DNA of 64,000 nt from Rhizodiscina lignyota (Eukaryota > Ascomycota > Dothideomycetes > Aulographales > Rhizodiscinaceae): positions 310,001-374,000 of the forward strand of contig ML978139.1 of the NCBI GenBank assembly GCA_010015805.1, given 5' to 3'. Shown one piece after another: positions 1-64,000 of the stretch (position 1 is the stretch's first letter; every line of letters begins with the position of its first letter). The notes below the pieces were generated by a model that was not told where the DNA came from, searched no databases, and saw only the letters and a program-made list of their open reading frames with translations. Made by a program: the position numbers and the translations under genes.

Positions 1-2556
1 CAGAAACTTCTCTCCGGCAAGCTTCCAAGCTCCGCAAACGTCTATTTTGTTCCCGCAACTCTTCGACCAGAGACCATGTATGGTCAAACCTGCTGCTTTG
101 TAGGCCCAAATATCACATACGGCATCTTCAAAGTAACCGACGACGAATACTACTTCTGCTCCGACCGTGCCGCCAGGAATATGGCATTTCAGAGTGTCTT
201 CCCGGAATGGGGCGTATTCCCGAAGGTTGCGGAGTTACAAGGCTCAGATGTCGTGGGCACACTTGTAAATGCTCCTCTCTCTGTTCACAAAGAGGTGCGC
301 ATTCTCCCCATGGAGACTGTCAAAGCGACAAAAGGCACAGGCGTTGTCACCAGTGTGCCGTCCGACAGCCCCGACGACTACGCGACAGTAATGGATCTTG
401 CGAAGAAAGCTGAATATTACGGAATCAAGAAGGAGTGGGCAGAGCTTGAAATAATACCGATCATCGAGACACCAAAATATGGCAATCTCACCGCGGCCAC
501 ACTTGTCAAACAATTGAAGATCCAGTCTCCAAAAGATGCAAAGCCACTTGCAGAAGCAAAGGACGAAGCGTACAAGGAAGGATTCTACAATGGCAAGATG
601 ATATATGGCGAGTTCAAGGGTAAACCGGTCTCAGAGGCGAAGAATCTCGTGAGAAAAAGCTTGATTGACGCAGGCGACGCTTTCAATTATGCTGAACCTG
701 ATGGTTTGGTAATCAGCAGAAGTGGTGACGACTGCGTTGCTGCCCATCTCGATCAGTGGTTCCTCAACTACGGAACATCAGCGAATGGTGGAGATGGTGA
801 ATGGTGCGAAGAAGTCTTCAAACATCTCGAAAGTGGCAACATCAACATGTTCTCATCGGAGACCAAGCATCAGTTTGAACAAGTCCTCGGCTGGCTCGCA
901 CAATGGGCATGTGCCAGATCGTACGGCCTAGGTACGAAGTTGCCATGGGACGAAGCTTTCCTCGTCGAGTCTCTTTCGGACAGCACCATATACCCCTCAT
1001 ATTACACTATTTCACACTATCTCCACTCTGACATATTTGGGACGAAGCCTGGCAAGTTCGACATTAAGCCATCGCAGATGACGGACGAAGTATGGGATTA
1101 CCTCTACTGCAGAAGGGACACTGTGAATTGCGACATTCCAATAGACCAGTTGCAGACGATGAAACGGGAATTCCAATACTTCTATCCAAACGACATGCGT
1201 GGTAGCGGGAAGGATCTCATTCAGAATCATCTTACTTTCTACCTCTACATCCACGTTGCTCTCTTCCCGAAGGAATACTGGCCACGCGGCATACGGGCAA
1301 ACGGTCACCTCTTGCTCAATGGTGAGAAGATGGCCAAGAGCACAGGCAACTTCCTCACTTTGTCTGGCGCGGTTGAGAAGTTTGGCGCTGACGCTACTCG
1401 AATTGCTCTCGCAGATGCCGGCGATGGCATCGATGATGCAAATTTTGAAGAGACCTCTGCTAATGCCGCTATCCTCCGCTTGCACACGTTGAAGGAATGG
1501 TGCGAGGAGATGATCCATGACGCACGTCTTGTCCAATCACCAGAGGAATTCGCGAAACTGCGAGACGCGGAGAAGATGAAGAATACGGATGTCATTCAGC
1601 GCACCGGCCCGAAGAACTTCTGGGACGAGCTCTTCGAGAACGAGTTGAATGGATTGGTGAAGGAGACATTCGACAACTACAGCTCGACGTCGTACAAAGC
1701 CGCGCTTAAAACTGGCTTCTATGACTTTTTACTTGCACGAGACTCCTGGCGAAGTGCCACTGCTGGTGCAAGTGTCGGCATGCACCATGATCTCGTCAAG
1801 CGGTATATCGAGCTCCAGGCTCTGATGCTCGCGCCTATTGCACCGCACTGGGCTGAATACATTTGGCTCGAGGTGCTCAAGAAGCCATCTACAATACAGA
1901 ATGCTTTGTGGCCTGAGGTCCCTGCTACGGTGCCCGCTCTCACCGCTGCGCGCGAGTACGTTAGGACGACAGCCTCCAACATTACATCTGCAGAGGGCAT
2001 GCAGCAGAAGAAGCTTGCCAAGGGCAAGAATGTCGACTATGATCCAAACAAGGGTAACCACTGTGTTAATTCTCAGGCAGAAACCAACTTTGCTAACATT
2101 TTCAAAGACAAGAGACTTACAATCTACGTCGCGGCCTCCTTCCCCAGCTGGCAAAACTCCATCATCGCAACCATGCGCGACGCCTTTGACGGCCTCTCCC
2201 TCGACATGAAGGCAGTGACATCGAAAGTGCCCAAGCCAGAATTGAAGCGCGCCATGCCCTTCATCCAGGAACTCAAGAAGCGCCTCGATTCAAAGGAGCC
2301 CGCGAAGGAAGTGTTTGAGCGGAAGTTGGCGTTCGACGAGGTCGAGGTGCTCACGGCGATGGTACCATATTTGAAGGCTACAGTCAAGAAGTGCCTGCAA
2401 GTACAGGTTATCAAGGTTGAGGACGCCGATGGAGGGAAGAAGAAGAAGGGAGTTGTTGTAGTCGGTGAGGGTGAGGGAAGTCCAGTTGCTGAGTTGCCTC
2501 AGACGGCGGAGGGAGCGGTACCGGGGAAGCCGGGGTATTTGTTCGCGAACGTTTAG
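1..2556 (+). CDS. CDC60: Cytosolic leucyl-tRNA synthetase, 3' part (5' end outside window)
   Basis: Class I aminoacyl-tRNA synthetase charging tRNA-Leu in the cytosol. The frame is open from base 1, so the ATG at 76 is internal; 851 codons are present and the family is about 1,090 aa, so roughly 240 N-terminal residues, including the HIGH motif, lie upstream. Seen: the CP1 editing domain opens the window (ATLRPETMYGQT just before and after base 76, then the GTGVVTSVPSDSPDDY threonine-rich editing signature near 340-390). The catalytic loop KMAKS is encoded at 1327-1341, preceded by NGHLLLNG and followed by STGNF. The anticodon-binding helical domain follows, then a lysine-rich C-terminal extension (GGKKKKG) as in eukaryotic/archaeal-type LeuRS. 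No intron is visible in this part. The archaeal/eukaryal layout argues for the cytosolic rather than the mitochondrial enzyme. Confidence 0.95.
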   Translation, partial: QKLLSGKLPSSANVYFVPATLRPETMYGQTCCFVGPNITYGIFKVTDDEYYFCSDRAARNMAFQSVFPEWGVFPKVAELQGSDVVGTLVNAPLSVHKEVRILPMETVKATKGTGVVTSVPSDSPDDYATVMDLAKKAEYYGIKKEWAELEIIPIIETPKYGNLTAATLVKQLKIQSPKDAKPLAEAKDEAYKEGFYNGKMIYGEFKGKPVSEAKNLVRKSLIDAGDAFNYAEPDGLVISRSGDDCVAAHLDQWFLNYGTSANGGDGEWCEEVFKHLESGNINMFSSETKHQFEQVLGWLAQWACARSYGLGTKLPWDEAFLVESLSDSTIYPSYYTISHYLHSDIFGTKPGKFDIKPSQMTDEVWDYLYCRRDTVNCDIPIDQLQTMKREFQYFYPNDMRGSGKDLIQNHLTFYLYIHVALFPKEYWPRGIRANGHLLLNGEKMAKSTGNFLTLSGAVEKFGADATRIALADAGDGIDDANFEETSANAAILRLHTLKEWCEEMIHDARLVQSPEEFAKLRDAEKMKNTDVIQRTGPKNFWDELFENELNGLVKETFDNYSSTSYKAALKTGFYDFLLARDSWRSATAGASVGMHHDLVKRYIELQALMLAPIAPHWAEYIWLEVLKKPSTIQNALWPEVPATVPALTAAREYVRTTASNITSAEGMQQKKLAKGKNVDYDPNKGNHCVNSQAETNFANIFKDKRLTIYVAASFPSWQNSIIATMRDAFDGLSLDMKAVTSKVPKPELKRAMPFIQELKKRLDSKEPAKEVFERKLAFDEVEVLTAMVPYLKATVKKCLQVQVIKVEDADGGKKKKGVVVVGEGEGSPVAELPQTAEGAVPGKPGYLFANV

Positions 2557-2855
2557 ATGGAGTTGCATGCGCTTGTGTGTATGACTAGATATGGAGAGGA
2601 TTAGATGCATGCCGTTTGACGACTTGATGGTTGAAGAGATGTGTCCAGTGGTTCGAACAAAAATCGCCGATAGTAAATCGTACCTGATAATTGAATTCCC
2701 AAAGACCCTTTTTGAATGTGAAATGCTAGAATTCTATATGCAATTTAATTTTCTGGCTGTGTACGATACATGCGCTGTTGGGACAGATTTGATTATGGGT
2801 TGACACGGAATTTTCCTTTTTCGTAATACTCCACGTGTTTCAACCCAGACGACGC

Positions 2856-3036
2856 GTCTAGGTACCTGCCATGGTCACTTCCACCTCCCTCTACCGCTTT
2901 ACGATATTGTCTTCGAAGATACGATCAAATAATGCTCTACAGTCTCTCTACACATTTCTTGATCTCTCTCTCGCTACTCTTTTGCTGAGTGACTTGTTCC
3001 TGTTGTCTCGGTTTCTTCAGGTCTAGGTACCTGCCA
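2856..3036. repeat. 16-bp direct repeat pair flanking a short ORF
   Basis: GTCTAGGTACCTGCCA occurs at 2856-2871 and again at 3021-3036, 165 bp apart, with no mismatch. Both copies contain the KpnI-like palindrome GGTACC. Function unknown. Confidence 0.6.
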
Positions 3037-3680
3037 CAGAGGACTTGCCAATGCGCTTGAGGACTCTTTCCTAGGCGGTACATCGGAACCAAGTCGCTAT
3101 ATCCTTGCACTACAGAAGGCTGTTAGTGAGAATGGCGCCGAATGTCACGCGGCACCAATTTTCTCATTCATCATGCATCTCGATGCGAACTCGTCGTGTC
3201 TTCGCAGGAAAGGGGTGCCGCCTGTTCAATCTGCGGAGTTTGGAACATGTATCTTTGATCCAACTCCTAGCAGAGCGGGTGTGTATGCGGCAGAGCCATA
3301 TGACCGCTTCACACTTCCGTAGAATTCAGCGAAGCTCTTTTCCGACGTTATCAAGTCTCCTTCCCGGTTCTCCGACGTGCATTCTCATTCCGCTAGGGGC
3401 GACAAATTCCTCCGATACTATTATTGATTTCCTCAACAGCACCGACTTCGAGCCGGAAACTAAGTTGGAAAACTTTTCGTATTATTCCAAAGTTTCCTTT
3501 AAGGTAGAATAGCCTAATCTTATGTTGCAGCGGAAAATTGCAAGCTTGTCGGGTTTATCGCTGCGAGGCTCTGAGGTCTGACCAATCACAGGCGGCGTGC
3601 ACGTGTAGAGGCGCCACTCTCTCTCGTGCCATTTCAGGCAGTTGGGCTTCAGTTATTCATGATTGCAAGAATTTCTGACT

Positions 3681-3687
3681 TATAAAG
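3681..3687 (+). promoter_or_regulatory. TATA box-like element before the aldo-keto reductase
   Basis: TATAAAG lies 80 bp before the ATG at 3761 and only 5 bp before an in-frame ATG at 3692. A start site about 30 nt downstream of a TATA element would leave the 3692 ATG outside the mRNA, which supports 3761 as the true start. Confidence 0.45.
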
Positions 3688-3760
3688 CGCCATGAACCTC
3701 GATCTGGCAAAGTTTATGCTTAAACAAACACCAAGCAGCATCCTCGATCCAACGCCCACT

Positions 3761-4978
3761 ATGAATACTCCATTGCCCCTCAACACCGGGGCCACGATCC
3801 CAGCCTTGGGCTATGGAACCTGGCAAAGTCCACCAGGTGAAGTGAAGAAAGCTGTTCTCTACGCGCTCAATGCTGGATATCGACACATTGATGCCGCGTA
3901 TTGCTACCAAAATGAACCCGAGGTCGGAGAAGCCTTGAAGGAGGCATTCGCAGGTGGTCTGAAAAGAAAAGATGTCTTCATCACGTCGAAGCTCTGGTGC
4001 ACGTATCATAGACGGGTTGAGGAAAACCTCGACATAAGCTTAAAGAACTTGGGCGTCGATTACTTGGATCTGTATCTCATGCATTGGCCCGTACCAATGA
4101 ACCAGAATGGTGTGTATGCGCATCTCAAGTAACTGGGTGCCCTCTGCAGTTGTCTCTGTGCTTGCACATATATTGTAAGCTCTACATGCGCATGGCTTGA
4201 CAGTATATTTTTCTCAGTACTTCATGTCTTTAGTCGATGATATTTCACACGGAACCAAACCCCGCCTCGAAACTCAAGTTTGCTAACATTGCAACTTAGG
4301 CAATCACCCACTATTCCCAAAGCATCCGGATGGCAGCAGAGATCTTGACAGCGACTGGTCTTACATCCAGACCTGGAAGTTGATGGAAAAGTTGCCCGCA
4401 ACTGGCAAAGCCAAGGCCATTGGCGTGGCCAACCACAGCGTTCCTTATCTGGAAGGCCTTCTGAAGGAGGCGGAGATCACGCCGGCTGTAAACCAGATCG
4501 AGAACCACCCATACCTTCCACAGCAGGAAGTTGTGGATTTCTGCACTGCAAAAGGCATCCACGTGACCGCATATAGCCCATTCGGCAGCACGGGAGGCCC
4601 ACTGTTCCAGGAAGAAGGCGTACAGGAAGTTGCGAAGAAACACAACGTTGGCCCTGGAACTGTGCTTCTCAGCTACCACCGTAAGTCTCATCTGCCTCGA
4701 CTCTTGACATATGATCTGATGTGCCGCATGGCAGTTGCCAGAGGAAGTTCAGTACTCGCAAAGTCCATAACGCCCTCCAGGATTGACGAGAACCGCACGC
4801 TCATCAAACTCGACCCAACAGATGTTGACGCACTCGATCAGATCCACAAGACGAAGGGCGTGACAAGATACGTCTTCCCTCCATTCGGAGTAAGTGCCTG
4901 TTACAATGAGCTCAGATAGTGCGAACTAACAATGAGCAGCCAAAATTGGGCTTCCCAGACACTGAAGCGAAGGCATAG
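3761..4978 (+). CDS. Aldo-keto reductase (GCY1/xylose-reductase-like)
   Basis: NADPH-dependent reductase of aldehydes and ketoses, cytosolic. Exons 3761-4109, 4300-4680, 4735-4889, 4940-4978; introns of 190, 54 and 50 nt, with a TGCTAAC branch site at 4281-4287 in the first. The product is 307 aa, the usual AKR length. Seen: N-terminal [13 protein letters not shown] strand, [14 protein letters not shown] with the catalytic Asp and Tyr, LITSKLW-type strand carrying the catalytic Lys ([13 protein letters not shown]), [10 protein letters not shown] with the catalytic His, [18 protein letters not shown], and a C-terminal [15 protein letters not shown] cofactor-binding segment. The start at 3761 ([10 protein letters not shown]) matches the family better than the in-frame ATG at 3692. 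The neighbouring SDR and polyol-dehydrogenase genes suggest sugar or polyol metabolism; the exact substrate cannot be read from sequence. Confidence 0.92.
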
Positions 4979-5368
4979 ATCAGGAATCCTCCTCTTTACT
5001 GCTTCGATTATCATCGATAGAGCGTATTCATAGCCGTCTCTACGGGTTCCATTTCGGTTTCTTGAGTAGCTGGCCTCTCATAGCGTGGATTTGCTTGAAT
5101 TCGGCGATCATTTGAAGGCATGGCTTGCTTGAAGGCATGGCTTGCTGGACAGATATGGGATGAGATCGAATATTGACGATGCTACGACACCTGCAGATCA
5201 CCTCTGGGTTCACATGACGAGCTATGTACATGATGACTCTAAATAACATCGAGGTAACAGAATTCGATTAAGTCTAGTCAATTTGATCATTCAGTCCTCA
5301 GAATCGCTATTCAAATGCCATCATAATATTCTAGCTGGTCTAGTATTGCATTTTGCTGCTGCGTACCA
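4979..5368. other. Convergent intergenic region
   Basis: Shared 3' flank of the AKR (+) and SDR (-) genes. Apart from the 17-bp tandem duplication listed separately, nothing recognisable. Confidence 0.5.
5112..5145. repeat. 17-bp tandem duplication
   Basis: TTGAAGGCATGGCTTGC is present twice head to tail (5112-5128 and 5129-5145) in the convergent 3' region. Probably a simple slippage duplication. Confidence 0.8.
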
Positions 5369-6205
5369 TTATCTCCCCATCCATCCCCCATCCACTGTCA
5401 ATATCTCTCCACTCACGTACGACGACGCGCGACTCGCAAGAAAGAGTACTGCGCCCTTGAAATCCTCTGGCGTACCCCAACGCCCCGCCGGTATCCGCGC
5501 CAGTATACTTGCCGCCCTCGCCTCGTCGTTTATGAGCGCAGTATTCATCTCCGTTGCAATATACCCCGGTGCAATGCAATTGATTGTGATCCCCTTGCTC
5601 GCCCAGTCATTACTCATCGTCTTCGTCATCTGCGAGACACCGCCCTTGCTCGCCGCATACGCTGGTATATTCAAGCCGCCCTGGAAGGACATCAAGCTCG
5701 CGAAGTTGATAATCGAACCCCGCCGCCCGCGGCTGTCTGGCTCTCGGGAGAGCATGTGCGCGCCAACATCACGGCAGAGCGTGAAGACCGTGCTGAGGTT
5801 AACTTGCAGCACCTCGTTCCAGTCGTCGTCGGGGAACTTGTGCACTGGATGGCGCCGCTGGATGCCTGCGCAGTTGACGAGGATGTGGATGTCGTACTTG
5901 TCGGCGAGGATCTTAGGGATAAGTGCTGAGACGGAGGAGTGCGAGGAGAGGTCTGCGGTGTATATCGAGCATTTTCGCCCGAGCTTCTCTACAGCTTCTT
6001 TCGTCTCGGTTTTGGAGGTGTCTCGCTATGAGGCCTGTTAGTTGTTGAAGCTGATATGAGACGGAATCTGATATACCTGGACGAGCAAGATGTCTGCCCC
6101 AGCTTCTGCTAATGCCAATGCGATAGCTTGTCCTATTCCACGGGTTGCTCCAGTAATCACAGCGGTCTGGCCTTCCAGCGAGAACAATTGAAGGACCGAA
6201 GGCAT
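5369..6205 (-). CDS. Short-chain dehydrogenase, KduD-like (2-deoxy-D-gluconate 3-dehydrogenase type)
   Basis: NAD(P)-dependent oxidoreductase with a Rossmann fold. Exons (minus strand) 6205-6077 and 6025-5369; intron 6026-6076 (51 nt). Joined, they give 261 aa, the classical SDR size. Seen: TGATRGIG cofactor loop near residues 19-26, DLSS adenine-site motif, [10 protein letters not shown] (NNAG-like), the catalytic Ser in [13 protein letters not shown], catalytic YAASK, and [11 protein letters not shown]. The IQRR, MSFQGG, YIATEM and C-terminal VDGGWMGR signatures resemble KduD, which interconverts deoxy-keto uronic-acid derivatives. Alternative: gluconate 5-dehydrogenase or L-xylulose-reductase-like activity. 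The gene is divergent from the zinc dehydrogenase, with 444 bp between their starts, so the two are probably co-regulated. Confidence 0.9.
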
Positions 6206-6649
6206 CTTGGTGGTTTGTAGACTGAGTTCAAGGGTCAGGCAAGCCTGATTGTAGAAAGTCTGCTGGCTCGGTGGCAGCCAGTTGCACTGAAAGGGCTGTC
6301 ATCGTGGAATTCCCTCCTACCTGTGAATGCCAAATGCTCAATTGGCTCTTTCCCATAAATTGTTGGCGATGCTATCAACAGAAACTCGGGCGGAAATGTC
6401 GGAATACGGGAAGGAAGTCCGCAGTCGGTGCAGATCGTGCCGAATTCCCCCAGGCGTCAAATTAGGAAATTCACCTCCTTCATGTGCATCTCCGTATGTA
6501 ACCGCCCTGCGAGCTGCGTATGACTGGGTTCGGCCCTGGTTTTCGAACTGCCCAAATATAGATTGTGATTTGTCTCTTCGTTACCCTGATACTCGCCAGA
6601 CAGAATAATCCTGTCAATTGCGTCCTTCATCAGACTTTGAGCCTCCAAC
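6206..6649. promoter_or_regulatory. Shared divergent promoter region of the SDR and the polyol dehydrogenase
   Basis: 444 bp between the two start codons. No clear TATA element or operator could be identified; the call rests on gene orientation only. Confidence 0.45.
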
Positions 6650-7993
6650 ATGTCGAACATCTCTACCAAGGTCCCGGAGGAGAAGTCGCAAAAGATTCGA
6701 GCTTCTGTTCTGCATGGCGTGAGAGATCTTCGAATCGTACGCCGATGAAATTACCATCGTGTCAGCATGTCTAATTGTCTTTAGGAAGGCCGATTCCTCT
6801 TCCCTCCAAATCCTGGAATGGTCCAAGTAGCAATACGGACAACAGGCCTCTGCGGATCCGACTTGCATTACTACAATCACTACCGGAATGGCGACATCAT
6901 AGTCCAGGAGCCCCTTTCATTAGGTCACGAGTCTGCAGGCGTAATAACCAAGGTCGGTGATGGCGTCACCAATGTCAAAGTTGGTGACAAAGTAGCGCTC
7001 GAAGTCGGTCTACCGTGCGGGCAGTGCGAACGATGTCAGGAGGGCAGATATAACATCTGCAAGGGGATGAAATTTCGAAGTTCTGCAAAGAGCTTTCCTC
7101 ACTCGCAGGGTACGCTTCAAGATAGGATAAATCACCCATCTGGATGGGTTCACAAGTTGCGTTTCCTGTGTAAGCCAGAATCTCATAATGCGGCTAACTC
7201 AATGCAGACTTCCGGATGGCATGTCCCTAGATCTGGGTGCGCTTCTTGAGCCATTGGGCGTAGCCATACACGCAGAAAGAAGGGCCAAACTGGTACCCGG
7301 CAGCAAAGTCCTCGTTTTCGGCGCTGGCACTGTTGGCCTTCTAAGTGCCGCTGTTGCCAAGATAAAAGGAGCTAGTACCGTAGCGATAGCGGATATTGAC
7401 GAGGGCCGGGTCAATTTCGCGACTCAGAACGGTTTTGCAGACATCGGGTACACAGTTCCCCTGAAGCGCGGAAGTAATATCGAAGAGAACTTGGAGATTG
7501 CCAGAGCTACAGCCGAAGCCATTGGAACACAAGCCAAGAAGGGAGGAGATGTCATTGGAGAAGTTGACACAGTCTTCGAATGTACTGGTGTTCCTTCGTG
7601 CGTACAGGCCGGGATTTACGTTAGTATTTGATGATTCCTTATTCCATGATAGTGCTAATATGCCGGTCGCAGGCAACAAGACCAGGAGGCCGCTTAATGC
7701 TCATTGGAATGGGCAGTCCAATACAAACACTCCCGGTATCAGCCGCGGCTCTTCGCGAAGTCGACTTGGTTGGAGTGTTCCGATACGCAAACACTTATCC
7801 AGAAGGCATCGAGATCCTGTCACGGAAAGACGCCGGATATCCTGATTTCTCGAAGCTAGTGACGCATCGCTTCCAGGGATTGGATAATGCGCCGGAGGCA
7901 TTCGATATGGCAGCAAAGACGAAAGACCGGGATGGAAAGCTGGTGCTTAAAGTCATGTTGGAGACAAAAGAGGATGGGAAGGCACAGTTATAA
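6650..7993 (+). CDS. Zinc-dependent sorbitol/xylitol-type dehydrogenase (MDR family)
   Basis: NAD-dependent oxidation of a sugar alcohol to a ketose. Exons 6650-6736, 6785-7155, 7208-7619, 7673-7993; introns of 48, 52 and 53 nt. The product is 396 aa. Seen: catalytic-zinc ligands in GLCGSDLHYY and LGHESAG; structural-zinc cysteines CGQCERCQEGRYNIC all present; FRSSAKSFPHSQGTLQDRI, typical of fungal sorbitol/xylitol dehydrogenases; LLEPLGVAIHA; GAGTVGLLSAAVAK Rossmann loop; DIDEGR at the end of the second strand, suggesting NAD preference. The family is usually 350-380 aa; the extra length is an N-terminal extension. With the AKR and SDR nearby this may form a reductase/dehydrogenase route for pentoses, polyols or uronates; that pathway role is inference. 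Confidence 0.93.
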
Positions 7994-9038
7994 GCACTTG
8001 TGATCACAGTGTCCAGGCTAAGTGGAACACAACCAGAAGTATAATATCTACAAAATTGATCAATGCCGGCAAGCCGGTGGAGGTGGTTACTGCCGATGGC
8101 CCGATTTTCATCGATCAGTCGGAAGCAGTTCCAAAATGCATTATCCTTCTTCAAAATTAGAGATACCTAGAGTCAATCTAGCATGAGATACAAGTCCCAA
8201 GGGTATTTGACGCTGATGAGAATAGTCATAGATTTTAAGTAGGGATTGCCGTTCAACTATCTTCTTCTCTTAGTTCACGTACGGCCCAGTTCCAATTCGA
8301 GGAGCAGTTCAGCGAGGCACCTATCTTATGGTGAGAATGTCGGTGTGCTTAATGCTTAAGACATATGCTACACGATTTCGCTATGTCGGTGGGCTCGACT
8401 GAGACGCCCCTCTGTGTCCCCGTGTAGTTAGGGACAGTTTGATTATGATCAGGCACTGATCGGACTTAGCGAGATTTACGCGAAGCTAGCTTGAGGTTAT
8501 GTGCAGTATGAGCATTATTGGGCATCGCCATGTGCTCAAGCAGGGGTGGGTAAATCTCACGGCCATTCTTCTCCAGTTCCGAGACGCTTTTTGGAGGAGA
8601 TGTCCTGCATTCCGGAACTTGCTATCCTCAAATGTGTGCCAGTGCCTACAGCTTGCATTTGCTTTGTACAGGAGAATCTTGAAGGAAATGGACACTTATT
8701 AACTGTTAGGGTATTGAACTATATCGTCAAACTAGTCCAACTCCATCGCCACAACTCAACACATAGCACGGCATTATCAGCAGAGATATGATGAGCAAAT
8801 TGTGTTGTATTGCTAAGAACAAGAGTGAAGGAAACTCGTTATAGCTAAGCAAAACTAGTCCCAACTCCCGAGAATGCAGTATGCGAGCGTCATCCATTAG
8901 TCATTAATGTCCAACACCTTCCAAAAATCATCGCTGTCATCACGGTCGTCTATAAAAAATCAAATAGAAAAACAATTTAACTCCATTGTGCCTGCCTGGT
9001 GTGCCGTGCAAATCCCCCTCACAACCTCCCAAAAACAC
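7994..9038. other. Intergenic region, nothing recognised
   Basis: About 1 kb between two convergent genes. Only short open frames (up to about 100 codons) without family resemblance or splice logic. Confidence 0.5.
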
Positions 9039-9916
9039 CTAAATCTCCATGTCGCCCGCCTTCTCCATCGCCTTAAGAAGATCACCCTGAAGCAGATTCT
9101 CTACCTCCTCCATGCGCACCGAATCGTAGTCCATCCACACGTCCTCCGGGTGCTGGGGGACGACGTCAAAAGTGTTGCCGTGATCGAATTGAAGTGGTTG
9201 AATGGGCGCCGCCATGAACCACTGAACGGTCGGGTTGTTCGGGATAATGCGTGGGAGCGGAATCATGCGGCGAACGCCCGTCTTCTGCCTCTCTTGTCCC
9301 TCGTACTTCAGCTCGTTGTGGCACGGCCATCCTGTGCGCTGCACCTGACTCCAGCATGGATTCCAGACCGTGGGATGCACGAGCACAGCGCCACGGCCGT
9401 CCCAGAATTGCTTGCCATTGAATGGGGCATTGAGTTGTGACGGTTCTGTCCGACCCTCCTGTTGCTGAGCCTTCTCCATCATGTTCTGTATCTTGGCCTC
9501 GTGAACGTCCACCCCGTGTTGCAAGAAAGCGTCGAGTTCCCACTGCGCGATTTCGGAGGAAGGAAAATGCTTGTCGACTTGGCCCTTGATACGCCTCCAC
9601 CTCCGCTTGTGGATCGTGTACGGACTCTCCCACGTGTTAGAAGACGTATACGCCACGTGTGTTCCCTCGCCCAGCCCACTTTGTGCCATTTGATCAAATG
9701 CAAGCGGTATATCCTCGGGCACCGTTGTCAGCTGTCGGCGATGCGTGTACACCCTGCCAATTTGCGGCGTAGGGACAGGAGGTGCTCCAGTGAGGAGCGG
9801 CGCCGCAGGAGGCGTTATTTGATTGGCGGGCTATGCTCGAGTAAGCCACATCTGTATTGGAAAATATGGTGAAGATGAAGTAGAAATAGTCTGAAATAAC
9901 CCACGTCAACCTGCAT
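9039..9916 (-). CDS. Orphan protein, about 265 aa
   Basis: Not recognised. The main exon runs 9830-9039 and is open back to a stop at 9831-9833 that is better read as part of an intron acceptor (GCATAG). A minimal first exon ATG-CAG at 9916-9911, donor GTTGAC, 80-nt intron 9831-9910, gives MQPANQITPPAAPLLTGA and onward. The protein has a proline-rich start, a basic segment (HKRRWRRIKGQ), a Gln/Glu-rich helix, then a Trp/Pro-rich part (WNPCWSQVQRTGWPCHNE, MIPLPRIIPNNPTVQWFM) and an acidic end (HPEDVWMDYDSV). It looks like a genuine lineage-restricted gene: long frame and coherent composition. The six-base first exon is the weak point; the true start could be elsewhere. Confidence 0.55.
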
Positions 9917-12405
9917 AGAGAAGTGTTCTACTAGATGATTGTGGTGAAGGAGAAGGGTTCTGATTCAGTTCGCTACGTGTAGCTTTGGAAGGTGTCGGCG
10001 AATGAACTTGAGCTCACTGACTCCAGGAAATCTGAAATCCTGGAAGGCGGAACATTTTGATCAGCAGACGTCAAGAAAAGAGGCAACAGCGTGCACCCCT
10101 ATTCAGTGATGCAGTGACATCGGAAGAAGTTGCAGTCTTACAGTTCTCGTGATAATTGACCACTCCCTTCAACTGTAGCCTGTAGGCGTGTATGACACCG
10201 TAGGAAGTTGCTTCGAAATAGGGTAATTTCGTGCTTCTTTTTGCGCCTTCTCGTGCTATTGAAATTGGACGTTAGCCTTTCAGACCTGTCCGAAACGTTT
10301 GTTCTGGCGCTAGAAGGAACGCCATAATCTCTTCTTGACATTAATTGTTGAACATCAGCAATCTTCCTCACAGCCTCGATAGTGTCCTCAGCAGGCGAGT
10401 TGTCGGGCCAGTGTCGGACAGCTATCATCGAGCGCCTTCTCCAACTTTGCTGCAGCTCTACACGTTCAGGCCCATCTCTCTTTACCTCCCCATATGGATG
10501 TCTTCTATGCGAGCCCTGGAGTGACATAATCCCAGTCCAAAATGACGGGGCTTAGTGAAGATGGTGTAAATTGGCTTACCTCTGTCTTTGTTGGTTGTCC
10601 TTCTTGTTGAATCAATTCAATGCTGCAGCATGAATGACTCTCAGATGGTGAACACCTTTGGACTTTTTGAAGCACTCGGGTTTTTCACGGCTCGAATTGA
10701 GGAATATCGGCTTGTACCAACTCTCTCAATGTTGTTGTTGATTGTACTCGTGGAAGGCTTGTGGTGGTGTGGCTTTATAGAGAACGAAGGCGCCTCCGAG
10801 ATCGGTTGGTGAGAAAGGGATATCTCGGTTCTCCAAGGTTGGGATCGTGATAAGCTCGATGTGCCTGCTGAAGGCTGTTGGCAAAGAGTTGTTCGAATGG
10901 CCTGATTTCTCCTTATGTGCTGGTCTTCCGATGCCGCAGGCTCGCTTCAAAACGAGTTAACAGTGCCAGATCATGCGCGGAAGTCGTCGTTGCCAAAATG
11001 GAACGCAATGAATTGCCTGACGGAAGCAAGAGAACGTGTCGATGTGAAGCGTCGGCGTTGTGGTTGGCCTGGACGCAGTACGCAATGTGCTAGCGCTCCA
11101 AAGCAAATTTCAAAACAAAAGGCCGTGATGGTTAGTGTTGCAGAACACGTTGCTCCCATGGAAACGCCGCACGGGCATGATTTAGCCACTGGCCCCTCCC
11201 TTGTCCTTGTGGAGGCTTTCGTAATACCTGCTGGAGTACAATAGTTGACAGTAAACACGTCTCCCATTGTAGGCCACTGCCGCCTTGAGAACTACAAGCT
11301 TCACCGCTCAAATTGAAACACCGTCGACTCCTGACCAAAGAAAGGCATGCTGAGAACCGTCCCAGCGATGCCAATTAAAACCATTAACCCGCATGGACGC
11401 TCGTGGAACTCTAGATTCGCGCACAGCTGCGTGTGACGGGAATCGGTTGCATCTGCACCTTACGACGCCTATGGAGAAGCGTGCCGGCATCATTCTTCAC
11501 TGGAGAGCATAGCAGGCACAAGGATACCTCGAGGAGGTATTTCTGCCTCAAGGATGCAGCATCTCTCGTCCACGAGAGAAATCTTTCCATTCTTTGAAGC
11601 TAGAGGTGGCCAAAACGCTGTGGCGAATAACGTCCGGAAGGCAAATCGGCGCAAACGGTCCTTAAACGAACATATCCAGCGTTTCATGAAGCCTGATAGA
11701 ACGTAAGACTGTTCTCAAAGAGCGAAATGACACAGGAGATGGATTTTCTGAAGTCAATCCAGCTTCATATACTCACGATGTGAACCATGGCAAATTCTCT
11801 ACAGCCGTGCCATTCTCACTACAAACCTTTCGATACACCCTACAATCGTGCTCTTGAACCCCTTTTGCGAATCCGTCTCCTCACCCTGACCGCAGAAGCA
11901 CGAATATCATCATCGTCCCCAACTCTAGCATTGGGCTACATAACAAACTATAATACTAATACGAAAGGCAGCAGGCCTTGTCAAGTGCTGAAAGGCCATA
12001 GACGTGTAGACGTAGAAGAAGTGTCTTCAGACAAACGGCAATGATTCATGAGGCCGGACTGCGTCTTCCTTCGCATTAATGGCAAGGAAAGATGTCGACG
12101 CGTTGGACGAACATAATAACTTGGCTACACTGATGCGAAGTGATAAAGCCACGAGGAAAACGTGATCCTGGAACGGTTTGTTGACTTCGTCTCAACTCGC
12201 AGTTGAGATGGAATGAAGATATCGCCGCTCCGAGCCGGGGTTTAACCATACGGACAGGGGTTTCCCTTAGCAATGACGCTAAAGTGGGGAAGCTCCAAAG
12301 CTCGTCAACAGCTTCCAATGACACCAAATACAAACGCTCTCAGTAAATCGATTTGATTCTCGTATTGGACATCAGAACTTTTGCATCTTCCTTCTCTCAA
12401 TCAAC
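9917..12405. other. Gene-poor region, about 2.5 kb
   Basis: No supportable gene. The longest candidate is a minus-strand frame at 10138-10527 (129 codons, Arg-rich), with possible splice signals around 10497-10580 (GTAAGCC donor, ACTCCAG acceptor), but no family match and no coherent upstream exon. Other frames at 10900-11270 overlap on both strands and look random. Confidence 0.45.
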
Positions 12406-13149
12406 ATGAGCGCTCGATCTTCGACCAGATTTCTCTCCCACTCAATCCACTCGACCCTTCGTCCGACTAAGCTCCAATCTTCCAGACATACGTCTTCGTT
12501 ATCCTTTCAATGTCGCCGACACGTCTTTCCTAGAAGCTACAGACACACCGGAATCCCTATCCTGTACTTCTGCCTTCCTGGCCCACGACAATTCCATGTA
12601 GTCGCCAAATCCCAGGCAGGTATCATGCCTGACACGAGCGATCCACAACCAAAGGAGAGCGAACCACATGAACAAGACGTACAACCTGCCGACATCACAT
12701 ATGAAGAGTTCCATAGTCTGGCAGATGCATATTTGGAGGAGCTGCTGCAGAGGGTTGAGAAGATGCAAGAGGGCAATGAGGGCATAGACGTTGAGTATTC
12801 AGTTCGTTCCCATACCTATTTGAGCAATCGAAGTTTTTGGATAGAACTGACTGGCCCACAGGCAGGCGTCATGACAATCGAATTAGCAGACAAAGGGAGT
12901 TACGTCATCAACAAGCAGCCACCAAACAAACAAATATGGCTCAGCTCACCAATCTCTGGGCCGAAGCGATTCGATTGGGTAGTCGTCGGCGAGTCGATGA
13001 ACCAGAAGGAGGGCAGCGGATCAGGAGAATGGGTATATCTCAGAGATGGGTCAAGACTGTCGGATTTGTTGAGGAAGGAGGTTGGCGTAGAGTTTGGCCT
13101 TGGTGAGGAGGCGTGGGAGAGCGAGCAGAGACCAACCGTCACGGAGTGA
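12406..13149 (+). CDS. YFH1: Frataxin, mitochondrial iron-sulfur cluster assembly protein
   Basis: Frataxin regulates the Nfs1-Isu1 cysteine desulfurase/scaffold complex in the mitochondrial matrix. Two exons: 12406-12801 and 12862-13149. The 60-nt intron (12802-12861; GTTCGT donor, CCCACAG acceptor) is a multiple of three and has no stop, so an unspliced reading carries a false 20-residue insert between EYS and AGVMTIEL. Spliced product 227 aa. Seen: a long basic Ser/Arg-rich N-terminus ([16 protein letters not shown]) as expected for a mitochondrial presequence; acidic helix 1 ([17 protein letters not shown]); the diagnostic beta-sheet segments [19 protein letters not shown] and [10 protein letters not shown]-terminal helix [15 protein letters not shown]. 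Removing the insert restores the family alignment. Confidence 0.95.
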
Positions 13150-13580
13150 TAACATGCGGCGCACTTGTGGCTTTGTAAAATACTGATTGGGCGTGGCTGC
13201 ACTATGGACACGAGCGTTGCCTTCTTGAACTGGGATACAGGAAGCCGTTTCTGAATGCACTCATCTCAAATTCACGACTTGTCCCATGCAGATTGACATT
13301 ACTCCGACTATGCTCTCCCTCCAACTTGCAACTTGCCATACACCATCTCCTTTTCACTTCCACCATCTTCACCTCGAACTCGCCGCAATGGTCTGGCCTT
13401 TTGTATGTTGTCTACTTCATCCATGGGGCGGCCTTTTGCCTGCGAGATGATTTGTTGAGATTGTATCCAATCAGGAGCCCCCGGAATCATCGCTGGATGA
13501 ATGCTTAAGCATTCCCAAGATCAGGCTGATGCCTTCTAAGCATGTCGCTGTGTCTTTAATCGGCTAGATCTGATGCTCGT
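13150..13580. other. Convergent intergenic region
   Basis: Shared 3' flank of the frataxin and DPH3 genes. Nothing recognisable. Confidence 0.5.
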
Positions 13581-13885
13581 TCAGGCAGTGAGCGCAGCCT
13601 GTGCCTTCGGCGCTGGTGGAGCAGGAGGTTCTTCTTCCTTTGGCAGGTCGCTCTGAAAATGGGCGATTAGCTTATGGCACAGAGGAAGATATCAATAACA
13701 CATACAGCTTCAAAGATGACCTTGATCATTAGACTGCAGCTTGGACATACGGCGACTTCTTCGCCATCGCGTAGGTCACCGAGAGAAATTTCGAAGCGAT
13801 CGCCGCAAGGACATGGATAGTGGTAGAGCTGCATTTTCTTGTCGAAAGTCATGTCCTCAATCTCGATTTCGTCGTAGTAAGACAT
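13581..13885 (-). CDS. DPH3: Diphthamide biosynthesis protein 3 (CSL zinc finger)
   Basis: Small zinc protein that donates electrons to the Dph1-Dph2 radical-SAM enzyme in diphthamide synthesis on EF2 and also serves Elongator-dependent tRNA modification (Kti11). Exons (minus) 13885-13706 and 13652-13581; intron 13653-13705 (53 nt). Product 83 aa. Seen: [13 protein letters not shown] start, [14 protein letters not shown] and [12 protein letters not shown] with the four zinc-binding cysteines and the CSL signature. The second exon adds a Pro/Ala-rich tail ([18 protein letters not shown]). Without splicing, translation would run into the intron and end after 72 residues. Confidence 0.95.
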
Positions 13886-14529
13886 TTCGAGAGAGTTTGT
13901 CTCAGCAGCTGTGTGCTTCGAGCAAAGAAGATATGAGTTTGCAAGAGTCAGATGGGACGAAAATTTGTGGCGTAAAGCCTGGACCCACCCAGAAAATCCG
14001 GGGTACGCTAAACTTGTTTAGGATGCCGCGACTCCTCTGATTCCTCTTTACATCTTCCTTGGCTTCTGGGAGGTCATATCCGTGTTTAATGCGGAGAACG
14101 TATTTCAGCACAACTTCTAATACACAGGCATTTCTTGCATGGTGGAAGCCTGAAGACAAAATCGCGCAAGCTCAGTTCGCTCGCCACGGAGCCAACCTCC
14201 TCCCCAAGACGACCATCATCTCGATCTACAGCAGTAGCGCTTCTAAGGATTCTACCCGCATTGGTCACTGACATAGCTGTGCGGCTCCTTGCAGCTTTCC
14301 CCATGTCCACAGGTAGGGTTTACTACCCCAGAAGCGAATTGATGGACAGCTCATCTGAAACTCATTCCTCCACACCACGCAGCCTTGGAGGAAACCCCGC
14401 TCGTAAGCCCTCGAAAGCATGAAATAGTCTCCGTAGGTTTCAAGGCTTTCTCTTCATCCAAATTTCTCTATTTCCCCCAACATCTTTCATCCAAGCTTTT
14501 GAGCCTACAGAGAGCATTTTCATCTCAAG
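13886..14529. promoter_or_regulatory. Divergent upstream region of DPH3 and the tetraspanin
   Basis: 644 bp between the two starts. A minus-strand frame of 85 codons (13902-14159) lies just upstream of DPH3 and might be a leader ORF or chance; no family resemblance. Confidence 0.4.
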
Positions 14530-15577
14530 ATGCCGTACACAAAGAGACAGATTGTGACGGTCCTCAGCATCATCGTACGCAAGAATCTCGTGCTACCACA
14601 ACTTTCACATGCAAATCCAGCTCACTGATCATAGTATCTTCTCGCTCTCACTGCTGTCGCTAGGTTCGTCAATATGTTTGATTCTCTTCAGTATTTTCAA
14701 CTGCTAATGGAACTACAGCTATGCTCTTCACTCGATTCGCTACTATTCTCTCCCAATTCCCACCGTCCTCTCGGCCCTCACTGTCGGCTTGCCCGCCATA
14801 GCAGGCCTCAGCATCGAAAGTATAACTGAGTTCCGGCGCCGACCACCCACCCTCGCCCTTACATCAAAGAGCCCCGGCGAGAGACAGAATTATGTCACTA
14901 TCACCGTCATCATACTCCTCATTCTTGAAACCGTGCTGGCAACTCTGTCTGGCACTTACCTTGCTCCGGCAGGCAGCCTTACCTGCCCATTGAACGACCA
15001 GTGGCAGAAGCTCTTCCATACAAAGAACGCAAGAGCGATCAAGCGAGTTCAAGATGCATTGAACTGCTGTGGTCTGCACAGCTTGATGGACAAGGCTTGG
15101 CCATTTCCGACAAAACATGTCTCACCAGACACTTGCTCGAAGAGATATGACAGGAGCAATACCTGCTTTGCAGGATGGAGGGCAGAGGAACAGAAGGCTG
15201 CTGGAATGATTCTGCTCGTCGTAGTACTGGTATTCATCTGGAAGGTAAATTGATATGCTTTCACTTCGCGATATTGAAACTGATATTTCTCCTCACAGAT
15301 CCTCATTGTTACCGATCCACTCGACCGCCCCTCCTGGATACATCGTGCCCTGCGCATTCCGACTCGGCAGAATGATGCGGAGCAGGGAGAGGATAGACGC
15401 CGAGCGCTGGAGTACCCTGAGGCACAGGAGCATTACATTGACGACCCTCCTGCTCAAGCTGGCGACCTCGTTAATGCAGTACCCAGACTCAGCAATCCGG
15501 AGAATCGAAACCCTACTATGAGCCCAACACTTTCTTCGAGAGTGCAGCCTTCGGGGTTGTTGAACCGTGACGAGTAG
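14530..15577 (+). CDS. Tetraspanin-like four-TM membrane protein
   Basis: Plasma-membrane organiser family; fungal members are linked to polarised growth and host penetration. Exons 14530-14574, 14635-14663, 14719-15244, 15299-15577; introns 60, 55 and 54 nt. Product 292 aa. Seen: TM1 spans the first splice (VTVLSII|YLLALTAVA); TM2 (PTVLSALTVGLPAIAGLSI); TM3 (VTITVIILLILETVLATLSG); a large extracellular loop with LNCCG, the tetraspanin CCG hallmark, plus further cysteines (CPLNDQW, DTCSKR, NTCFAGW); TM4 (GMILLVVVLVFIWK|ILIV). The cytosolic tail is about 90 aa, hydrophilic and Pro-rich. The 29-nt second exon is small but both joins keep the frame. Which fungal subfamily it belongs to is not resolved. 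Confidence 0.88.
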
Positions 15578-16721
15578 TTCAGACATCAGTTGAGCAGGAG
15601 TTGGGGGCGCGGACCTTACGAATTATGAATTGTGGGAAATTTATAGGCGTCGGGGAGTAACATTGGGGAGAGTAATCACGAAATTTCAATCTTCGATTAT
15701 GTTTTTCTCCTTCCGCTCTTTTAAGTGACTGAGCTGACCGCGATTTCCAAATGATAAAGTGCCGGTTGGTCAGTTCGTGGTGGAGACCTTCTCAACGGTC
15801 ACAACTACCCAACGTTTTTCATCAATGCGTTGCCCTATATTTGGGTCCCCTCCCTCACTTAGCTTCCCTTCCCCCATGAACAGTTTGATCATTCAGTCTC
15901 GCATATTGAAGAAAGCATCAGCTACAATGACATCACTTGGCTTCTCTCCTGTAAATCGACGCCTCGCGCGACGGTGTATGGGGTTTTTGAGGAAAGCGAA
16001 GAGGGCGTGGTTGGGAGATCCCTACTGGCGGCCGAAGGAGATGTGAGGAGCGAGGAGCGAGTAGTGAGATCGGCGTTGCCCGAATCAGCAAGTATGTGGA
16101 CAGCTGTTCACAAACCCTTTTTTTCATTATCTCGTCTGTCTTGAACAGGCGGTTGACGAAGAAATGAGTTTGCAAACCTGGTCACTCCTGAGAGGGCGTC
16201 CTTTCTTTTAGATTCATAGCACGAGGATATTTACATGGAACCGGAGTGAGGAATCATGGACCAGTAACCGCCTACGTATCTGTTACTGCCGCACTGGCGA
16301 CTGGTGGGGAATAGCATTTAATCTACGGGACGAAGGCTTGTTTGCGAGTTGACCAGAAGGACGTTCTGTTACATCGCAAATGAAATTTAGCAACATTGCT
16401 AGTTGACTGGAGAATAGTTCTAGCACATCGCACTCCATCTCTAGCGACAGCGCGGAAGGATGGGTAGAGCATGCTGGGATGTCGCAATTTGCTTCAGGCA
16501 CAATAGTAGAAAGCGTGATAGAAGGCCAGAATCAGTTGATTTGATGCTAGCTGACGGGATGTATTAACAGTTCCCGTCAGCTAGCATATATGGATATCCA
16601 ATGGCCCAAGTTCTGATTCATGTCCTGACAGCCTAATTTCGGCTAGTTCTAGCTCCTCTTCGACCCCATGCTCATCTTCGACTCCCTGCTCTCCAGTACC
16701 ATCTTCGTCCTGCCTTGGCTA
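15578..16721. other. Convergent intergenic region with an inverted repeat
   Basis: About 1.1 kb between the tetraspanin and F-box stops. Contains a near-perfect hairpin at 16545-16586, listed separately. No gene seen. Confidence 0.5.
16545..16586. repeat. Inverted repeat, 15-bp perfect arms
   Basis: TGCTAGCTGACGGGA (16545-16559) and its exact reverse complement (16572-16586), separated by 12 nt. Weaker outer complementarity (AATCAG near 16531, CTGATT near 16612) suggests a larger palindromic element. It lies in a convergent 3' region, so it could be a small MITE footprint or an RNA 3'-end hairpin. Confidence 0.7.
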
Positions 16722-18081
16722 TCACGACCTATCATGATAGAACAGTACTCCATCATCCTCATCAGCCACTCTCGCCGTGATAGGACACAACAGAAACCAG
16801 CACCTCCGTCCGGGCTCAGTGAATTGAGCACGCATCCTCGTGTTCCTCCATTTCATGTCCTTCTCACGCAGCACATTCCTGTCAATCAGCAGTCTGAGCG
16901 CAGGCTGAAGCCACAACACCTTCAAAGACGGTATGCCGATCTTCGCGTAAGGTACCTTGTCGAGCTGAGCTATGATGTCAGATGGGAGCATGAGGCCCAT
17001 CCAAGCCGCTTTCCAATCCTTATTAGAAGGCGTAAGGCTATGGAGGAAACGATGCAGAGCCTGCTTCCGAGCGGTAAGAGTCGAATGCGACACAATCTTC
17101 AAGGTATGGTGGAATCCTCCGATGAGTAGGAGAGTAGCGATGTCCATTGAGGAGACATAGGATGAGTTCCGCGCGTGGAAGGGACCACGAGATTCCGAGT
17201 TGATGCGGACGAGTGACCAATCTAAGTCATCCAGCAAGCTAGCAAACTCAGAGAAGCCCCGTGCCAGCTGACGCGAACTGGTCAATTCCAGAATGGAAGA
17301 CTGATCCTGCCAGTCTGTCGTTCCTAGCACGAAAGCGAAGTTGCTCTTGTTGTTTCCAGAACAGTTGACGCGTGTCAATGCTCGGCGGAGAATGATGTCG
17401 CGATATGTCTCCAGAAAGTGATTGAGGCTAAACAAGTCCGAAGCTATGACCCTGAGGGCTGTCCACCATCCACATTTGCAGTCCTTGCCATCTTTTGTAC
17501 TCGGTGTAAAGACTCCTTTGAGTTCATGGCCGCAAGGCCACTCCGGTAGGAGAAGGCGCGCCGCGAGCTTCAACGAAACGGCATAGCGGTGGTAATAGTC
17601 GAGTAGGTAGCGCAGTGTGCGTTCTGATGACGCAGGAAGAGGATATAGTGATGTTCGCCATGGCGACGTACGCTGCACATGCAGGCGAATGTACGCTGGT
17701 TCGCAGGATTGGACGACTCCAAAGAGGGAACGAGAGGTAATGCGAAGGTTCAGAACTGAGAACAGATCAAGATAGCCGAGAATCTGCACATGGAGTTCCT
17801 CTGGAAGAAGGAGGAAGAGCTCCTGGAAGCTGGGGTTCTGTTAGCATACGTTTGCCATTGGCATCTAGAAATAGGTCTGAGAAGCTGGGTTGACTGGGGA
17901 TATGTGAAGACTGAGAGATGACGACTACGAACCTTCTCTGCTTATCCTCCTCTGCCTTTCCTTCTCTGGAGTTCAATGGAGCAGCAACTCTCTTGAAAAG
18001 TGCAGACATTGACCTCCCCAGTCCGGGAAGTCTCTGCTGGACACTCTCGCTGCTGCTCGTACGCGATCCTTTCTGCTTCAT
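16722..18081 (-). CDS. F-box domain protein
   Basis: Probable SCF ubiquitin-ligase substrate adaptor. Exons (minus) 18081-17929 and 17837-16722; intron 17838-17928 (91 nt, donor GTAGTC, acceptor AACAG). Product 422 aa. Seen: a basic Ser-rich leader (MKQKGSRTSSSESVQQR), then an F-box right after the splice, at about residues 52-95 (LFLLLPEELHVQILGYLDL followed by SVLNLRITSRSLFGVV). The rest is without recognised repeats; it contains a Cys pair (DCKCGWW) and ends in a hydrophobic/basic stretch. Without a recognisable substrate-binding domain the target cannot be inferred. The splice choice is set by phase: the stronger-looking GTTCGT donor 5 nt upstream would shift the frame. Confidence 0.78.
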
Positions 18082-18818
18082 CGTTCCACACGAGCTTGAT
18101 GGTCTAGAATCGGTAATCTCGAAGTCTCCTGGCGCGTTTTCTATGCCGCGAAGTCGCCATTTTCAACTTACGGAGCGGACCATCCAGTCAGTGATGAGGG
18201 GTTAAACGAGGAGGGTCCATCGCGACGCGTGGGATTTAAAATCGATAGCATTTGGAGAACCATCGACACCGACAATGCAGTTCCCCGACTCGCCGCTGGC
18301 GTCGAATTGGCTGGGGGAACCATGGTGCATGAAGCACAGGTGATTGCGGAGTTGACGCCGCTTGCAAGTGATCCAATTGGTAATGTCTCATCCAATGGGA
18401 TGTTCCGCAGAAGATTTCGAAAATCCCAAGGGCTAAGGAGGCAGCCAAGCGCCGCACCGGAAGAATGATAATCCGAAAATTGTTTTCGGGGTCTCAGGGG
18501 ACGTCGACGTCGACCTACGTCACAGCATGACTTCCATTTGCGATAACCTGGATGATCTGCACGCGCGCTCCAGACACGGCGTCCGCGGAGCCTCATCAGG
18601 GTCTGTGGCAGGATTTCTGTCGTCAGAAACTTGGACAAACTTGGTGACGATCGGAGATGACGACCTTGCCTCTAACGTCAAAGGCAGCGTGGCTGTGGGA
18701 AAATTAGGTATAAGTATAAGCATAGAGTCGCCATTGCTTCTTCTCCAGTTCAAATCTAAAATCATACATCCTCCTGTCTACTCATCAACCTACCAAAGCA
18801 AATCATATTCCATCTATA
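18082..18818. promoter_or_regulatory. Divergent promoter region of the F-box gene and the Gly/Met-repeat gene
   Basis: 737 bp. Contains AGGGG motifs near 18195 and 18495, which match the fungal stress-response element core, and a pyrimidine-rich stretch just before 18819. Significance uncertain because five-base motifs occur by chance. Confidence 0.35.
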
Positions 18819-19406
18819 ATGGATTCTCAGCAGTCAATGGATTACTCCAACCAGTCAATGGATTCACAGCAGCCAATGGACTCTCAGCAGTCAATGGATC
18901 CTCAGCAGCAGCAGATGGGCGGCCAGATGGGCGGCCAGATGGGCGGCCAGATGGGCGGTTCGCAGATGGGCGGTTCGCAGATGGGCGGTTCGCAGATGGG
19001 CGGTTCGCAGATGGGCGGTTCGCAGATGGGGGGTTCCACTGGCGCTCCCAAGGAGGACTACCTCGACAAGGGTATGCCATCCTCACTCCACAACCCATTC
19101 CTGCGTTAGACTGACATACATTTCAGGCCTCGATACCGCTGAGAAGAAATTTGGCGGCCAGTATGGCATGGGCGACCCTCAGAAGATGCGCAGCACCAAC
19201 GAGAAGATTGTAAGTGGCTTCATAATACCTGAAGTCGAGATCACGCCGGCCACGCCTCCTGTTTAAGGTCCGCCCTGCCTTGGACCGACGTTTTTCTACA
19301 TTCTGAAGTCGTGAGCTAACGATTGAGTGTTGGATAGACCGACGGTGCACGCGGCATGTTCGAGAAGATGACTGGCAAGAACGTCCCGGACAAGGTTTCC
19401 AACTAG
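18819..19406 (+). CDS. Small Gln/Met/Gly-repeat protein with conserved C-terminal module
   Basis: Exons 18819-19071, 19127-19209, 19338-19406; introns 55 and 128 nt. Product 134 aa. N-terminal half is low complexity: MDSQQSMD-like repeats, then three QMGG units and six QMGGS units. The C-terminal half (GAPKEDYLDKG, TAEKKFGGQYGMGDPQ, KMRSTNEKITDGARGMFEK) has the look of small hydrophilic stress-associated proteins common in ascomycetes, but I do not know an assigned function. The tandem DNA repeats are open in several frames, which creates large spurious ORFs on both strands; the frame chosen is the one continuing through both introns into the conserved C-terminus. Confidence 0.8.
18913..19032. 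repeat. Coding minisatellite, 12-bp then 15-bp units
   Basis: CAGATGGGCGGC repeats about three times, then CAGATGGGCGGTTCG about six times, encoding QMGG and QMGGS. The switch in unit length without loss of frame indicates expansion by slippage under coding constraint. Boundaries approximate. Confidence 0.85.
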
Positions 19407-19531
19407 ATTACGCTCTCACGAGGTTATGAACACAAATGCATGAAGGCGTTGTATGACAGGGGTTTCGGGATATATGGAAGGACTTGGCATGTATAATAGC
19501 TGCCACAATTAGCGCTCGTCGCACCCCTTCC

Positions 19532-20215
19532 TTAATTGAAGCTCTGCAGAGCATTCTCCAGCGTCTCTTCCAAACTTGTCGGTCCTAATCCCAATATCTC
19601 AAATGTCCAAACCGATATTCGTGAATCTGGCACGTCCCCCCACCTCGGTCGACATACAAGTCTCAATAAGCTTCAGCGTTCCCAATGGATCGCCCTCCGC
19701 AATTTTCTCCCGCCCCAACGCAATAACAACCTCACTGTTCACCTTCTCTCGCACCCGCTTTTCGCCGGACAGCTTCTCTACCAAATCGAACATTTCGATA
19801 TACGACGTTGCAAAGTCGTGGACAAACAAGCTATGGTTAGTGGTCTTGTCGGATTAACCAAGCTCGAGCGACGTAAAGCGAGCGCACTATGCTCCAAAGA
19901 AGTGCACGACAACTTGCCGGCACCCAGCATCCCACAAGGTAAGCTTCTTCTCCGCGACGTTGAAGCCGACAAAGTTCTGCTGCATGCACCTGCTCTCACA
20001 ATCATCTGAGTACATTCACGTTCAATCTCATCTATTATCCTAGGCGTACCAGTTGAGCCACATCCCACAATTAATAGCATGCCAACTGAACTTCCCATCT
20101 CCCACTCCTTCCTTCGTCTTTCAAATAGTCTCTCACAGTCCCCTTATCCCTAAACACCGGACCCATCTTCCGTTGTATCACTAGACCGCGAGCACCTCTG
20201 AAAACTCAGTTTTAC
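19532..20215 (-). pseudogene. NmrA-like (isoflavone-reductase-like) family pseudogene, 5' truncated
   Basis: NmrA-like proteins are NAD(P)-binding, SDR-related oxidoreductases or redox sensors. On the minus strand, family-like segments appear in order but in different frames: PVFRDKGTVRDYLK (about 20110-20160), WHAINCGMWLNWYA then a stop (about 20040-20090), NFVGFNVAEKKLTLWDAG (about 19925-19985), FVHDFATSYIEMFDLVEKL (about 19770-19828), and the C-terminus GLGPTSLEETLENALQSFN ending at 19532. At least three frameshifts and several stops separate them and no splice pattern repairs this. The Rossmann N-terminus is missing; similarity ends where the tandem repeat array begins, suggesting a rearrangement cut the gene. 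Confidence 0.72.
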
Positions 20216-21958
20216 GCTCATTGGACGAGCAGAGTAATATCATACGGTTCAGAAACTTGTACACTTTGTTTATTAACTTATAGGCGCTATTCCTCATAAT
20301 TGTTCAGTGTCTCAAAAGTCGCGGCAAACCATTCTGTGAGCCAGCTTTGTCTCCGGCTACCGGACAAGATGTAACCGGTATTGGTGAGCAGCTATTGCGC
20401 CTCAAAAGCGAAGCTGTCGCTGAAAGGCCAGTTCCACGTTCATTGAAGTGGATAGAACAAAAGCATCCCAATAAGATGTAACGCGTAAAGGTAAGTAATT
20501 ATTACACCTCCAGATAAGTGAGACTATCTCTGAAAGCTTAGTCGTACGTTCTTTAGAGTATTCTAAGTGACAGTGGACCTTCGAAAAAGTTGTAAGCTTG
20601 GTATATTACAGGCGCTATATCTTACAACCGTTCGGTGCCTTGAAAGCTGCGCCAAAAATTTTGTCCTCAAGGGAAGTCAACTTCGTGATGTGGAGTTTGC
20701 TGTTGAGTAAACCACCATTGCGCAAGGTGGTTCCACTGGTCGCCGGATAAAATGTAACGCATGAAATTGATGCTGTTGCACTTCAAGGTAATCAAGCCTA
20801 TCTCTGAAATCATAGTTCTGCATTATGAAGATGGCTTATAACAGCAATGGACCTTTGGAAAACTTGTACGCTTTGTTTCTTGCAGGCGCTGTGCCTTATA
20901 ACTGTTCGGTGCCTTGAAAGCTACCGCAAGTCTCTGTCTAGGGGAACTTGTGAGGCGTAGTTTGGTGTTGACTGTTGAGTAACCACCATGGTGCACGGCC
21001 ATTGCATAAGATATAACGCGTAAAGGTAAGCAGCTATTACTCTTCAAGGCGATCGATATTACCTCTGAACGTCTGGTCATATGTTCTTTGGAGTGTATAC
21101 GCTGATTGTGACTTCGTTACAGCAGTTGTATGCTTTGTTTATCGTCGGGGCCACATCTTCCAACTGTACAGCGTCTTGAATGCTGCGCGCAACAATTGTG
21201 TAGCCTTAGAGGCGGCTTTGTGTCCATACAGGCCAAATGGCACTATACATGATAAGCACGCAGCTCTGCGGTCTTGGGAGTAAAGTCTTAACCTGGCGGA
21301 ATTCGGGATGCGGAGCTCGATGTTGAGTGAACTACCATCGCACAAGATCGGATCGACGATTCAGCAGCAGGAGCAAGCATAGTGCGGACCAATATAGTTA
21401 CTTACTCGGGTACGCTAGATGTAGCTTCACTCTGTTAGCGTATCGAGAGTTTTTGGAAGCTACTTTAGATACATGAGAACTTCTGCATGGTGGATTGAGC
21501 CATGGTCAGCTTGCTACAAGGAATTCCGATGCCATTGGCCGTGTGAAGTGAAAAGCTGAACGCATACTCTATAAAAGCTCCTTTAAAGACTTAATCTATA
21601 TGGAGGACCTAGTTGTGGGTTAGTAGGCAGAATGTTGGCATCGCATTGTTTCACTTCGATCACGGCGAGATTGTTTTACATAAGCTAGTAGAGTCACAAT
21701 GCACAACTTATTTAGAGTAGAGTCAGGTTAATGAAAATCATTGATTTTATTGATGTCAACACGTATCTAAAGGCCAATAGGCCGTGTGATGTTGACCGCT
21801 GAATGACAACTATGTACAGAATCTCCTCCGAGAGGAGACCCATCCAAAGGAGCCATTAGCCAAAAAGAAAAGCAGATGCTGTGCATGAAGTGAAAGAGTG
21901 AAGTGGTGGCTTAAAAGCAGCACCAGAGTGAAGTGTGCTGAGCACGATGATGAGTCAC
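20216..21958. other. Repeat-rich, gene-free region
   Basis: A diverged tandem array occupies about 20250-21380; the remainder (21380-21958) is lower-complexity DNA without a supportable gene. Confidence 0.6.
20255..21380. repeat. Degenerate tandem array, about four units of 260-330 bp
   Basis: A recognisable block (ACTTGTACGCTTTGTTT, then CAGGCGCT, TTATAACTGTTCGGTGCCTT, GAAAGCTGC) recurs starting at about 20255, 20588, 20862 and 21123, spacings 333, 274 and about 261 bp. A second shared block (GTAACGCGTAAAGGTAAG, then GCTATTAC and CTTCAAGG) recurs between them. Units differ at many positions, so the array is old. It does not encode a continuous protein. Confidence 0.75.
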
Positions 21959-22680
21959 TTAAGCGAACGCAAAAGCGAGCAGGTTGGTGGTCATGAGGCC
22001 CACACCGACAACGATGAGTGAGGCGTACATGTCACAGGCCACACAACCGGCAGCAGCGCTGGTTGGAGTGAACGTGCGAGTAGTAGTAGAGTGAGTGCCG
22101 GTGGTAGTTGTCTTGCTGCCCGTGGTGACGCTGGTGACAGAGTGAGCCTTGGAGGAGACCATGGTGTGGTTGCCGGTGATCGAAGCGACGACAGAGTTGA
22201 TACCGTAGGTGATCTCAGAAGAGACAGAAGCGACCTCGGAGCTGACGGAGGAGATCATAGAGCTGACCGAAGCCATCGGAGCGGGAGCAGTTGGAGTGCC
22301 AACGGGAACGGGGGTGACCTCGATGGTGGTGGCAGCAGTGACTGGAGTGGTTGGATAGGTAGCCACGAGAGGAGCGGAGGACGTGCACCAGTCGGGAATG
22401 GTGGTCGAAGTGACGGCAGTAGTCACTGTCACGGTGAAGGACACGGTGACAGCATTGGCTGAAAGCAACCTGGAGTTTAGCATCGACTGTATAATTCAAA
22501 GAGGATGGGCGTGTTTGATGAATCTTACCGGCACCGCCATACGCTTCCGGAGTCACTGGAAGCAGAAGTGTTAGCGAAGTTCATGATGATGAGGCATGAA
22601 ACATGATGCTTACTGGCAACAGCAAAGCGCGCAGAGCCGATGACAGAGGCCAGAAGACCCAGAGACAAGAGAGAACGCAT
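21959..22680 (-). CDS. Secreted Ser/Thr-rich GPI-type cell-wall protein
   Basis: Exons (minus) 22680-22614, 22555-22529, 22458-21959; introns 58 and 70 nt. Product 197 aa. Seen: signal peptide MRSLLSLGLLASVIGSARF, a 27-nt second exon, a Thr/Ser/Val-rich middle (SFTVTVTTAVTSTTI, SSMISSVSSEVASVSSEI) suited to O-mannosylation, one NHT glycosylation site, paired cysteines (DWC, GCVACDMY), and a hydrophobic C-terminus (SLIVVGVGLMTTNLLAFAFA) as for GPI attachment. Likely wall or plasma-membrane anchored. It is divergent from the next Pro-rich wall protein. No enzymatic domain. Confidence 0.8.
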
Positions 22681-23578
22681 CTTGTAGATGTTGATTGAAG
22701 AAGTGTTGTAAGTGAAGTGTTGTATGGAAGCAAGTGAAGTATTTGCGGTAAGCTGTTGAGGGAACAAGTCAGCAAGTCAAATATTGATCAAAAAAGATGG
22801 GGGAAGGGTATCACGGACCTTGCTCGCGAAGGTTGAATTGATGCGCGGTGGAGAAGGAAAGAGAAGAAGAGGAAGAGAGAAATGGTTGTATTTATACCTC
22901 GAAAACGCGCTAGTGGCGAGTTGTTGATGAGCTCTGTGAATGAGGTGGCATAGAGCAACACTCCGAAACCGGGAGCTTCAGGAAAGTGTATTCGAATCGA
23001 CGCTAGCAGTAGCTACACATCAGGTTCTAGCCAATTTAATTGCACGATCAGGAACGCGCTGCCCAATGTCGAGTCCACGGAAATTGCCTTCGGGCAGCGA
23101 ACGACTCTTGGTGTTCACTGGTGCTAGGGACGACTATCTCGACGTCCAACTCCACCTCTACGACGCGTCGACGTTGGACGCGTTCCATGAGTGACATTCA
23201 GCTTCCCATGCTCTTCCGCGGCCAAAGGGCGAGGCGATTTGGTAGATACATGGCAGTAGATTCAATGTGTGATGTAGTACGTTCCGCGGCTCCTTCTCAG
23301 AGGCCGATGTAGTCATATCGTGCCTTCCTCGTTCGACGTCAATTGCTCAACCGCAGAGCGTGGTGCCTTCTCTGTTCGCACAGATGGCGTGTCATACGTC
23401 TCCGTCCTCAAAAAGCCGTACTCGCCCTCCTCCCATCTCTTCAACTGCATCCAACTTCTGACAATCGCTGGCAGGCGTTTGCTATCTCATTCAACCTATC
23501 GTCAGCATTTGCCTCCTTCAGTGCCCTGAGCATCGTCTTTCGTTTGAGAGTCACTTTGCAGTCCGTTTCTTCGCCGCC
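22681..23578. promoter_or_regulatory. Divergent promoter region of two wall-protein genes
   Basis: 898 bp between the starts of two GPI-type protein genes. Contains AGTGAAGTG-like repeats close to the minus-strand gene (22700-22745). Short open frames only. Confidence 0.4.
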
Positions 23579-25878
23579 ATGAAGTTGCTGGGGCTCGCTG
23601 CGGCGGCTGCAGTGACATTGCCGTCGCTGGCTGCAGCTAAATACGCCCACGAGGCAAAGGCTGTTGCTCCTCGAGCATGGTGTACGTCAACCAATCTTCA
23701 TTCTCTTGATAGGCAGCTCACATACCAGCAGACCCAAAGTACAATACAACCACGCCAAGCTTGACCTCTTCGAGCACTGAAGAATCGGCGACGCCGACCG
23801 CCTCGCTCTGCACAACCACCGTCCCGGTTGTCGAGTACATTCCCGCCATCTCAACATCGACTGTCTACTCAACTTCCGAAGTGACAATCACAAGCTGCGG
23901 CCCAGAGGTCTACTCCTGTCCGGCACACTCCACGGCGATTGTCACTTCATACGTGGCAGTTTCGACGACAATCTGTCCCCTGACGTTGACAAGCTCTTAC
24001 TCCACTGTGATCACAACCATCACGGTTCCGGCCCATTCCCCTTCGACCATATACAAGACACACTCGGTCACGGTCACGTTGTCTCAGAGCCTCCCGCCGG
24101 TCTACGTGCCACCATATGGAAAGCCAGGCTCTTCAGCACCTCCAGTGTATTCGAAGCCAGGCAGCCTCTCAGGCTCTTCCTCGTCTCCGCCGTTGTACTA
24201 CACATCGGAGAGCTTTTCCACGCCGACGCATTTGTATTACTCGCTGAAGAGCAAATCCAGTTCGACTCCATCTCCGCATTGGTACGGGTACGGAAGTGTC
24301 TCAAGCCAATCCAGTTCAACTTCTCCACCAGTGTACTACGCACCAAAGAGTGAGTCCAGCTCTTCCTCGTCGCCTCCGGTATATTACACGCCGAAGAGCA
24401 AGTCCAGCTCGACTTCGCCTCCATGGTACTACTTCTCGAGTCCGTCGAGTAAGTCCAGCTGGTCTTCGTCCCCACCAGAGTACTCAACTCCAAGCTCAAG
24501 CTCGCCTTCGGCCTACCATGAACACAGCTCTTCCTCTCTTCCAGTGTACACGCAATGGAAAACGGCAAGCTCGAAGACTTGGGAGCGTTCAGAGTCCAAG
24601 CCACCTCCATACACGGCGCCGCCTTACGGATCTGTGCCGCCTTATGGATCTGCGCCGAAGCCGTCGAGCTCAACTCCAACATGGCATGTCTATTCCTCAA
24701 GCATAACCTGGACACTGCCTCCTTGGGTCCCACCATCAAAGGAAACGACTTGGACAACAGCAACAATCACGGTGCCTTGTCCCGTATGCCACGAGTCGAC
24801 GACAACAACCTGCGTAACTGTGCCAGTTATTCCACCGCCTCCAACTTCTTGGTATGAGTCGCCGCCTCCATCATCCTCTTCAACCCCGGCACCACCTCCA
24901 CCACCGCCTGTCTCGGTGCCTTCATACGTCTGGATAAGCCCTCCTGTTTCGCTATCGTCCTGGAGTTCGTCAACGCCTGTGCCACCACCACACTCTCCAT
25001 CTCCGTACTCTCCTCCATACATTTGTATCACTCTCACTCCGACAACCACACCACCGGCTCCGTACTGGACACCCACAAGCTCTTCAACATCTCTGCCTGG
25101 GCATCCTCCACCGCCAGCGACTTACTCCAAGCCACCGGTCAGTCCACCACCATACGTTTCTCCTCCATCGTCACCAAGCAGCACGCCAAAGTATGGCCAG
25201 CCACCTTCAAGCACGTCAACATACGGCGCACCACCTTCAAGCGCTCCGTCAACATATGGACCTCCTCCAGCGTCGCCGCCTTCAAGCAAGCCACAAACGT
25301 ATGGACCCACCACAGCATCACCTCCTGTTCGCACGCCGTCAACATATGGATCACCGGCTTCCAGCACTCTGCCAGCATACGGAACGCCAGCTTCCAGCAG
25401 CCCGCAGACATACGCACCTCCGGCATCGCCTCCTGTAAGCAGCACCCCAACATACGGACAGCCTCCAGCAACTCCATCTGTCTACACACCTCCAGCGGTT
25501 CCAAGCGAATCGAAGATAACGGTTACGGTGATCCCGAGTCCTGTGCCCTCATCTTATTCTGTTTCCGGTGTACCGCCAGGCTATGGGGTATCAATCATTG
25601 TGCCAAGCTCAACGACCATCGTCATTCCACCATACACGACACCAAGCTCGCCCGAGAAGACGAAGTCTCTTGCTCCTCCAGCATACACTCCGCCGTATGC
25701 ACCACCTGCAAGCAGCACACCAGGCGCTCCGACTACACCAGCTGGCCCAGCGCACCCTGGAAACGTCACCGTTCCAACATCGCCATACACAAGCCTTTAC
25801 ATGAGCAAGGCTTCACTGTCATTTGGCACTGCTTCCACGGTGCTCATTGCGGCCATGGCCTTTGTGCTCTTCTACTAA
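23579..25878 (+). CDS. Large Pro/Ser/Thr-rich GPI-type cell-wall protein (adhesin-like)
   Basis: Exons 23579-23681 and 23729-25878; intron 47 nt. Product 750 aa. Seen: signal peptide MKLLGLAAAAAVTLPSLAAA; an N-terminal Cys-containing beta-rich segment (CTTTVPVVEYIPAISTST, TITSCGPEVYSCPAHS, TTICPLT); then about 550 residues of Pro/Ser/Tyr repeats such as SSSSPPVYYTPKS, interrupted by a second Cys block (CPVCHESTTTTCVTVP); and a hydrophobic C-terminus (ASTVLIAAMAFVLFY) typical of GPI signals. Comparable fungal proteins are heavily O-glycosylated wall or adhesion proteins. The low-complexity DNA keeps other frames open for up to 305 codons. Function in adhesion is inference from architecture. 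Confidence 0.85.
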
Positions 25879-26947
25879 TCAACACTGCGCAAGTGAATGA
25901 ACAGACTGTCACATTGACAAGATTCAATAGACGAAAATGAATATGTTCAGAGGGTTGGCATCTTGTACTGGGGATATACTTGGACAGCTCGCAGCCTCTC
26001 GTTCTTTCCTTCAATGTCGTATGTGTTGGACATGTTACGTTGCATCCCATTGTTGGCATTTTGTCTAATGTCTTTTGCCTCTTGCTTTTTGCTGCATATT
26101 AGAATGATTACGCCTCTCAGAGGTGACAGTAATGCTTAATGAAAACCAAACTGCCTCTGACCATTTGTCGCTGCTTGTGCTCCTCGGGTAGTGTGAAAGA
26201 TGGGCCAGAGGTTCATACATCACTGCCAATGAATCGTGATCATGCTTTACCTCATGCCAAGAGCATACTTTGATGGAACTGATGAATTATGCTCTGTTCA
26301 TCTTCAACTGAAGTCGGACGTTGAGGATGGATGGCTCCGAGATGGCGCTTCACGCTAGGACAGATTGGGAGCCGACGCGTGCTCTTCAATTTTAAAACGT
26401 CCTCCGTGACGATGAAACTTTGTCGAATTCGCGGTATCCCACTGAGACCGCATTGCCTAGCCTTCTGAGGGGATCAATTCGTCTTTCCTTACAAATAACA
26501 TAGAAGCCCTTACAGCTCAACATATATGCCCCCTCTCTCGGGATGAAGCGAACTCCCGAACCCCAACTTGGTCAGCCTTATTATCTCATCTCAACCTCAT
26601 AATCGCTTCCTTTCCGTGTAGACCATACCTGGACCTCAATCAGTGCTAGACAAGATGACGTGAGTCTTCTTCGTTGAAACATGCGTGGAGATGCTCCATC
26701 GGAATTACTTCTCAAGTTAGTCACATGTCCATTCGAACGGACCGTGTGAGATCTTGGAGGCCCATTATCTGGCAAGGTTCTCTCTTTATGATTATTCTCT
26801 CTGACTGGGCAGTTGAAGCCTCCATTTTCAATTCAGACGAAAGATTCCTTTATCGAACTTGAAGCTGTTACTGAATTTTTATGGTTTGACTGGACTTTCA
26901 GGTCTGGCAGATATTTCAATAATTGCCTCAAGTCTCCTTGACGTGAA
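25879..26947. other. Intergenic region, nothing recognised
   Basis: About 1.1 kb between the wall-protein gene and the P450; only short chance frames. Confidence 0.5.
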
Positions 26948-28580
26948 ATGGATCTCTTCACGTTCATCAAACTCAGCGCTCTCCTTTTGACACTGTGTGC
27001 TTTGTACCACTATATCGTCGTATCCAAATCTCGTTCCCAATCCAAAGCCCAGCATGGCTGCCAACCCTGTCGCGTACTCCCCGTCAAAGACCCAATCTTC
27101 GCCTCAGACCAGATCATAGCGCTACTCCGCGCATTCAAGAACAAGAAAGCACTAGAGGATCGCAAGAAGCTGGTGGACTATTTCGGCAACACCTATGTCG
27201 TCAAATCGCTGACCCAAATGACATTCTACACCTCCGAGCCCGAAAACATCAAGGCGATGCTCTCGACCAAGTTCCCGGACTACCAATTCGATGACCGGAC
27301 ACATACCCACTATCAACTCTTGGGTGAAGGGATTTTCGCAGTCAGTGGGAAGAAATGGGTTGAGAGTCGCGCGTTGCTGAGACCAAACTTTGCACGCGAG
27401 CAGGTCGCGGATATTGCGACCTTTGAGACGCACATCCAAAAGCTGTTCGAGCTAATTCCTACTGATGGCCGTACGGTTGATCTGCAAGATCTGTTCTACT
27501 GCTTGACGATGGACTCTGCGACGGAGTTTCTGTTCGGCTCTTCGATCCATTCCTTGGGCATGAAAGATGTTCCAGCTACGGACCCGATTGCTGGCAAATT
27601 CTCGAATGCGTTTTACGTTGCAGGGAGTTGGGTCGGGAAGCGCACTATCATGGGACCTCTCGCCCGATTCGTAAGGAGCAAAGACGAAACCGAAGCCCTC
27701 AAGGTGTGCCACACATTTATTGATCGCTTCGTAGAAGATGCTGTTCAGTATCGTGAAAGACTCGATCGCGCTGGCGAAGACGAAGAGCACGGCCAGGAAC
27801 ATAAGAGGTACATTTTCCTGCAAGAGCTGGCGAAGGCTACGACGGATAAGAAAAGGCTGCGGGACGAGATACTGAACATCCTGCTGGCCGGCCGCGATAC
27901 AACGGCGGGTATGCTGAGTAATCTCTTCTTTATGCTCGCGAAGAGACCGGATGTTTGGAGCAAGCTCCGCGCGGACGTCGAGTCCCTCGACGGAAAGCTG
28001 CCGACGTACAAGGACCTTCAAGAGCTGAAGTATGTGAGATATTGTTTGAATGAATGTATGATTCTATTCCCCGCTACAGATATCGCGCTGCTGATGGCTT
28101 CAGCCCTACGAACGCACAGTGTCGTCCCTGCGAACAAGCGTACAGCAATGCGAGACACCTTCCTCCCCGTCGGTGGAGGCGACACAAGAAAATCGCCCGT
28201 TTTCGTTCCCAAGGGTGCAAATGTAATACTCAACATCGATGCACTGCACCGTCGAAAGGATATTTGGGGCGCGGACGCAGACGAGTTCAAGCCGGAGCGT
28301 TGGGAAACGTGGAGACCGGGATGGGAGTATTCACCGGTAATTCGCCTTTTCATATTTCCCTGATTTCGAGTGCAATGCTCTAAATGTTGAGTAGTTCAGC
28401 GGCGGCCCAAGGACATGTATCGGACAGCAGTACGCGCTGACGGAGGCGGCGTACGTGACGGTGCGGTTGGCACAGCAGTACAAGACCGTTGAGAGCCGGG
28501 ATGATGGGCCGTGGGTTGAGGGATACTCGATCACGCTTTGTAGCGGGAATGGAACTAAGGTTGCGCTGAGGACGGAATAA
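26948..28580 (+). CDS. Cytochrome P450, CYP52-like (alkane/fatty-acid hydroxylase type)
   Basis: Membrane-bound monooxygenase of the ER. Exons 26948-28055, 28104-28336, 28395-28580; introns 48 and 58 nt. Product 508 aa, normal for the family. Seen: N-terminal anchor ([20 protein letters not shown]), HGCQPC segment typical of CYP52, I-helix oxygen-activation motif [10 protein letters not shown], the K-helix ExxR formed exactly across the first splice (GAA T|CC CTA CGA gives ESLR), the FKPERWE region, and the heme loop [12 protein letters not shown] with the axial Cys. The first intron is a multiple of three without a stop, so an unspliced reading destroys ExxR while keeping the frame. CYP52 members catalyse terminal hydroxylation of alkanes and fatty acids; substrate here is inferred. 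Confidence 0.93.
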
Positions 28581-29114
28581 TGCTCCTGAGAAATTGAGAT
28601 GGAAGATAAGCACTGACAAAGGGAGTTATGTTCGTGGTCATCCTGCGCTGAAGTCAGCGAAACCAACTTGAACTCGTTTCAGCGACGTAAACTGGTGGCG
28701 TTGGAGACCTGGGTATTGATGCCCAAGTTCACATGAAGCTTGGTGCGCTTAATAGAGTGCTCACGCTTAAAGTTCAGTTCAACGATTTCATTGACGGCAC
28801 ATGCAAGCTCTGCTTTTCCGACATTTGCTAAGTAGATGAGGCTGGTAATGATACTGTCGTTACCAACTATCTAAGAGCTGCCGCGTAGCAGACTGTATCT
28901 TTCATGCCGAGGTAGGAAAATGCATAGTGTGTAGATACGCTGTCCGGGCTCGAGTGGACACCATCAATCAACTTCAAGCATCACCTTGATCTAACACGCG
29001 ATCTAATCAAATGGCTTGTGCAAATATTTCGAATTCTAGCTACTAACTGCAAAGCTCGAGGAGAGAATTGTAGCAACTGTATGCAGAGATCAGAGCTAGT
29101 GGGTATACGATGTT
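28581..29114. other. Convergent intergenic region
   Basis: 534 bp; nothing recognised. Confidence 0.5.
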
Positions 29115-30350
29115 TCACTTCAGGGTCGCCATTGGGCCTTTGACGCTCTCAAACAACGCCTTCATGCGCTGCTCCTCCTTCTCCCACAACTTCAGAATCT
29201 TATCCTTCTGCTGATCGTAACGTTTCTGAGCTCCGTCGGCTTCTGCATCACGGGCCTGGTATAGAGCCTTACACATCTCGTGGAAGACTGGCTGACACTT
29301 GAACTGGCGGACCAGGTCGGTGAGGGCCGGCAGCGTGTCGAACGTTGGTCGCAGAGCTGGATCTTGGCGCGCATCGTCGCTCATCATCATCTCGACAGTC
29401 TCAGCTTTGAATTCGTCGTATTGGTCCTCGTTTGCCTTGTTGCGCTTGGCGCGTTCATCTGCCGTTTCATGTTGCTGCGACCACCAGACTCCAACCGGGG
29501 GTGCTATTTTGCCGAAGGTGACATTTGGAAGATTGCGAGCTTCCTTCAGCGGTTTGAGCAGCCACACCGTATTATCCTTCGACAGCCTGTTGCGACGATT
29601 GTAATTGAACGAGCCTGGCCACTCCGCACAAATGTTGACCCGCTTCAGCTTTGGAGCATTCTCGAGCAGGTTCATCACTTTTGTCATACTGTTGCGGACG
29701 TCGTATACCTCGAAGATGTCATCGAAACCGCTATCAGGAAGCTCGTTGCGGCGTGAGAGTCCGTGGACATTGCCCCAGTCGTTTGGAATCCCACCAATCA
29801 TGACGACCTCGACGCTCTGCACAAACCGAAATAAGGTAGGACGCGGACCATGGAAGGGAGGTCTGAACTGTGGCTTCTTCTTACGAGTGCCATGGTTGTT
29901 GATCGATGTGGTGATCCTATGTTCGGCCAGGCACGCTGATATGTGGTTGCCTCGAACCTTGATAATGTACGGTACGGCGCCGTAGAGAATGTCACAGGAT
30001 TCTTCGTGCTATACATAAGTTAATAGAGCGACATTTGCTTGCACCATAACATCACTTACGATCAAGCGGCAGGTAGAAGTAATGGCAAGATGGCACTTCT
30101 GACCATCCTCCCTCAAAAGTTTGCCGACGGAGATGTTGTCAATGCCACGTGCACGGACGGCAGGCACTTGCTTGTCAGGGAACAGGTAGCCGTAGATTCG
30201 AATGCGAATCTCCGCCGGCAAGCGCAGGAAGGAGGTCTTCTCGGGGTCGCTGGTCTTCTCGGAGTCGCTGGTCTTCTCTGGAATACTGATCTTGAACCTC
30301 TTCGTTCCAGAGCTCTTTGAGTATAATGGAAGCTTCCTCTTCTGCGCCAT
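29115..30350 (-). CDS. Orphan protein with F-box/2EXR-like N-terminus, 394 aa
   Basis: Exons (minus) 30350-30060 and 30008-29115; intron 30009-30059 (51 nt). Seen: a basic leader with three EKTSD/EKTS repeats (residues about 25-40), then FLRLPAEIRIRIYGYLF, the LPAEIR-x-x-IY start shared by a very large group of fungal orphan proteins related to F-box or 2EXR domains. The middle is leucine-rich (MTKVMNLLENAPKLKRVNIC). The C-terminal third is a charged, probably helical segment (RYDQQKDKILKLWEKEEQRM). No catalytic signature. Function unknown; an adaptor role is only a guess from the N-terminal motif. Confidence 0.75.
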
Positions 30351-31358
30351 TTTGCCGATGAGAAGCAGCGTGGCAAGTAGTTTCGGTTAAAGCAAACTCT
30401 CGAGTTGATACGGCTCTCAGTGTTGCATGATGCAAGCAAGGCTGTGTCTCTTTGAACTGTGTTAACACTATCAGTCGGCTCGAAGCAGAAACTCCCTCGG
30501 CTGGAAACCTTACATTGACGATTTGATTTGATCGTAGTATTTGGCGAGAATGAAGAGTGATGAGAGTTGAGCCGAGAGGTATTGGGCAACTGCTGGCAGG
30601 GCGATGATGAAAGTGGGGAGGTGGAAATTAGATTATCAACGGTGGATGATGTTGAAGTAATTGGCAGATTCCACAACACGCCGATAAGTCGCCGCGCGTT
30701 ACCGTTGGAACACACGCAAATCCAGCACAGATTTCGTGAAGCTGTGCATTTGATGGAGATATGTGTAGAGTGAAGGAAATCAAGAGTGGGAGGTGGCAAA
30801 GTCGGGCGACGTTCAAACTTCGAATGAGGCCATCCGCGGCGAATGGAGAAGGCGCGTAAGGCATCCACGCCATCACGACGACTTGGCGCCCCATCACGTG
30901 TGCGCATTGGATGCAGACGAAAGCGAAAAGGGAAACAAAGCCGGAGATGGAGTTGAGAGAGCTTTACTTTCTACGAAATGGCTGCGCGTCTTAGATATCC
31001 TCCTACAGAGTGGAGCGCTGAGCGCGCGCACTGCGCGTTGGCGCAAGCCACGCAATGACGTGTAGAAGAGTCTCCGCAGTGCTTTAAAAGCATTAGATTC
31101 CACCGGATGGGAGCGGATGGCGTCCCTCCGGCTTTATAATTTTGAGAACATCTTGAACTCGCTACGCTGCACCCATGCAACGCTGCAATGTGACCAACCG
31201 CAGAGAGGCCAGATGTCTCATGTGCGCGCGGATGTAGGCTCCTTAAAGGCGCTGTTAGCAAAGGAATGCGTCCATACGCTCTCTTAAAAGCCGGAGCCTT
31301 TCATATCTCCGATTTCTGCAGGATCTATCCAACATTTCATTCATTCCTCAAACAGATG
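30351..31358. other. Intergenic region, nothing recognised
   Basis: About 1 kb upstream of the 394-aa gene. The 264-codon minus-strand frame 30113-30907 overlaps a better-supported gene in another frame and is not credible. Confidence 0.5.
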
Positions 31359-32555
31359 TCACCGCACGCCCATCGGTCTTGACGCCGGGAAGTTTCTTGC
31401 GCTCAGAAGAACGCCTTTTACACCTCTTATTTCTGCTTTCAGTGCATCAATAGCATCCTCTTGCTTCTTTGTCCCACTGTCGCTGCCGAGACCTGCATTG
31501 CCTACGCTTCGTCCATCCAGTCCACCGTAGCCATAAGAATAGTATGGAGAGGAGTACGACATTTCGGTCAAGTATGAAGTAAGGTCTCCGAGCGTAGATG
31601 TGAGGTCAGTGGCCACAGTCTGGTGCGCTTCTGAGGAAGACCTAAGATCGGACATGTGGGAGGTGAGCGATTTTATTCGTGACTCGTGGTAATTTGTGAT
31701 ATCGGCGTTCGCATCGGAGGAAGAAAGTGAAGTCTTGGAGTCTTGGCGTGATAGATTCGGAGAGGTCTGTGTTCCAATGTCGCGGTGGAAGAGTTCTGTA
31801 GGATCGGAATCGGTAGGAGATGGTGGCTCTAGGTCTTGATCGGGGATCAGGACCCTCGAATTCCTCTTCGAATCTGTAGGAGGAAGTTCTGAGACGGCTT
31901 TTTCAAGCCGAGAGTTGAGCTCATCAATGTGAGTTGTTGAGTGGGTGAGAAATTCGTGACGTGCGGCGGCGAGCGTTTCGCTCATCGGTTCGACGATGTA
32001 CTTCGATAGGCCGTACATTGTTGCAGCTAGACCTCCAGTTACATATGCTATACCCAGCAGACGCTGTGTAGTCACCAATGGTGGTGGTTTGGTGGACTGC
32101 AGCATGAACTCGGGATATGTGATGATCGGTGGCACATCTTTTCGCGAAGATTGTGGTCGAGCCTGCGTCCGCGGCTGGACATCCTTCTTTTCAGTACTTG
32201 AGCTTGAGTGCACGACCTTTGGCTCGGCCTCTGTTTGCCGCGGAGCTTGTATCTGTGTCTGTTCTGGAAGTGATCGCTCAATCTCGTCTTTGCCGACGCC
32301 CTTGGATTCAAGGAAGGCGACCTTGCGCTCCCGTGGCGCATCTTTGATGGACGGATCCTCGAGGAATCTAGTTGCTTGCTCTGACAGGTCTACTTCCGAC
32401 TCCGGTCCTTCCTTCTCTTCTACTGTCGATTCCGGCGGTGGAGGCGTCTCTTCCTTAGGAGATTGGTCTGCGTCCGATGGCTTGGGAGTGTGGACACGTT
32501 GCCACGATGGTATCGACGCCTTTGAAGGCTTTGGGGGGTTGGAATTATCTGACAT
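31359..32555 (-). CDS. PEX14-domain peroxisomal membrane protein (Pex14 or Pex14/17 type)
   Basis: Component of the peroxisomal docking complex for Pex5/Pex7 cargo receptors. Single exon, 398 aa. Seen: PSIPSWQR-like start (ASIPSWQRVHTP), Pro/Glu-rich linker, then the Pex14 N-terminal fold at about residues 60-97 (ATRFLEDPSIKDAPRERK, VAFLESKGVGKDEIERSL); conserved DVPPIITYPEFMLQ and KPPPLVTTQRLL; one hydrophobic segment (LLGIAYVTGGLAATMYGL) as membrane anchor; a helix (YIVEPMSETLAAARHEF); the DPTELFHRDIGTQTSP block; then a Ser-rich and Tyr/Gly-rich tail. This order matches the filamentous-fungal PEX14-domain protein sometimes described as a Pex14/Pex17 hybrid (Pex33). I cannot decide between that and classical Pex14 without comparison. 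Confidence 0.85.
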   Translation of the reverse strand: MSDNSNPPKPSKASIPSWQRVHTPKPSDADQSPKEETPPPPESTVEEKEGPESEVDLSEQATRFLEDPSIKDAPRERKVAFLESKGVGKDEIERSLPEQTQIQAPRQTEAEPKVVHSSSSTEKKDVQPRTQARPQSSRKDVPPIITYPEFMLQSTKPPPLVTTQRLLGIAYVTGGLAATMYGLSKYIVEPMSETLAAARHEFLTHSTTHIDELNSRLEKAVSELPPTDSKRNSRVLIPDQDLEPPSPTDSDPTELFHRDIGTQTSPNLSRQDSKTSLSSSDANADITNYHESRIKSLTSHMSDLRSSSEAHQTVATDLTSTLGDLTSYLTEMSYSSPYYSYGYGGLDGRSVGNAGLGSDSGTKKQEDAIDALKAEIRGVKGVLLSARNFPASRPMGVR

Positions 32556-32861
32556 TGCTACAGCACCGGGAGAAGAAGATGGAAGGAGCTAACGAACAGA
32601 GAGATTTAGAGCTCTGAGGCTCGAGACGTCGTCTTCAAACCCTTGGGCCTCGGCAGCGGACCGCTGTGGCTAGTGAGCGATTACATAAGCGTCAAGCCGC
32701 TGAGATGTGGCGGTGTTCGCGATCGCAAACTGTCTCGGGCTCCTCAGTTCAATTTCCCCAGCCAATCCGCACGACCTTTCAGGAAGGCAATTTGCGAATT
32801 GCCAAATTAGCCAGCACACAGCGTTCTCATCCTTGTCTCCTCTGAACAAACATCTTACCTC
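32556..32861. promoter_or_regulatory. Divergent promoter region between the PEX14-domain gene and IES2
   Basis: About 300 bp between the minus-strand start at 32555 and the first plus-strand ATG at 32862. No defined element recognised. Confidence 0.4.
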
Positions 32862-33294
32862 ATGTCCTCGCGCCCGGATCGCCCCGTCAAGCGGCTGCGT
32901 CGACTAAGCACCGAGTACGACGACAGCGAGGGGACTGACGATTGGATGCCCGACAAGGACAAAGGCCACTCTCACAGGTATGTGGCGCAAGTGCTGTATC
33001 TGAACCATATATCTCTCCGCAACGCTGTGCAACCGGTGCCATTGGGCGCGTAGCTGCTCGAACTGCATCTGCACCGCGACCAGCGAACTCCACGTGCGGG
33101 TCGCGCGTCTGCACACGCGGAAACACGGCTGGTCGCCGATGCAAACAGGATTTAGCATGCTGAATTGTTGCTCGAGCTTTGACTTCTTTCCTTGTACACC
33201 CCACATCCACCGCGAGAGCCCTGTTGCCATCCGCCAAAATGACTACACGTCGCCTCAGACCGAAAAAGGAACTAATCAAGCCTCCATCAAATAG
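32862..33294 (+). CDS. Possible small gene or upstream exon before IES2
   Basis: Low confidence. ATG at 32862 opens MSSRPDRPVKRLRRLSTEYD and an acidic segment, up to a clean donor (CACAG|GTATGT at 32977/32978). Splicing to 33054 (acceptor GCGTAG) continues the frame with SCSNCICTATSELHVRVARL to a stop at 33294, a 118-aa product overlapping the start of IES2 in another frame. Alternatives: the first exon is an untranslated or alternative leader of the IES2 transcript, or the reading is chance. The basic/acidic leader and good donor argue that at least the first exon is transcribed. Confidence 0.3.
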
Positions 33295-34545
33295 CATCTC
33301 CGCGCCGTCGAACAGGCCTCGTCGCGCCGCCGCTCAAGCCTCTGCTGCTGCTACGACCTCTGCACTTGACCGCGAGACAGACTCTCCCGATGAGCCCCGG
33401 CCGGAGAAGCAAGCTATCAAGCTCAAAGTAGGCAGTCGTCTACGCGAGGTGGAAAAGCCATCGATCACAGTCGGTGGAAGAAAGTCTGGTGGAACCAGGG
33501 ACAGCTTCGAAGGTGGGGAGATAATTGTTGGCTCTCGACCCACGCGGCCAAGGAAGAAGGCCATCGTGGAGGAGACGTCTGAAGATGAAGAAGGTGAAGA
33601 AGCTGACGGTGATGAAGAGGAAGATGAAGACGCCGAGGGAGACGAAGACGACGATGCCCAAGGGAACGAGGATGCCGAAGGAGATGATGACGTAGACATG
33701 GAGGACGCACCACCAGCGGTTGCAGCAGTCAAGGTCGGTGGTGCAAGTGGCATAAGAACAAAGCCTAGCGTCACGATAACACCTGCAAAGGACGATAAGC
33801 TGCCGGGCGTCGAAGACCAAGAGATGGCCATGGATGATGACGATGATGAAGAACTATCTGAGCTTGAATCACAAGAGGAGGAGGGCGGTGAGGAAGACGC
33901 TGAAGGAGAGGAAGATGAAGAGATGGATGCAGAGGGCGATGAAGAAGAAGATGCTGAAGGCGACTCGGACGAAGACGATGATGACGAGACGCCAGCAAGT
34001 ATCAGCAGGAGCAATACTCCTGACCCAAGCAAGTTGACACGAAGGCAGAGAGGCGAGTTTGAAGGTGGCTTGATGGCACTGTCCAACGAGGCTCAGAAGA
34101 AGAAGCACTTGACGGCCGAGGAGCACGCAGCCAGGAGGGCGGAGATGGCAAGGCGAAGGAAGAACTTGAGTGAGAAGCGCAATGAGGAAGAAAAGGTCGG
34201 TTTCAAATCTCTCTATTTCGCCGTTCATTCTGCTTTGAATCAGATGCAGCTGATGTACAGACACAGATGGATACTATCAACCGGCTTCTCAAGAAGCAAG
34301 CACCCAAACGTCGCGGCCGAAGAGAAATCGATCCCGACGGCGGCGACGAGACCATGGATCTTGAAGAGTTCAGACCTTCCCCAATATATGTTCGCACTGT
34401 GAGCAATGCGTCCGGAAGCATGGTGGCTGTCCCAGAAGAGTACATGGAGGCAGAGAATATTTCTGGCGTTTTCAAGGGCGGAGTTACTGGCGGTAAACCT
34501 ACGCCGTTCAGGGGTAGGATGGTCGAAGAGGTGGAGGCGAATTAA
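33239..34545 (+). CDS. IES2: INO80 chromatin-remodelling complex subunit 2 (PAPA-1 domain)
   Basis: Ies2 stimulates ATPase activity of the INO80 nucleosome-sliding complex in the nucleus. Exons 33239-34195 and 34261 (or 34267)-34545; intron of 65 or 71 nt. About 414 aa. Seen: basic start MTTRRLRPKKELIKPP; long Asp/Glu-rich region (33580-34000); then the PAPA-1 domain, LTRRQRGEFEGGLMALS, KHLTAEEHAARRAEMARRRK and NLSEKRNEEEK, crossing the splice into DTINRLLKKQAPKRRGR. The acceptor offers two AGs six bases apart (TACAG|ACACAG|ATG), both in frame, differing by two residues. ATG 33239 (CCAAAATG) is preferred over the in-frame 33179, whose extra 20 residues look non-coding. The window lacks any zf-HIT domain, as in yeast Ies2. 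Confidence 0.9.
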
Positions 34546-35481
34546 GAAAAGTTCTGAGATTTGCATTCATCGGCGGCGTAATTGGGGTGGATCCTCCAAT
34601 TGTACAATAGACGCAATCAATTGCACCTACAGGAACTGAAAACTAGTGCGGTCCATTTTCTTGATCATACACAGAATAACTACCTATTCTGCTCTATCTG
34701 CTCTCGAGGGCGACAGACAAGTTGGCCAAACGCTATAATATATGGAGTCATTGAGGTGTATAGACACTGCAATAGAGACAGACTGTGTTTGTTAAAGCTG
34801 CATAATCTTAATAAATACTATTCAAGGTGTATCACACCGTGCTTTCAACGATACTCTCGCCTAAGTTGAAGAGCAAAACTCGTGTTTGCTGCACGCATTC
34901 GGCATCCATTAGGGTCAGCACATCGACCGCCCACCCTTGAAGATCGACTTGGAGGAATCATGTTCACCCAGACTCCTTATGCACACGGCTGTCTTATCTA
35001 CACCTTTTGGAAACTACCACCAATCTGTCTTCTCAATCGGAGTTTTTTGGTTCGTCTGCCACCTGAATAGATGCGTCCAGTGCCGAGAAGGGCTAAACGA
35101 TTTCGCCGACGTCATGGAACCACGAAACGCTCGCGCTCTTGAACTCACAGCTCCACACTCTCTCCGGGAGCTCCAAGGACAGAGATGTCACAGTTTTCAT
35201 GACATGCGCTTATGCGGGCGGTAGCATTTCGATGTACGCGAAGGAACATCCGGACTGCATATCTTGCAAGTTGCGCTCATTCCCGCCGCAAACGGATCAA
35301 TACATGTGAACAGGTGCGCCTTCGATCCGAGCCCACTCGAACCAGTCCACTTGGTGACTTCTTACAGTCTACGGGAAATTCAAAACTGCATTCTATTTCT
35401 CCGCCACATATTAATGGCGCTGGCCGAATCCGCGGCATCAACATCCTCAATTGGAACTATTTCTCCCCACACTCATCGAAA
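34546..35481. other. Intergenic region, nothing recognised
   Basis: About 0.9 kb between two same-strand genes; the methyltransferase frame is open upstream to 35212, but that part lacks family resemblance. Confidence 0.5.
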
Positions 35482-36198
35482 ATGCCATCCCCGACAGATT
35501 TCAAAGTCACACCCTACGAACCGCAGTACAAAGAATGGCCGTACAGCGAAGAGGATTTCCAGCGCCAGGATAACTCACCGGATAGTAATTTTTACTCGAG
35601 GCCGCGCTTCGTCACGCATATCGACAGCGCCGCGATTAACGCCCTGAGAGCGTACTATGCCCAGAACTTACCAAGGAGAGGACGGATTCTGGATCTGTGC
35701 TCGAGCTGGATCAGTCACCTTCCCAAGGAGTGTGAGCAGGCTGTTCAGGAGGGGACGCTCTCGGTAGTGGGTGTAGGGATGAATCACGCAGAGTTGGAGA
35801 GGAATGCGCTATTGGCTGGACCGAGCGGTAGAAGGGTGGTGCAGGATCTCAACTCAGACCCAGAGTTGGTGGAAGAGGCTACGAAAGGAGGGCTATTTGA
35901 TGCGGCCGCGTGTGTGGTTAGTATCGACTATTTGACGAGGCCGTTGAAGGTGCTGCGTTCGGCGAGAGAGAGTACGAGGGAAGGTGGAAGCGTGCATTTG
36001 GCGGTTAGCAACCGATGCTTTCCGACGAAGGTTGTGGGACGATGGCTGCAGGTGAATGAAAAGGAGAGACTGAAGATGGTGGGTGATTACTTGTGGTTTG
36101 CTGGGTGGAGGCGGGTGGAGATTGTGGAGGTAGTGCCTATGAGGGAGGACTGGAACTCTGGGGATCCGCTATGGGTTGTTCGAGGATTTAAGGAATGA
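35482..36198 (+). CDS. SAM-dependent methyltransferase-like protein
   Basis: Single exon, 238 aa from ATG 35482 (GAAAATGCC). Seen: RFVTHIDSAAINALRAYYAQ, then RILDLCSSWISHLPKE at about residues 75-90, equivalent to motif I of class I methyltransferases but with the DLCSSW-x-SH-x-P form; VVGVGMNHAELERN (motif II); VQDLNSDPEL; FDAAACVVSIDYLTRPLKVL (motif IV/V); GGSVHLAVSNRCFPTKVV. This DLCSSW subgroup is known from algae, plants and fungi as uncharacterised type-11-like methyltransferases. The substrate is unknown. The in-frame ATG at 35212 would add 90 residues with no similarity and is rejected as start. Confidence 0.82.
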   Translation: MPSPTDFKVTPYEPQYKEWPYSEEDFQRQDNSPDSNFYSRPRFVTHIDSAAINALRAYYAQNLPRRGRILDLCSSWISHLPKECEQAVQEGTLSVVGVGMNHAELERNALLAGPSGRRVVQDLNSDPELVEEATKGGLFDAAACVVSIDYLTRPLKVLRSARESTREGGSVHLAVSNRCFPTKVVGRWLQVNEKERLKMVGDYLWFAGWRRVEIVEVVPMREDWNSGDPLWVVRGFKE

Positions 36199-36701
36199 AA
36201 GGACTCGAGGATTCACAGAACTTTTGAGCTACGGCTATACTATACTGAGCCTTTGTGATGTATACTTGACAGTTAATATGACCATGCTTGGTCATACTTG
36301 AGAAACCGGCGTGTCTTTGATACGTGCCATCTGGGGAATTTTAGACTATGGTTTCGGAGATGCTCATTTCTGTTATTGTTCCAATTTGAGGCCTCTAACT
36401 ATTGTGTCATAAACGGGTCATCTCAGGGAGGTGCAACAATGGGTACGAAATAGTGCGCATGCCGAAAGCCTAGATCCCATTGTAAAACTAATAAGTGAGA
36501 GCGGTGTTGGTCGTTACATGAGTTATTTTGCTTTGGAGCATACAAATATGAGCGAGTGGAATGAGTACCGTAAGAAGTCGAAACATATGAGCAAACGAAC
36601 GAATATGTCCCAACCATGATTTCAAATGAGCGTCCTCCAGAGTGGATCCCGGCTCTCCAACACCATCCCATACCACCAGCATCGCAGTTTCCGGTTCGAA
36701 A
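36199..36701. other. Convergent intergenic region
   Basis: 503 bp; nothing recognised. Confidence 0.5.
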
Positions 36702-37841
36702 CTACAGTTCGACCGATCTATATTCCGAAGCCTCGTTCTGAGTAGCATTCTTGCCATGCTCCTTCTTTTGATGTTTGATCAGGTCAACCTTTCGGAAGTA
36801 GCCCCTGCCATCAATCCTGTCGCAGCCTGGTTCAGGACATGGAAAGGGAGACTCATTGTGCACTTTCTTCATGTGCTCGGTGTAATCTCTTCGCTTCGGG
36901 AAAATGGGTTCATCCTGCCAATGTAGTCTCTGCTCACGATACTGAGGGCAGCCTGCAAGTGGACAGCGGCTAGTGTCGACAATACGCGTTCCGTCCCAAG
37001 AATCCACATGTCCTTCCCTCTCATCTACATCGATGTGGTGATAGTTGCGGAGATGCTGCGTCAAATGGTCCCTTCTCTTGAATCCGTTATTGCCGCGGTA
37101 TTTCTTGCAGTGAGGGCATGGATGCCGGGGAGTCAGAGGGTTGTGGACCTTCTTATGTCTACCTAGATCTCGTTTATGGATGAATGTGGCCTCACACGAC
37201 TCCTGCTCGCATGCAAATGCCATGTGCCCGGAGCCTTGGGCATGATATTCCAGGGAGTAGTCTTCGACAAAAGATTCATTGCATTCTCGGCATTGGAATC
37301 TTTTACCCCCTCTAGTTAAGTTGGATAGGTTCACGTTGTCACCAGTCTTGTTGTTGGAGGATGAGTCGTATTCATTGCCCTGAAGTTGGCCGCTCGCACA
37401 ATTGGAAAGACCATCATGTTCTAATTCTTGGTCGCCAGCGCAGAGCATGAAGTTGTTGTCCGTCAAGTGGTCTGGATGATATAACTTGGGTATCTCAGTG
37501 GCATGGCGAGCATAGATATTGTCACTAGAATAGGGGGAAAAACTACGCAGTCAAATTAATATATGTCTATAGACTTGATGAGTGTTACAGACCTTTCAGT
37601 TGCAAGGTTATAGGGGATGATGCAGTTACTTGCTCTTGCCGACAAGATAGTGGTCTGTGCGCTTGGAAATGAAGTCGACGTGCCCTGCGTGACTGCGGTC
37701 GCTGGGGAGTCCGCCCTTTTTCTAAGTTAGTTCAAAAAAAAAAAGGGGTTACCAGAAATCCGGTCCGGTTATTGCAGGCGTCGGGGCACCTGCATCTGGC
37801 CATTGGCCGAATAGCTGTTGGTAGTCGAAGTCTTCGTCCAT
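36702..37841 (-). CDS. C2H2 zinc-finger protein
   Basis: Probable nuclear DNA-binding protein. Exons (minus) 37841-37753, 37715-37593, 37524-36702. Product 344 aa. Seen: acidic start MDEDFDYQQLFGQWPDAG, a Ser/Thr-rich linker, then several C2H2 units: FQCRECNESFVEDYSLEYH, CEQESCEATFIHKRDLGRH, PCPHCKKY with a distant QHLRNYHH, a Cys pair CPLAGCPQY with EHMKKVH, and CPEPGCDRIDG with LIKHQKKEH. Fingers with unusual spacing and GH/YHH ends resemble fungal orphan C2H2 regulators. The first intron is only 37 nt (37716-37752) with an AAAAAG acceptor; the nearer TTAG acceptor would create a stop, so this junction needs caution. Target genes unknown. Confidence 0.75.
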
Positions 37842-39639
37842 GGTGACGTGGCGATCTGAGTGATGGTAAAGCAGCGACGAGGCTGAAAGATTTTGAGGAC
37901 AAGAGATGCGGGAGCAGACCGCGAAACGTGCAGAATCGTAGGACTGGGATTTCATGCACGTAAGTACTTGCCTCTCTGACGGCGGCTCGGACGTCTGGCT
38001 GCTTTACGAGAGGAAAGCATTGGGCATGAAAAGGGCGCTGGCGAGGCAAAAGAAGGCAACTGGTCACACCTCCCACATAAAAAGGGCGTTGGCGGTGAGG
38101 CCGGCGTGACCTGTCATTTCTGCACGCCTTGTTCTTCGATACGTGAGTGGGCTGTAAGAGCCTCATTATGGCCATGCGAAATCCTATGGTTCACAAGTTG
38201 TTCAGGCAATGCGAGGTAATGAAGGCGAATATTTGTCCACGGGAGAAGTCAACATCGAAACGGCACCAGTGATGATTCGCTCGCCCTGGCAGGCCCGCAT
38301 AGTGCGCATTTGACATACGTAAGGAAATAAGACGAGCTGCTAGAATGACATTGAGCACGTTTGTGATATAAAGTTGCTTAGGAAGGACTTCGGGAAGATT
38401 GAAAGGGGTTGTTGAGTGGACAGCACCCAAAAGGAATAGCGTCTCTCTTTCTTCCTCCACAGATGGACCTTGCCCGAATCCCGACAGCACCCGGCACCCA
38501 CTGCTGAAGCACATGAGTACAAGAGTTTCAGTCATCCAGCTTCAAAAGTGCCTGACTTATATGTACCAGCATGACTTTCATCTTTCGGACTCTAGATCTG
38601 GAGATCTGCCGGCATTCCAGTACAAAGTCCGTCTGTCGAGTGCATTTCTTCTCGCCGAAGACCCTTCATCATGTTACATATGTTCTTCGCCGGTTGGATT
38701 ACGGAATCTCATTCTATTTTATCACCTGCTTCATCGTCAATCTCGTCTTTAGTGATCTCGATTCCCTGGCACGGCACTGTTTAAGCATCTCGCTAAACTC
38801 GCTTAGAGAAGGACTTCAGGCCTGTCATTCTTCGCGCCCTCTCGTTCAGGCCATATGGCGCGCAGTTATTCCGTACCATAAACATATTGCAGTCTTCTTT
38901 GGAATTCACATTATTAAGCTTCGAATGTCCCTATAGAGGAGCTGAGGGCGAAACATCTCAACGTCCGTGCGAAGCATTAAGACTGTGGTGTCAGTAGATG
39001 GGTGGTACTGTGTAAAAAGGGGCTCGATACTCAGATCGCCCCAGGGAGAGCATCAGCTCTGTCGTCAGGCAGTCTCCGGCAGCAATAGCATTAGCATGAA
39101 GCAAGTAGGGATAACCATTAGAATAAATATTTCCATTTGAGCTTCATGCTGCTTGCATGTGAATTCTCTGGCTTGTCGTAGCGTAGAAAGTAGAATATCT
39201 GGCTATCTTGGCAAAGACCTCCTTGAAGACTGGGATATCTGCCCATCGTGCTTGCACATGAATGGAAAGAAGTGTTGCATAAGATATGATATCATTGATT
39301 TTGGGGGTAACATTAGCTATTATGACGTCTATAACGAGATTAGCCAGTCGACGAGAAACACTTGGAAGCCAAATGGGCCATTAGCCAATGCGATGCTGAA
39401 GTGCAGATATCATAATACCGCCGATGTTTCATGCATCCGTTCGAATGCCGCATGATTAAACGCATTGCTCAAAGTCGACGTTTGACGACAGCTACCCTGT
39501 GTAGAGCGATGAAGCCCTTCCGAAATACAGGACACGCCCGACGTATCCTTGCGCCCTTCTAAAGTCATCGTGAACTTCGCCACCGCATTCCCCATTGGCC
39601 ATCCATACGAGAGATGTTGATCGCTCAAAGTGGCCATGA
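37842..39639. other. Gene-poor region, about 1.8 kb
   Basis: No supportable gene. Includes a short imperfect palindrome around GCATGAAGC (39094) and GCTTCATGC (39141). Confidence 0.45.
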
Positions 39640-40741
39640 TCAGCCAAGATCGACAACACCCCGGTTTCCTATCCACCGACTCCTCGGCAGCTTCCGCACG
39701 CTCGGATCCCGATACATCAGCCATCTGTCGCCGGCGCGCAAGTCGCAATTCGGGATGTTTGCGAATTCCTGCACGTTGCACGTTGTCGCCCTGTTCAGCC
39801 AGCTCTTCTCGCGGGTTGCGCACTTCTCGTAGTGGCCTTCCTGATTGGTCACCTGGATACCTTGACTCGCGCTTGGAGCGAGGGTTATCGCTGTGGTAGC
39901 AACGGCAGTAGCGGTAGAGGGTGCCATCAAAGTGGCGCCCATGGGGAAGGCTACTATCGATGGCCATGTTGTCTGGCTCGGAATGGTCTGATTGATGATG
40001 GGCTGAGTCACTTGGTACGTCGACGTGGTGATTGTGACTGTCGTAGAGGCAGTTATGGATGAAGCTGTCGCTGGCACGGCATTGCCCATTGATTGTAGCG
40101 TCGCGCCCGTAACTGGAGGCAATGGCAAGGGGTGGCCATTCCACGTTGGTGGAGGCATCGGCGTGACATCAACAGTTTCTGCTTCGAAGGAGACGGCGAG
40201 TACTTTAAGCCGGTCGAACTCGATGCCGAGTGAATCTATCCAGCGCTTGACGTTCTTGTGCGTAAGGAGATGCGGGTACGTGGAGTGGACAACGAGCTTG
40301 CGGATGAGCAAGGCATTGTGCGGGCCGATGGAGGCGTGAAACGAGAAGGAGTAGATTGGCTTGAAGCCGATGGTGCCTGTAAAGACTATTAATACCACAA
40401 CATGTCCGCTTGTTGTTCACGTCTCTTCACTCGGCGAGTGACACGTGCCTCGTTGCAGAAGAGGAGAACTCACCAAGGAAGAAGCTGTTCGAGCCGTACA
40501 AAATCGGCGCCGCCTCGAAATACGTCTTCCTGCTGGCTCTGAGGATGGTCGGATACGTGGGCTTCCTCTTCACCAGGCAGAAGGGACCGTGGTGGCCGAG
40601 CCTGAAGCTGGCGTCGGCAACGAGTAACTCTTCGTAGACTTGCGTGCGCAGTTCGGCGGGCAGGGCGAAGAAGGGAAAAGCCTTCGGACTTTCCGACGCT
40701 GTGCACTCCTCGCTGCTCTCCATCGGGGCGAGAGATGCCAT
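39640..40741 (-). CDS. Orphan F-box/2EXR-like protein, 334 aa
   Basis: Exons (minus) 40741-40474 and 40376-39640; intron 40377-40473 (97 nt, donor GTGAGT, acceptor TTTACAG). Seen: MASLAPMESSEECTASES, then FFALPAELRTQVYEELLV and LRASRKTYFEAAPILYGSN-type segment, followed across the splice by GTIGFKPIYSF; this LPAEL...Y/NTFxxG order is the common fungal F-box/2EXR-like orphan family. The C-terminal third changes to Thr/Ala/Ser-rich (ASSITASTTVTITTSTYQVT) and then charged sequence. An in-frame ATG at 40825 would add 28 residues. Function unknown. Confidence 0.72.
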
Positions 40742-41124
40742 GTTGTCGGAGGAGCGGTGGAGTTGGAGGTGGAGGGAAGGGCGAGGAGGGTTGGTGAATT
40801 CGGGGAGGGGGAGCGTTGTGTGCATTGCTTCATTTCAATTGAGGCTGAGCACCGCACGACGCGCGCAGATCATTCAAGCAAGCAAGCAACCTTGCGCGCT
40901 GCAGCACACGAACCACTGCTGACTCGCCGGCGCTGCCCGCGTCCCTGCCAAGACCTGCCCGATTGCGCCGAAAAGTGGCATTCCGTATGCCGGACTCCAA
41001 CTCCTACGCCTGCTCCGCCTACAGCGCTCTATACAACAATCGATATCAGAACTCTATAAAGCTACTGCAGATTCGCCTGTTCGACTCTTGACTGGCAAGC
41101 GGATTTTCCTGACGATTTTCCAAC
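40742..41124. promoter_or_regulatory. Divergent promoter region upstream of tryptophan synthase
   Basis: 383 bp between the orphan gene (minus) and TRP5 (plus). I see no clear GCN4/CPC1-type TGACTCA site; TGACTCG at 40919 (CTGACTCGCC) is one base off that consensus and may contribute to amino-acid control. Confidence 0.35.
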
Positions 41125-43409
41125 ATGGAGAGAATAAAACAGACGTTTGCACAATGCAAAAAAGATCAGAGGGTACTCATCTCCTCGAAAAATAGTCAAT
41201 TGAACATAAAGACATATGCTAATAGCTCTACAGTCCGCCTTGGTCACCTATGTGACGGCAGGATATCCCACGCCTGAAGAAACCCCCGACATAATGCTGG
41301 GGATGGAAGCTGGTGGCGCCGGTACGCTTACCACCAAATACCCCACCACCTACCCCACACACTGACAGATATATCTATACAGACGTCATAGAACTCGGCA
41401 TGCCCTTCACAGACCCCATAGCTGACGGCCCCACGATCCAAAAGTCCAACACCCAGGCCCTTAAGAACGGCGTCACCACCTCCTCATGCCTCCAAATGGT
41501 CCGCGACGCACGATCGCGGGGCCTCAAAGCACCAGTCCTGCTCATGGGCTACTATAACCCGCTTCTGAGCTACGGCGAAGAGCGCATAATGAAGGATGCA
41601 AAAGAGGCTGGCGCTAATGGCTTCATCGTCGTCGACTTGCCACCGGAAGAGGCGGTCAAGTTCAGAAACTTCTGCGCAAAAGGTGGCTTGTCGTACGTGC
41701 CGCTCATTGCACCGGCGACGTCAGATGCACGCATGCGACTGCTGTGCAAGATTGCGGATTCCTTCATATACGTTGTCTCAAGAATGGGTGTCACAGGAGC
41801 CACGGGCACGCTCAACACTGCACTGCCAGAGTTGCTCGAGCGGGTACACAAATACTCTGGCAATGTGCCGGCAGCGGTGGGATTTGGCGTCAGCACGCGC
41901 GACCATTTTCTAAGCGTCGGCAGCATTGCGGAGGGCGTGGTGATTGGGAGCCAGATAGTCAACGTATTATCAGAGGCCGGCCCGGGAGGCAATGGAGCAA
42001 AGAAGGTGGAAGAGTACTGCAAGATGATCACAGGACGAGACGGACGCGCAAACGGAACTACGAGAGAAGTCGGCATTGTTGAAGCAGTGGCCGAAGCAAA
42101 AGAGCCGAGTGGTGTGCAAGTGGATGGTGTTGTAAAGGACAGTGGAGAGCCTGGACTAGTAGATCAGATCGAGGCGCTCAATGCAGACGGTACTGCAGAT
42201 TCGACGGTCCTCCCATCAAGATTCGGCGAATTTGGAGGACAGTATGTTCCAGAGTCGCTTATGGACTGCCTGACTGAGCTCGAGGCCGCATTCAACGAAG
42301 CAAAGGACGATCCGAAATTCTGGGAGGAGTACCGGTCATACTACGACTACATGGGACGACCCGGCAGACTACACATGGCAGAGCGATTAACGGAACACGC
42401 AGGAGGCGCAAACATCTGGTTGAAGAGAGAAGACCTGAACCACACCGGAAGCCACAAGATCAACAACGCCCTCGGACAAATACTCCTCGCGCGCCGCATC
42501 GGCAAAACCGAGATCATCGCAGAGACCGGCGCTGGCCAGCACGGCGTCGCAACAGCCACCGTCTGCGCCAAATTCGGAATGAAGTGCACTATCTTCATGG
42601 GCGGCGAGGATGTGCGCCGCCAGGCCCTCAACGTCTTCAGGATAAAACTCCTTGGCGCGCAGGTCATTGCGGTCGAGGCGGGCTCGCGAACACTCCGCGA
42701 CGCCGTCAACGAGGCGCTGAGAGCGTGGGTCGTGAGACTCTCGACGACACATTACATCATCGGCAGCGCGATCGGCCCACATCCTTTCCCCACCATTGTA
42801 CGAACGTTCCAGTCCGTCATCGGCGCAGAGACGAAGGAGCAGATGCAACAGAAGAGAGGGAAGCTGCCCGACGCAGTGGTTGCGTGCGTCGGCGGCGGGA
42901 GTAATGCCGTCGGCATGTTCTACCCGTTCGCCAACGATCCCTCAGTCAAGCTGCTTGGCGTCGAGGCCGGCGGCGATGGCATAAATACCCCGAGACACAG
43001 CGCCACCCTGAGCGGCGGCACGAAAGGCGTGCTGCACGGCGTCAGGACGTATGTCCTCCAGGACGAGAACGGCCAGATCAGCGACACACATTCCGTCTCC
43101 GCTGGTCTCGACTACCCTGGTGTTGGCCCAGAGCTGTCGAGTTGGAAGGATACCGAGCGAGCCAAGTTCGTTGCTGCTACTGACGCGGAGGCACTAATTG
43201 GGTTCAGACTGCTCAGCGAGTTGGAGGGCATTATCCCCGCGCTGGAGACGAGCCATGCGGTCTTTGGCGCGATGGAGTTGGCGAAGCAGCTTGGAAAGGG
43301 GAAGGATGTTGTTATTTGTCTGAGTGGCAGGGGGGATAAGGATGTGCAGAGTGTGGCGGATGAGTTGCCAAAGCTGGGCCCGCAGATTGGGTGGGATTTG
43401 AGGTTTTAG
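41125..43409 (+). CDS. TRP5: Tryptophan synthase, bifunctional alpha-beta
   Basis: Last two steps of tryptophan synthesis: indole-glycerol phosphate cleavage (TrpA part) and PLP-dependent condensation of indole with serine (TrpB part), fused as in all ascomycetes. Exons 41125-41172, 41234-41321, 41383-43409; introns of 61 nt each. Product 720 aa. Seen: first exon [16 protein letters not shown], then [32 protein letters not shown] with catalytic Glu/Asp, [19 protein letters not shown]; a linker at about residues 250-300; then [37 protein letters not shown] containing the PLP-binding Lys, [29 protein letters not shown] for phosphate binding, and a C-terminal CLSGRGDKD. Single-copy housekeeping gene. 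Confidence 0.97.
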
Positions 43410-43524
43410 AGTTTGGGGATTGTAAGGCTGGCGTATTGGATGGACGAAAAGTTAGATATTAACGTGTACATGATATATCTTAGGCGCGAGCATCGAAGGC
43501 CCGTTCCGTTCCTGAGATTATACG

Positions 43525-43794
43525 CTACTCTGCTTCCCAGGTGCACGCGTGCGCTTGTAGCAACCGCACCACCCCAATCTGGTGGGGCGAACTCGTCAAT
43601 GGCCGCCTCAGTATCTCTGCTATAAGGTAGCATATGATAGCCGGGGTCTGGCCATCTCTATCCCCGCATTCTATGTCAACTCTGCCTGTCTCAAGTAGCA
43701 TGATTACTTGCGCTTTAAACCCTCTCTGAGCATGCATATCGAGACTAACGTAAAGGTTTAAGGTTGTTGACAATAAGTTCTTTAGGCGTATCAA
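43525..43794 (-). pseudogene. Possible ankyrin-repeat relic
   Basis: A minus-strand frame reads VIMLLETGRVDIECGDRDGQTP, of which the VxxLLETG-x-VDxxxxDxDGxTP order is that of an ankyrin repeat, and later IGVVRLLQAHA, like the second helix of the next unit. The segment between is not ankyrin-like, and no flanking repeats or start region are seen. It could be a decayed fragment or a chance likeness. Confidence 0.3.
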
Positions 43795-43992
43795 CTGGTC
43801 ATGCCTTAACTTTCTCTTGAAATGGAAGCCTTGGGATGATAATCTTGCAGTCAGTCGTTTCGAATATTGTACTTTAGCAGGCTTTTACGTAAAAACGAAT
43901 AGAGTACAGCATTAGTACTAACGGCACATTCTCCACTATAGGCCGAATTGAAACTACCGCGTTTATTTAGAGTACATAGTCGCAGACTTGAG

Positions 43993-44235
43993 GTGTGCTT
44001 CCACTTAGAGAGCTTCCGCCACAAGCTTCCACCACAGCTTCCACAGGACTTCCACCACGGGCTTCCGCAACGACAAAGCTTCCGCAATTATGGGGAAATG
44101 AACAAAGAATGCAGGAGCTTCCGCCAGATATCAAATTCTGCCTTAATGTTTGTAAGCTTCCGCCAGAGTACAGGCAGTCTAATGGAGGAAGAATACTACA
44201 AACTCCTAGTGGAGGCCTTCAGTGCTTCCGCTAGG
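43993..44235 (+). repeat. Cluster of about ten GCTTCCRC motifs
   Basis: GCTTCCGC/GCTTCCAC-like octamers occur about ten times, irregularly spaced, between 43993 and 44235, always in the same orientation. One plus-strand frame (43995-44234) reads them as repeated LPP/LPQ tripeptides (ELPPQAS, GLPPRAS, KLPPEYR). It lies 150-400 bp upstream of the SDR gene at 44391. Confidence 0.6.
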
Positions 44236-44390
44236 CACTCCGCAATATGACTACATAGCGTTCCGATAGCATCGGTCTATAAAGTGGAAGGCTTTCACAA
44301 GACAAGACTAGCAAGACGCCGAGAAGCCTTGCATCAGTTCCCGCAAGTCGTAAAGATACAACAACCGTCTGAAAGCTCATCCCCATCACA

Positions 44391-45316
44391 ATGGCTCACC
44401 CTTCGTTCACCCCAACCTACCACACCAAGCCCTACGCACAGATATCGGCCTCAAATCCACACCTCTCGTGTAAAGGCAAAGTAGCCTTCATCACCGGTGG
44501 TGGCCGTGGCATTGGCCGTTCGATCGCAAGAGCGTTCGCCATCGCCGGTGCCAAAGTCTTCATCATTGGCCGCTCCGAGGCCAGCTTAAAGGACACGTGG
44601 GAGGAACTATCGAAGGTGAACGAATCTTCCGATCCTGCCGACGCCGCGTACATGGCTGCAGATGCTTGCGATCGCGCTGCGGTAAAATCTGCTCTGGATG
44701 CTGCTATGCGGCTTTTCGGCTCGATAGATATTTTGGTCAACAACGCCGGCTACCTGGATGCAAATCGCTCAATTGTCGACTCCGACTTCGACGACTACTG
44801 GCGCTGCTACGAAGTGAACGTCAAAGCGGGGATCATCATTGCACAGGAATTTCTGCACTTGGCCCAGCCGGGTGCAACGTACATCAACATCTCCTCGGGG
44901 GCGGCGCACATCCCGTATATTCAGAACTTCTCAGCGTACTCCTCCTCGAAGATGGCGTTTGCGAGGATAGTAGAGTTCATGCAGGGAGAGAATCCGGAAC
45001 TCCGGGTATTCAACGTGCAACCGGGAGCGCTCAAGACGGATATGCAGTTGAAGGCACCGCATATTCAGGCTGATGATCATATTGGTAAGTTTGCCAGTAT
45101 GACGTGGTTCTTAGGAGTATTTCAGACTAACAGTCGATCTTCCCAGATTTGCCCGGCGGATTCTGTGTTTGGCTGACCAGTAGTGATGCCGACTTTTTGA
45201 AGGGTCGCTTCGTATGGGTGAACTGGGATGTCGATGAGATGCTGAAGCGCAAGGACGACATCTTGAAGAATGATTTGCTGAGGTTGCGTCTTTCTGGATG
45301 GCCGCGAGAAGACTAA
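44391..45316 (+). CDS. Short-chain dehydrogenase/reductase
   Basis: NAD(P)-dependent oxidoreductase, 287 aa. Exons 44391-45084 and 45147-45316; intron 62 nt. Seen: TGGGRGIG cofactor loop at about residues 36-43, GRSEAS after strand 2 (Arg suggests NADPH), DILVNNAGY, catalytic Ser in INISSGAAH, catalytic YSSSK, and VQPGALKTDM. Start ATG 44391 in a good context (ATCACAATGGC). Its stop lies 15 bp from the stop of the convergent Zn2Cys6 gene. Substrate unknown. The neighbouring regulator and a second SDR make a small pathway cluster plausible. Confidence 0.9.
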
Positions 45317-45331
45317 GCAGGTACCTCAGCC

Positions 45332-46582
45332 TCATGCATAGGCCTTGTATTTCTTGACAGATTCCCAGTCCAGTCCACACATTTGTAGATTATCTTCGCC
45401 AACCCATTCCGCTGTACCATCCACATCATCCATCAAAGCTGTCATTAATAGTCCAAGCTCTTTCGATTGCTCTACGCTCATACCCGCGGCATCAGTCGAC
45501 CATTGTGATACCCTAAGCTCGAAACGAGGCTTCTGGTCCCATGTCTTTCTCCAATGGTACTCGGATGGAGCTTCCCATAGTTCTGCCTGACCCGTGAACG
45601 ACAGCTTTTCCACTTTGCCACAAACCGGATCCATGCCGTGTCGCATAAAGCTGTAGACGCCCTGAAGCATGTACGATGTGAGAATGGTCCGCCGAACGCT
45701 CTCATCAAACACCCAGAACATCCAGTTCGAATTCTCAATCTGCGACTCGATGCCGAACAGAGGATCCATGAGAGCAGTCTTCAGGGGTTTAAAGTGCTTC
45801 AGCAATTCAACTGTCCACCGGACTTGTACTAGTGCATCAGCTTCGGCTTCCGCTCTGGACCTTATGTCTCCATCTAGAAGTCGCATGATTTGATAAAGGA
45901 CAAGACACCGCGTCGTCACGAGTAGCTCGCTCGGCGTCGCAAATGGTATGTCCTGACGGTCAACTAGCGCCTTAGCTTTCCGCCGGATAACTTCGAAGAC
46001 GAATGTCTGGTTCTCCGCGTTCTTCGTCGAATACAAAGCACACGCGCTAAGTGCATCGAGAATCATCTCGGAAGTCTTCACAGAAAGAAGTTCCTTATGG
46101 ATGAATGGATTGGTCCGGCGTTGGGCGAATCCTGCAGGCCATTTCTTGAGAAGTGCGGCTGCGTAGTAGACTCGGGGCATGTAAGCCTGGCCGGACATAA
46201 TCGAGTTGTCCTCTTCAATCTCTTTCGCCAGAGAACTCGGCATTATAACGTCATCTACGTCGGCATACATTGTCGCATCGGCATACCAGTTCATCTCATT
46301 GCCTAGCGCGAAGGACGGGTTGAAATCCAAGTTATGGCCATCAAAGTTGTTGCTCTCTGGGGTCACAAGCATTGCCACATTTGCAGCATTTCCGTCATGA
46401 GTTGAAACTCCATTCGACGGCATTGCCCCAAAAACAGCAGCGGTGGCGGGAGACGGCGGCTCATTTTGATATGAGCAAGTGAGGCCTCTCTCCGCACATC
46501 TCTTGCAGAGTGGTACGTCCAGACTGCATTTACGCTTTGATTTGACGCAGTTTGCGCACGATCGTCGGATTGGGAGTGGCAT
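45332..46582 (-). CDS. Zn2Cys6 binuclear-cluster transcription factor
   Basis: Fungal-specific DNA-binding regulator, single exon, 416 aa. Seen: zinc cluster at residues 9-36, CANCVKSKRKC then PLCKRCAERGLTC, spacing C-x2-C-x6-C-x6-C-x2-C-x6-C. Then a Ser/Asn/Asp-rich linker and an alpha-helical central domain with the middle-homology feel (LSACALYSTKNAENQTFVFE, LVTTRCLVLYQIMRLLDGD, MFWVFDESVRRTILTSYMLQ). This type of short Zn2Cys6 factor often sits in small metabolic gene clusters. It is convergent with the 44391 SDR and codirectional with the SDR at 46838, whose stop is 255 bp upstream of its start. Confidence 0.93.
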   Translation of the reverse strand: MPLPIRRSCANCVKSKRKCSLDVPLCKRCAERGLTCSYQNEPPSPATAAVFGAMPSNGVSTHDGNAANVAMLVTPESNNFDGHNLDFNPSFALGNEMNWYADATMYADVDDVIMPSSLAKEIEEDNSIMSGQAYMPRVYYAAALLKKWPAGFAQRRTNPFIHKELLSVKTSEMILDALSACALYSTKNAENQTFVFEVIRRKAKALVDRQDIPFATPSELLVTTRCLVLYQIMRLLDGDIRSRAEAEADALVQVRWTVELLKHFKPLKTALMDPLFGIESQIENSNWMFWVFDESVRRTILTSYMLQGVYSFMRHGMDPVCGKVEKLSFTGQAELWEAPSEYHWRKTWDQKPRFELRVSQWSTDAAGMSVEQSKELGLLMTALMDDVDGTAEWVGEDNLQMCGLDWESVKKYKAYA

Positions 46583-46837
46583 CGGATGTTCACATCCTCA
46601 AGAAGGGAACAAGCCGGTTTGTATAGAGGACGGTAGATGATAAATCTTCTGACCTTGACATGGATTTCCTGTCTAAGCCAAATTAGGCTAGACCGTTAAC
46701 CTTCTCTATTTTCCCCTTTCTGCAAGAGATGTTGAAATTCATGAAAAACCCTCAGGATAATATTCAAAGGTGTCTATCTCTTTGAACGCTGAATTCCGAA
46801 GTCTATTTTTGATTCAGTGCCATCTAAAATATCAGAA

Positions 46838-47881
46838 CTATTCTCCAATCCGACGACCTCCCAACCCGACTCCGTTGTCGAATGCAGTGCTCCTCGCGAC
46901 TTTGTCAATGATGTCTAGATCTTTGGTAAACTTGTCGACATATTCTCTCGCTTTGTCCATGGCATCTCCACCAAGAGGTAGCCGCAGACAACCTTTGATA
47001 TCCTCTGCAGCACCCGAACCCGTGCCAGTAGCAACGTCAATGATCACTTTCGCCGCTTTCGCTGGATCTCCTTCCTGAGTTCCATGTATCGTGGGATAAT
47101 GCGACAAGGCGCTATCCACGGGGCCTCCAACATAGTCGTCACCGAGTCCCTTCGCAGGCGTGGCGTATGAGCTCACCAACCAATTTGTCCGAAACAGCCC
47201 AGGCTCGACAATGAGAAGGCGGATCCCAAACGGCTTCAGCTGCAGCGCCAATCCCTCGCCGAGGGCTTCGAGAGCAAATTTAGACGCAGAATACATGATG
47301 CCGCTTGCCATCGATAAGGTCAGGCCGGATATGCTGGACATCATGACTATTGCCCCTCGTCGTTTTTGGCGGAAGTGTGGGATTACGCCTTTGGTCACTT
47401 TTATTGTGCCGAAGAAGTTTGTTTCAAATTGAGCTCGAATCTCCTCTTCACTAGATTTCACTGTCAACATGTAGCCCAGAGATGGATATGGTAGTACTAA
47501 CCTCATATCTTCCAAAGCACCGTAAATTCCATAGCCTGCAGCATTAACAAGTACATCCAGATCTTCTCGCTCCACAAGCTCGCAGACTACCTCTTGGATA
47601 TTGGCAGCAGTCAGATCAAGTTGCAACCATTTCCCTCCAGCTTGAGCGAATTCTGGATGTTGATCTGCCGCCTTTTTGATATTGCGGCCGGTACCAAATA
47701 CCACATGACCTCTCTGAAGCGCGTCCAATGCAATTGCAAGGCCGAGACCGGATGACGCCCCCGTAACAAGAAATTTGTGCATCCCGTCTCTTTCAGTCAC
47801 GATCTTCGAATGTGTCTTGTCCTTTCTTGCGAATGGTCGTTGGGTTGATGAGGTGCCGAGGATCGGCGGAGTGTTGTCCAC
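46838..47881 (-). CDS. Short-chain dehydrogenase, classical type
   Basis: Exons (minus) 47881-47502 and 47450-46838; intron 47451-47501 is 51 nt, in phase and stop-free, so the unspliced frame carries a false insert between LEDM and SEEEIRAQFE. Spliced 330 aa, or 297 aa if translation starts at the internal ATG at 47782 (MHKFLVTGASSGLGLA), which fits the family better. Seen: TGASSGLG, GRNIKKA, DLTA, LVNAAGYG, catalytic Ser in MMSSISG, YSASK, EPGLFRTNW. This group includes fungal SDRs resembling ketoreductases or steroid/retinol dehydrogenase-like enzymes. Divergent from the RraA-like gene with 341 bp between. Confidence 0.85.
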   Translation of the reverse strand: MDNTPPILGTSSTQRPFARKDKTHSKIVTERDGMHKFLVTGASSGLGLAIALDALQRGHVVFGTGRNIKKAADQHPEFAQAGGKWLQLDLTAANIQEVVCELVEREDLDVLVNAAGYGIYGALEDMRLVLPYPSLGYMLTVKSSEEEIRAQFETNFFGTIKVTKGVIPHFRQKRRGAIVMMSSISGLTLSMASGIMYSASKFALEALGEGLALQLKPFGIRLLIVEPGLFRTNWLVSSYATPAKGLGDDYVGGPVDSALSHYPTIHGTQEGDPAKAAKVIIDVATGTGSGAAEDIKGCLRLPLGGDAMDKAREYVDKFTKDLDIIDKVARSTAFDNGVGLGGRRIGE

Positions 47882-48222
47882 CGAGTCACGAAACCTCTCC
47901 CCTCTTCAAGTGACGAAGCTAAATACAAGAACTCCGTGCCCTTCTCCAGGTTTCGCTCTTCCAGTCATTAGTGCATCGTCCGGAGAGTATTGCTGCGGGA
48001 TAGATTTCTGGCGCTCCTTTAAGTAAGTTCCGTACCCCACCACAAGGAATGACCCCACTCGAAGCTGACGTTGAAATAAGGATCCATCGATATAGCTGCA
48101 AACAGCCATTGATAATTTCCTTCTGCCACTGAACTTCAAGAATCAATCCTTCTTCTATTTCGGTATAGTCCTTAGTCACTTGAAAACAACCACGCCCCAT
48201 AGACCTCTGAATACGTGCGACA
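47882..48222. promoter_or_regulatory. Divergent promoter region of SDR and RraA-like genes
   Basis: 341 bp between the two starts; a candidate target of the adjacent Zn2Cys6 factor, but no CGG-Nx-CCG pair was firmly identified. Confidence 0.35.
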
Positions 48223-49084
48223 ATGTCGTCCGACGCTGAAGTAAAGACTCTATGCGAGGAAATCAAGAAGAATTTTTCAGCGTGTGATGTAATCCTTCTT
48301 TCCACTCGAATGCTTCAAAATGCCAACCTTATGCACTACAGGTGTCAGACGCTCTGCTAACGCTGCACGTGCCTTCTGCGGGTCTGCTCCCGGATATCCG
48401 TATGCCTTCCTCAAATATATTATGGAAGTGAACTTTATTTTCCCCTAATAGATTTTGCTAGACCCAATACCGCGACAGAAGTACTGGTACACTCGTATCG
48501 TTGCGCCCATCAGCACGGTCGTTTTCGTCCCGACAGATCTCTCGCCAGGCAGCCCGTTATGGATTGAGGGCGTCCCAAAGGAGTCCAATATCCCGGCAGG
48601 AAAGCACTTTACAGACATTCCTCCCCCAGGATCCATTCTACTGGAGCATAATCCAAAAGATCAGCTCGTGGCGCTGTTCGGTGATATTGTCGCCACACGT
48701 CTCAAGACCCGCGGCGTTCTGGGTGCCATTGCTAACGGCCGTGGACGCGATTTTGTTTCTTCCGACAAGGTCTGTGATGAGAACTTTACCATGTGGTGCA
48801 AGGGTCTAAGTACCGTGGGCACGTCGATGGAGGCGAAGCCGTGGGCTGTGGACGTGCCGGTCAAGATTGGGAAGGTGGAGGTTAACCCGGGAGACATCAT
48901 GGTCGCGGATGAAGGTGAGAGGGGAATTGCAGTCATTCCGAGGGATAAGCTGAAGAAGATTGTTGAAATGCTTGCGGTGCAAAAGAAGGCAGATGATGGG
49001 CTGCTGAATGACGTAAGGAATGGACAGAGCATGGCGGATGCGATTAAGAATTGGCCGGAGCATTATAGTGTTCAGCCACACTGA
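48223..49084 (+). CDS. RraA-like protein (HMG/CHA aldolase or oxaloacetate decarboxylase type)
   Basis: Family of class II pyruvate aldolases (4-hydroxy-4-methyl-2-oxoglutarate aldolase) with oxaloacetate decarboxylase activity; bacterial RraA is an RNase E inhibitor. Exons 48223-48288, 48342-48399, 48462-49084; introns 53 and 62 nt. Product 248 aa. Seen: CDVSDALLTL early helix, GLLPDIHPIP across the second splice, RIVAPISTVVFVP, then the metal/substrate signature GDIVATRLKTRGVLGAIANG followed by RGRD, and DVPVKIGKVEVNPGDIMVAD, VIPRDK. The acceptor used is the second of two TAGs (48461); the first gives the wrong frame. Possible role in aromatic-ring catabolism; inference. Confidence 0.88.
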
Positions 49085-49345
49085 TTGTGCGGACTTTGTG
49101 GCATTATACTATCCACTGCAGTATCTTCAGATGCTCAATTAGTAACAGGACCTATTGTTCGCGCTTGCGTGCGAACTACGAAGGGCCGAGCAAAGTGTGT
49201 CTCTTTCGTACGGAGCTCCCGTCTTTCACAGAGAACCAGTGACGGAAGTTCTCCTCATCTTCATTTTAAATCATCACTTCCATGCGTTCCGACGTCAATG
49301 GTCCAGGCATGCGTTGATTCTTTATTTTCAGGCAGAATAATAACT

Positions 49346-49867
49346 CTACAGATCATGTTCTCTCTGTGGCCACCGAAACAAGTCCATATACTTCTCGACA
49401 AAGTTCAGATCCGTCGTCATCGGGCCCGTAATCCGACTGTCAACTCGGCGATCTCCATTCGAATAGGTCCTATGTTTACGAGAAAGGCTCTCGATTTCGG
49501 CGTCCTCCATTCGCCTGACGGGCCAGAAATCCATAATATCCAATGCGAACTCCCCAGCCGAGGTCAAGGCCTTCCTCGCGGCTTGCCTCATAGCAACCCA
49601 ACGCTCCCCCAATATTGACGTTTTAGAAACACTGCATCCGGATGTCCCAAAACATTCCGGCTCTGCTCTGGTCCGGTGCCCGGTGCAGCGTGTATTGCGA
49701 CATATCCAGAGTCCTTTCCAGCCGACGACTGAGTTAAACCAGTCGCTATACGAAAAGCACTCCTGACATGATGGAGCTCCAGCGCGAAGATGCTCGCCGA
49801 CTAAGTGCTCGGGAATGTCTTTGAGTTTTAGTGCCGATGGGTACGCTGGTGAGGCGAAGTTAAACAT
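49346..49867 (-). CDS. Cys/His-module orphan protein, paralog 1 (variant lacking first Cys)
   Basis: Not recognised; 173 aa, single exon. It has the shared module: H26, C34, C37, C56, C61, H64, C72, with WICRNTRCTGHRTRAEPECF as core. The first position, Cys in the other copies (C-x-H), is Gly24 here. Next the block LTSAGEFALDIMDFWPVRRM and a C-terminal MTTDLNFVEKYMDLF-RWPQ segment. The last twelve residues (DLFRWPQREHDL) are identical to paralog 2, so the two are a recent duplicate pair. No signal peptide or membrane segment is seen; probably intracellular. Metal binding is inferred from Cys/His spacing. Confidence 0.8.
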   Translation of the reverse strand: MFNFASPAYPSALKLKDIPEHLVGEHLRAGAPSCQECFSYSDWFNSVVGWKGLWICRNTRCTGHRTRAEPECFGTSGCSVSKTSILGERWVAMRQAARKALTSAGEFALDIMDFWPVRRMEDAEIESLSRKHRTYSNGDRRVDSRITGPMTTDLNFVEKYMDLFRWPQREHDL

Positions 49868-50078
49868 CGTGTTCTTGCGAAGAGAGTGAATTGTTTAACA
49901 AGACTTGATGGAGAAGTATGACCACTCGAGGAACTGTGATGGAATGACAATATTGAGATTTACTGAGGTGTTCTACGCTAACTTGTATTTAAGGTCGATA
50001 AGTTCAGTGACAAGAACGTTTCGAGGTCCGAGAGCATTCACTCAACGTACCATGTCACATCAATTACCATCGACCAAG

Positions 50079-50630
50079 TCAAGTTGTATCATATGACCAC
50101 AGATCATGCTCTCTCTGCGGCCATCGAAAGAGATCTAAAAATCTCTCCACACGAGCAAGATCTGTCACCACAGGCCCTTTCAACTTGCACATGAGACCAT
50201 AATCAGCCGGAGCCAATAGTACGCCCCTCATTGTCGGCCCTGGGCAAGCATGTCGATAATCATCTGCCAACTGCTGGATATGCATATCAGTCATTTCCCT
50301 GACCGGCCAAAAGTCCATGATGATATCGAGAGCCCATTCACCAGCTTGCGGAAGCGCCTCTTGAGCGGTGCCCCTCACAGCGGCCCAACCGCCGATCCAG
50401 CCGTTTTGATATACTATATGCCTTCTACCGAAGCATTCGGGCTCGACTTTTGTTCGATGGCCGTAACAATGCTCGTTATGGCATTTCCAAAGGCCAGAAG
50501 TAGAGCAAGCGTAGCATTTGCGATTGCATGATGGCTCGCCGGCGCGAATGTGCTCGCATTGTAAATTCTCAGGGACTTCATCGCGATTGACGTCGATTAG
50601 TCGAGTCCATGAAGTGATGCCCGTTGCCAT
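50079..50630 (-). CDS. Cys/His-module orphan protein, paralog 2
   Basis: Not recognised; 183 aa from ATG 50630 (MATGITSWTRLIDVN). The in-frame ATG at 50735 would add 35 residues without counterpart in the paralogs. Module residues: C25, H27, C35, C39, C50, C55, H58, C66; core LWKCHNEHCYGHRTKVEPEC. Then LPQAGEWALDIIMDFWPV, a variable segment, and VVTDLARVERFLDLFRWPQ. The end extends paralog 1's C-terminus by WSYDTT. Same strand as paralogs 1 and 3, 211 bp from paralog 1. Confidence 0.85.
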   Translation of the reverse strand: MATGITSWTRLIDVNRDEVPENLQCEHIRAGEPSCNRKCYACSTSGLWKCHNEHCYGHRTKVEPECFGRRHIVYQNGWIGGWAAVRGTAQEALPQAGEWALDIIMDFWPVREMTDMHIQQLADDYRHACPGPTMRGVLLAPADYGLMCKLKGPVVTDLARVERFLDLFRWPQREHDLWSYDTT

Positions 50631-51107
50631 GATTCCGTTGTAAAGGGAGTTGAAATATAGGAAATATTTGTTTGGCCTCGAAGGAATACCGAGTTTGAAT
50701 CTTTGCAAAAGAACACATTTAAGAGTATGAAACATTCAAACATAATAAATATTAATAGCAATAGCCGGCCTTGTGACAGCCAGTGTCACTATTATGTCCA
50801 TGGGACTACGAAGATATTGTATTTAATTGTGAAACACTGAAGCGCCTTTGTCTTATAATGGAAGCAATGTGATTCAGATCAATTTTTTATTTAGATTCAA
50901 CTTTAGCCTATGAATCTCGCTGCTCATATGAATCTCTCAGTTACCTATTGAGAGCTCGGGAACAGTCATGTATAGACAGATTGGTTATGATAAGCTGCAT
51001 CATCGCTATTCACTCAGCTCATACCTTAATTCTCAGTCTTCCAGCCGCACGACACCAACCCGCTGAAACAATGTAGTAAGTGCGCCGGGAATGGGAAAGG
51101 CGTATCA
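50631..51107. other. Intergenic region in the paralog cluster
   Basis: 477 bp; AT-rich, no gene or repeat recognised. Confidence 0.45.
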
Positions 51108-51650
51108 TCATTCCAGAATCCGGTTCATCCTGGACATGTCCGGTAGAGGGATCCCAGCGGCCCTCTCGAAGTCCCAGACCTTTTGCAAAGCGTCGTCGTC
51201 CTGGTTGACAATTCTCCGACCTGTACTGGCAGTGTCTCCTGCCTGAAACTTTGCTGCCACCTCTCGCACCTGAGCCTCGCTCATGCGGATAACATTATCC
51301 CCGTAAACGATAACCTCGAGTGCCCAGTAGTCAGCAGCTGGAAGCGCATGCTTTGCCTTCGCCCGCTGCTTGCGCCAGAAGTTCAAAGTGTGGTTGTAGA
51401 GGAATGGAGCTGTACCAAAGCACTGGAACTCGCACTTGGTACGGTGGCCAATGCAGTGAAGGTTATCGCATTTCCAAGGACCAGCAGAGGCCCTGGTGTA
51501 GCAACCACCTGTGCAGGCTGGACCTTCAAACATGATGTGCTGGCATCGCATCATCTCGGGGACTGCAGCAACATTGACATCGACACCGTTGATGCGCCAC
51601 GTCGTAGTGGTGTTGGCACTAGACCATTCAGGGTGCCAGTAATCGCTCAT
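51108..51650 (-). CDS. Cys/His-module orphan protein, paralog 3
   Basis: Not recognised; 180 aa, single exon. N-terminus TTTTWRINGVDVNVAAVPEM resembles the leaders of paralogs 5 and 6 (FLINGVEEP, IINGQFENP), showing that an INGxx strand precedes the module. Module residues: C36, H38, C46, C50, C61, C66, H69, C77, with an extra C73; core WKCDNLHCIGHRTKCEFQCF. Second block LPAADYWALEVIVYGDNVIR; third block GRRIVNQDDDALQKVWDFER. No signal peptide. Confidence 0.85.
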   Translation of the reverse strand: MSDYWHPEWSSANTTTTWRINGVDVNVAAVPEMMRCQHIMFEGPACTGGCYTRASAGPWKCDNLHCIGHRTKCEFQCFGTAPFLYNHTLNFWRKQRAKAKHALPAADYWALEVIVYGDNVIRMSEAQVREVAAKFQAGDTASTGRRIVNQDDDALQKVWDFERAAGIPLPDMSRMNRILE

Positions 51651-51815
51651 GCTTGATCGATGAAAGTAGAATAAGTTGGTAATCTAGTGAACCGAAAGAG
51701 GTCTCGAGTGGTATTACCAAGTGACTTGCTTGCTTATAGAACTTCTAGCATAGAGGAAGAGTAGTAGACCGAAGACAAGAAACCGCCCTTCTTTTATACC
51801 TTGACACGTTAACCT

Positions 51816-52420
51816 TCAATGCCCTCTTATGACCCCACCGTTACGCAGAGCGCCTAGATCCATTGCCGCATTGCCGGTACATTCTGCCTTCGCGGATGCC
51901 TCCTTAGGTACTCTATAGGCGCGTAAGCAGGCCGAGTCTCCGTAATTCCCTAATCTCGCGACCTCCACAAGCGCCCTCGCCGCGTACCAATCCGTCACAA
52001 CCTGCCTGCCTATTGCCGTGATGGTTGGATCTGCCTCCTCGTACATCCTCGCGAGCATTGACCACTCGATATTAGGAAAGTGCCTTCACTCCGAGACCTC
52101 CTGAGCAAGTGTCCGTCGGCGATGATCTCGAGTGCACATTTTCCGGCCTCGGGAAGCAGTTCGGTGGTGCGCGCGCGAGTTTTAGTCCATCTTCCGGCTT
52201 CACGATTGGCGTAGAGGCATGGTTGGGGCCGAGGCACTGCTAGCCATACTTAACGAGAGAGCTGAAAGCTTTCGAGGTCTATATAGAATAGAAGACTTCT
52301 TGGGGTGTCCAACGTAGTGCGGATTTTCATATTCCCAAAGGCCGCCTGGAGAAGGCTGCTATCAGCCCTTCCTACAGAGTGGGCCATCTCGGGGATCTAT
52401 TATGACACCGCCACGAGCCT
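51816..52420 (-). pseudogene. Decayed paralog 4 of the Cys/His-module family
   Basis: Segments of the module follow one another in the right order but in different frames: DGPLCRKG then two stops where GCY is expected; WEYENPHYVGHPKK where the family has W-x-C-x-N-x-x-C-x-G-H, both cysteines being Tyr codons; QCLGPN; then RTTELLPEAGKCALEIIADG; and finally GRQVVTDWYAARALVEVARL. At least two frameshifts and two stops. Cys-to-Tyr requires G-to-A changes on the coding strand, the kind left by RIP or cytosine deamination, though random decay can also do it. The last frame stays open to 51816. Confidence 0.75.
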
Positions 52421-52924
52421 CCGGGTGAAGGAGTATAGCAGCCGGCGTTGCTAGCCGCTCCACTTCCTTGCTAATCGCAAAAATGGAGGTCAGCAGAGAT
52501 CGAATTCCGAGACTCGTCGTGCTCCATTCATATCAATATACCACGTCTGGTACTCCCCCGCAGAGAATATTTTGCTTGATGAAATCCATTGGGGATAAGT
52601 GTGAGATTTTTTGGAGAGCTTAATAAATGGCCGAACTAGACAAAAGTAGTAAAATGAGAAAAATGGAACATTTATACTTCCCGAAAAAAGAATATGACGC
52701 AAAAGCCTTCACAGGAAGTCAAGAAAGGTATCGTTTTAAGCGCCAGGTGGAAGCATGGACCTCATGACGATATCTCTTCCAAGCCTTGAGCGCCCTTTGA
52801 GAATATGTCCCATGACGATAGCTCTCTTTCCCACGTCTAATCGGCAGCTGAAACCATGTCTCACGACAATACGTCTTTCCCGCCTCTGGTGGCGTTCCAA
52901 GCCACGATCGATACGCATGCACGT
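52421..52924. other. Intergenic region in the paralog cluster
   Basis: About 500 bp. Short minus-strand frames (60-70 codons) near 52490-52928 have no similarity to the module. Confidence 0.4.
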
Positions 52925-53434
52925 TCAAGCTCGCCCTCGCAGCCTCGCCTCACTTACCATCCACACTGCCGCCCCCAAATCAGTGACCACCTCCGTAGGT
53001 ATACTCGGATGTCCATGACGATACATATCAGCAACATAAGTCCACAACTCCGGATCGTGCCTAAGATCTATCTGTTTCAACCACCCATCACATATCAGTT
53101 CTAGCGCCCAAGATCCGGCAGATGGCAGCACTGTAGTCGCCTGTTGGCGCAAACTACGCCATTGGCGTTCGTACACATGGTTCCATGAATTGAGGCCAAT
53201 GCATTGGAAGTCGTAGCGCCACTCGTGGCCAGCGCAGTACGGGTTATGGCATTTGTAAGGGCCACCGGCAGAGGGGGCATAGCAGCCATTGTGTTCGCAG
53301 GCGTGCCCGACGTACTGGAGATGGTAGCACCTGACTTGTGGTGGAACGTTGTCGGGATTTTCGAATTGTCCATTGATGATGTAGAGCGCTCCCTCGGCGG
53401 CCCCTTCCCACCTTGGGGGATTTGGATCTATCAT
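52925..53434 (-). CDS. Cys/His-module orphan protein, paralog 5
   Basis: Not recognised; 169 aa from ATG 53434 (MIDPNPPRWEGAAEGALYII). An in-frame ATG at 53605 adds 57 residues with no counterpart and is less likely. Module residues: C36, H38, C46, C51, C62, C67, H70, C78; core YKCHNPYCAGHEWRYDFQC. Second block LPSAGSWALELICDGWLKQI; third block TEVVTDLGAAVWMVSEARL. Divergent from paralog 6, with 450 bp between their starts, so they may share a promoter region. Confidence 0.85.
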   Translation of the reverse strand: MIDPNPPRWEGAAEGALYIINGQFENPDNVPPQVRCYHLQYVGHACEHNGCYAPSAGGPYKCHNPYCAGHEWRYDFQCIGLNSWNHVYERQWRSLRQQATTVLPSAGSWALELICDGWLKQIDLRHDPELWTYVADMYRHGHPSIPTEVVTDLGAAVWMVSEARLRGRA

Positions 53435-53884
53435 ACGCGACACCCTGGGAGACGAGGAATTTTCAGAAAGTTGAGGATGTTGCAGGGTTGCTAATAGTTT
53501 AACGGTGATGTGTGGAAACAACTGAGCTGGCACTTGGGGAACATCAATTAAATAGAGACCTGGAAGATCTGTTGAGCCGTAATGACGACCGTTGGGTATA
53601 TTCATAGGTGTATAAGGGGTTCGTTATCAAGTTCGTGGCCTCCAAAGTCGCCGTACAGAGCCGAGCAAAGTTTCGTTGACCCTTTCCGTGACAATGTTGA
53701 TATCACAGATATGTGTTAGCGCTCTGTGGAACGATCAGGGGTCATACGTACCGAAGTCTCCCAGTCATAGTGACCTTGATAAATTCCTCACATCGTTTCC
53801 CACATTAACAGTATCCCCAAGCCTCGCTCTCGGTCGTAGCTTTGTCGTGGATCTCAGGCGATTATCCTTTACTTAATTAGCAAG
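53435..53884. promoter_or_regulatory. Divergent region between paralogs 5 and 6
   Basis: 450 bp between opposite starts; no defined element identified. Confidence 0.35.
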
Positions 53885-55834
53885 ATGTGGAGAACAGCAG
53901 CCTCAACCCAAACCTTCCTCATTAACGGCGTGGAAGAGCCCATATCAACCTTCCCTCATGACGCTAATGTCCGCTGCGCGCACATCCTCAACGGGAGTCG
54001 TGGCTGTCAGCATGGCTGCTACCAGACGCACGAAGATATGCGCGGCGACATGCCCCTCAACTGGTATTGCAATAACGTATACTGCAGCGGCCATCCATCG
54101 AAGTATTATGTGCAGTGCTGCGGCACAACGCCTTGGATTTGTGCCGAGAGAGCGCAATCAGCAATAGATCTATCAGGCGTAGCCGATACCCTCTTGCCGG
54201 GGTGTGATGGTTGGGGTCTGGAGATTATCTGCGATGGATACGCTGACTATCTTGAAAGCGCGGACCATATCCAAGAGGTTGCCATGGGGTATGCTACCGG
54301 GGAGGAAGAGTATGTCGGTGATGGCGCGGTTGTATCCGACTTTCAGGCAGCTGCGCAAGAGGTTGAAAGGTTTAGAGCGAACATGCCGCAATGGTTGAAG
54401 GCTATGGTGCCTGTTCAAGATCGGAGACGAGGTATCGTTCCACAGGAGCTATTGGGTGCAGGCGAAGCACACCAAGTTGGCGGGCAATTGAATAACGTAT
54501 TTGGCGGGAACAACGATGGCCACAGTTTCGATGGAAATGAATTGGGACTGTCGACTACAGAGCACATGACTCGTAATCAGCACATCAGGGGTACTCGGCC
54601 ATCCGCTTCCAATCAAAACCTTGGTGATCCAGGCATAAGAGTCTATGGCCATGGACTTGCTGGCGATGACCCAGAGGTACCGGAGCATGAAGGCGAGTAT
54701 GGCAATGACCCAGATGAGGACGAGGAGGAGGACGGAGAGCAAGACGAAGAGGAAGAGGGTGACGATCAAGAAGGCCAGTCCAGTGGCGAAGACGAGCGTC
54801 AAGCGATTGCTGAATCTCTCAAGGCAGCAAAGGCGGAAAAGGCCGCTGCCACTCGAAGGCAGGCTGAGTTGGAAGCTGAAGAACAACAACAGCTTGAAGA
54901 GATCCAAAGAGTAAGCAGAGAGGAAGCGGTGAGAGCGAGACGTGAGGCAGATATGAGAGATCGCATGGAAGAAGAAGCCTTTATGGCAGAACAAATTAGA
55001 ATGATTGAGGAGCAGGGACGAAAGGAAGAAGCGGCCTTTGCCAAAAACCGAAGAAAGTATGGAGAGATCGAAGCCGCGAAGCAGCAGAAACTAGATGACG
55101 CACAGCTCTTGGAAAATCTTAGGCGGATTGAATTGAGGGAGAAGGAGGAGAAGGAGAAGAGAGAATCTGAAGAAATGGAGATGATACGCCAGACGATTAA
55201 GCAAAGTCTGAAAACGACCGAGACACCTAAACAGAGTGGCACAAACAATGCTCCGAAGTCTAAACAGCGCCCCAGAATGAATGTTGAAGAGCGTCGAACC
55301 AGTAGTGGGGCGCACGCTGTATCTGCTTCCCCAGCGAAACCAGCAAGTCGCAGAGCTGAAGATCCCAGAGCTTCTGTGAAGCCCTCTGCTCAGCCGCAGC
55401 CGATCAAGTCTAGACCAACAAAAAACGGAGCATTGCTTAAGGCTCTCAAGGTACACACCACGAGTGCCTCGAAGCCTGCTTCAAATAATCCAAATTCATT
55501 GCGTCAGCCAAAGACCAAGGCCTCGAACACTCTAACTGTCTCTCAGACTCAGACGAGTATAGTAACGACAACGGTCATGAAAAGCTCCGACATCGCATCT
55601 CGTACATTTGGGAAAGCAAAGAAGACTACCAAAGATGCGGCGACGGAGCAGCAGCGGCTGGGATCTGCGACAACTCCAGATCCTTTGCTGGACGGAACCC
55701 GTGAACAAGCACCGCAACATCCATGGCGTGAAGCCGAGGCTAAGCTAGGTCTTCTCCATAATGAGCATGATAGTCTCCCAGGATACAGTGAAATGGCTGC
55801 TCCTGGAATGAGTATCGAGGCCGACTATGAGTGA
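53885..55834 (+). CDS. Cys/His-module protein fused to UIM-like/coiled-coil region, paralog 6 (649 aa)
   Basis: Single exon. Residues 1-170 are the family module: FLINGVEEPI leader, C31, H33, C41, C45, C62, C67, H70, C78 (plus C79), LPGCDGWGLEIICDGYADYL, and AVVSDFQAAAQEVERFRAN. Residues about 170-265 are Gly/Asn-rich linker; 262-300 is acidic. Residues 302-316 (GEDERQAIAESLKAA) match the ubiquitin-interacting-motif pattern of acidic patch, then A-I-x-x-S-L. Residues 317-425 form a long Glu/Arg/Lys-rich helix, likely coiled coil. Residues 428-446 (SEEMEMIRQTIKQSLKTTE) are a second UIM-like segment. The tail is Lys/Ser/Thr-rich and ends with LPGYSEM, an LPxY-like motif. Known: UIMs bind ubiquitin. 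Inferred: a ubiquitin-linked adaptor whose reader or metal module is the shared domain. Confidence 0.85.
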   Translation: MWRTAASTQTFLINGVEEPISTFPHDANVRCAHILNGSRGCQHGCYQTHEDMRGDMPLNWYCNNVYCSGHPSKYYVQCCGTTPWICAERAQSAIDLSGVADTLLPGCDGWGLEIICDGYADYLESADHIQEVAMGYATGEEEYVGDGAVVSDFQAAAQEVERFRANMPQWLKAMVPVQDRRRGIVPQELLGAGEAHQVGGQLNNVFGGNNDGHSFDGNELGLSTTEHMTRNQHIRGTRPSASNQNLGDPGIRVYGHGLAGDDPEVPEHEGEYGNDPDEDEEEDGEQDEEEEGDDQEGQSSGEDERQAIAESLKAAKAEKAAATRRQAELEAEEQQQLEEIQRVSREEAVRARREADMRDRMEEEAFMAEQIRMIEEQGRKEEAAFAKNRRKYGEIEAAKQQKLDDAQLLENLRRIELREKEEKEKRESEEMEMIRQTIKQSLKTTETPKQSGTNNAPKSKQRPRMNVEERRTSSGAHAVSASPAKPASRRAEDPRASVKPSAQPQPIKSRPTKNGALLKALKVHTTSASKPASNNPNSLRQPKTKASNTLTVSQTQTSIVTTTVMKSSDIASRTFGKAKKTTKDAATEQQRLGSATTPDPLLDGTREQAPQHPWREAEAKLGLLHNEHDSLPGYSEMAAPGMSIEADYE

Positions 55835-58078
55835 GATGCTAAGGATTGTGGACTGCGTACGAATTTGTAAGAAAGACATTGGCGAGGTCGAGATCAACGG
55901 ATTCAAGCTTGTTGCCGAGAATAGCTCGGAATTGATGTACCAGGAAAGACAGAATAACGATAGTTGCGATAAAATAGTATTGCCCAGGTGGCTCGGCCCG
56001 TCTATCCTCTCGGTCATCTAACGCATCTAAGTCAGATAGCCTTTCGCTCGAGATGATCAGAACGAAACTGGGGCTGTTGACGGGATTCCGAGAAGAGTCA
56101 ATACCAATTTAAGAATTACGAAAATACCAGCTTTGTCAAGTCGAAGAAGTGAATGGTGAATTTGAGATCAGCTTAGGCGTGCGTGCTAAAGGTTCCACTC
56201 CAAAGGCTCTATGTCCGATAGCCTGTTTCGTATTAGTTATTGCTAATTCAGGACTGTATCCACTACCGAGACCACCAAATTCGGGGGACGGTCTGAGAAT
56301 CCGTCCTCTCTGCCGACCGAAGGCAGGAAAGACGGGATCGAAGATGGAGCTAGAGGCGATAAACGGCAGCACCATCCGGTATTCGCGGCAGGCCGACATA
56401 TGGTGTGCGAAAAGCTTCAGTCCGGTGGTCACTGGCGCCGCGAGATGGTTCCTAAAGGGGGTGCTGAAGGATTACGTGGACTCAATAGAAGTGCAGAGGG
56501 GGAAGTGCAGCATGGGGATCCGACTGATAGACCGACCCCAAAGGTCACTCTAAGTCAAGAAGAGGTCGTGTTACTCCCGGCACTCTGGGCCAGACAGTGA
56601 CGAATGGGAGGAACGAGATGCGATCGGACGGTTCCTCGACGGAGGCTGGTGCTGACCTTGCTGGGAACAGGATTGCTGGGAACAGGATTGCGGCACTGGC
56701 GTTGTGCGTTGTGCCAAGGAAAAGCTTAGCCTTACTTATTTCGACGTCCTATTGCATCATCGCTTCACCACTGCCCTCTTTGTCTGTGTCTTCCGCGGCC
56801 TCTCGCGGTGCGATGTCTTTATCTTGCCGAGTCTCAGATGCTTCCGTTCTATCGAACGTGCGACACGTACCTGATGCGAAGTGCCGCGGACAGGAATGAT
56901 ATGTGTCTCACCCACGCCGTTCACTGCTGGGATCAGGCACTCAGCGCCTGATCTCCTTCAGGCATGGCTCGTCCACACTACCGCCAGCATTCGACCAATC
57001 TGGCGCACTTCACCCCGCCAAACGAGTATTCCTCCGCAATTGGGCCTACGCTTGACGCTGCAGACGCTGGATCCGTGAGTGCAGAGTAGTTTTCGCTCGA
57101 CGTCTTATACAACATACCTGAGATCGAAGTCGGAGTGGGCCAGAAGATGATGAAGATCTCGGCAATTGGGCAGCGTAGCCCAGGCACGTGCGCGGGACGA
57201 TGAGCGAATCGTTTCGCCAGCGTGAGGCTACAAAACTCGAAACTCTTCCTTGACAGCGTCCCGTCCGCGCCGTCGCACCCCGGCCGACGCCTGCGCTATC
57301 TCTGCACTCTGATGCGCTCGATGCGCTCGTGCGTGTACCGTGTCGCTTTTAGCCAATTGTGACGCCATGGCCCAGCTGAGCTGGACCGTCTTTTAAGGCC
57401 CTGTTCGCTCGTGAGGCGGTGCGGGCAAAGCTTCTTATATCACATCATCGACATGCATTCAGTATATGAGTACCTTCGCGCTCGCATTTCCTCATCCTGA
57501 ATCCGTTACTATACCAATGGGGAATACATCTCATTTGTCGTAAATTTAGTGTTAATTCCTTCTACTTGCGCCCCCGGTTGGCGTACCGAACTGACTCAAG
57601 ACGACTGAATTGCGGCAATGTTACAGCGAGATTTACGTCCTTCTGCTTGAGCAACTCGCCGACGCTGAGCTGAGCTCTGATACGTCGGTTCTAGCTGTCG
57701 AGGCACGAAATCTGATATAACATCGTCGTTCTGGAAATAGCCAATTCGGGCCACAATAACGGCGCGGTAACCACGGCGCAGCGCTGCTGACAATCTCAAG
57801 GGAGATGCGATGGCGCGGTGGTTCATAAAGAGACGGGGCAGCTTCTTTGTTCATATCGATCCACAACCAAGGCCATGGTGACGCCTCACTGATGTGATCA
57901 GATAAAGAGATACGGCATCACCCTTAACACAAAGGTCCAGCCATCCGCCAACCAATCCGAGCCGATTGTGAGGAGCAACCACACAAAGAAAAATACATAA
58001 CACAGTCTCACCAATTAATCTCAAAGATTTATTGGAATACTCTCCCACCTATCTTCAATTCCACTCGTTACTCCACCA
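55835..58078. other. Gene-poor region, about 2.2 kb
   Basis: No supportable gene. Contains a direct duplication of GCTGGGAACAGGATT near 56660-56690 and a short GATGCGCTC duplication near 57310. A 134-codon plus frame at 56149-56553 has no recognised features. Confidence 0.45.
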
Positions 58079-59920
58079 ATGCCAATGGCAACTCTTCGAA
58101 GTCCTTCGCTAAGGTCTTTCCCCGCATCTTGTCTAATGGCGTCCCCATCGTCTGTCTTGTTACTGTTGTTTACCCTACTCACCATCTTCTCAACACCCTC
58201 CTCTGCGAAACCTTATCCATCCGCTTCAGCTTCTCCAGAGGCTCGTCCTTGGGCAAAACCATGGCCGCATCCGAATCCTTTGGCTGCAGCTGCGGCGCCG
58301 TCGCAGAGCAACACCTTCCAGTATGATGTTATCATCTACGGCGGCACTCCGGCGGCAATCAGCGCAGCAGTCCAAGTCAAGCGCATGGGCAAGACTGTTG
58401 CTATAGTCAACCCCGACGAGCATCTTGGTGGACTCACAAGCTCTGGCTTGGGCTGGACGGATTCCAAAAATGGCAACGCGATTGGCGGGATTGCGCGCGA
58501 ATTCTATAGCGCAGTCTACAAACACTATCTCTCCGACTCAGCTTGGATCCAAATGCCACGCCAGGAATACGTCGACATGAAAGTTTCCGCGCAACCTGGT
58601 CCCGCTGTCGACGGCGACAAGGAGATACAATGGACGTTTGAGCCCAAAGTGGCCGAGTCCATCTTCAAATCGTGGATCAATGACAACAATATCCCCGTCT
58701 ACAATGAGCACCTAGACCGATCGAGTGGAAGTGTCTCCAAGTCAGGCACCACAATCAAGGGCTTCAAGACTTTGTCTGGAAAGACGTTCAACGGCAATAT
58801 GTTCATCGATGCCGGCTACGAAGGTGACCTGATGGATGCAGCTGGCATCTCATTTAGCGTCGGTCGTGACAGCGCTTCTGTCTACGGAGAAAGTGCAGGC
58901 GGCCAGCGCGTCGCCGTTAACGATGGATACGAAGGCGTGGATCCGTACAAGACGAAGGGCAACTCGAAGAGTGGCCTTCTACTCGGAATCCAAGATACTC
59001 TCTCATCACCCCTGCCGCAAGGCTTCACGGGATCAGCAGATGACCTTCGCATCCAGTCTTTCAACTACCGCCTCTGTCTCACACATGATCCGGGTAACAA
59101 GATCGTCGTCACCAAGCCCGCCGGCTACCATGACTCCAACTACGAGCTCCTGCTTCGACTAATCGAAGCCGGCCACAACGCGTCCTTCACAGCTGATCCA
59201 ATGCCAAACCGCAAGACCGACTCGAACTCAGAAGGCAAAGTGAGCTTCGACCTCGTCGGCGGCAACTTCAACGAGGCCACTCATGAGACATATCCCACGG
59301 CAAGCTACGATGAGCGCAAGGCAATGATCGACGCCCACAAGAAATACCAGCAAGGTATCCTGTGGACACTTCAGAACCATCCACGCATCCCCGCCGAACA
59401 GCGCAAGAAGAATGCAGAATGGGGCTACGCAAAAGACGAGTTCACGTCCAACAACAACTGGCCCTATTCTATCTACGTCCGTGAATCACGCCGCATGAAC
59501 GGCATGCATGTCCTAACCCAACAGGACGTGCAGAACCGTGCTGGCTACATCGGCGACGCCGTCGCCGGCCTGGGCTCGTACAACCTCGACTCGCACGTCG
59601 TGCGCCGCGTCGTTATGGGCGACCAAATCTACGACGAAGGCTGGTTCTACATCAGAGAAGGCTCGACACCATTCCCCATCCCATACCAAGCCATCTTGCC
59701 GCAGGCAGACGAGGCGACCAACCTGCTCAACCCGGTCACGCTGTCGGCAACGCATGTCGGCTTCTCTGCCGTGCGCATGGAGCCGACGTTCATGGTGCTG
59801 GGCCAGAGCGCGGGCACAGCGGCCGTACTGGCGATCCAGCAGGGCTGTACAGTGCAAGATGTCGATCGGAAGAAGCTGAATAGTCGGCTGAAGAGCGACA
59901 AGCAGAAGGTTAGCTACTAG
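58079..59920 (+). CDS. Secreted FAD-dependent oxidoreductase
   Basis: Single exon, 613 aa. Seen: an N-terminal region with a hydrophobic stretch (SSVLLLLFTLLTIFSTPSSA) consistent with a signal peptide, used from ATG 58079 or more simply from ATG 58136 (MASPSSVLLL); a Pro/Ala-rich linker; then the FAD-binding Rossmann start YDVIIYGGTPAAISAAVQVK, AIVNPDEHLGGLTSSGLGWT, FIDAGYEGDLMDAAG; and a C-terminal GFSAVRMEPTFMVLGQSAGT FAD-closing motif. This order fits the FAD-dependent oxidoreductase family that includes bacterial xanthan-lyase-associated proteins, common in secretomes of plant-associated fungi. Substrate unknown; a role in polysaccharide or sugar oxidation is a guess. Confidence 0.88.
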   Translation: MPMATLRSPSLRSFPASCLMASPSSVLLLLFTLLTIFSTPSSAKPYPSASASPEARPWAKPWPHPNPLAAAAAPSQSNTFQYDVIIYGGTPAAISAAVQVKRMGKTVAIVNPDEHLGGLTSSGLGWTDSKNGNAIGGIAREFYSAVYKHYLSDSAWIQMPRQEYVDMKVSAQPGPAVDGDKEIQWTFEPKVAESIFKSWINDNNIPVYNEHLDRSSGSVSKSGTTIKGFKTLSGKTFNGNMFIDAGYEGDLMDAAGISFSVGRDSASVYGESAGGQRVAVNDGYEGVDPYKTKGNSKSGLLLGIQDTLSSPLPQGFTGSADDLRIQSFNYRLCLTHDPGNKIVVTKPAGYHDSNYELLLRLIEAGHNASFTADPMPNRKTDSNSEGKVSFDLVGGNFNEATHETYPTASYDERKAMIDAHKKYQQGILWTLQNHPRIPAEQRKKNAEWGYAKDEFTSNNNWPYSIYVRESRRMNGMHVLTQQDVQNRAGYIGDAVAGLGSYNLDSHVVRRVVMGDQIYDEGWFYIREGSTPFPIPYQAILPQADEATNLLNPVTLSATHVGFSAVRMEPTFMVLGQSAGTAAVLAIQQGCTVQDVDRKKLNSRLKSDKQKVSY

Positions 59921-61509
59921 AGATGATCATTATTGGGAGGCTTTTTGTTTGCATAGCGAGGCGCATTATAGATCTGGGAGATTGTGAGACATGGAGATCA
60001 GATGCTCATCTTTGATCTTTTGGCACGAATTCCCGAATTAAGTGGCAAAGTTGTTATATAACTTTGTAGAAAATGAAACCCTATTTTGAATCAAGGTTCG
60101 GAATGCGTTTCCAAATTATTTGTGAAATTCCACGCTGGACGGAACGTAAGGAGGCTACAACTAAATTCTAGACACAACTTTCTAAGCTACGGTGGGCGAA
60201 AGGCTATTTCACGCAATACCCCCAATTTGGCTGGAGTTTTGAAACGTCCTCCCATGAAACGATCAGTAGTCAAATGAAGACAATAATTTCTCTTTCAGCA
60301 GTACATGATGCTACCATCAATATGGAACGGGGAGACTTCCATCTACCTAAGTATGTCCGGAACCTGGAATATGCTCTAATCTCCATATCACCTTTTGTAC
60401 GGCCTTAGTTTCCTCCAACATCACAGCCCAAATTCATGTCTACATCGAGCTTTTCTTTTAGTCAGTGCTGAAAAGCTGCTTGGTCCAAGTGAGCTTCCTT
60501 ATGTCTTTCACCCGCTCACTTACCAGCGTTGCTATTTGCGTCGCATAGCTCTCGTTAGCCTAATACAGCGTCCGCTTCGGCCCCTACTACTCCCTCGGGC
60601 CCACACAATCGACAAATAGTCGAATCGATCACTGCAATATACCCTAGCGCACCTCCAGATCCGCATCAGGATCATTTAGCTCTCTAGGCTAGCATGGGCT
60701 GCAATAACGACGACGGCAGTGCAGGAGGCCCGCTGCTTCAAGCGATTTTGCTGTCGGGCAGTAGATCTGGATGCGTAAGATAGCCCGGACATACTCCGCT
60801 GAATAGATCACTGATGATGAAATTGTAGTGCATGCGGCGGCCAGGCAGACCAATGGTGTGTCTTCGCAAGCGAGTTGGACGGAACGCAATTTGAGCGGGC
60901 CATCTGTCCCGTTGTCGGCGGATGGAAGTGTGACGGTTCACTGTGCGAGATCCTTTGAGCTCCTTTCTCATTCTTGGCTGATATTGCTCAGACAAGTACG
61001 ATAACGCGACCGACACTTGGAACTAAGCAGTTAGCATGGGTGGTACTGTGGTGTCTACCCTTGCCAGATTCATGTCTCGAGTATGCTCATCTTCTGACAG
61101 TGAAATGGCAGAGGGCGGGGTACCCAGAGGCTGGGGAACGGCAGTCGAATGCCAAGATCAGTGTAGTGGTAGTGTGAACGTACATAGTGAGCACCGTTTC
61201 TAGCTACTTGAGCCGGAATCCTGACTGAGTCTTGGTACAGAATACGTTAACACCACCATTAGACTAGCTGTAGCAGATCCCTCTTTTTCGGACACCCTCG
61301 CGACGAGTGGTAGTAGTGCTACACAATTGAGCACTCCAGATGGCGGTATCACATGGACGATTGCACAGATTAACATCGATAAGACGTCTTTCTCGGTGTT
61401 GTCCTAATTGATGTAAATACGAAGCAAAGATAATCTTGGCTATTGAAATTCAACACTTGGGTATCTCAGAACTCACTATACCGCCCGATCATAGCCCTCC
61501 AAATCAAAG
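59921..61509. other. Gene-poor convergent region, about 1.6 kb
   Basis: Only short chance frames; nothing recognised. Confidence 0.45.
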
Positions 61510-62370
61510 TCACAGAAGCAACACCAAGCTCATACAAAACACAACCACAGGCAATACCATGATGTACAGACCGCCGGTGACGCTCGTGGTCCCCGAAGGC
61601 AGATACGCTTGCGCACCAAAGTCGTCTGCACTTAAGTTCACCGCGCTCTTATTCGCCCGACAGTACATGCCTCCAAACAGCGTCCTATTATCCAATCCAT
61701 TCCCATCTTTCATCATACATGCCTTGAAGCTTCCCAACGTCTGATCTACTGTCAAATTCCCTGCGCCATCAGCACCATCTCCTCTCGGCAGTACGCAATA
61801 TTCATAGCAGTCTGTCACATCTAGCTTCAGCGGGGCAGGATCGCAGCATTCCTCAAACGAGTGTATATTCGACGCATTCAACAATATCGCGCATCCAGCA
61901 TGCGGATCGACGTAACCGGCAAGATCGCTCTGCCTTGGAGGCCACGCAGTAGCACAGGAATCGAACGTCGAAGTCGGAAACGATGCGTCTGTACCGGTTG
62001 CTGTCGCAGTCCCAAAACCGTCGTCGTCGCCAGAACCAGGTGATGAGCTCACGACATGCGGCTTCGCGCTACAGTACAGCACCTGCACAGTCGTCGTACC
62101 ATCCTGCTCAAGGCAGCTTTTCATGTAACTATACGCATCGTCGTCCGTTCCGATCGCCTCATCGAACTCCGCATTTAGGCTAGACGGGAGATCGCACCAG
62201 GAGTAGCATGGGTTCTCGGAGAAGACGTGCGGCTTCTCGGGCGCGCAACAGGTCGCAAAGCGAGTGTAGTTTGTTGCAGTCGAGCAGGAGTAGTAGTTCG
62301 AGGACGAGATGGAAGGGATGCCGAGCGCGAGGAGAGTGTCCACGGACAGTGGACAAGAAGAGTTGCTCAT
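61510..62370 (-). CDS. Surface protein with duplicated Cys module and C-terminal anchor, 286 aa
   Basis: Not recognised. Two tandem modules: residues 41-100 (CC41-42, C55, C59, C86, C100) and 175-237 (CC175-176, C188, C192, C218, C237), both with CC...C-x3-C and similar surrounding text (ENPCYSWCDLP versus VTDCYEYCVLP). They are joined by an Asp/Gly/Thr/Ser-rich linker and a further Cys pair (C139, C160). Several N-glycosylation sequons (NSS, NYT, NAS, NLT, NRT). The C-terminal hydrophobic stretch (GLYIMVLPVVVFCMSLVLLL) suits a GPI signal or TM anchor. No signal peptide is visible at the N-terminus, so an upstream exon may be missing. Confidence 0.72.
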   Translation of the reverse strand: MSNSSCPLSVDTLLALGIPSISSSNYYSCSTATNYTRFATCCAPEKPHVFSENPCYSWCDLPSSLNAEFDEAIGTDDDAYSYMKSCLEQDGTTTVQVLYCSAKPHVVSSSPGSGDDDGFGTATATGTDASFPTSTFDSCATAWPPRQSDLAGYVDPHAGCAILLNASNIHSFEECCDPAPLKLDVTDCYEYCVLPRGDGADGAGNLTVDQTLGSFKACMMKDGNGLDNRTLFGGMYCRANKSAVNLSADDFGAQAYLPSGTTSVTGGLYIMVLPVVVFCMSLVLLL

Positions 62371-62404
62371 GCCATGGACTTGGCCGGGTTATAGCTCTTT
62401 CAAA

Positions 62405-62451
62405 CGGGCGTAAGACGCCGAACGGGCGTAAGATTCCACACGGGCGTAAGA
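62405..62451. repeat. 18-bp tandem repeat, three copies
   Basis: CGGGCGTAAGA starts at 62405, 62423 and 62441, an exact 18-bp period, 35-81 bp upstream of the start of the 286-aa surface-protein gene. Each copy has a CGG triplet, the half-site of many Zn2Cys6 regulators. Confidence 0.75.
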
Positions 62452-63392
62452 TTTGGAGCGGCCGTCACGGTGCAAGTCAAGATGGGAGCAATCCGCACAT
62501 TCGGGCACGATGGGATCATAGGGGAAGCAGCGCAGTGGCCGAAGAGCACGTGGGGCGCTAAATTAAGCACAAACTTAGCATCCTGACGAGCCGCGTGGAC
62601 GCTAGCCTCTCTGCGGTTAGGAGAGTGCGGCCACACGAAGGGGCCTCGGCATCCCGTATTGGTTTATACCACAACGTCTCGAGGTCGCAGCCAACTGCAA
62701 TCTCGCTATCACCGGCCTCTTTGATCTGCTCGTATCGCTCTTTCAATTCTCCTCGATCACTGTGCTGACTAGGCTATCCGCTGCATATCTCACCGGGTGA
62801 GTAACCGATGTGAAGCGGGCCTATTCGCCAGTTTGAGGCCAAACTCTGGGCCTTCGGCTAAGCCACGATGTGCGACGTCCGTCACATCCAGATATCTCCC
62901 GATACAGTGCGCCTTGCGAAATGCCCGAACCGTGTGTATCAAACGCTGTGCAGGGGCTTAGAAATGTCACCGCGCCAAGGATCCTTTGTACGGCGCTCAT
63001 AGTTGCAACTACGGGCTGGGTGGGACGCCTCGTAGCCGCCAACCGGATGTGGTAGGAACGAGGACGTGGACATCAATCTCCGCCTCCATTGGCGATGATG
63101 CGAGCGAATGCTGTGCACGCCAGTAGGGCCATCTACGAAGAAGCGATCTTCGAGCATTTCATTTTGTTTCAGATCTATAGACTGTTATCAAAGTATATAT
63201 GTTGTTGCTGCTTCGCATATGGTGACAAAACCAATACCATCTCTCATCATCCAGAAGTCCGCTAGCCAGTGCATTTCCGACAACATCAAGTCAGCCCGGC
63301 ATTTCATCATTCCATATAAGATCTCAACGTTATAGACACCACACTACTGTCTTTTCTCCAGCTCAATCTCGGCGAAGAATCGCCTCTCCGCC
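62452..63392. promoter_or_regulatory. Divergent region between the surface protein and the RTA1-like gene
   Basis: About 0.9 kb; apart from the 18-bp repeats at its left edge, no element or gene recognised. Confidence 0.4.
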
Positions 63393-64000
63393 ATGAGCAA
63401 CATCACCAACTCTTCGAGCTTCGTCTGCCCCGACAACGCCTCCGACATTTGCACAATAGGAACATGTCCGCTCGAGTGCGCGCAGGTTACCTATATTCCG
63501 ACACTAGCGGGCAATACGGTGTATGTCGCCATCTTCGGCCTCATCCTCATTGCGCAAATTGGTCTCGGTGCCTGGTACAGGACCTGGGGGTTCCTCGCTG
63601 GAATGGTCTTTGGTCTGATACTCGAGACTGTGGGATATGCGGGCCGCATTCTTATGCATAACAACCCGTTCGACTTTAACAATTTTCTGATGTAAGCCTC
63701 CATCTTCACCACTCTCCAACCAAATTATAGCTTGGGACGACAACTGACGTGGCCTACAGCTACCTCATCTGTTTGACCATCGGCCCTGCTTTCCTGAGTG
63801 CGAGTATCTACTTGTGCCTCTCGCGAATCATCATCGTCTACTCGCCCCGTCTATCCCGCCTACAGCCTCGAACCCTGTCACTAATGTTCATGTGCTTCGA
63901 CCTCGTCGCGCTCATCCTGCAAGCCGCTGGCGGCGCCATCGCTGCAAGTGCGGATGACGACCAAAACGAGTCTGACACGGGTCGAAACATCATGATTGCA
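63393..64000 (+). CDS. RTA1-like lipid-translocating/stress-resistance membrane protein (3' end outside window)
   Basis: Fungal seven-TM family including Rta1, Rsb1 and Rtm1, linked to sterol-inhibitor and lipid stress. Exons 63393-63691 and 63760 onward; intron 68 nt (GTAAGC donor, CCTACAG acceptor). 180 codons visible and the frame is still open at 64000. Seen: an N-terminal outside segment with cysteines and N-glycosylation sites ([25 protein letters not shown]), TM1 ([20 protein letters not shown]), TM2 ([20 protein letters not shown], the RTA1 signature E-x-x-GYxxR), TM3 after the splice ([20 protein letters not shown]), the conserved [16 protein letters not shown] loop, TM4 ([20 protein letters not shown]). 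Typical length about 300 aa. Confidence 0.9.

Follow-up and report, generated by a model that had tools for sequence, protein, structure and literature searches.

The closest described systems are the CCHC zinc knuckle, the AN1 zinc finger and the UIM. The CCHC zinc knuckle (Pfam PF00098) has the spacing C-x2-C-x4-H-x4-C and carries a Gly-His pair; the AN1 zinc finger reads C-x2-C, C-x(1,2)-C-x4-C-x2-H-x5-H-x-C; and the UIM follows the consensus acidic-hydrophobic-xx-A-xxx-S-xx-acidic. We analysed a window of 64,000 nucleotides from contig ML978139.1 of Rhizodiscina lignyota, which contains a row of five open, intronless, related genes (G1–G5) and a dead copy, the wreck. They share a module with the pattern C-x-H-x7-C-x(2-4)-C-x(10-18)-C-x4-C-x2-H-x7-C-x-G.

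All five reading frames proposed by an earlier sequence-only reading of this DNA are open at the coordinates it gave. The wreck, which it placed at 51816–52420, is also present, but reaches about 52470. Codon usage in G1–G4 is only weakly gene-like (z 0.9–2.0). The upstream extension of G4 is lower in GC3 (0.37 vs 0.56) and gains no support from codon usage (z -1.0, from few codons).

Table 1. Members of the Cys/His array and their module cores (positions within the window)
Feature	Position	Strand	Description
G1	49346..49867	-	173 aa; Gly in place of the module's first Cys; nearest relative G2
G2	50079..50630	-	183 aa; 8/8 ligands; in-frame ATG also upstream at 50735
Cys/His core of G2	50427..50558	-	
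G3	51108..51650	-	180 aa; 8/8 ligands; C-terminal block altered
Cys/His core of G3	51414..51545	-	
Wreck	51816..52470	-	Remains of the module spread over three frames, with stops
G4	52925..53434	-	169 aa, or 226 aa if from the upstream ATG (53605); 8/8 ligands
Cys/His core of G4	53195..53329	-	
G5	53885..55834	+	649 aa; N-terminal module followed by a tail that is acidic, highly charged and basic
Cys/His core of G5 (C-x-H ... C-x-G)	53975..54124	+	

The near-fixed Cys/His pattern that had been proposed for the whole family holds in four of the five genes. The strict regular expression C.H.{5,9}C.{2,4}C.{8,20}C.{4}C.{2}H.{7}C.G matched four times (in G2–G5) when the window was read in all six frames; 100 mononucleotide shuffles gave 0.0 matches on average. 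G1 fits only when Gly is allowed for the first Cys ("GEH"), and its frame is open despite the loss of this ligand. Across the five cluster genes, all but one of the eight candidate ligand columns show no variation; of the 129 gapless columns in the alignment, 18 are the same in every gene. Two residues make up the second spacing, C-x(n)-C, in G1, three in G2, G3 and G5, and four in G4. The VVTD-like block, also described as common to the family, can be recognised plainly in G2, G4 and the wreck; G1 has MTTD in its place and G5 has VVSD, and in G3 the block is altered.

The sequence-only reading had taken the family to be local, a view that no longer stands, as a dispersed relative exists on another contig (C5) of the same genome. 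A DNA motif scan of the genome gave 10 places (reversed control, 2): the five cluster genes, four other places that scored at most 7.7 bits against the five-gene profile, and a gene for a 307-aa protein, C5m, which keeps all eight Cys/His. C5m scored 23.1 bits against the profile, while the best of 2000 shuffles that held the selecting motif, which itself contains three of the ligands (C, C, H), reached 13.9. With that motif masked, C5m scored only 3.2 bits, no better than shuffles made without restraint could reach (best 6.7). An hhalign comparison of C5m with the cluster gave E 3.3e-6, with the hairpin segment inside the alignment. When aligned with the cluster, C5m shows no clear WALEII part. 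Counting all six genes, 47 of 48 candidate ligands have been retained (39/40 in the cluster and 8/8 in C5m), C-x4-C-x2-H-x7-C is fixed in every gene, and the fourth and fifth ligands are joined by a linker that varies from 10 to 18 residues. Such conservation of Cys and His at set spacing across paralogues is what a structural zinc-binding domain would display. In protein searches of the genome with the cluster proteins, their cores and a majority consensus, all matches at E<=1e-3 lay in the cluster. Two weak matches outside the cluster, C4:509991 (E 0.0027), which has three stops, and C15:37825 (E 0.61), were rejected for having no Cys/His module. As a query in its own genome, C5m found only itself and gave no single-sequence link to the cluster; hence, further distant members may be missed.

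That the domain was unrecognised is borne out by searches of Pfam, NCBIfam and PDB sequences, which gave nothing above cut-off for the module. A profile search of PDB sequences returned one match, an NADH dehydrogenase subunit at E 0.51, which we took as chance. Four further collections were searched, none of them fungal by its description, so that their results have no bearing on how widely the family occurs in fungi. None of the 11 stretches found in viral contigs with the profile, nor of the 45 found in genome contigs with G3, was confirmed; plasmids searched with G3 gave no match; and five Microbacterium matches of G3 among phage records (E 7–9) were dismissed as chance. Among the matches listed in a literature search, no title describes such a Cys/His family.

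Two AlphaFold models had mean pLDDT values of 54.9 and 56.2. Both placed strands at the hairpin, with low confidence, and modelled WALEII as helical (pLDDT about 60–83), and in both the Cys/His part was of low confidence (pLDDT about 38–51). Foldseek against the PDB gave no match below E 2.2 for either model. Since the Cys/His part was predicted at such low confidence and Foldseek found no match, zinc is a putative ligand, around which the module probably folds.

The best explanation, to which we assign an about even chance, is an intracellular, two-site zinc-binding module for interactions, placed at the head of two long scaffold-like proteins and present without a tail in an old tandem array. 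The family would be old, intracellular and fungal, with a compact module of about 65–75 residues. It would open with a short predicted beta-hairpin (resembling INGxxxxxxxVP in G3–G5, weaker in G1 and G2), followed by the eight conserved Cys/His, arranged as C-x-H, C-x(2-4)-C, C-x4-C-x2-H-x7-C. Two structural zinc sites would be the likeliest chemistry, with predicted ligand sets C-H-C-C and C-C-H-C. The architecture suggests that the module most likely mediates protein interactions, as a head without enzymatic activity: G5 and C5m, the long proteins, carry it in front of a long charged or low-complexity tail, while in G1–G4 the tail is absent and the C-terminal part, predicted to be helical, comprises LPxAGxWALEII and the VVTD-like block. 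Since G1–G4 present the module without a tail, they could partner the long form or compete with it.

The long tails raise the alternative of a ubiquitin-linked adaptor family, in which UIM-like helices in the tails of the long members would read ubiquitin while the Cys/His head holds a client. C5m has one match to the UIM consensus (from residue 247), against none in 5000 shuffles of its tail, and in the tail of G5 four overlapping, looser matches cover two places, from residue 302 and from residue 430; here 5000 shuffles averaged 0.026. Both counts rest on regular expressions written post hoc, once the sequences had been seen. However, the stricter UIM form is absent from G5, and G1–G4 have no UIM-like motif. 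The Pfam UIM model (PF02809), run genome-wide at E up to 10, listed nine places, among them FYVE/Vps27-like and epsin-like proteins (named by eye from sequence), but neither G5 nor C5m, and hmmscan of the two tails found no UIM. Weak matches of a piece of the G5 tail, of which mitochondrial IF-2 was the best (E 0.052) and E2 T another (E 0.11), were set aside as charged-helix similarity; the same kind of search with a piece of the C5m tail gave no match. We consider the adaptor reading unlikely. A bolder version, in which an unlisted filamentous-fungal two-site zinc fold is built on a beta-hairpin, the long members read ubiquitin and bind clients, and the tail-less copies are natural competitors, strikes us as quite improbable.

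The second half of the module could also be viewed as a stretched CCHC zinc knuckle, C-x4-C-x-G-H-x7-C, which would make the family nucleic-acid-binding zinc proteins. The Gly-His pair is invariant in the five cluster genes, and basic residues follow it in several copies (GHRTK in G2 and G3, GHRTR in G1). Yet the Arg-Thr-Lys/Arg run is lost in G4, G5 and C5m, the spacing is unlike CX2CX4HX4C, and the Pfam knuckle was absent for every member at E up to 10. Nucleic-acid binding seems an unlikely role for these proteins.

Kinship within the cluster was evident from phmmer, with E values from 2.7e-38 (G2 query, G1) to 0.0041 (G5 query, G1); the weakest direction, from G1 to G5, gave E 0.065. Protein searches of the genome gave E 4.7e-25 for G3/G2 and E 3.5e-16 for G3/G5. 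G1 and G2 share 52% identity over the matched region and group firmly in the tree (100/99 and 99/94). Neither the root nor the placement of G5 was firm, and thus we do not claim G5 as the founder. Synonymous change exceeded non-synonymous change in all 10 gene pairs, and dS was saturated in seven pairs and 2.1–2.5 in the other three. With this synonymous excess and with synonymous sites at or near saturation, the Cys/His family is old, constrained and under purifying selection. The diversifying pressure suggested earlier finds no support in any pair, although saturation would hide episodes.

These distances also bear on whether this local family is decaying and has little function left. The wreck has broken frames. 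Its best pieces in phmmer were 52375–52470 (E 1.5e-4, G4 query) and 52013–52249 (E 2.3e-4, G2 query), and one piece has Tyr at two ligand Cys positions. Two pieces, 52375–52470 and 52203–52358, match the CY..W stretch, so the wreck appears to be either a partly doubled copy or two remnants. RIP as its cause was not convincing (TpA/ApT 0.92 vs a window mean of 0.64, SD 0.16; second RIP index 1.22 vs 1.30). Together with the ligand lost from G1 and the weak codon bias of G1–G4, the wreck would fit decay, but five frames are still open with synonymous distances saturated or nearly so, and non-synonymous change is the lower of the two in all pairs, which makes decay a remote prospect.

In agreement with the reported absence of signal peptides, no strongly hydrophobic N-terminus was found by hydropathy alone: the highest 11-residue Kyte-Doolittle mean was 1.27 in the five proteins, and 1.39 when the longer G2 and G4 forms and C5m were included. 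Secreted, disulfide-bonded cysteine-rich proteins of the host-interaction type, which small, cysteine-rich, clustered and divergent genes with one dead copy might bring to mind, are very improbable given these N-termini, the two invariant His among the ligands, the highly charged tail of the 649-aa G5 and the lack of an excess of amino-acid change.

Should the module prove to be a genuine zinc domain, it would add a family to the part of fungal genomes usually annotated "hypothetical", with a six-sequence profile seed that includes a dispersed member with all ligands. The pairing of long, tailed proteins with tail-less tandem copies would make it possible to test whether short forms regulate a scaffold. 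If it turns out to be common in fungal proteomes, the module would count as an ordinary domain, still uncharacterised but with its seed defined; restriction to one lineage would make it a lineage-specific invention.

Compared with known systems, the G5 and C5m tails resemble UIM proteins in their UIM-like stretches, and differ in being missed by the Pfam model that lists FYVE/Vps27-like and epsin-like proteins. The module's second half has the order C, C, Gly-His, C of the CCHC zinc knuckle; however, it is spaced C-x4-C-x2-H-x7-C and preceded by a C-H-C-C set (its first Cys lost in G1), and none of the six genes has the knuckle spacing or a Pfam match to it at E<=10. The AN1 finger has a His two residues before its last Cys, which the module lacks, and the first halves differ as well (C-x-H and C-x(2-4)-C in the module vs C-x2-C and C-x-C in AN1), with no Pfam match to AN1. 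What the module and the AN1 type have in common is a set of eight ligands, with C-x4-C-x2-H ... C and a last Cys eight residues past the His.

The module C-x-H-x7-C-x(2-4)-C-x(10-18)-C-x4-C-x2-H-x7-C-x-G contains eight candidate ligands, six Cys and two His. A six-frame scan of the window matched its strict pattern four times (G2–G5), compared with a mean of 0.0 in 100 shuffles. The sequence-only reading had described a nearly fixed pattern in five genes; the module is indeed common to G1–G5, with the exception that G1 departs at the first Cys. The relatedness of the five genes was supported by phmmer, with identities over matched parts of 52% (G1/G2), 37% (G2/G3), 41% (G3/G4) and 34% (G3/G5). 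The pseudogene proposed among the paralogs was confirmed: between G3 and G4, module pieces are spread over three frames, one piece carries Tyr in place of two ligand Cys, and two separate pieces both match the CY..W stretch.

Coordinates of the module genes (G1–G5, window positions; C5m, positions in locus L042)
Gene	Location	Strand	Description
G1	49346-49867	-	intronless frame, module with Gly replacing first Cys
G2	50079-50630	-	intronless frame, strict module pattern
G3	51108-51650	-	intronless frame, strict module pattern
G4	52925-53434	-	intronless frame, strict module pattern
G5	53885-55834	+	intronless frame, strict module pattern
C5m	L042 5066-6130 (G000:C5)	-	dispersed family member

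The genome comprises 33.4 Mb in 29 contigs; the window covers bases 310001-374000 of the cluster's contig, C19, which is 496 kb long. The content of the window is fungal, including genes for a Zn2Cys6 regulator, a fused tryptophan synthase, frataxin, Pex14 and a P450. An RraA-like gene at 48458-49084 (+) directly adjoins the cluster (Pfam E 1.2e-17). Elsewhere, a long frame rich in Ser, Pro and Tyr and hydrophobic at its C-terminus (23713-25878, +) resembles a cell-wall or GPI-type protein, in a region of strong GC skew (-0.29 across 24–26 kb). The protein at 61513-62388 (-), possibly secreted and anchored, has a hydrophobic C-terminus and apparently two diverged cysteine-rich repeats, each closed by a YC block; it had no Pfam match at E<=0.001. 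A putative coding frame at 18437-19114 (+) carries the short direct repeats DGRPDGRPDGR and ADGRFADGRF.

Protein searches of the whole genome found nothing beyond the cluster at E<=1e-3. A DNA pattern for C-x-N-x2-C-x-G-H marked ten genome places, the five cluster genes and five others, while the reversed pattern, serving as a control, marked 2. One off-cluster place, C5:2023788, lies inside a 355-aa frame encoding C5m, 307 aa from the first likely Met. The C5m N-terminus bears an entire module (C-A-H, C-x3-C-Y, C-G-N-x2-C-x-G-H, x7, C), although the gap from the first His to the next Cys is 3 rather than 7, and the segment ahead of it aligns with the predicted hairpin of G5. Against the five-gene profile C5m scored 23.1 bits, compared with 13.9 for the best of 2000 motif-held shuffles and at most 7.7 for the remaining four off-cluster places. 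With the motif masked, it scored 3.2 bits, a value that unrestrained shuffles also reach (best 6.7); the evidence thus draws on motif and surroundings jointly. By hhalign, C5m matched the family at E 3.3e-6 (single comparison). Thus the tandem cluster of five stands, but the family is not strictly local. On one side of C5m lies an ATE1-type arginyltransferase, on the other a protein of the Metallopep family that matches Jacalin below threshold.

When the module genes were aligned by codon, with G5 trimmed to its module, synonymous exceeded non-synonymous differences in 10/10 pairs (pS 0.71–0.89, pN 0.34–0.55); dS was saturated in seven pairs and 2.1–2.5 in three. It follows that the cluster duplications are old and the proteins constrained. 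The diversifying pressure suggested earlier is without support given this excess, although saturation would mask episodes of it. Codon usage was weakly gene-like for G1–G4 (z 0.9–2.0) and for G5 (z 2.1) and more clearly so for C5m (z 4.8); short upstream extensions lacked such support in G2 (z 0.3) and G4 (z -1.0).

As first read, the domain is not a recognised one: no member matched Pfam above cut-off, and NCBIfam gave a single sub-cut-off row (E 0.17). Pfam rows at E<=10 all fell below cut-off and differed from member to member (for G3, DA_C at E 0.0087, HTH_OrfB_IS605 and LodA_C; for G5, leishmanolysin at E 0.038). A profile search of the PDB returned one row at E 0.51. Two AlphaFold runs, each on a five-row alignment, gave mean pLDDT of 54.9 (pTM 0.52) and 56.2 (0.50), with the hairpin strands at low confidence and the WALEII helices at pLDDT of about 60–83. 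Neither model resolved the Cys/His part, on which spatial clustering of the ligands would be judged. Foldseek found no match to the predicted models.

The six Cys and two His are retained in 47/48 cases, three of the C5m ligands having belonged to the selecting motif. Together with fixed second-half spacing and no strongly hydrophobic leader in the family proteins, this argues for structural zinc inside the cell. Ligands 1–4 and 5–8 each fall within one short run, and a variable loop separates the runs, so two sequential sites, C-H-C-C then C-C-H-C, are the more probable arrangement, with a cross-braced use of the same ligands as the less likely alternative. With no catalytic signature recognised in the family, the likeliest role is binding. 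G5 and C5m, the long forms, would be scaffold-like, and the short forms (G1–G4) may act as tail-less partners or competitors.

Beyond its module, G5 extends for ~500 residues, acidic and highly charged, then basic. A loose UIM-like-helix regex matched two places in G5, compared with a mean of 0.026 in 5000 tail shuffles. Under a stricter regex, C5m had one match (0/5000 shuffles) and G5 none. The Pfam UIM model found nine places across the genome, FYVE/Vps27-like and epsin-like proteins (named by eye) among them, but neither G5 nor C5m, and hmmscan of the tails found no UIM. We regard the UIM-like stretches in the two tails as a lead only. A 1232-aa frame on another contig (L058, G000:C10:719866) shows, on visual inspection, several such stretches as well as a charged region; it scored 18.5 bits against the Pfam UIM model, below cut-off.

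None of the titles listed in word searches of the literature describes such a family, and a word search cannot find an unnamed domain. Judged by its sequence, the module stands apart from the Pfam and NCBIfam models, none of which matched above cut-off, and from the CCHC knuckle and AN1, whose spacings it does not fit; the comparison covers these references only.
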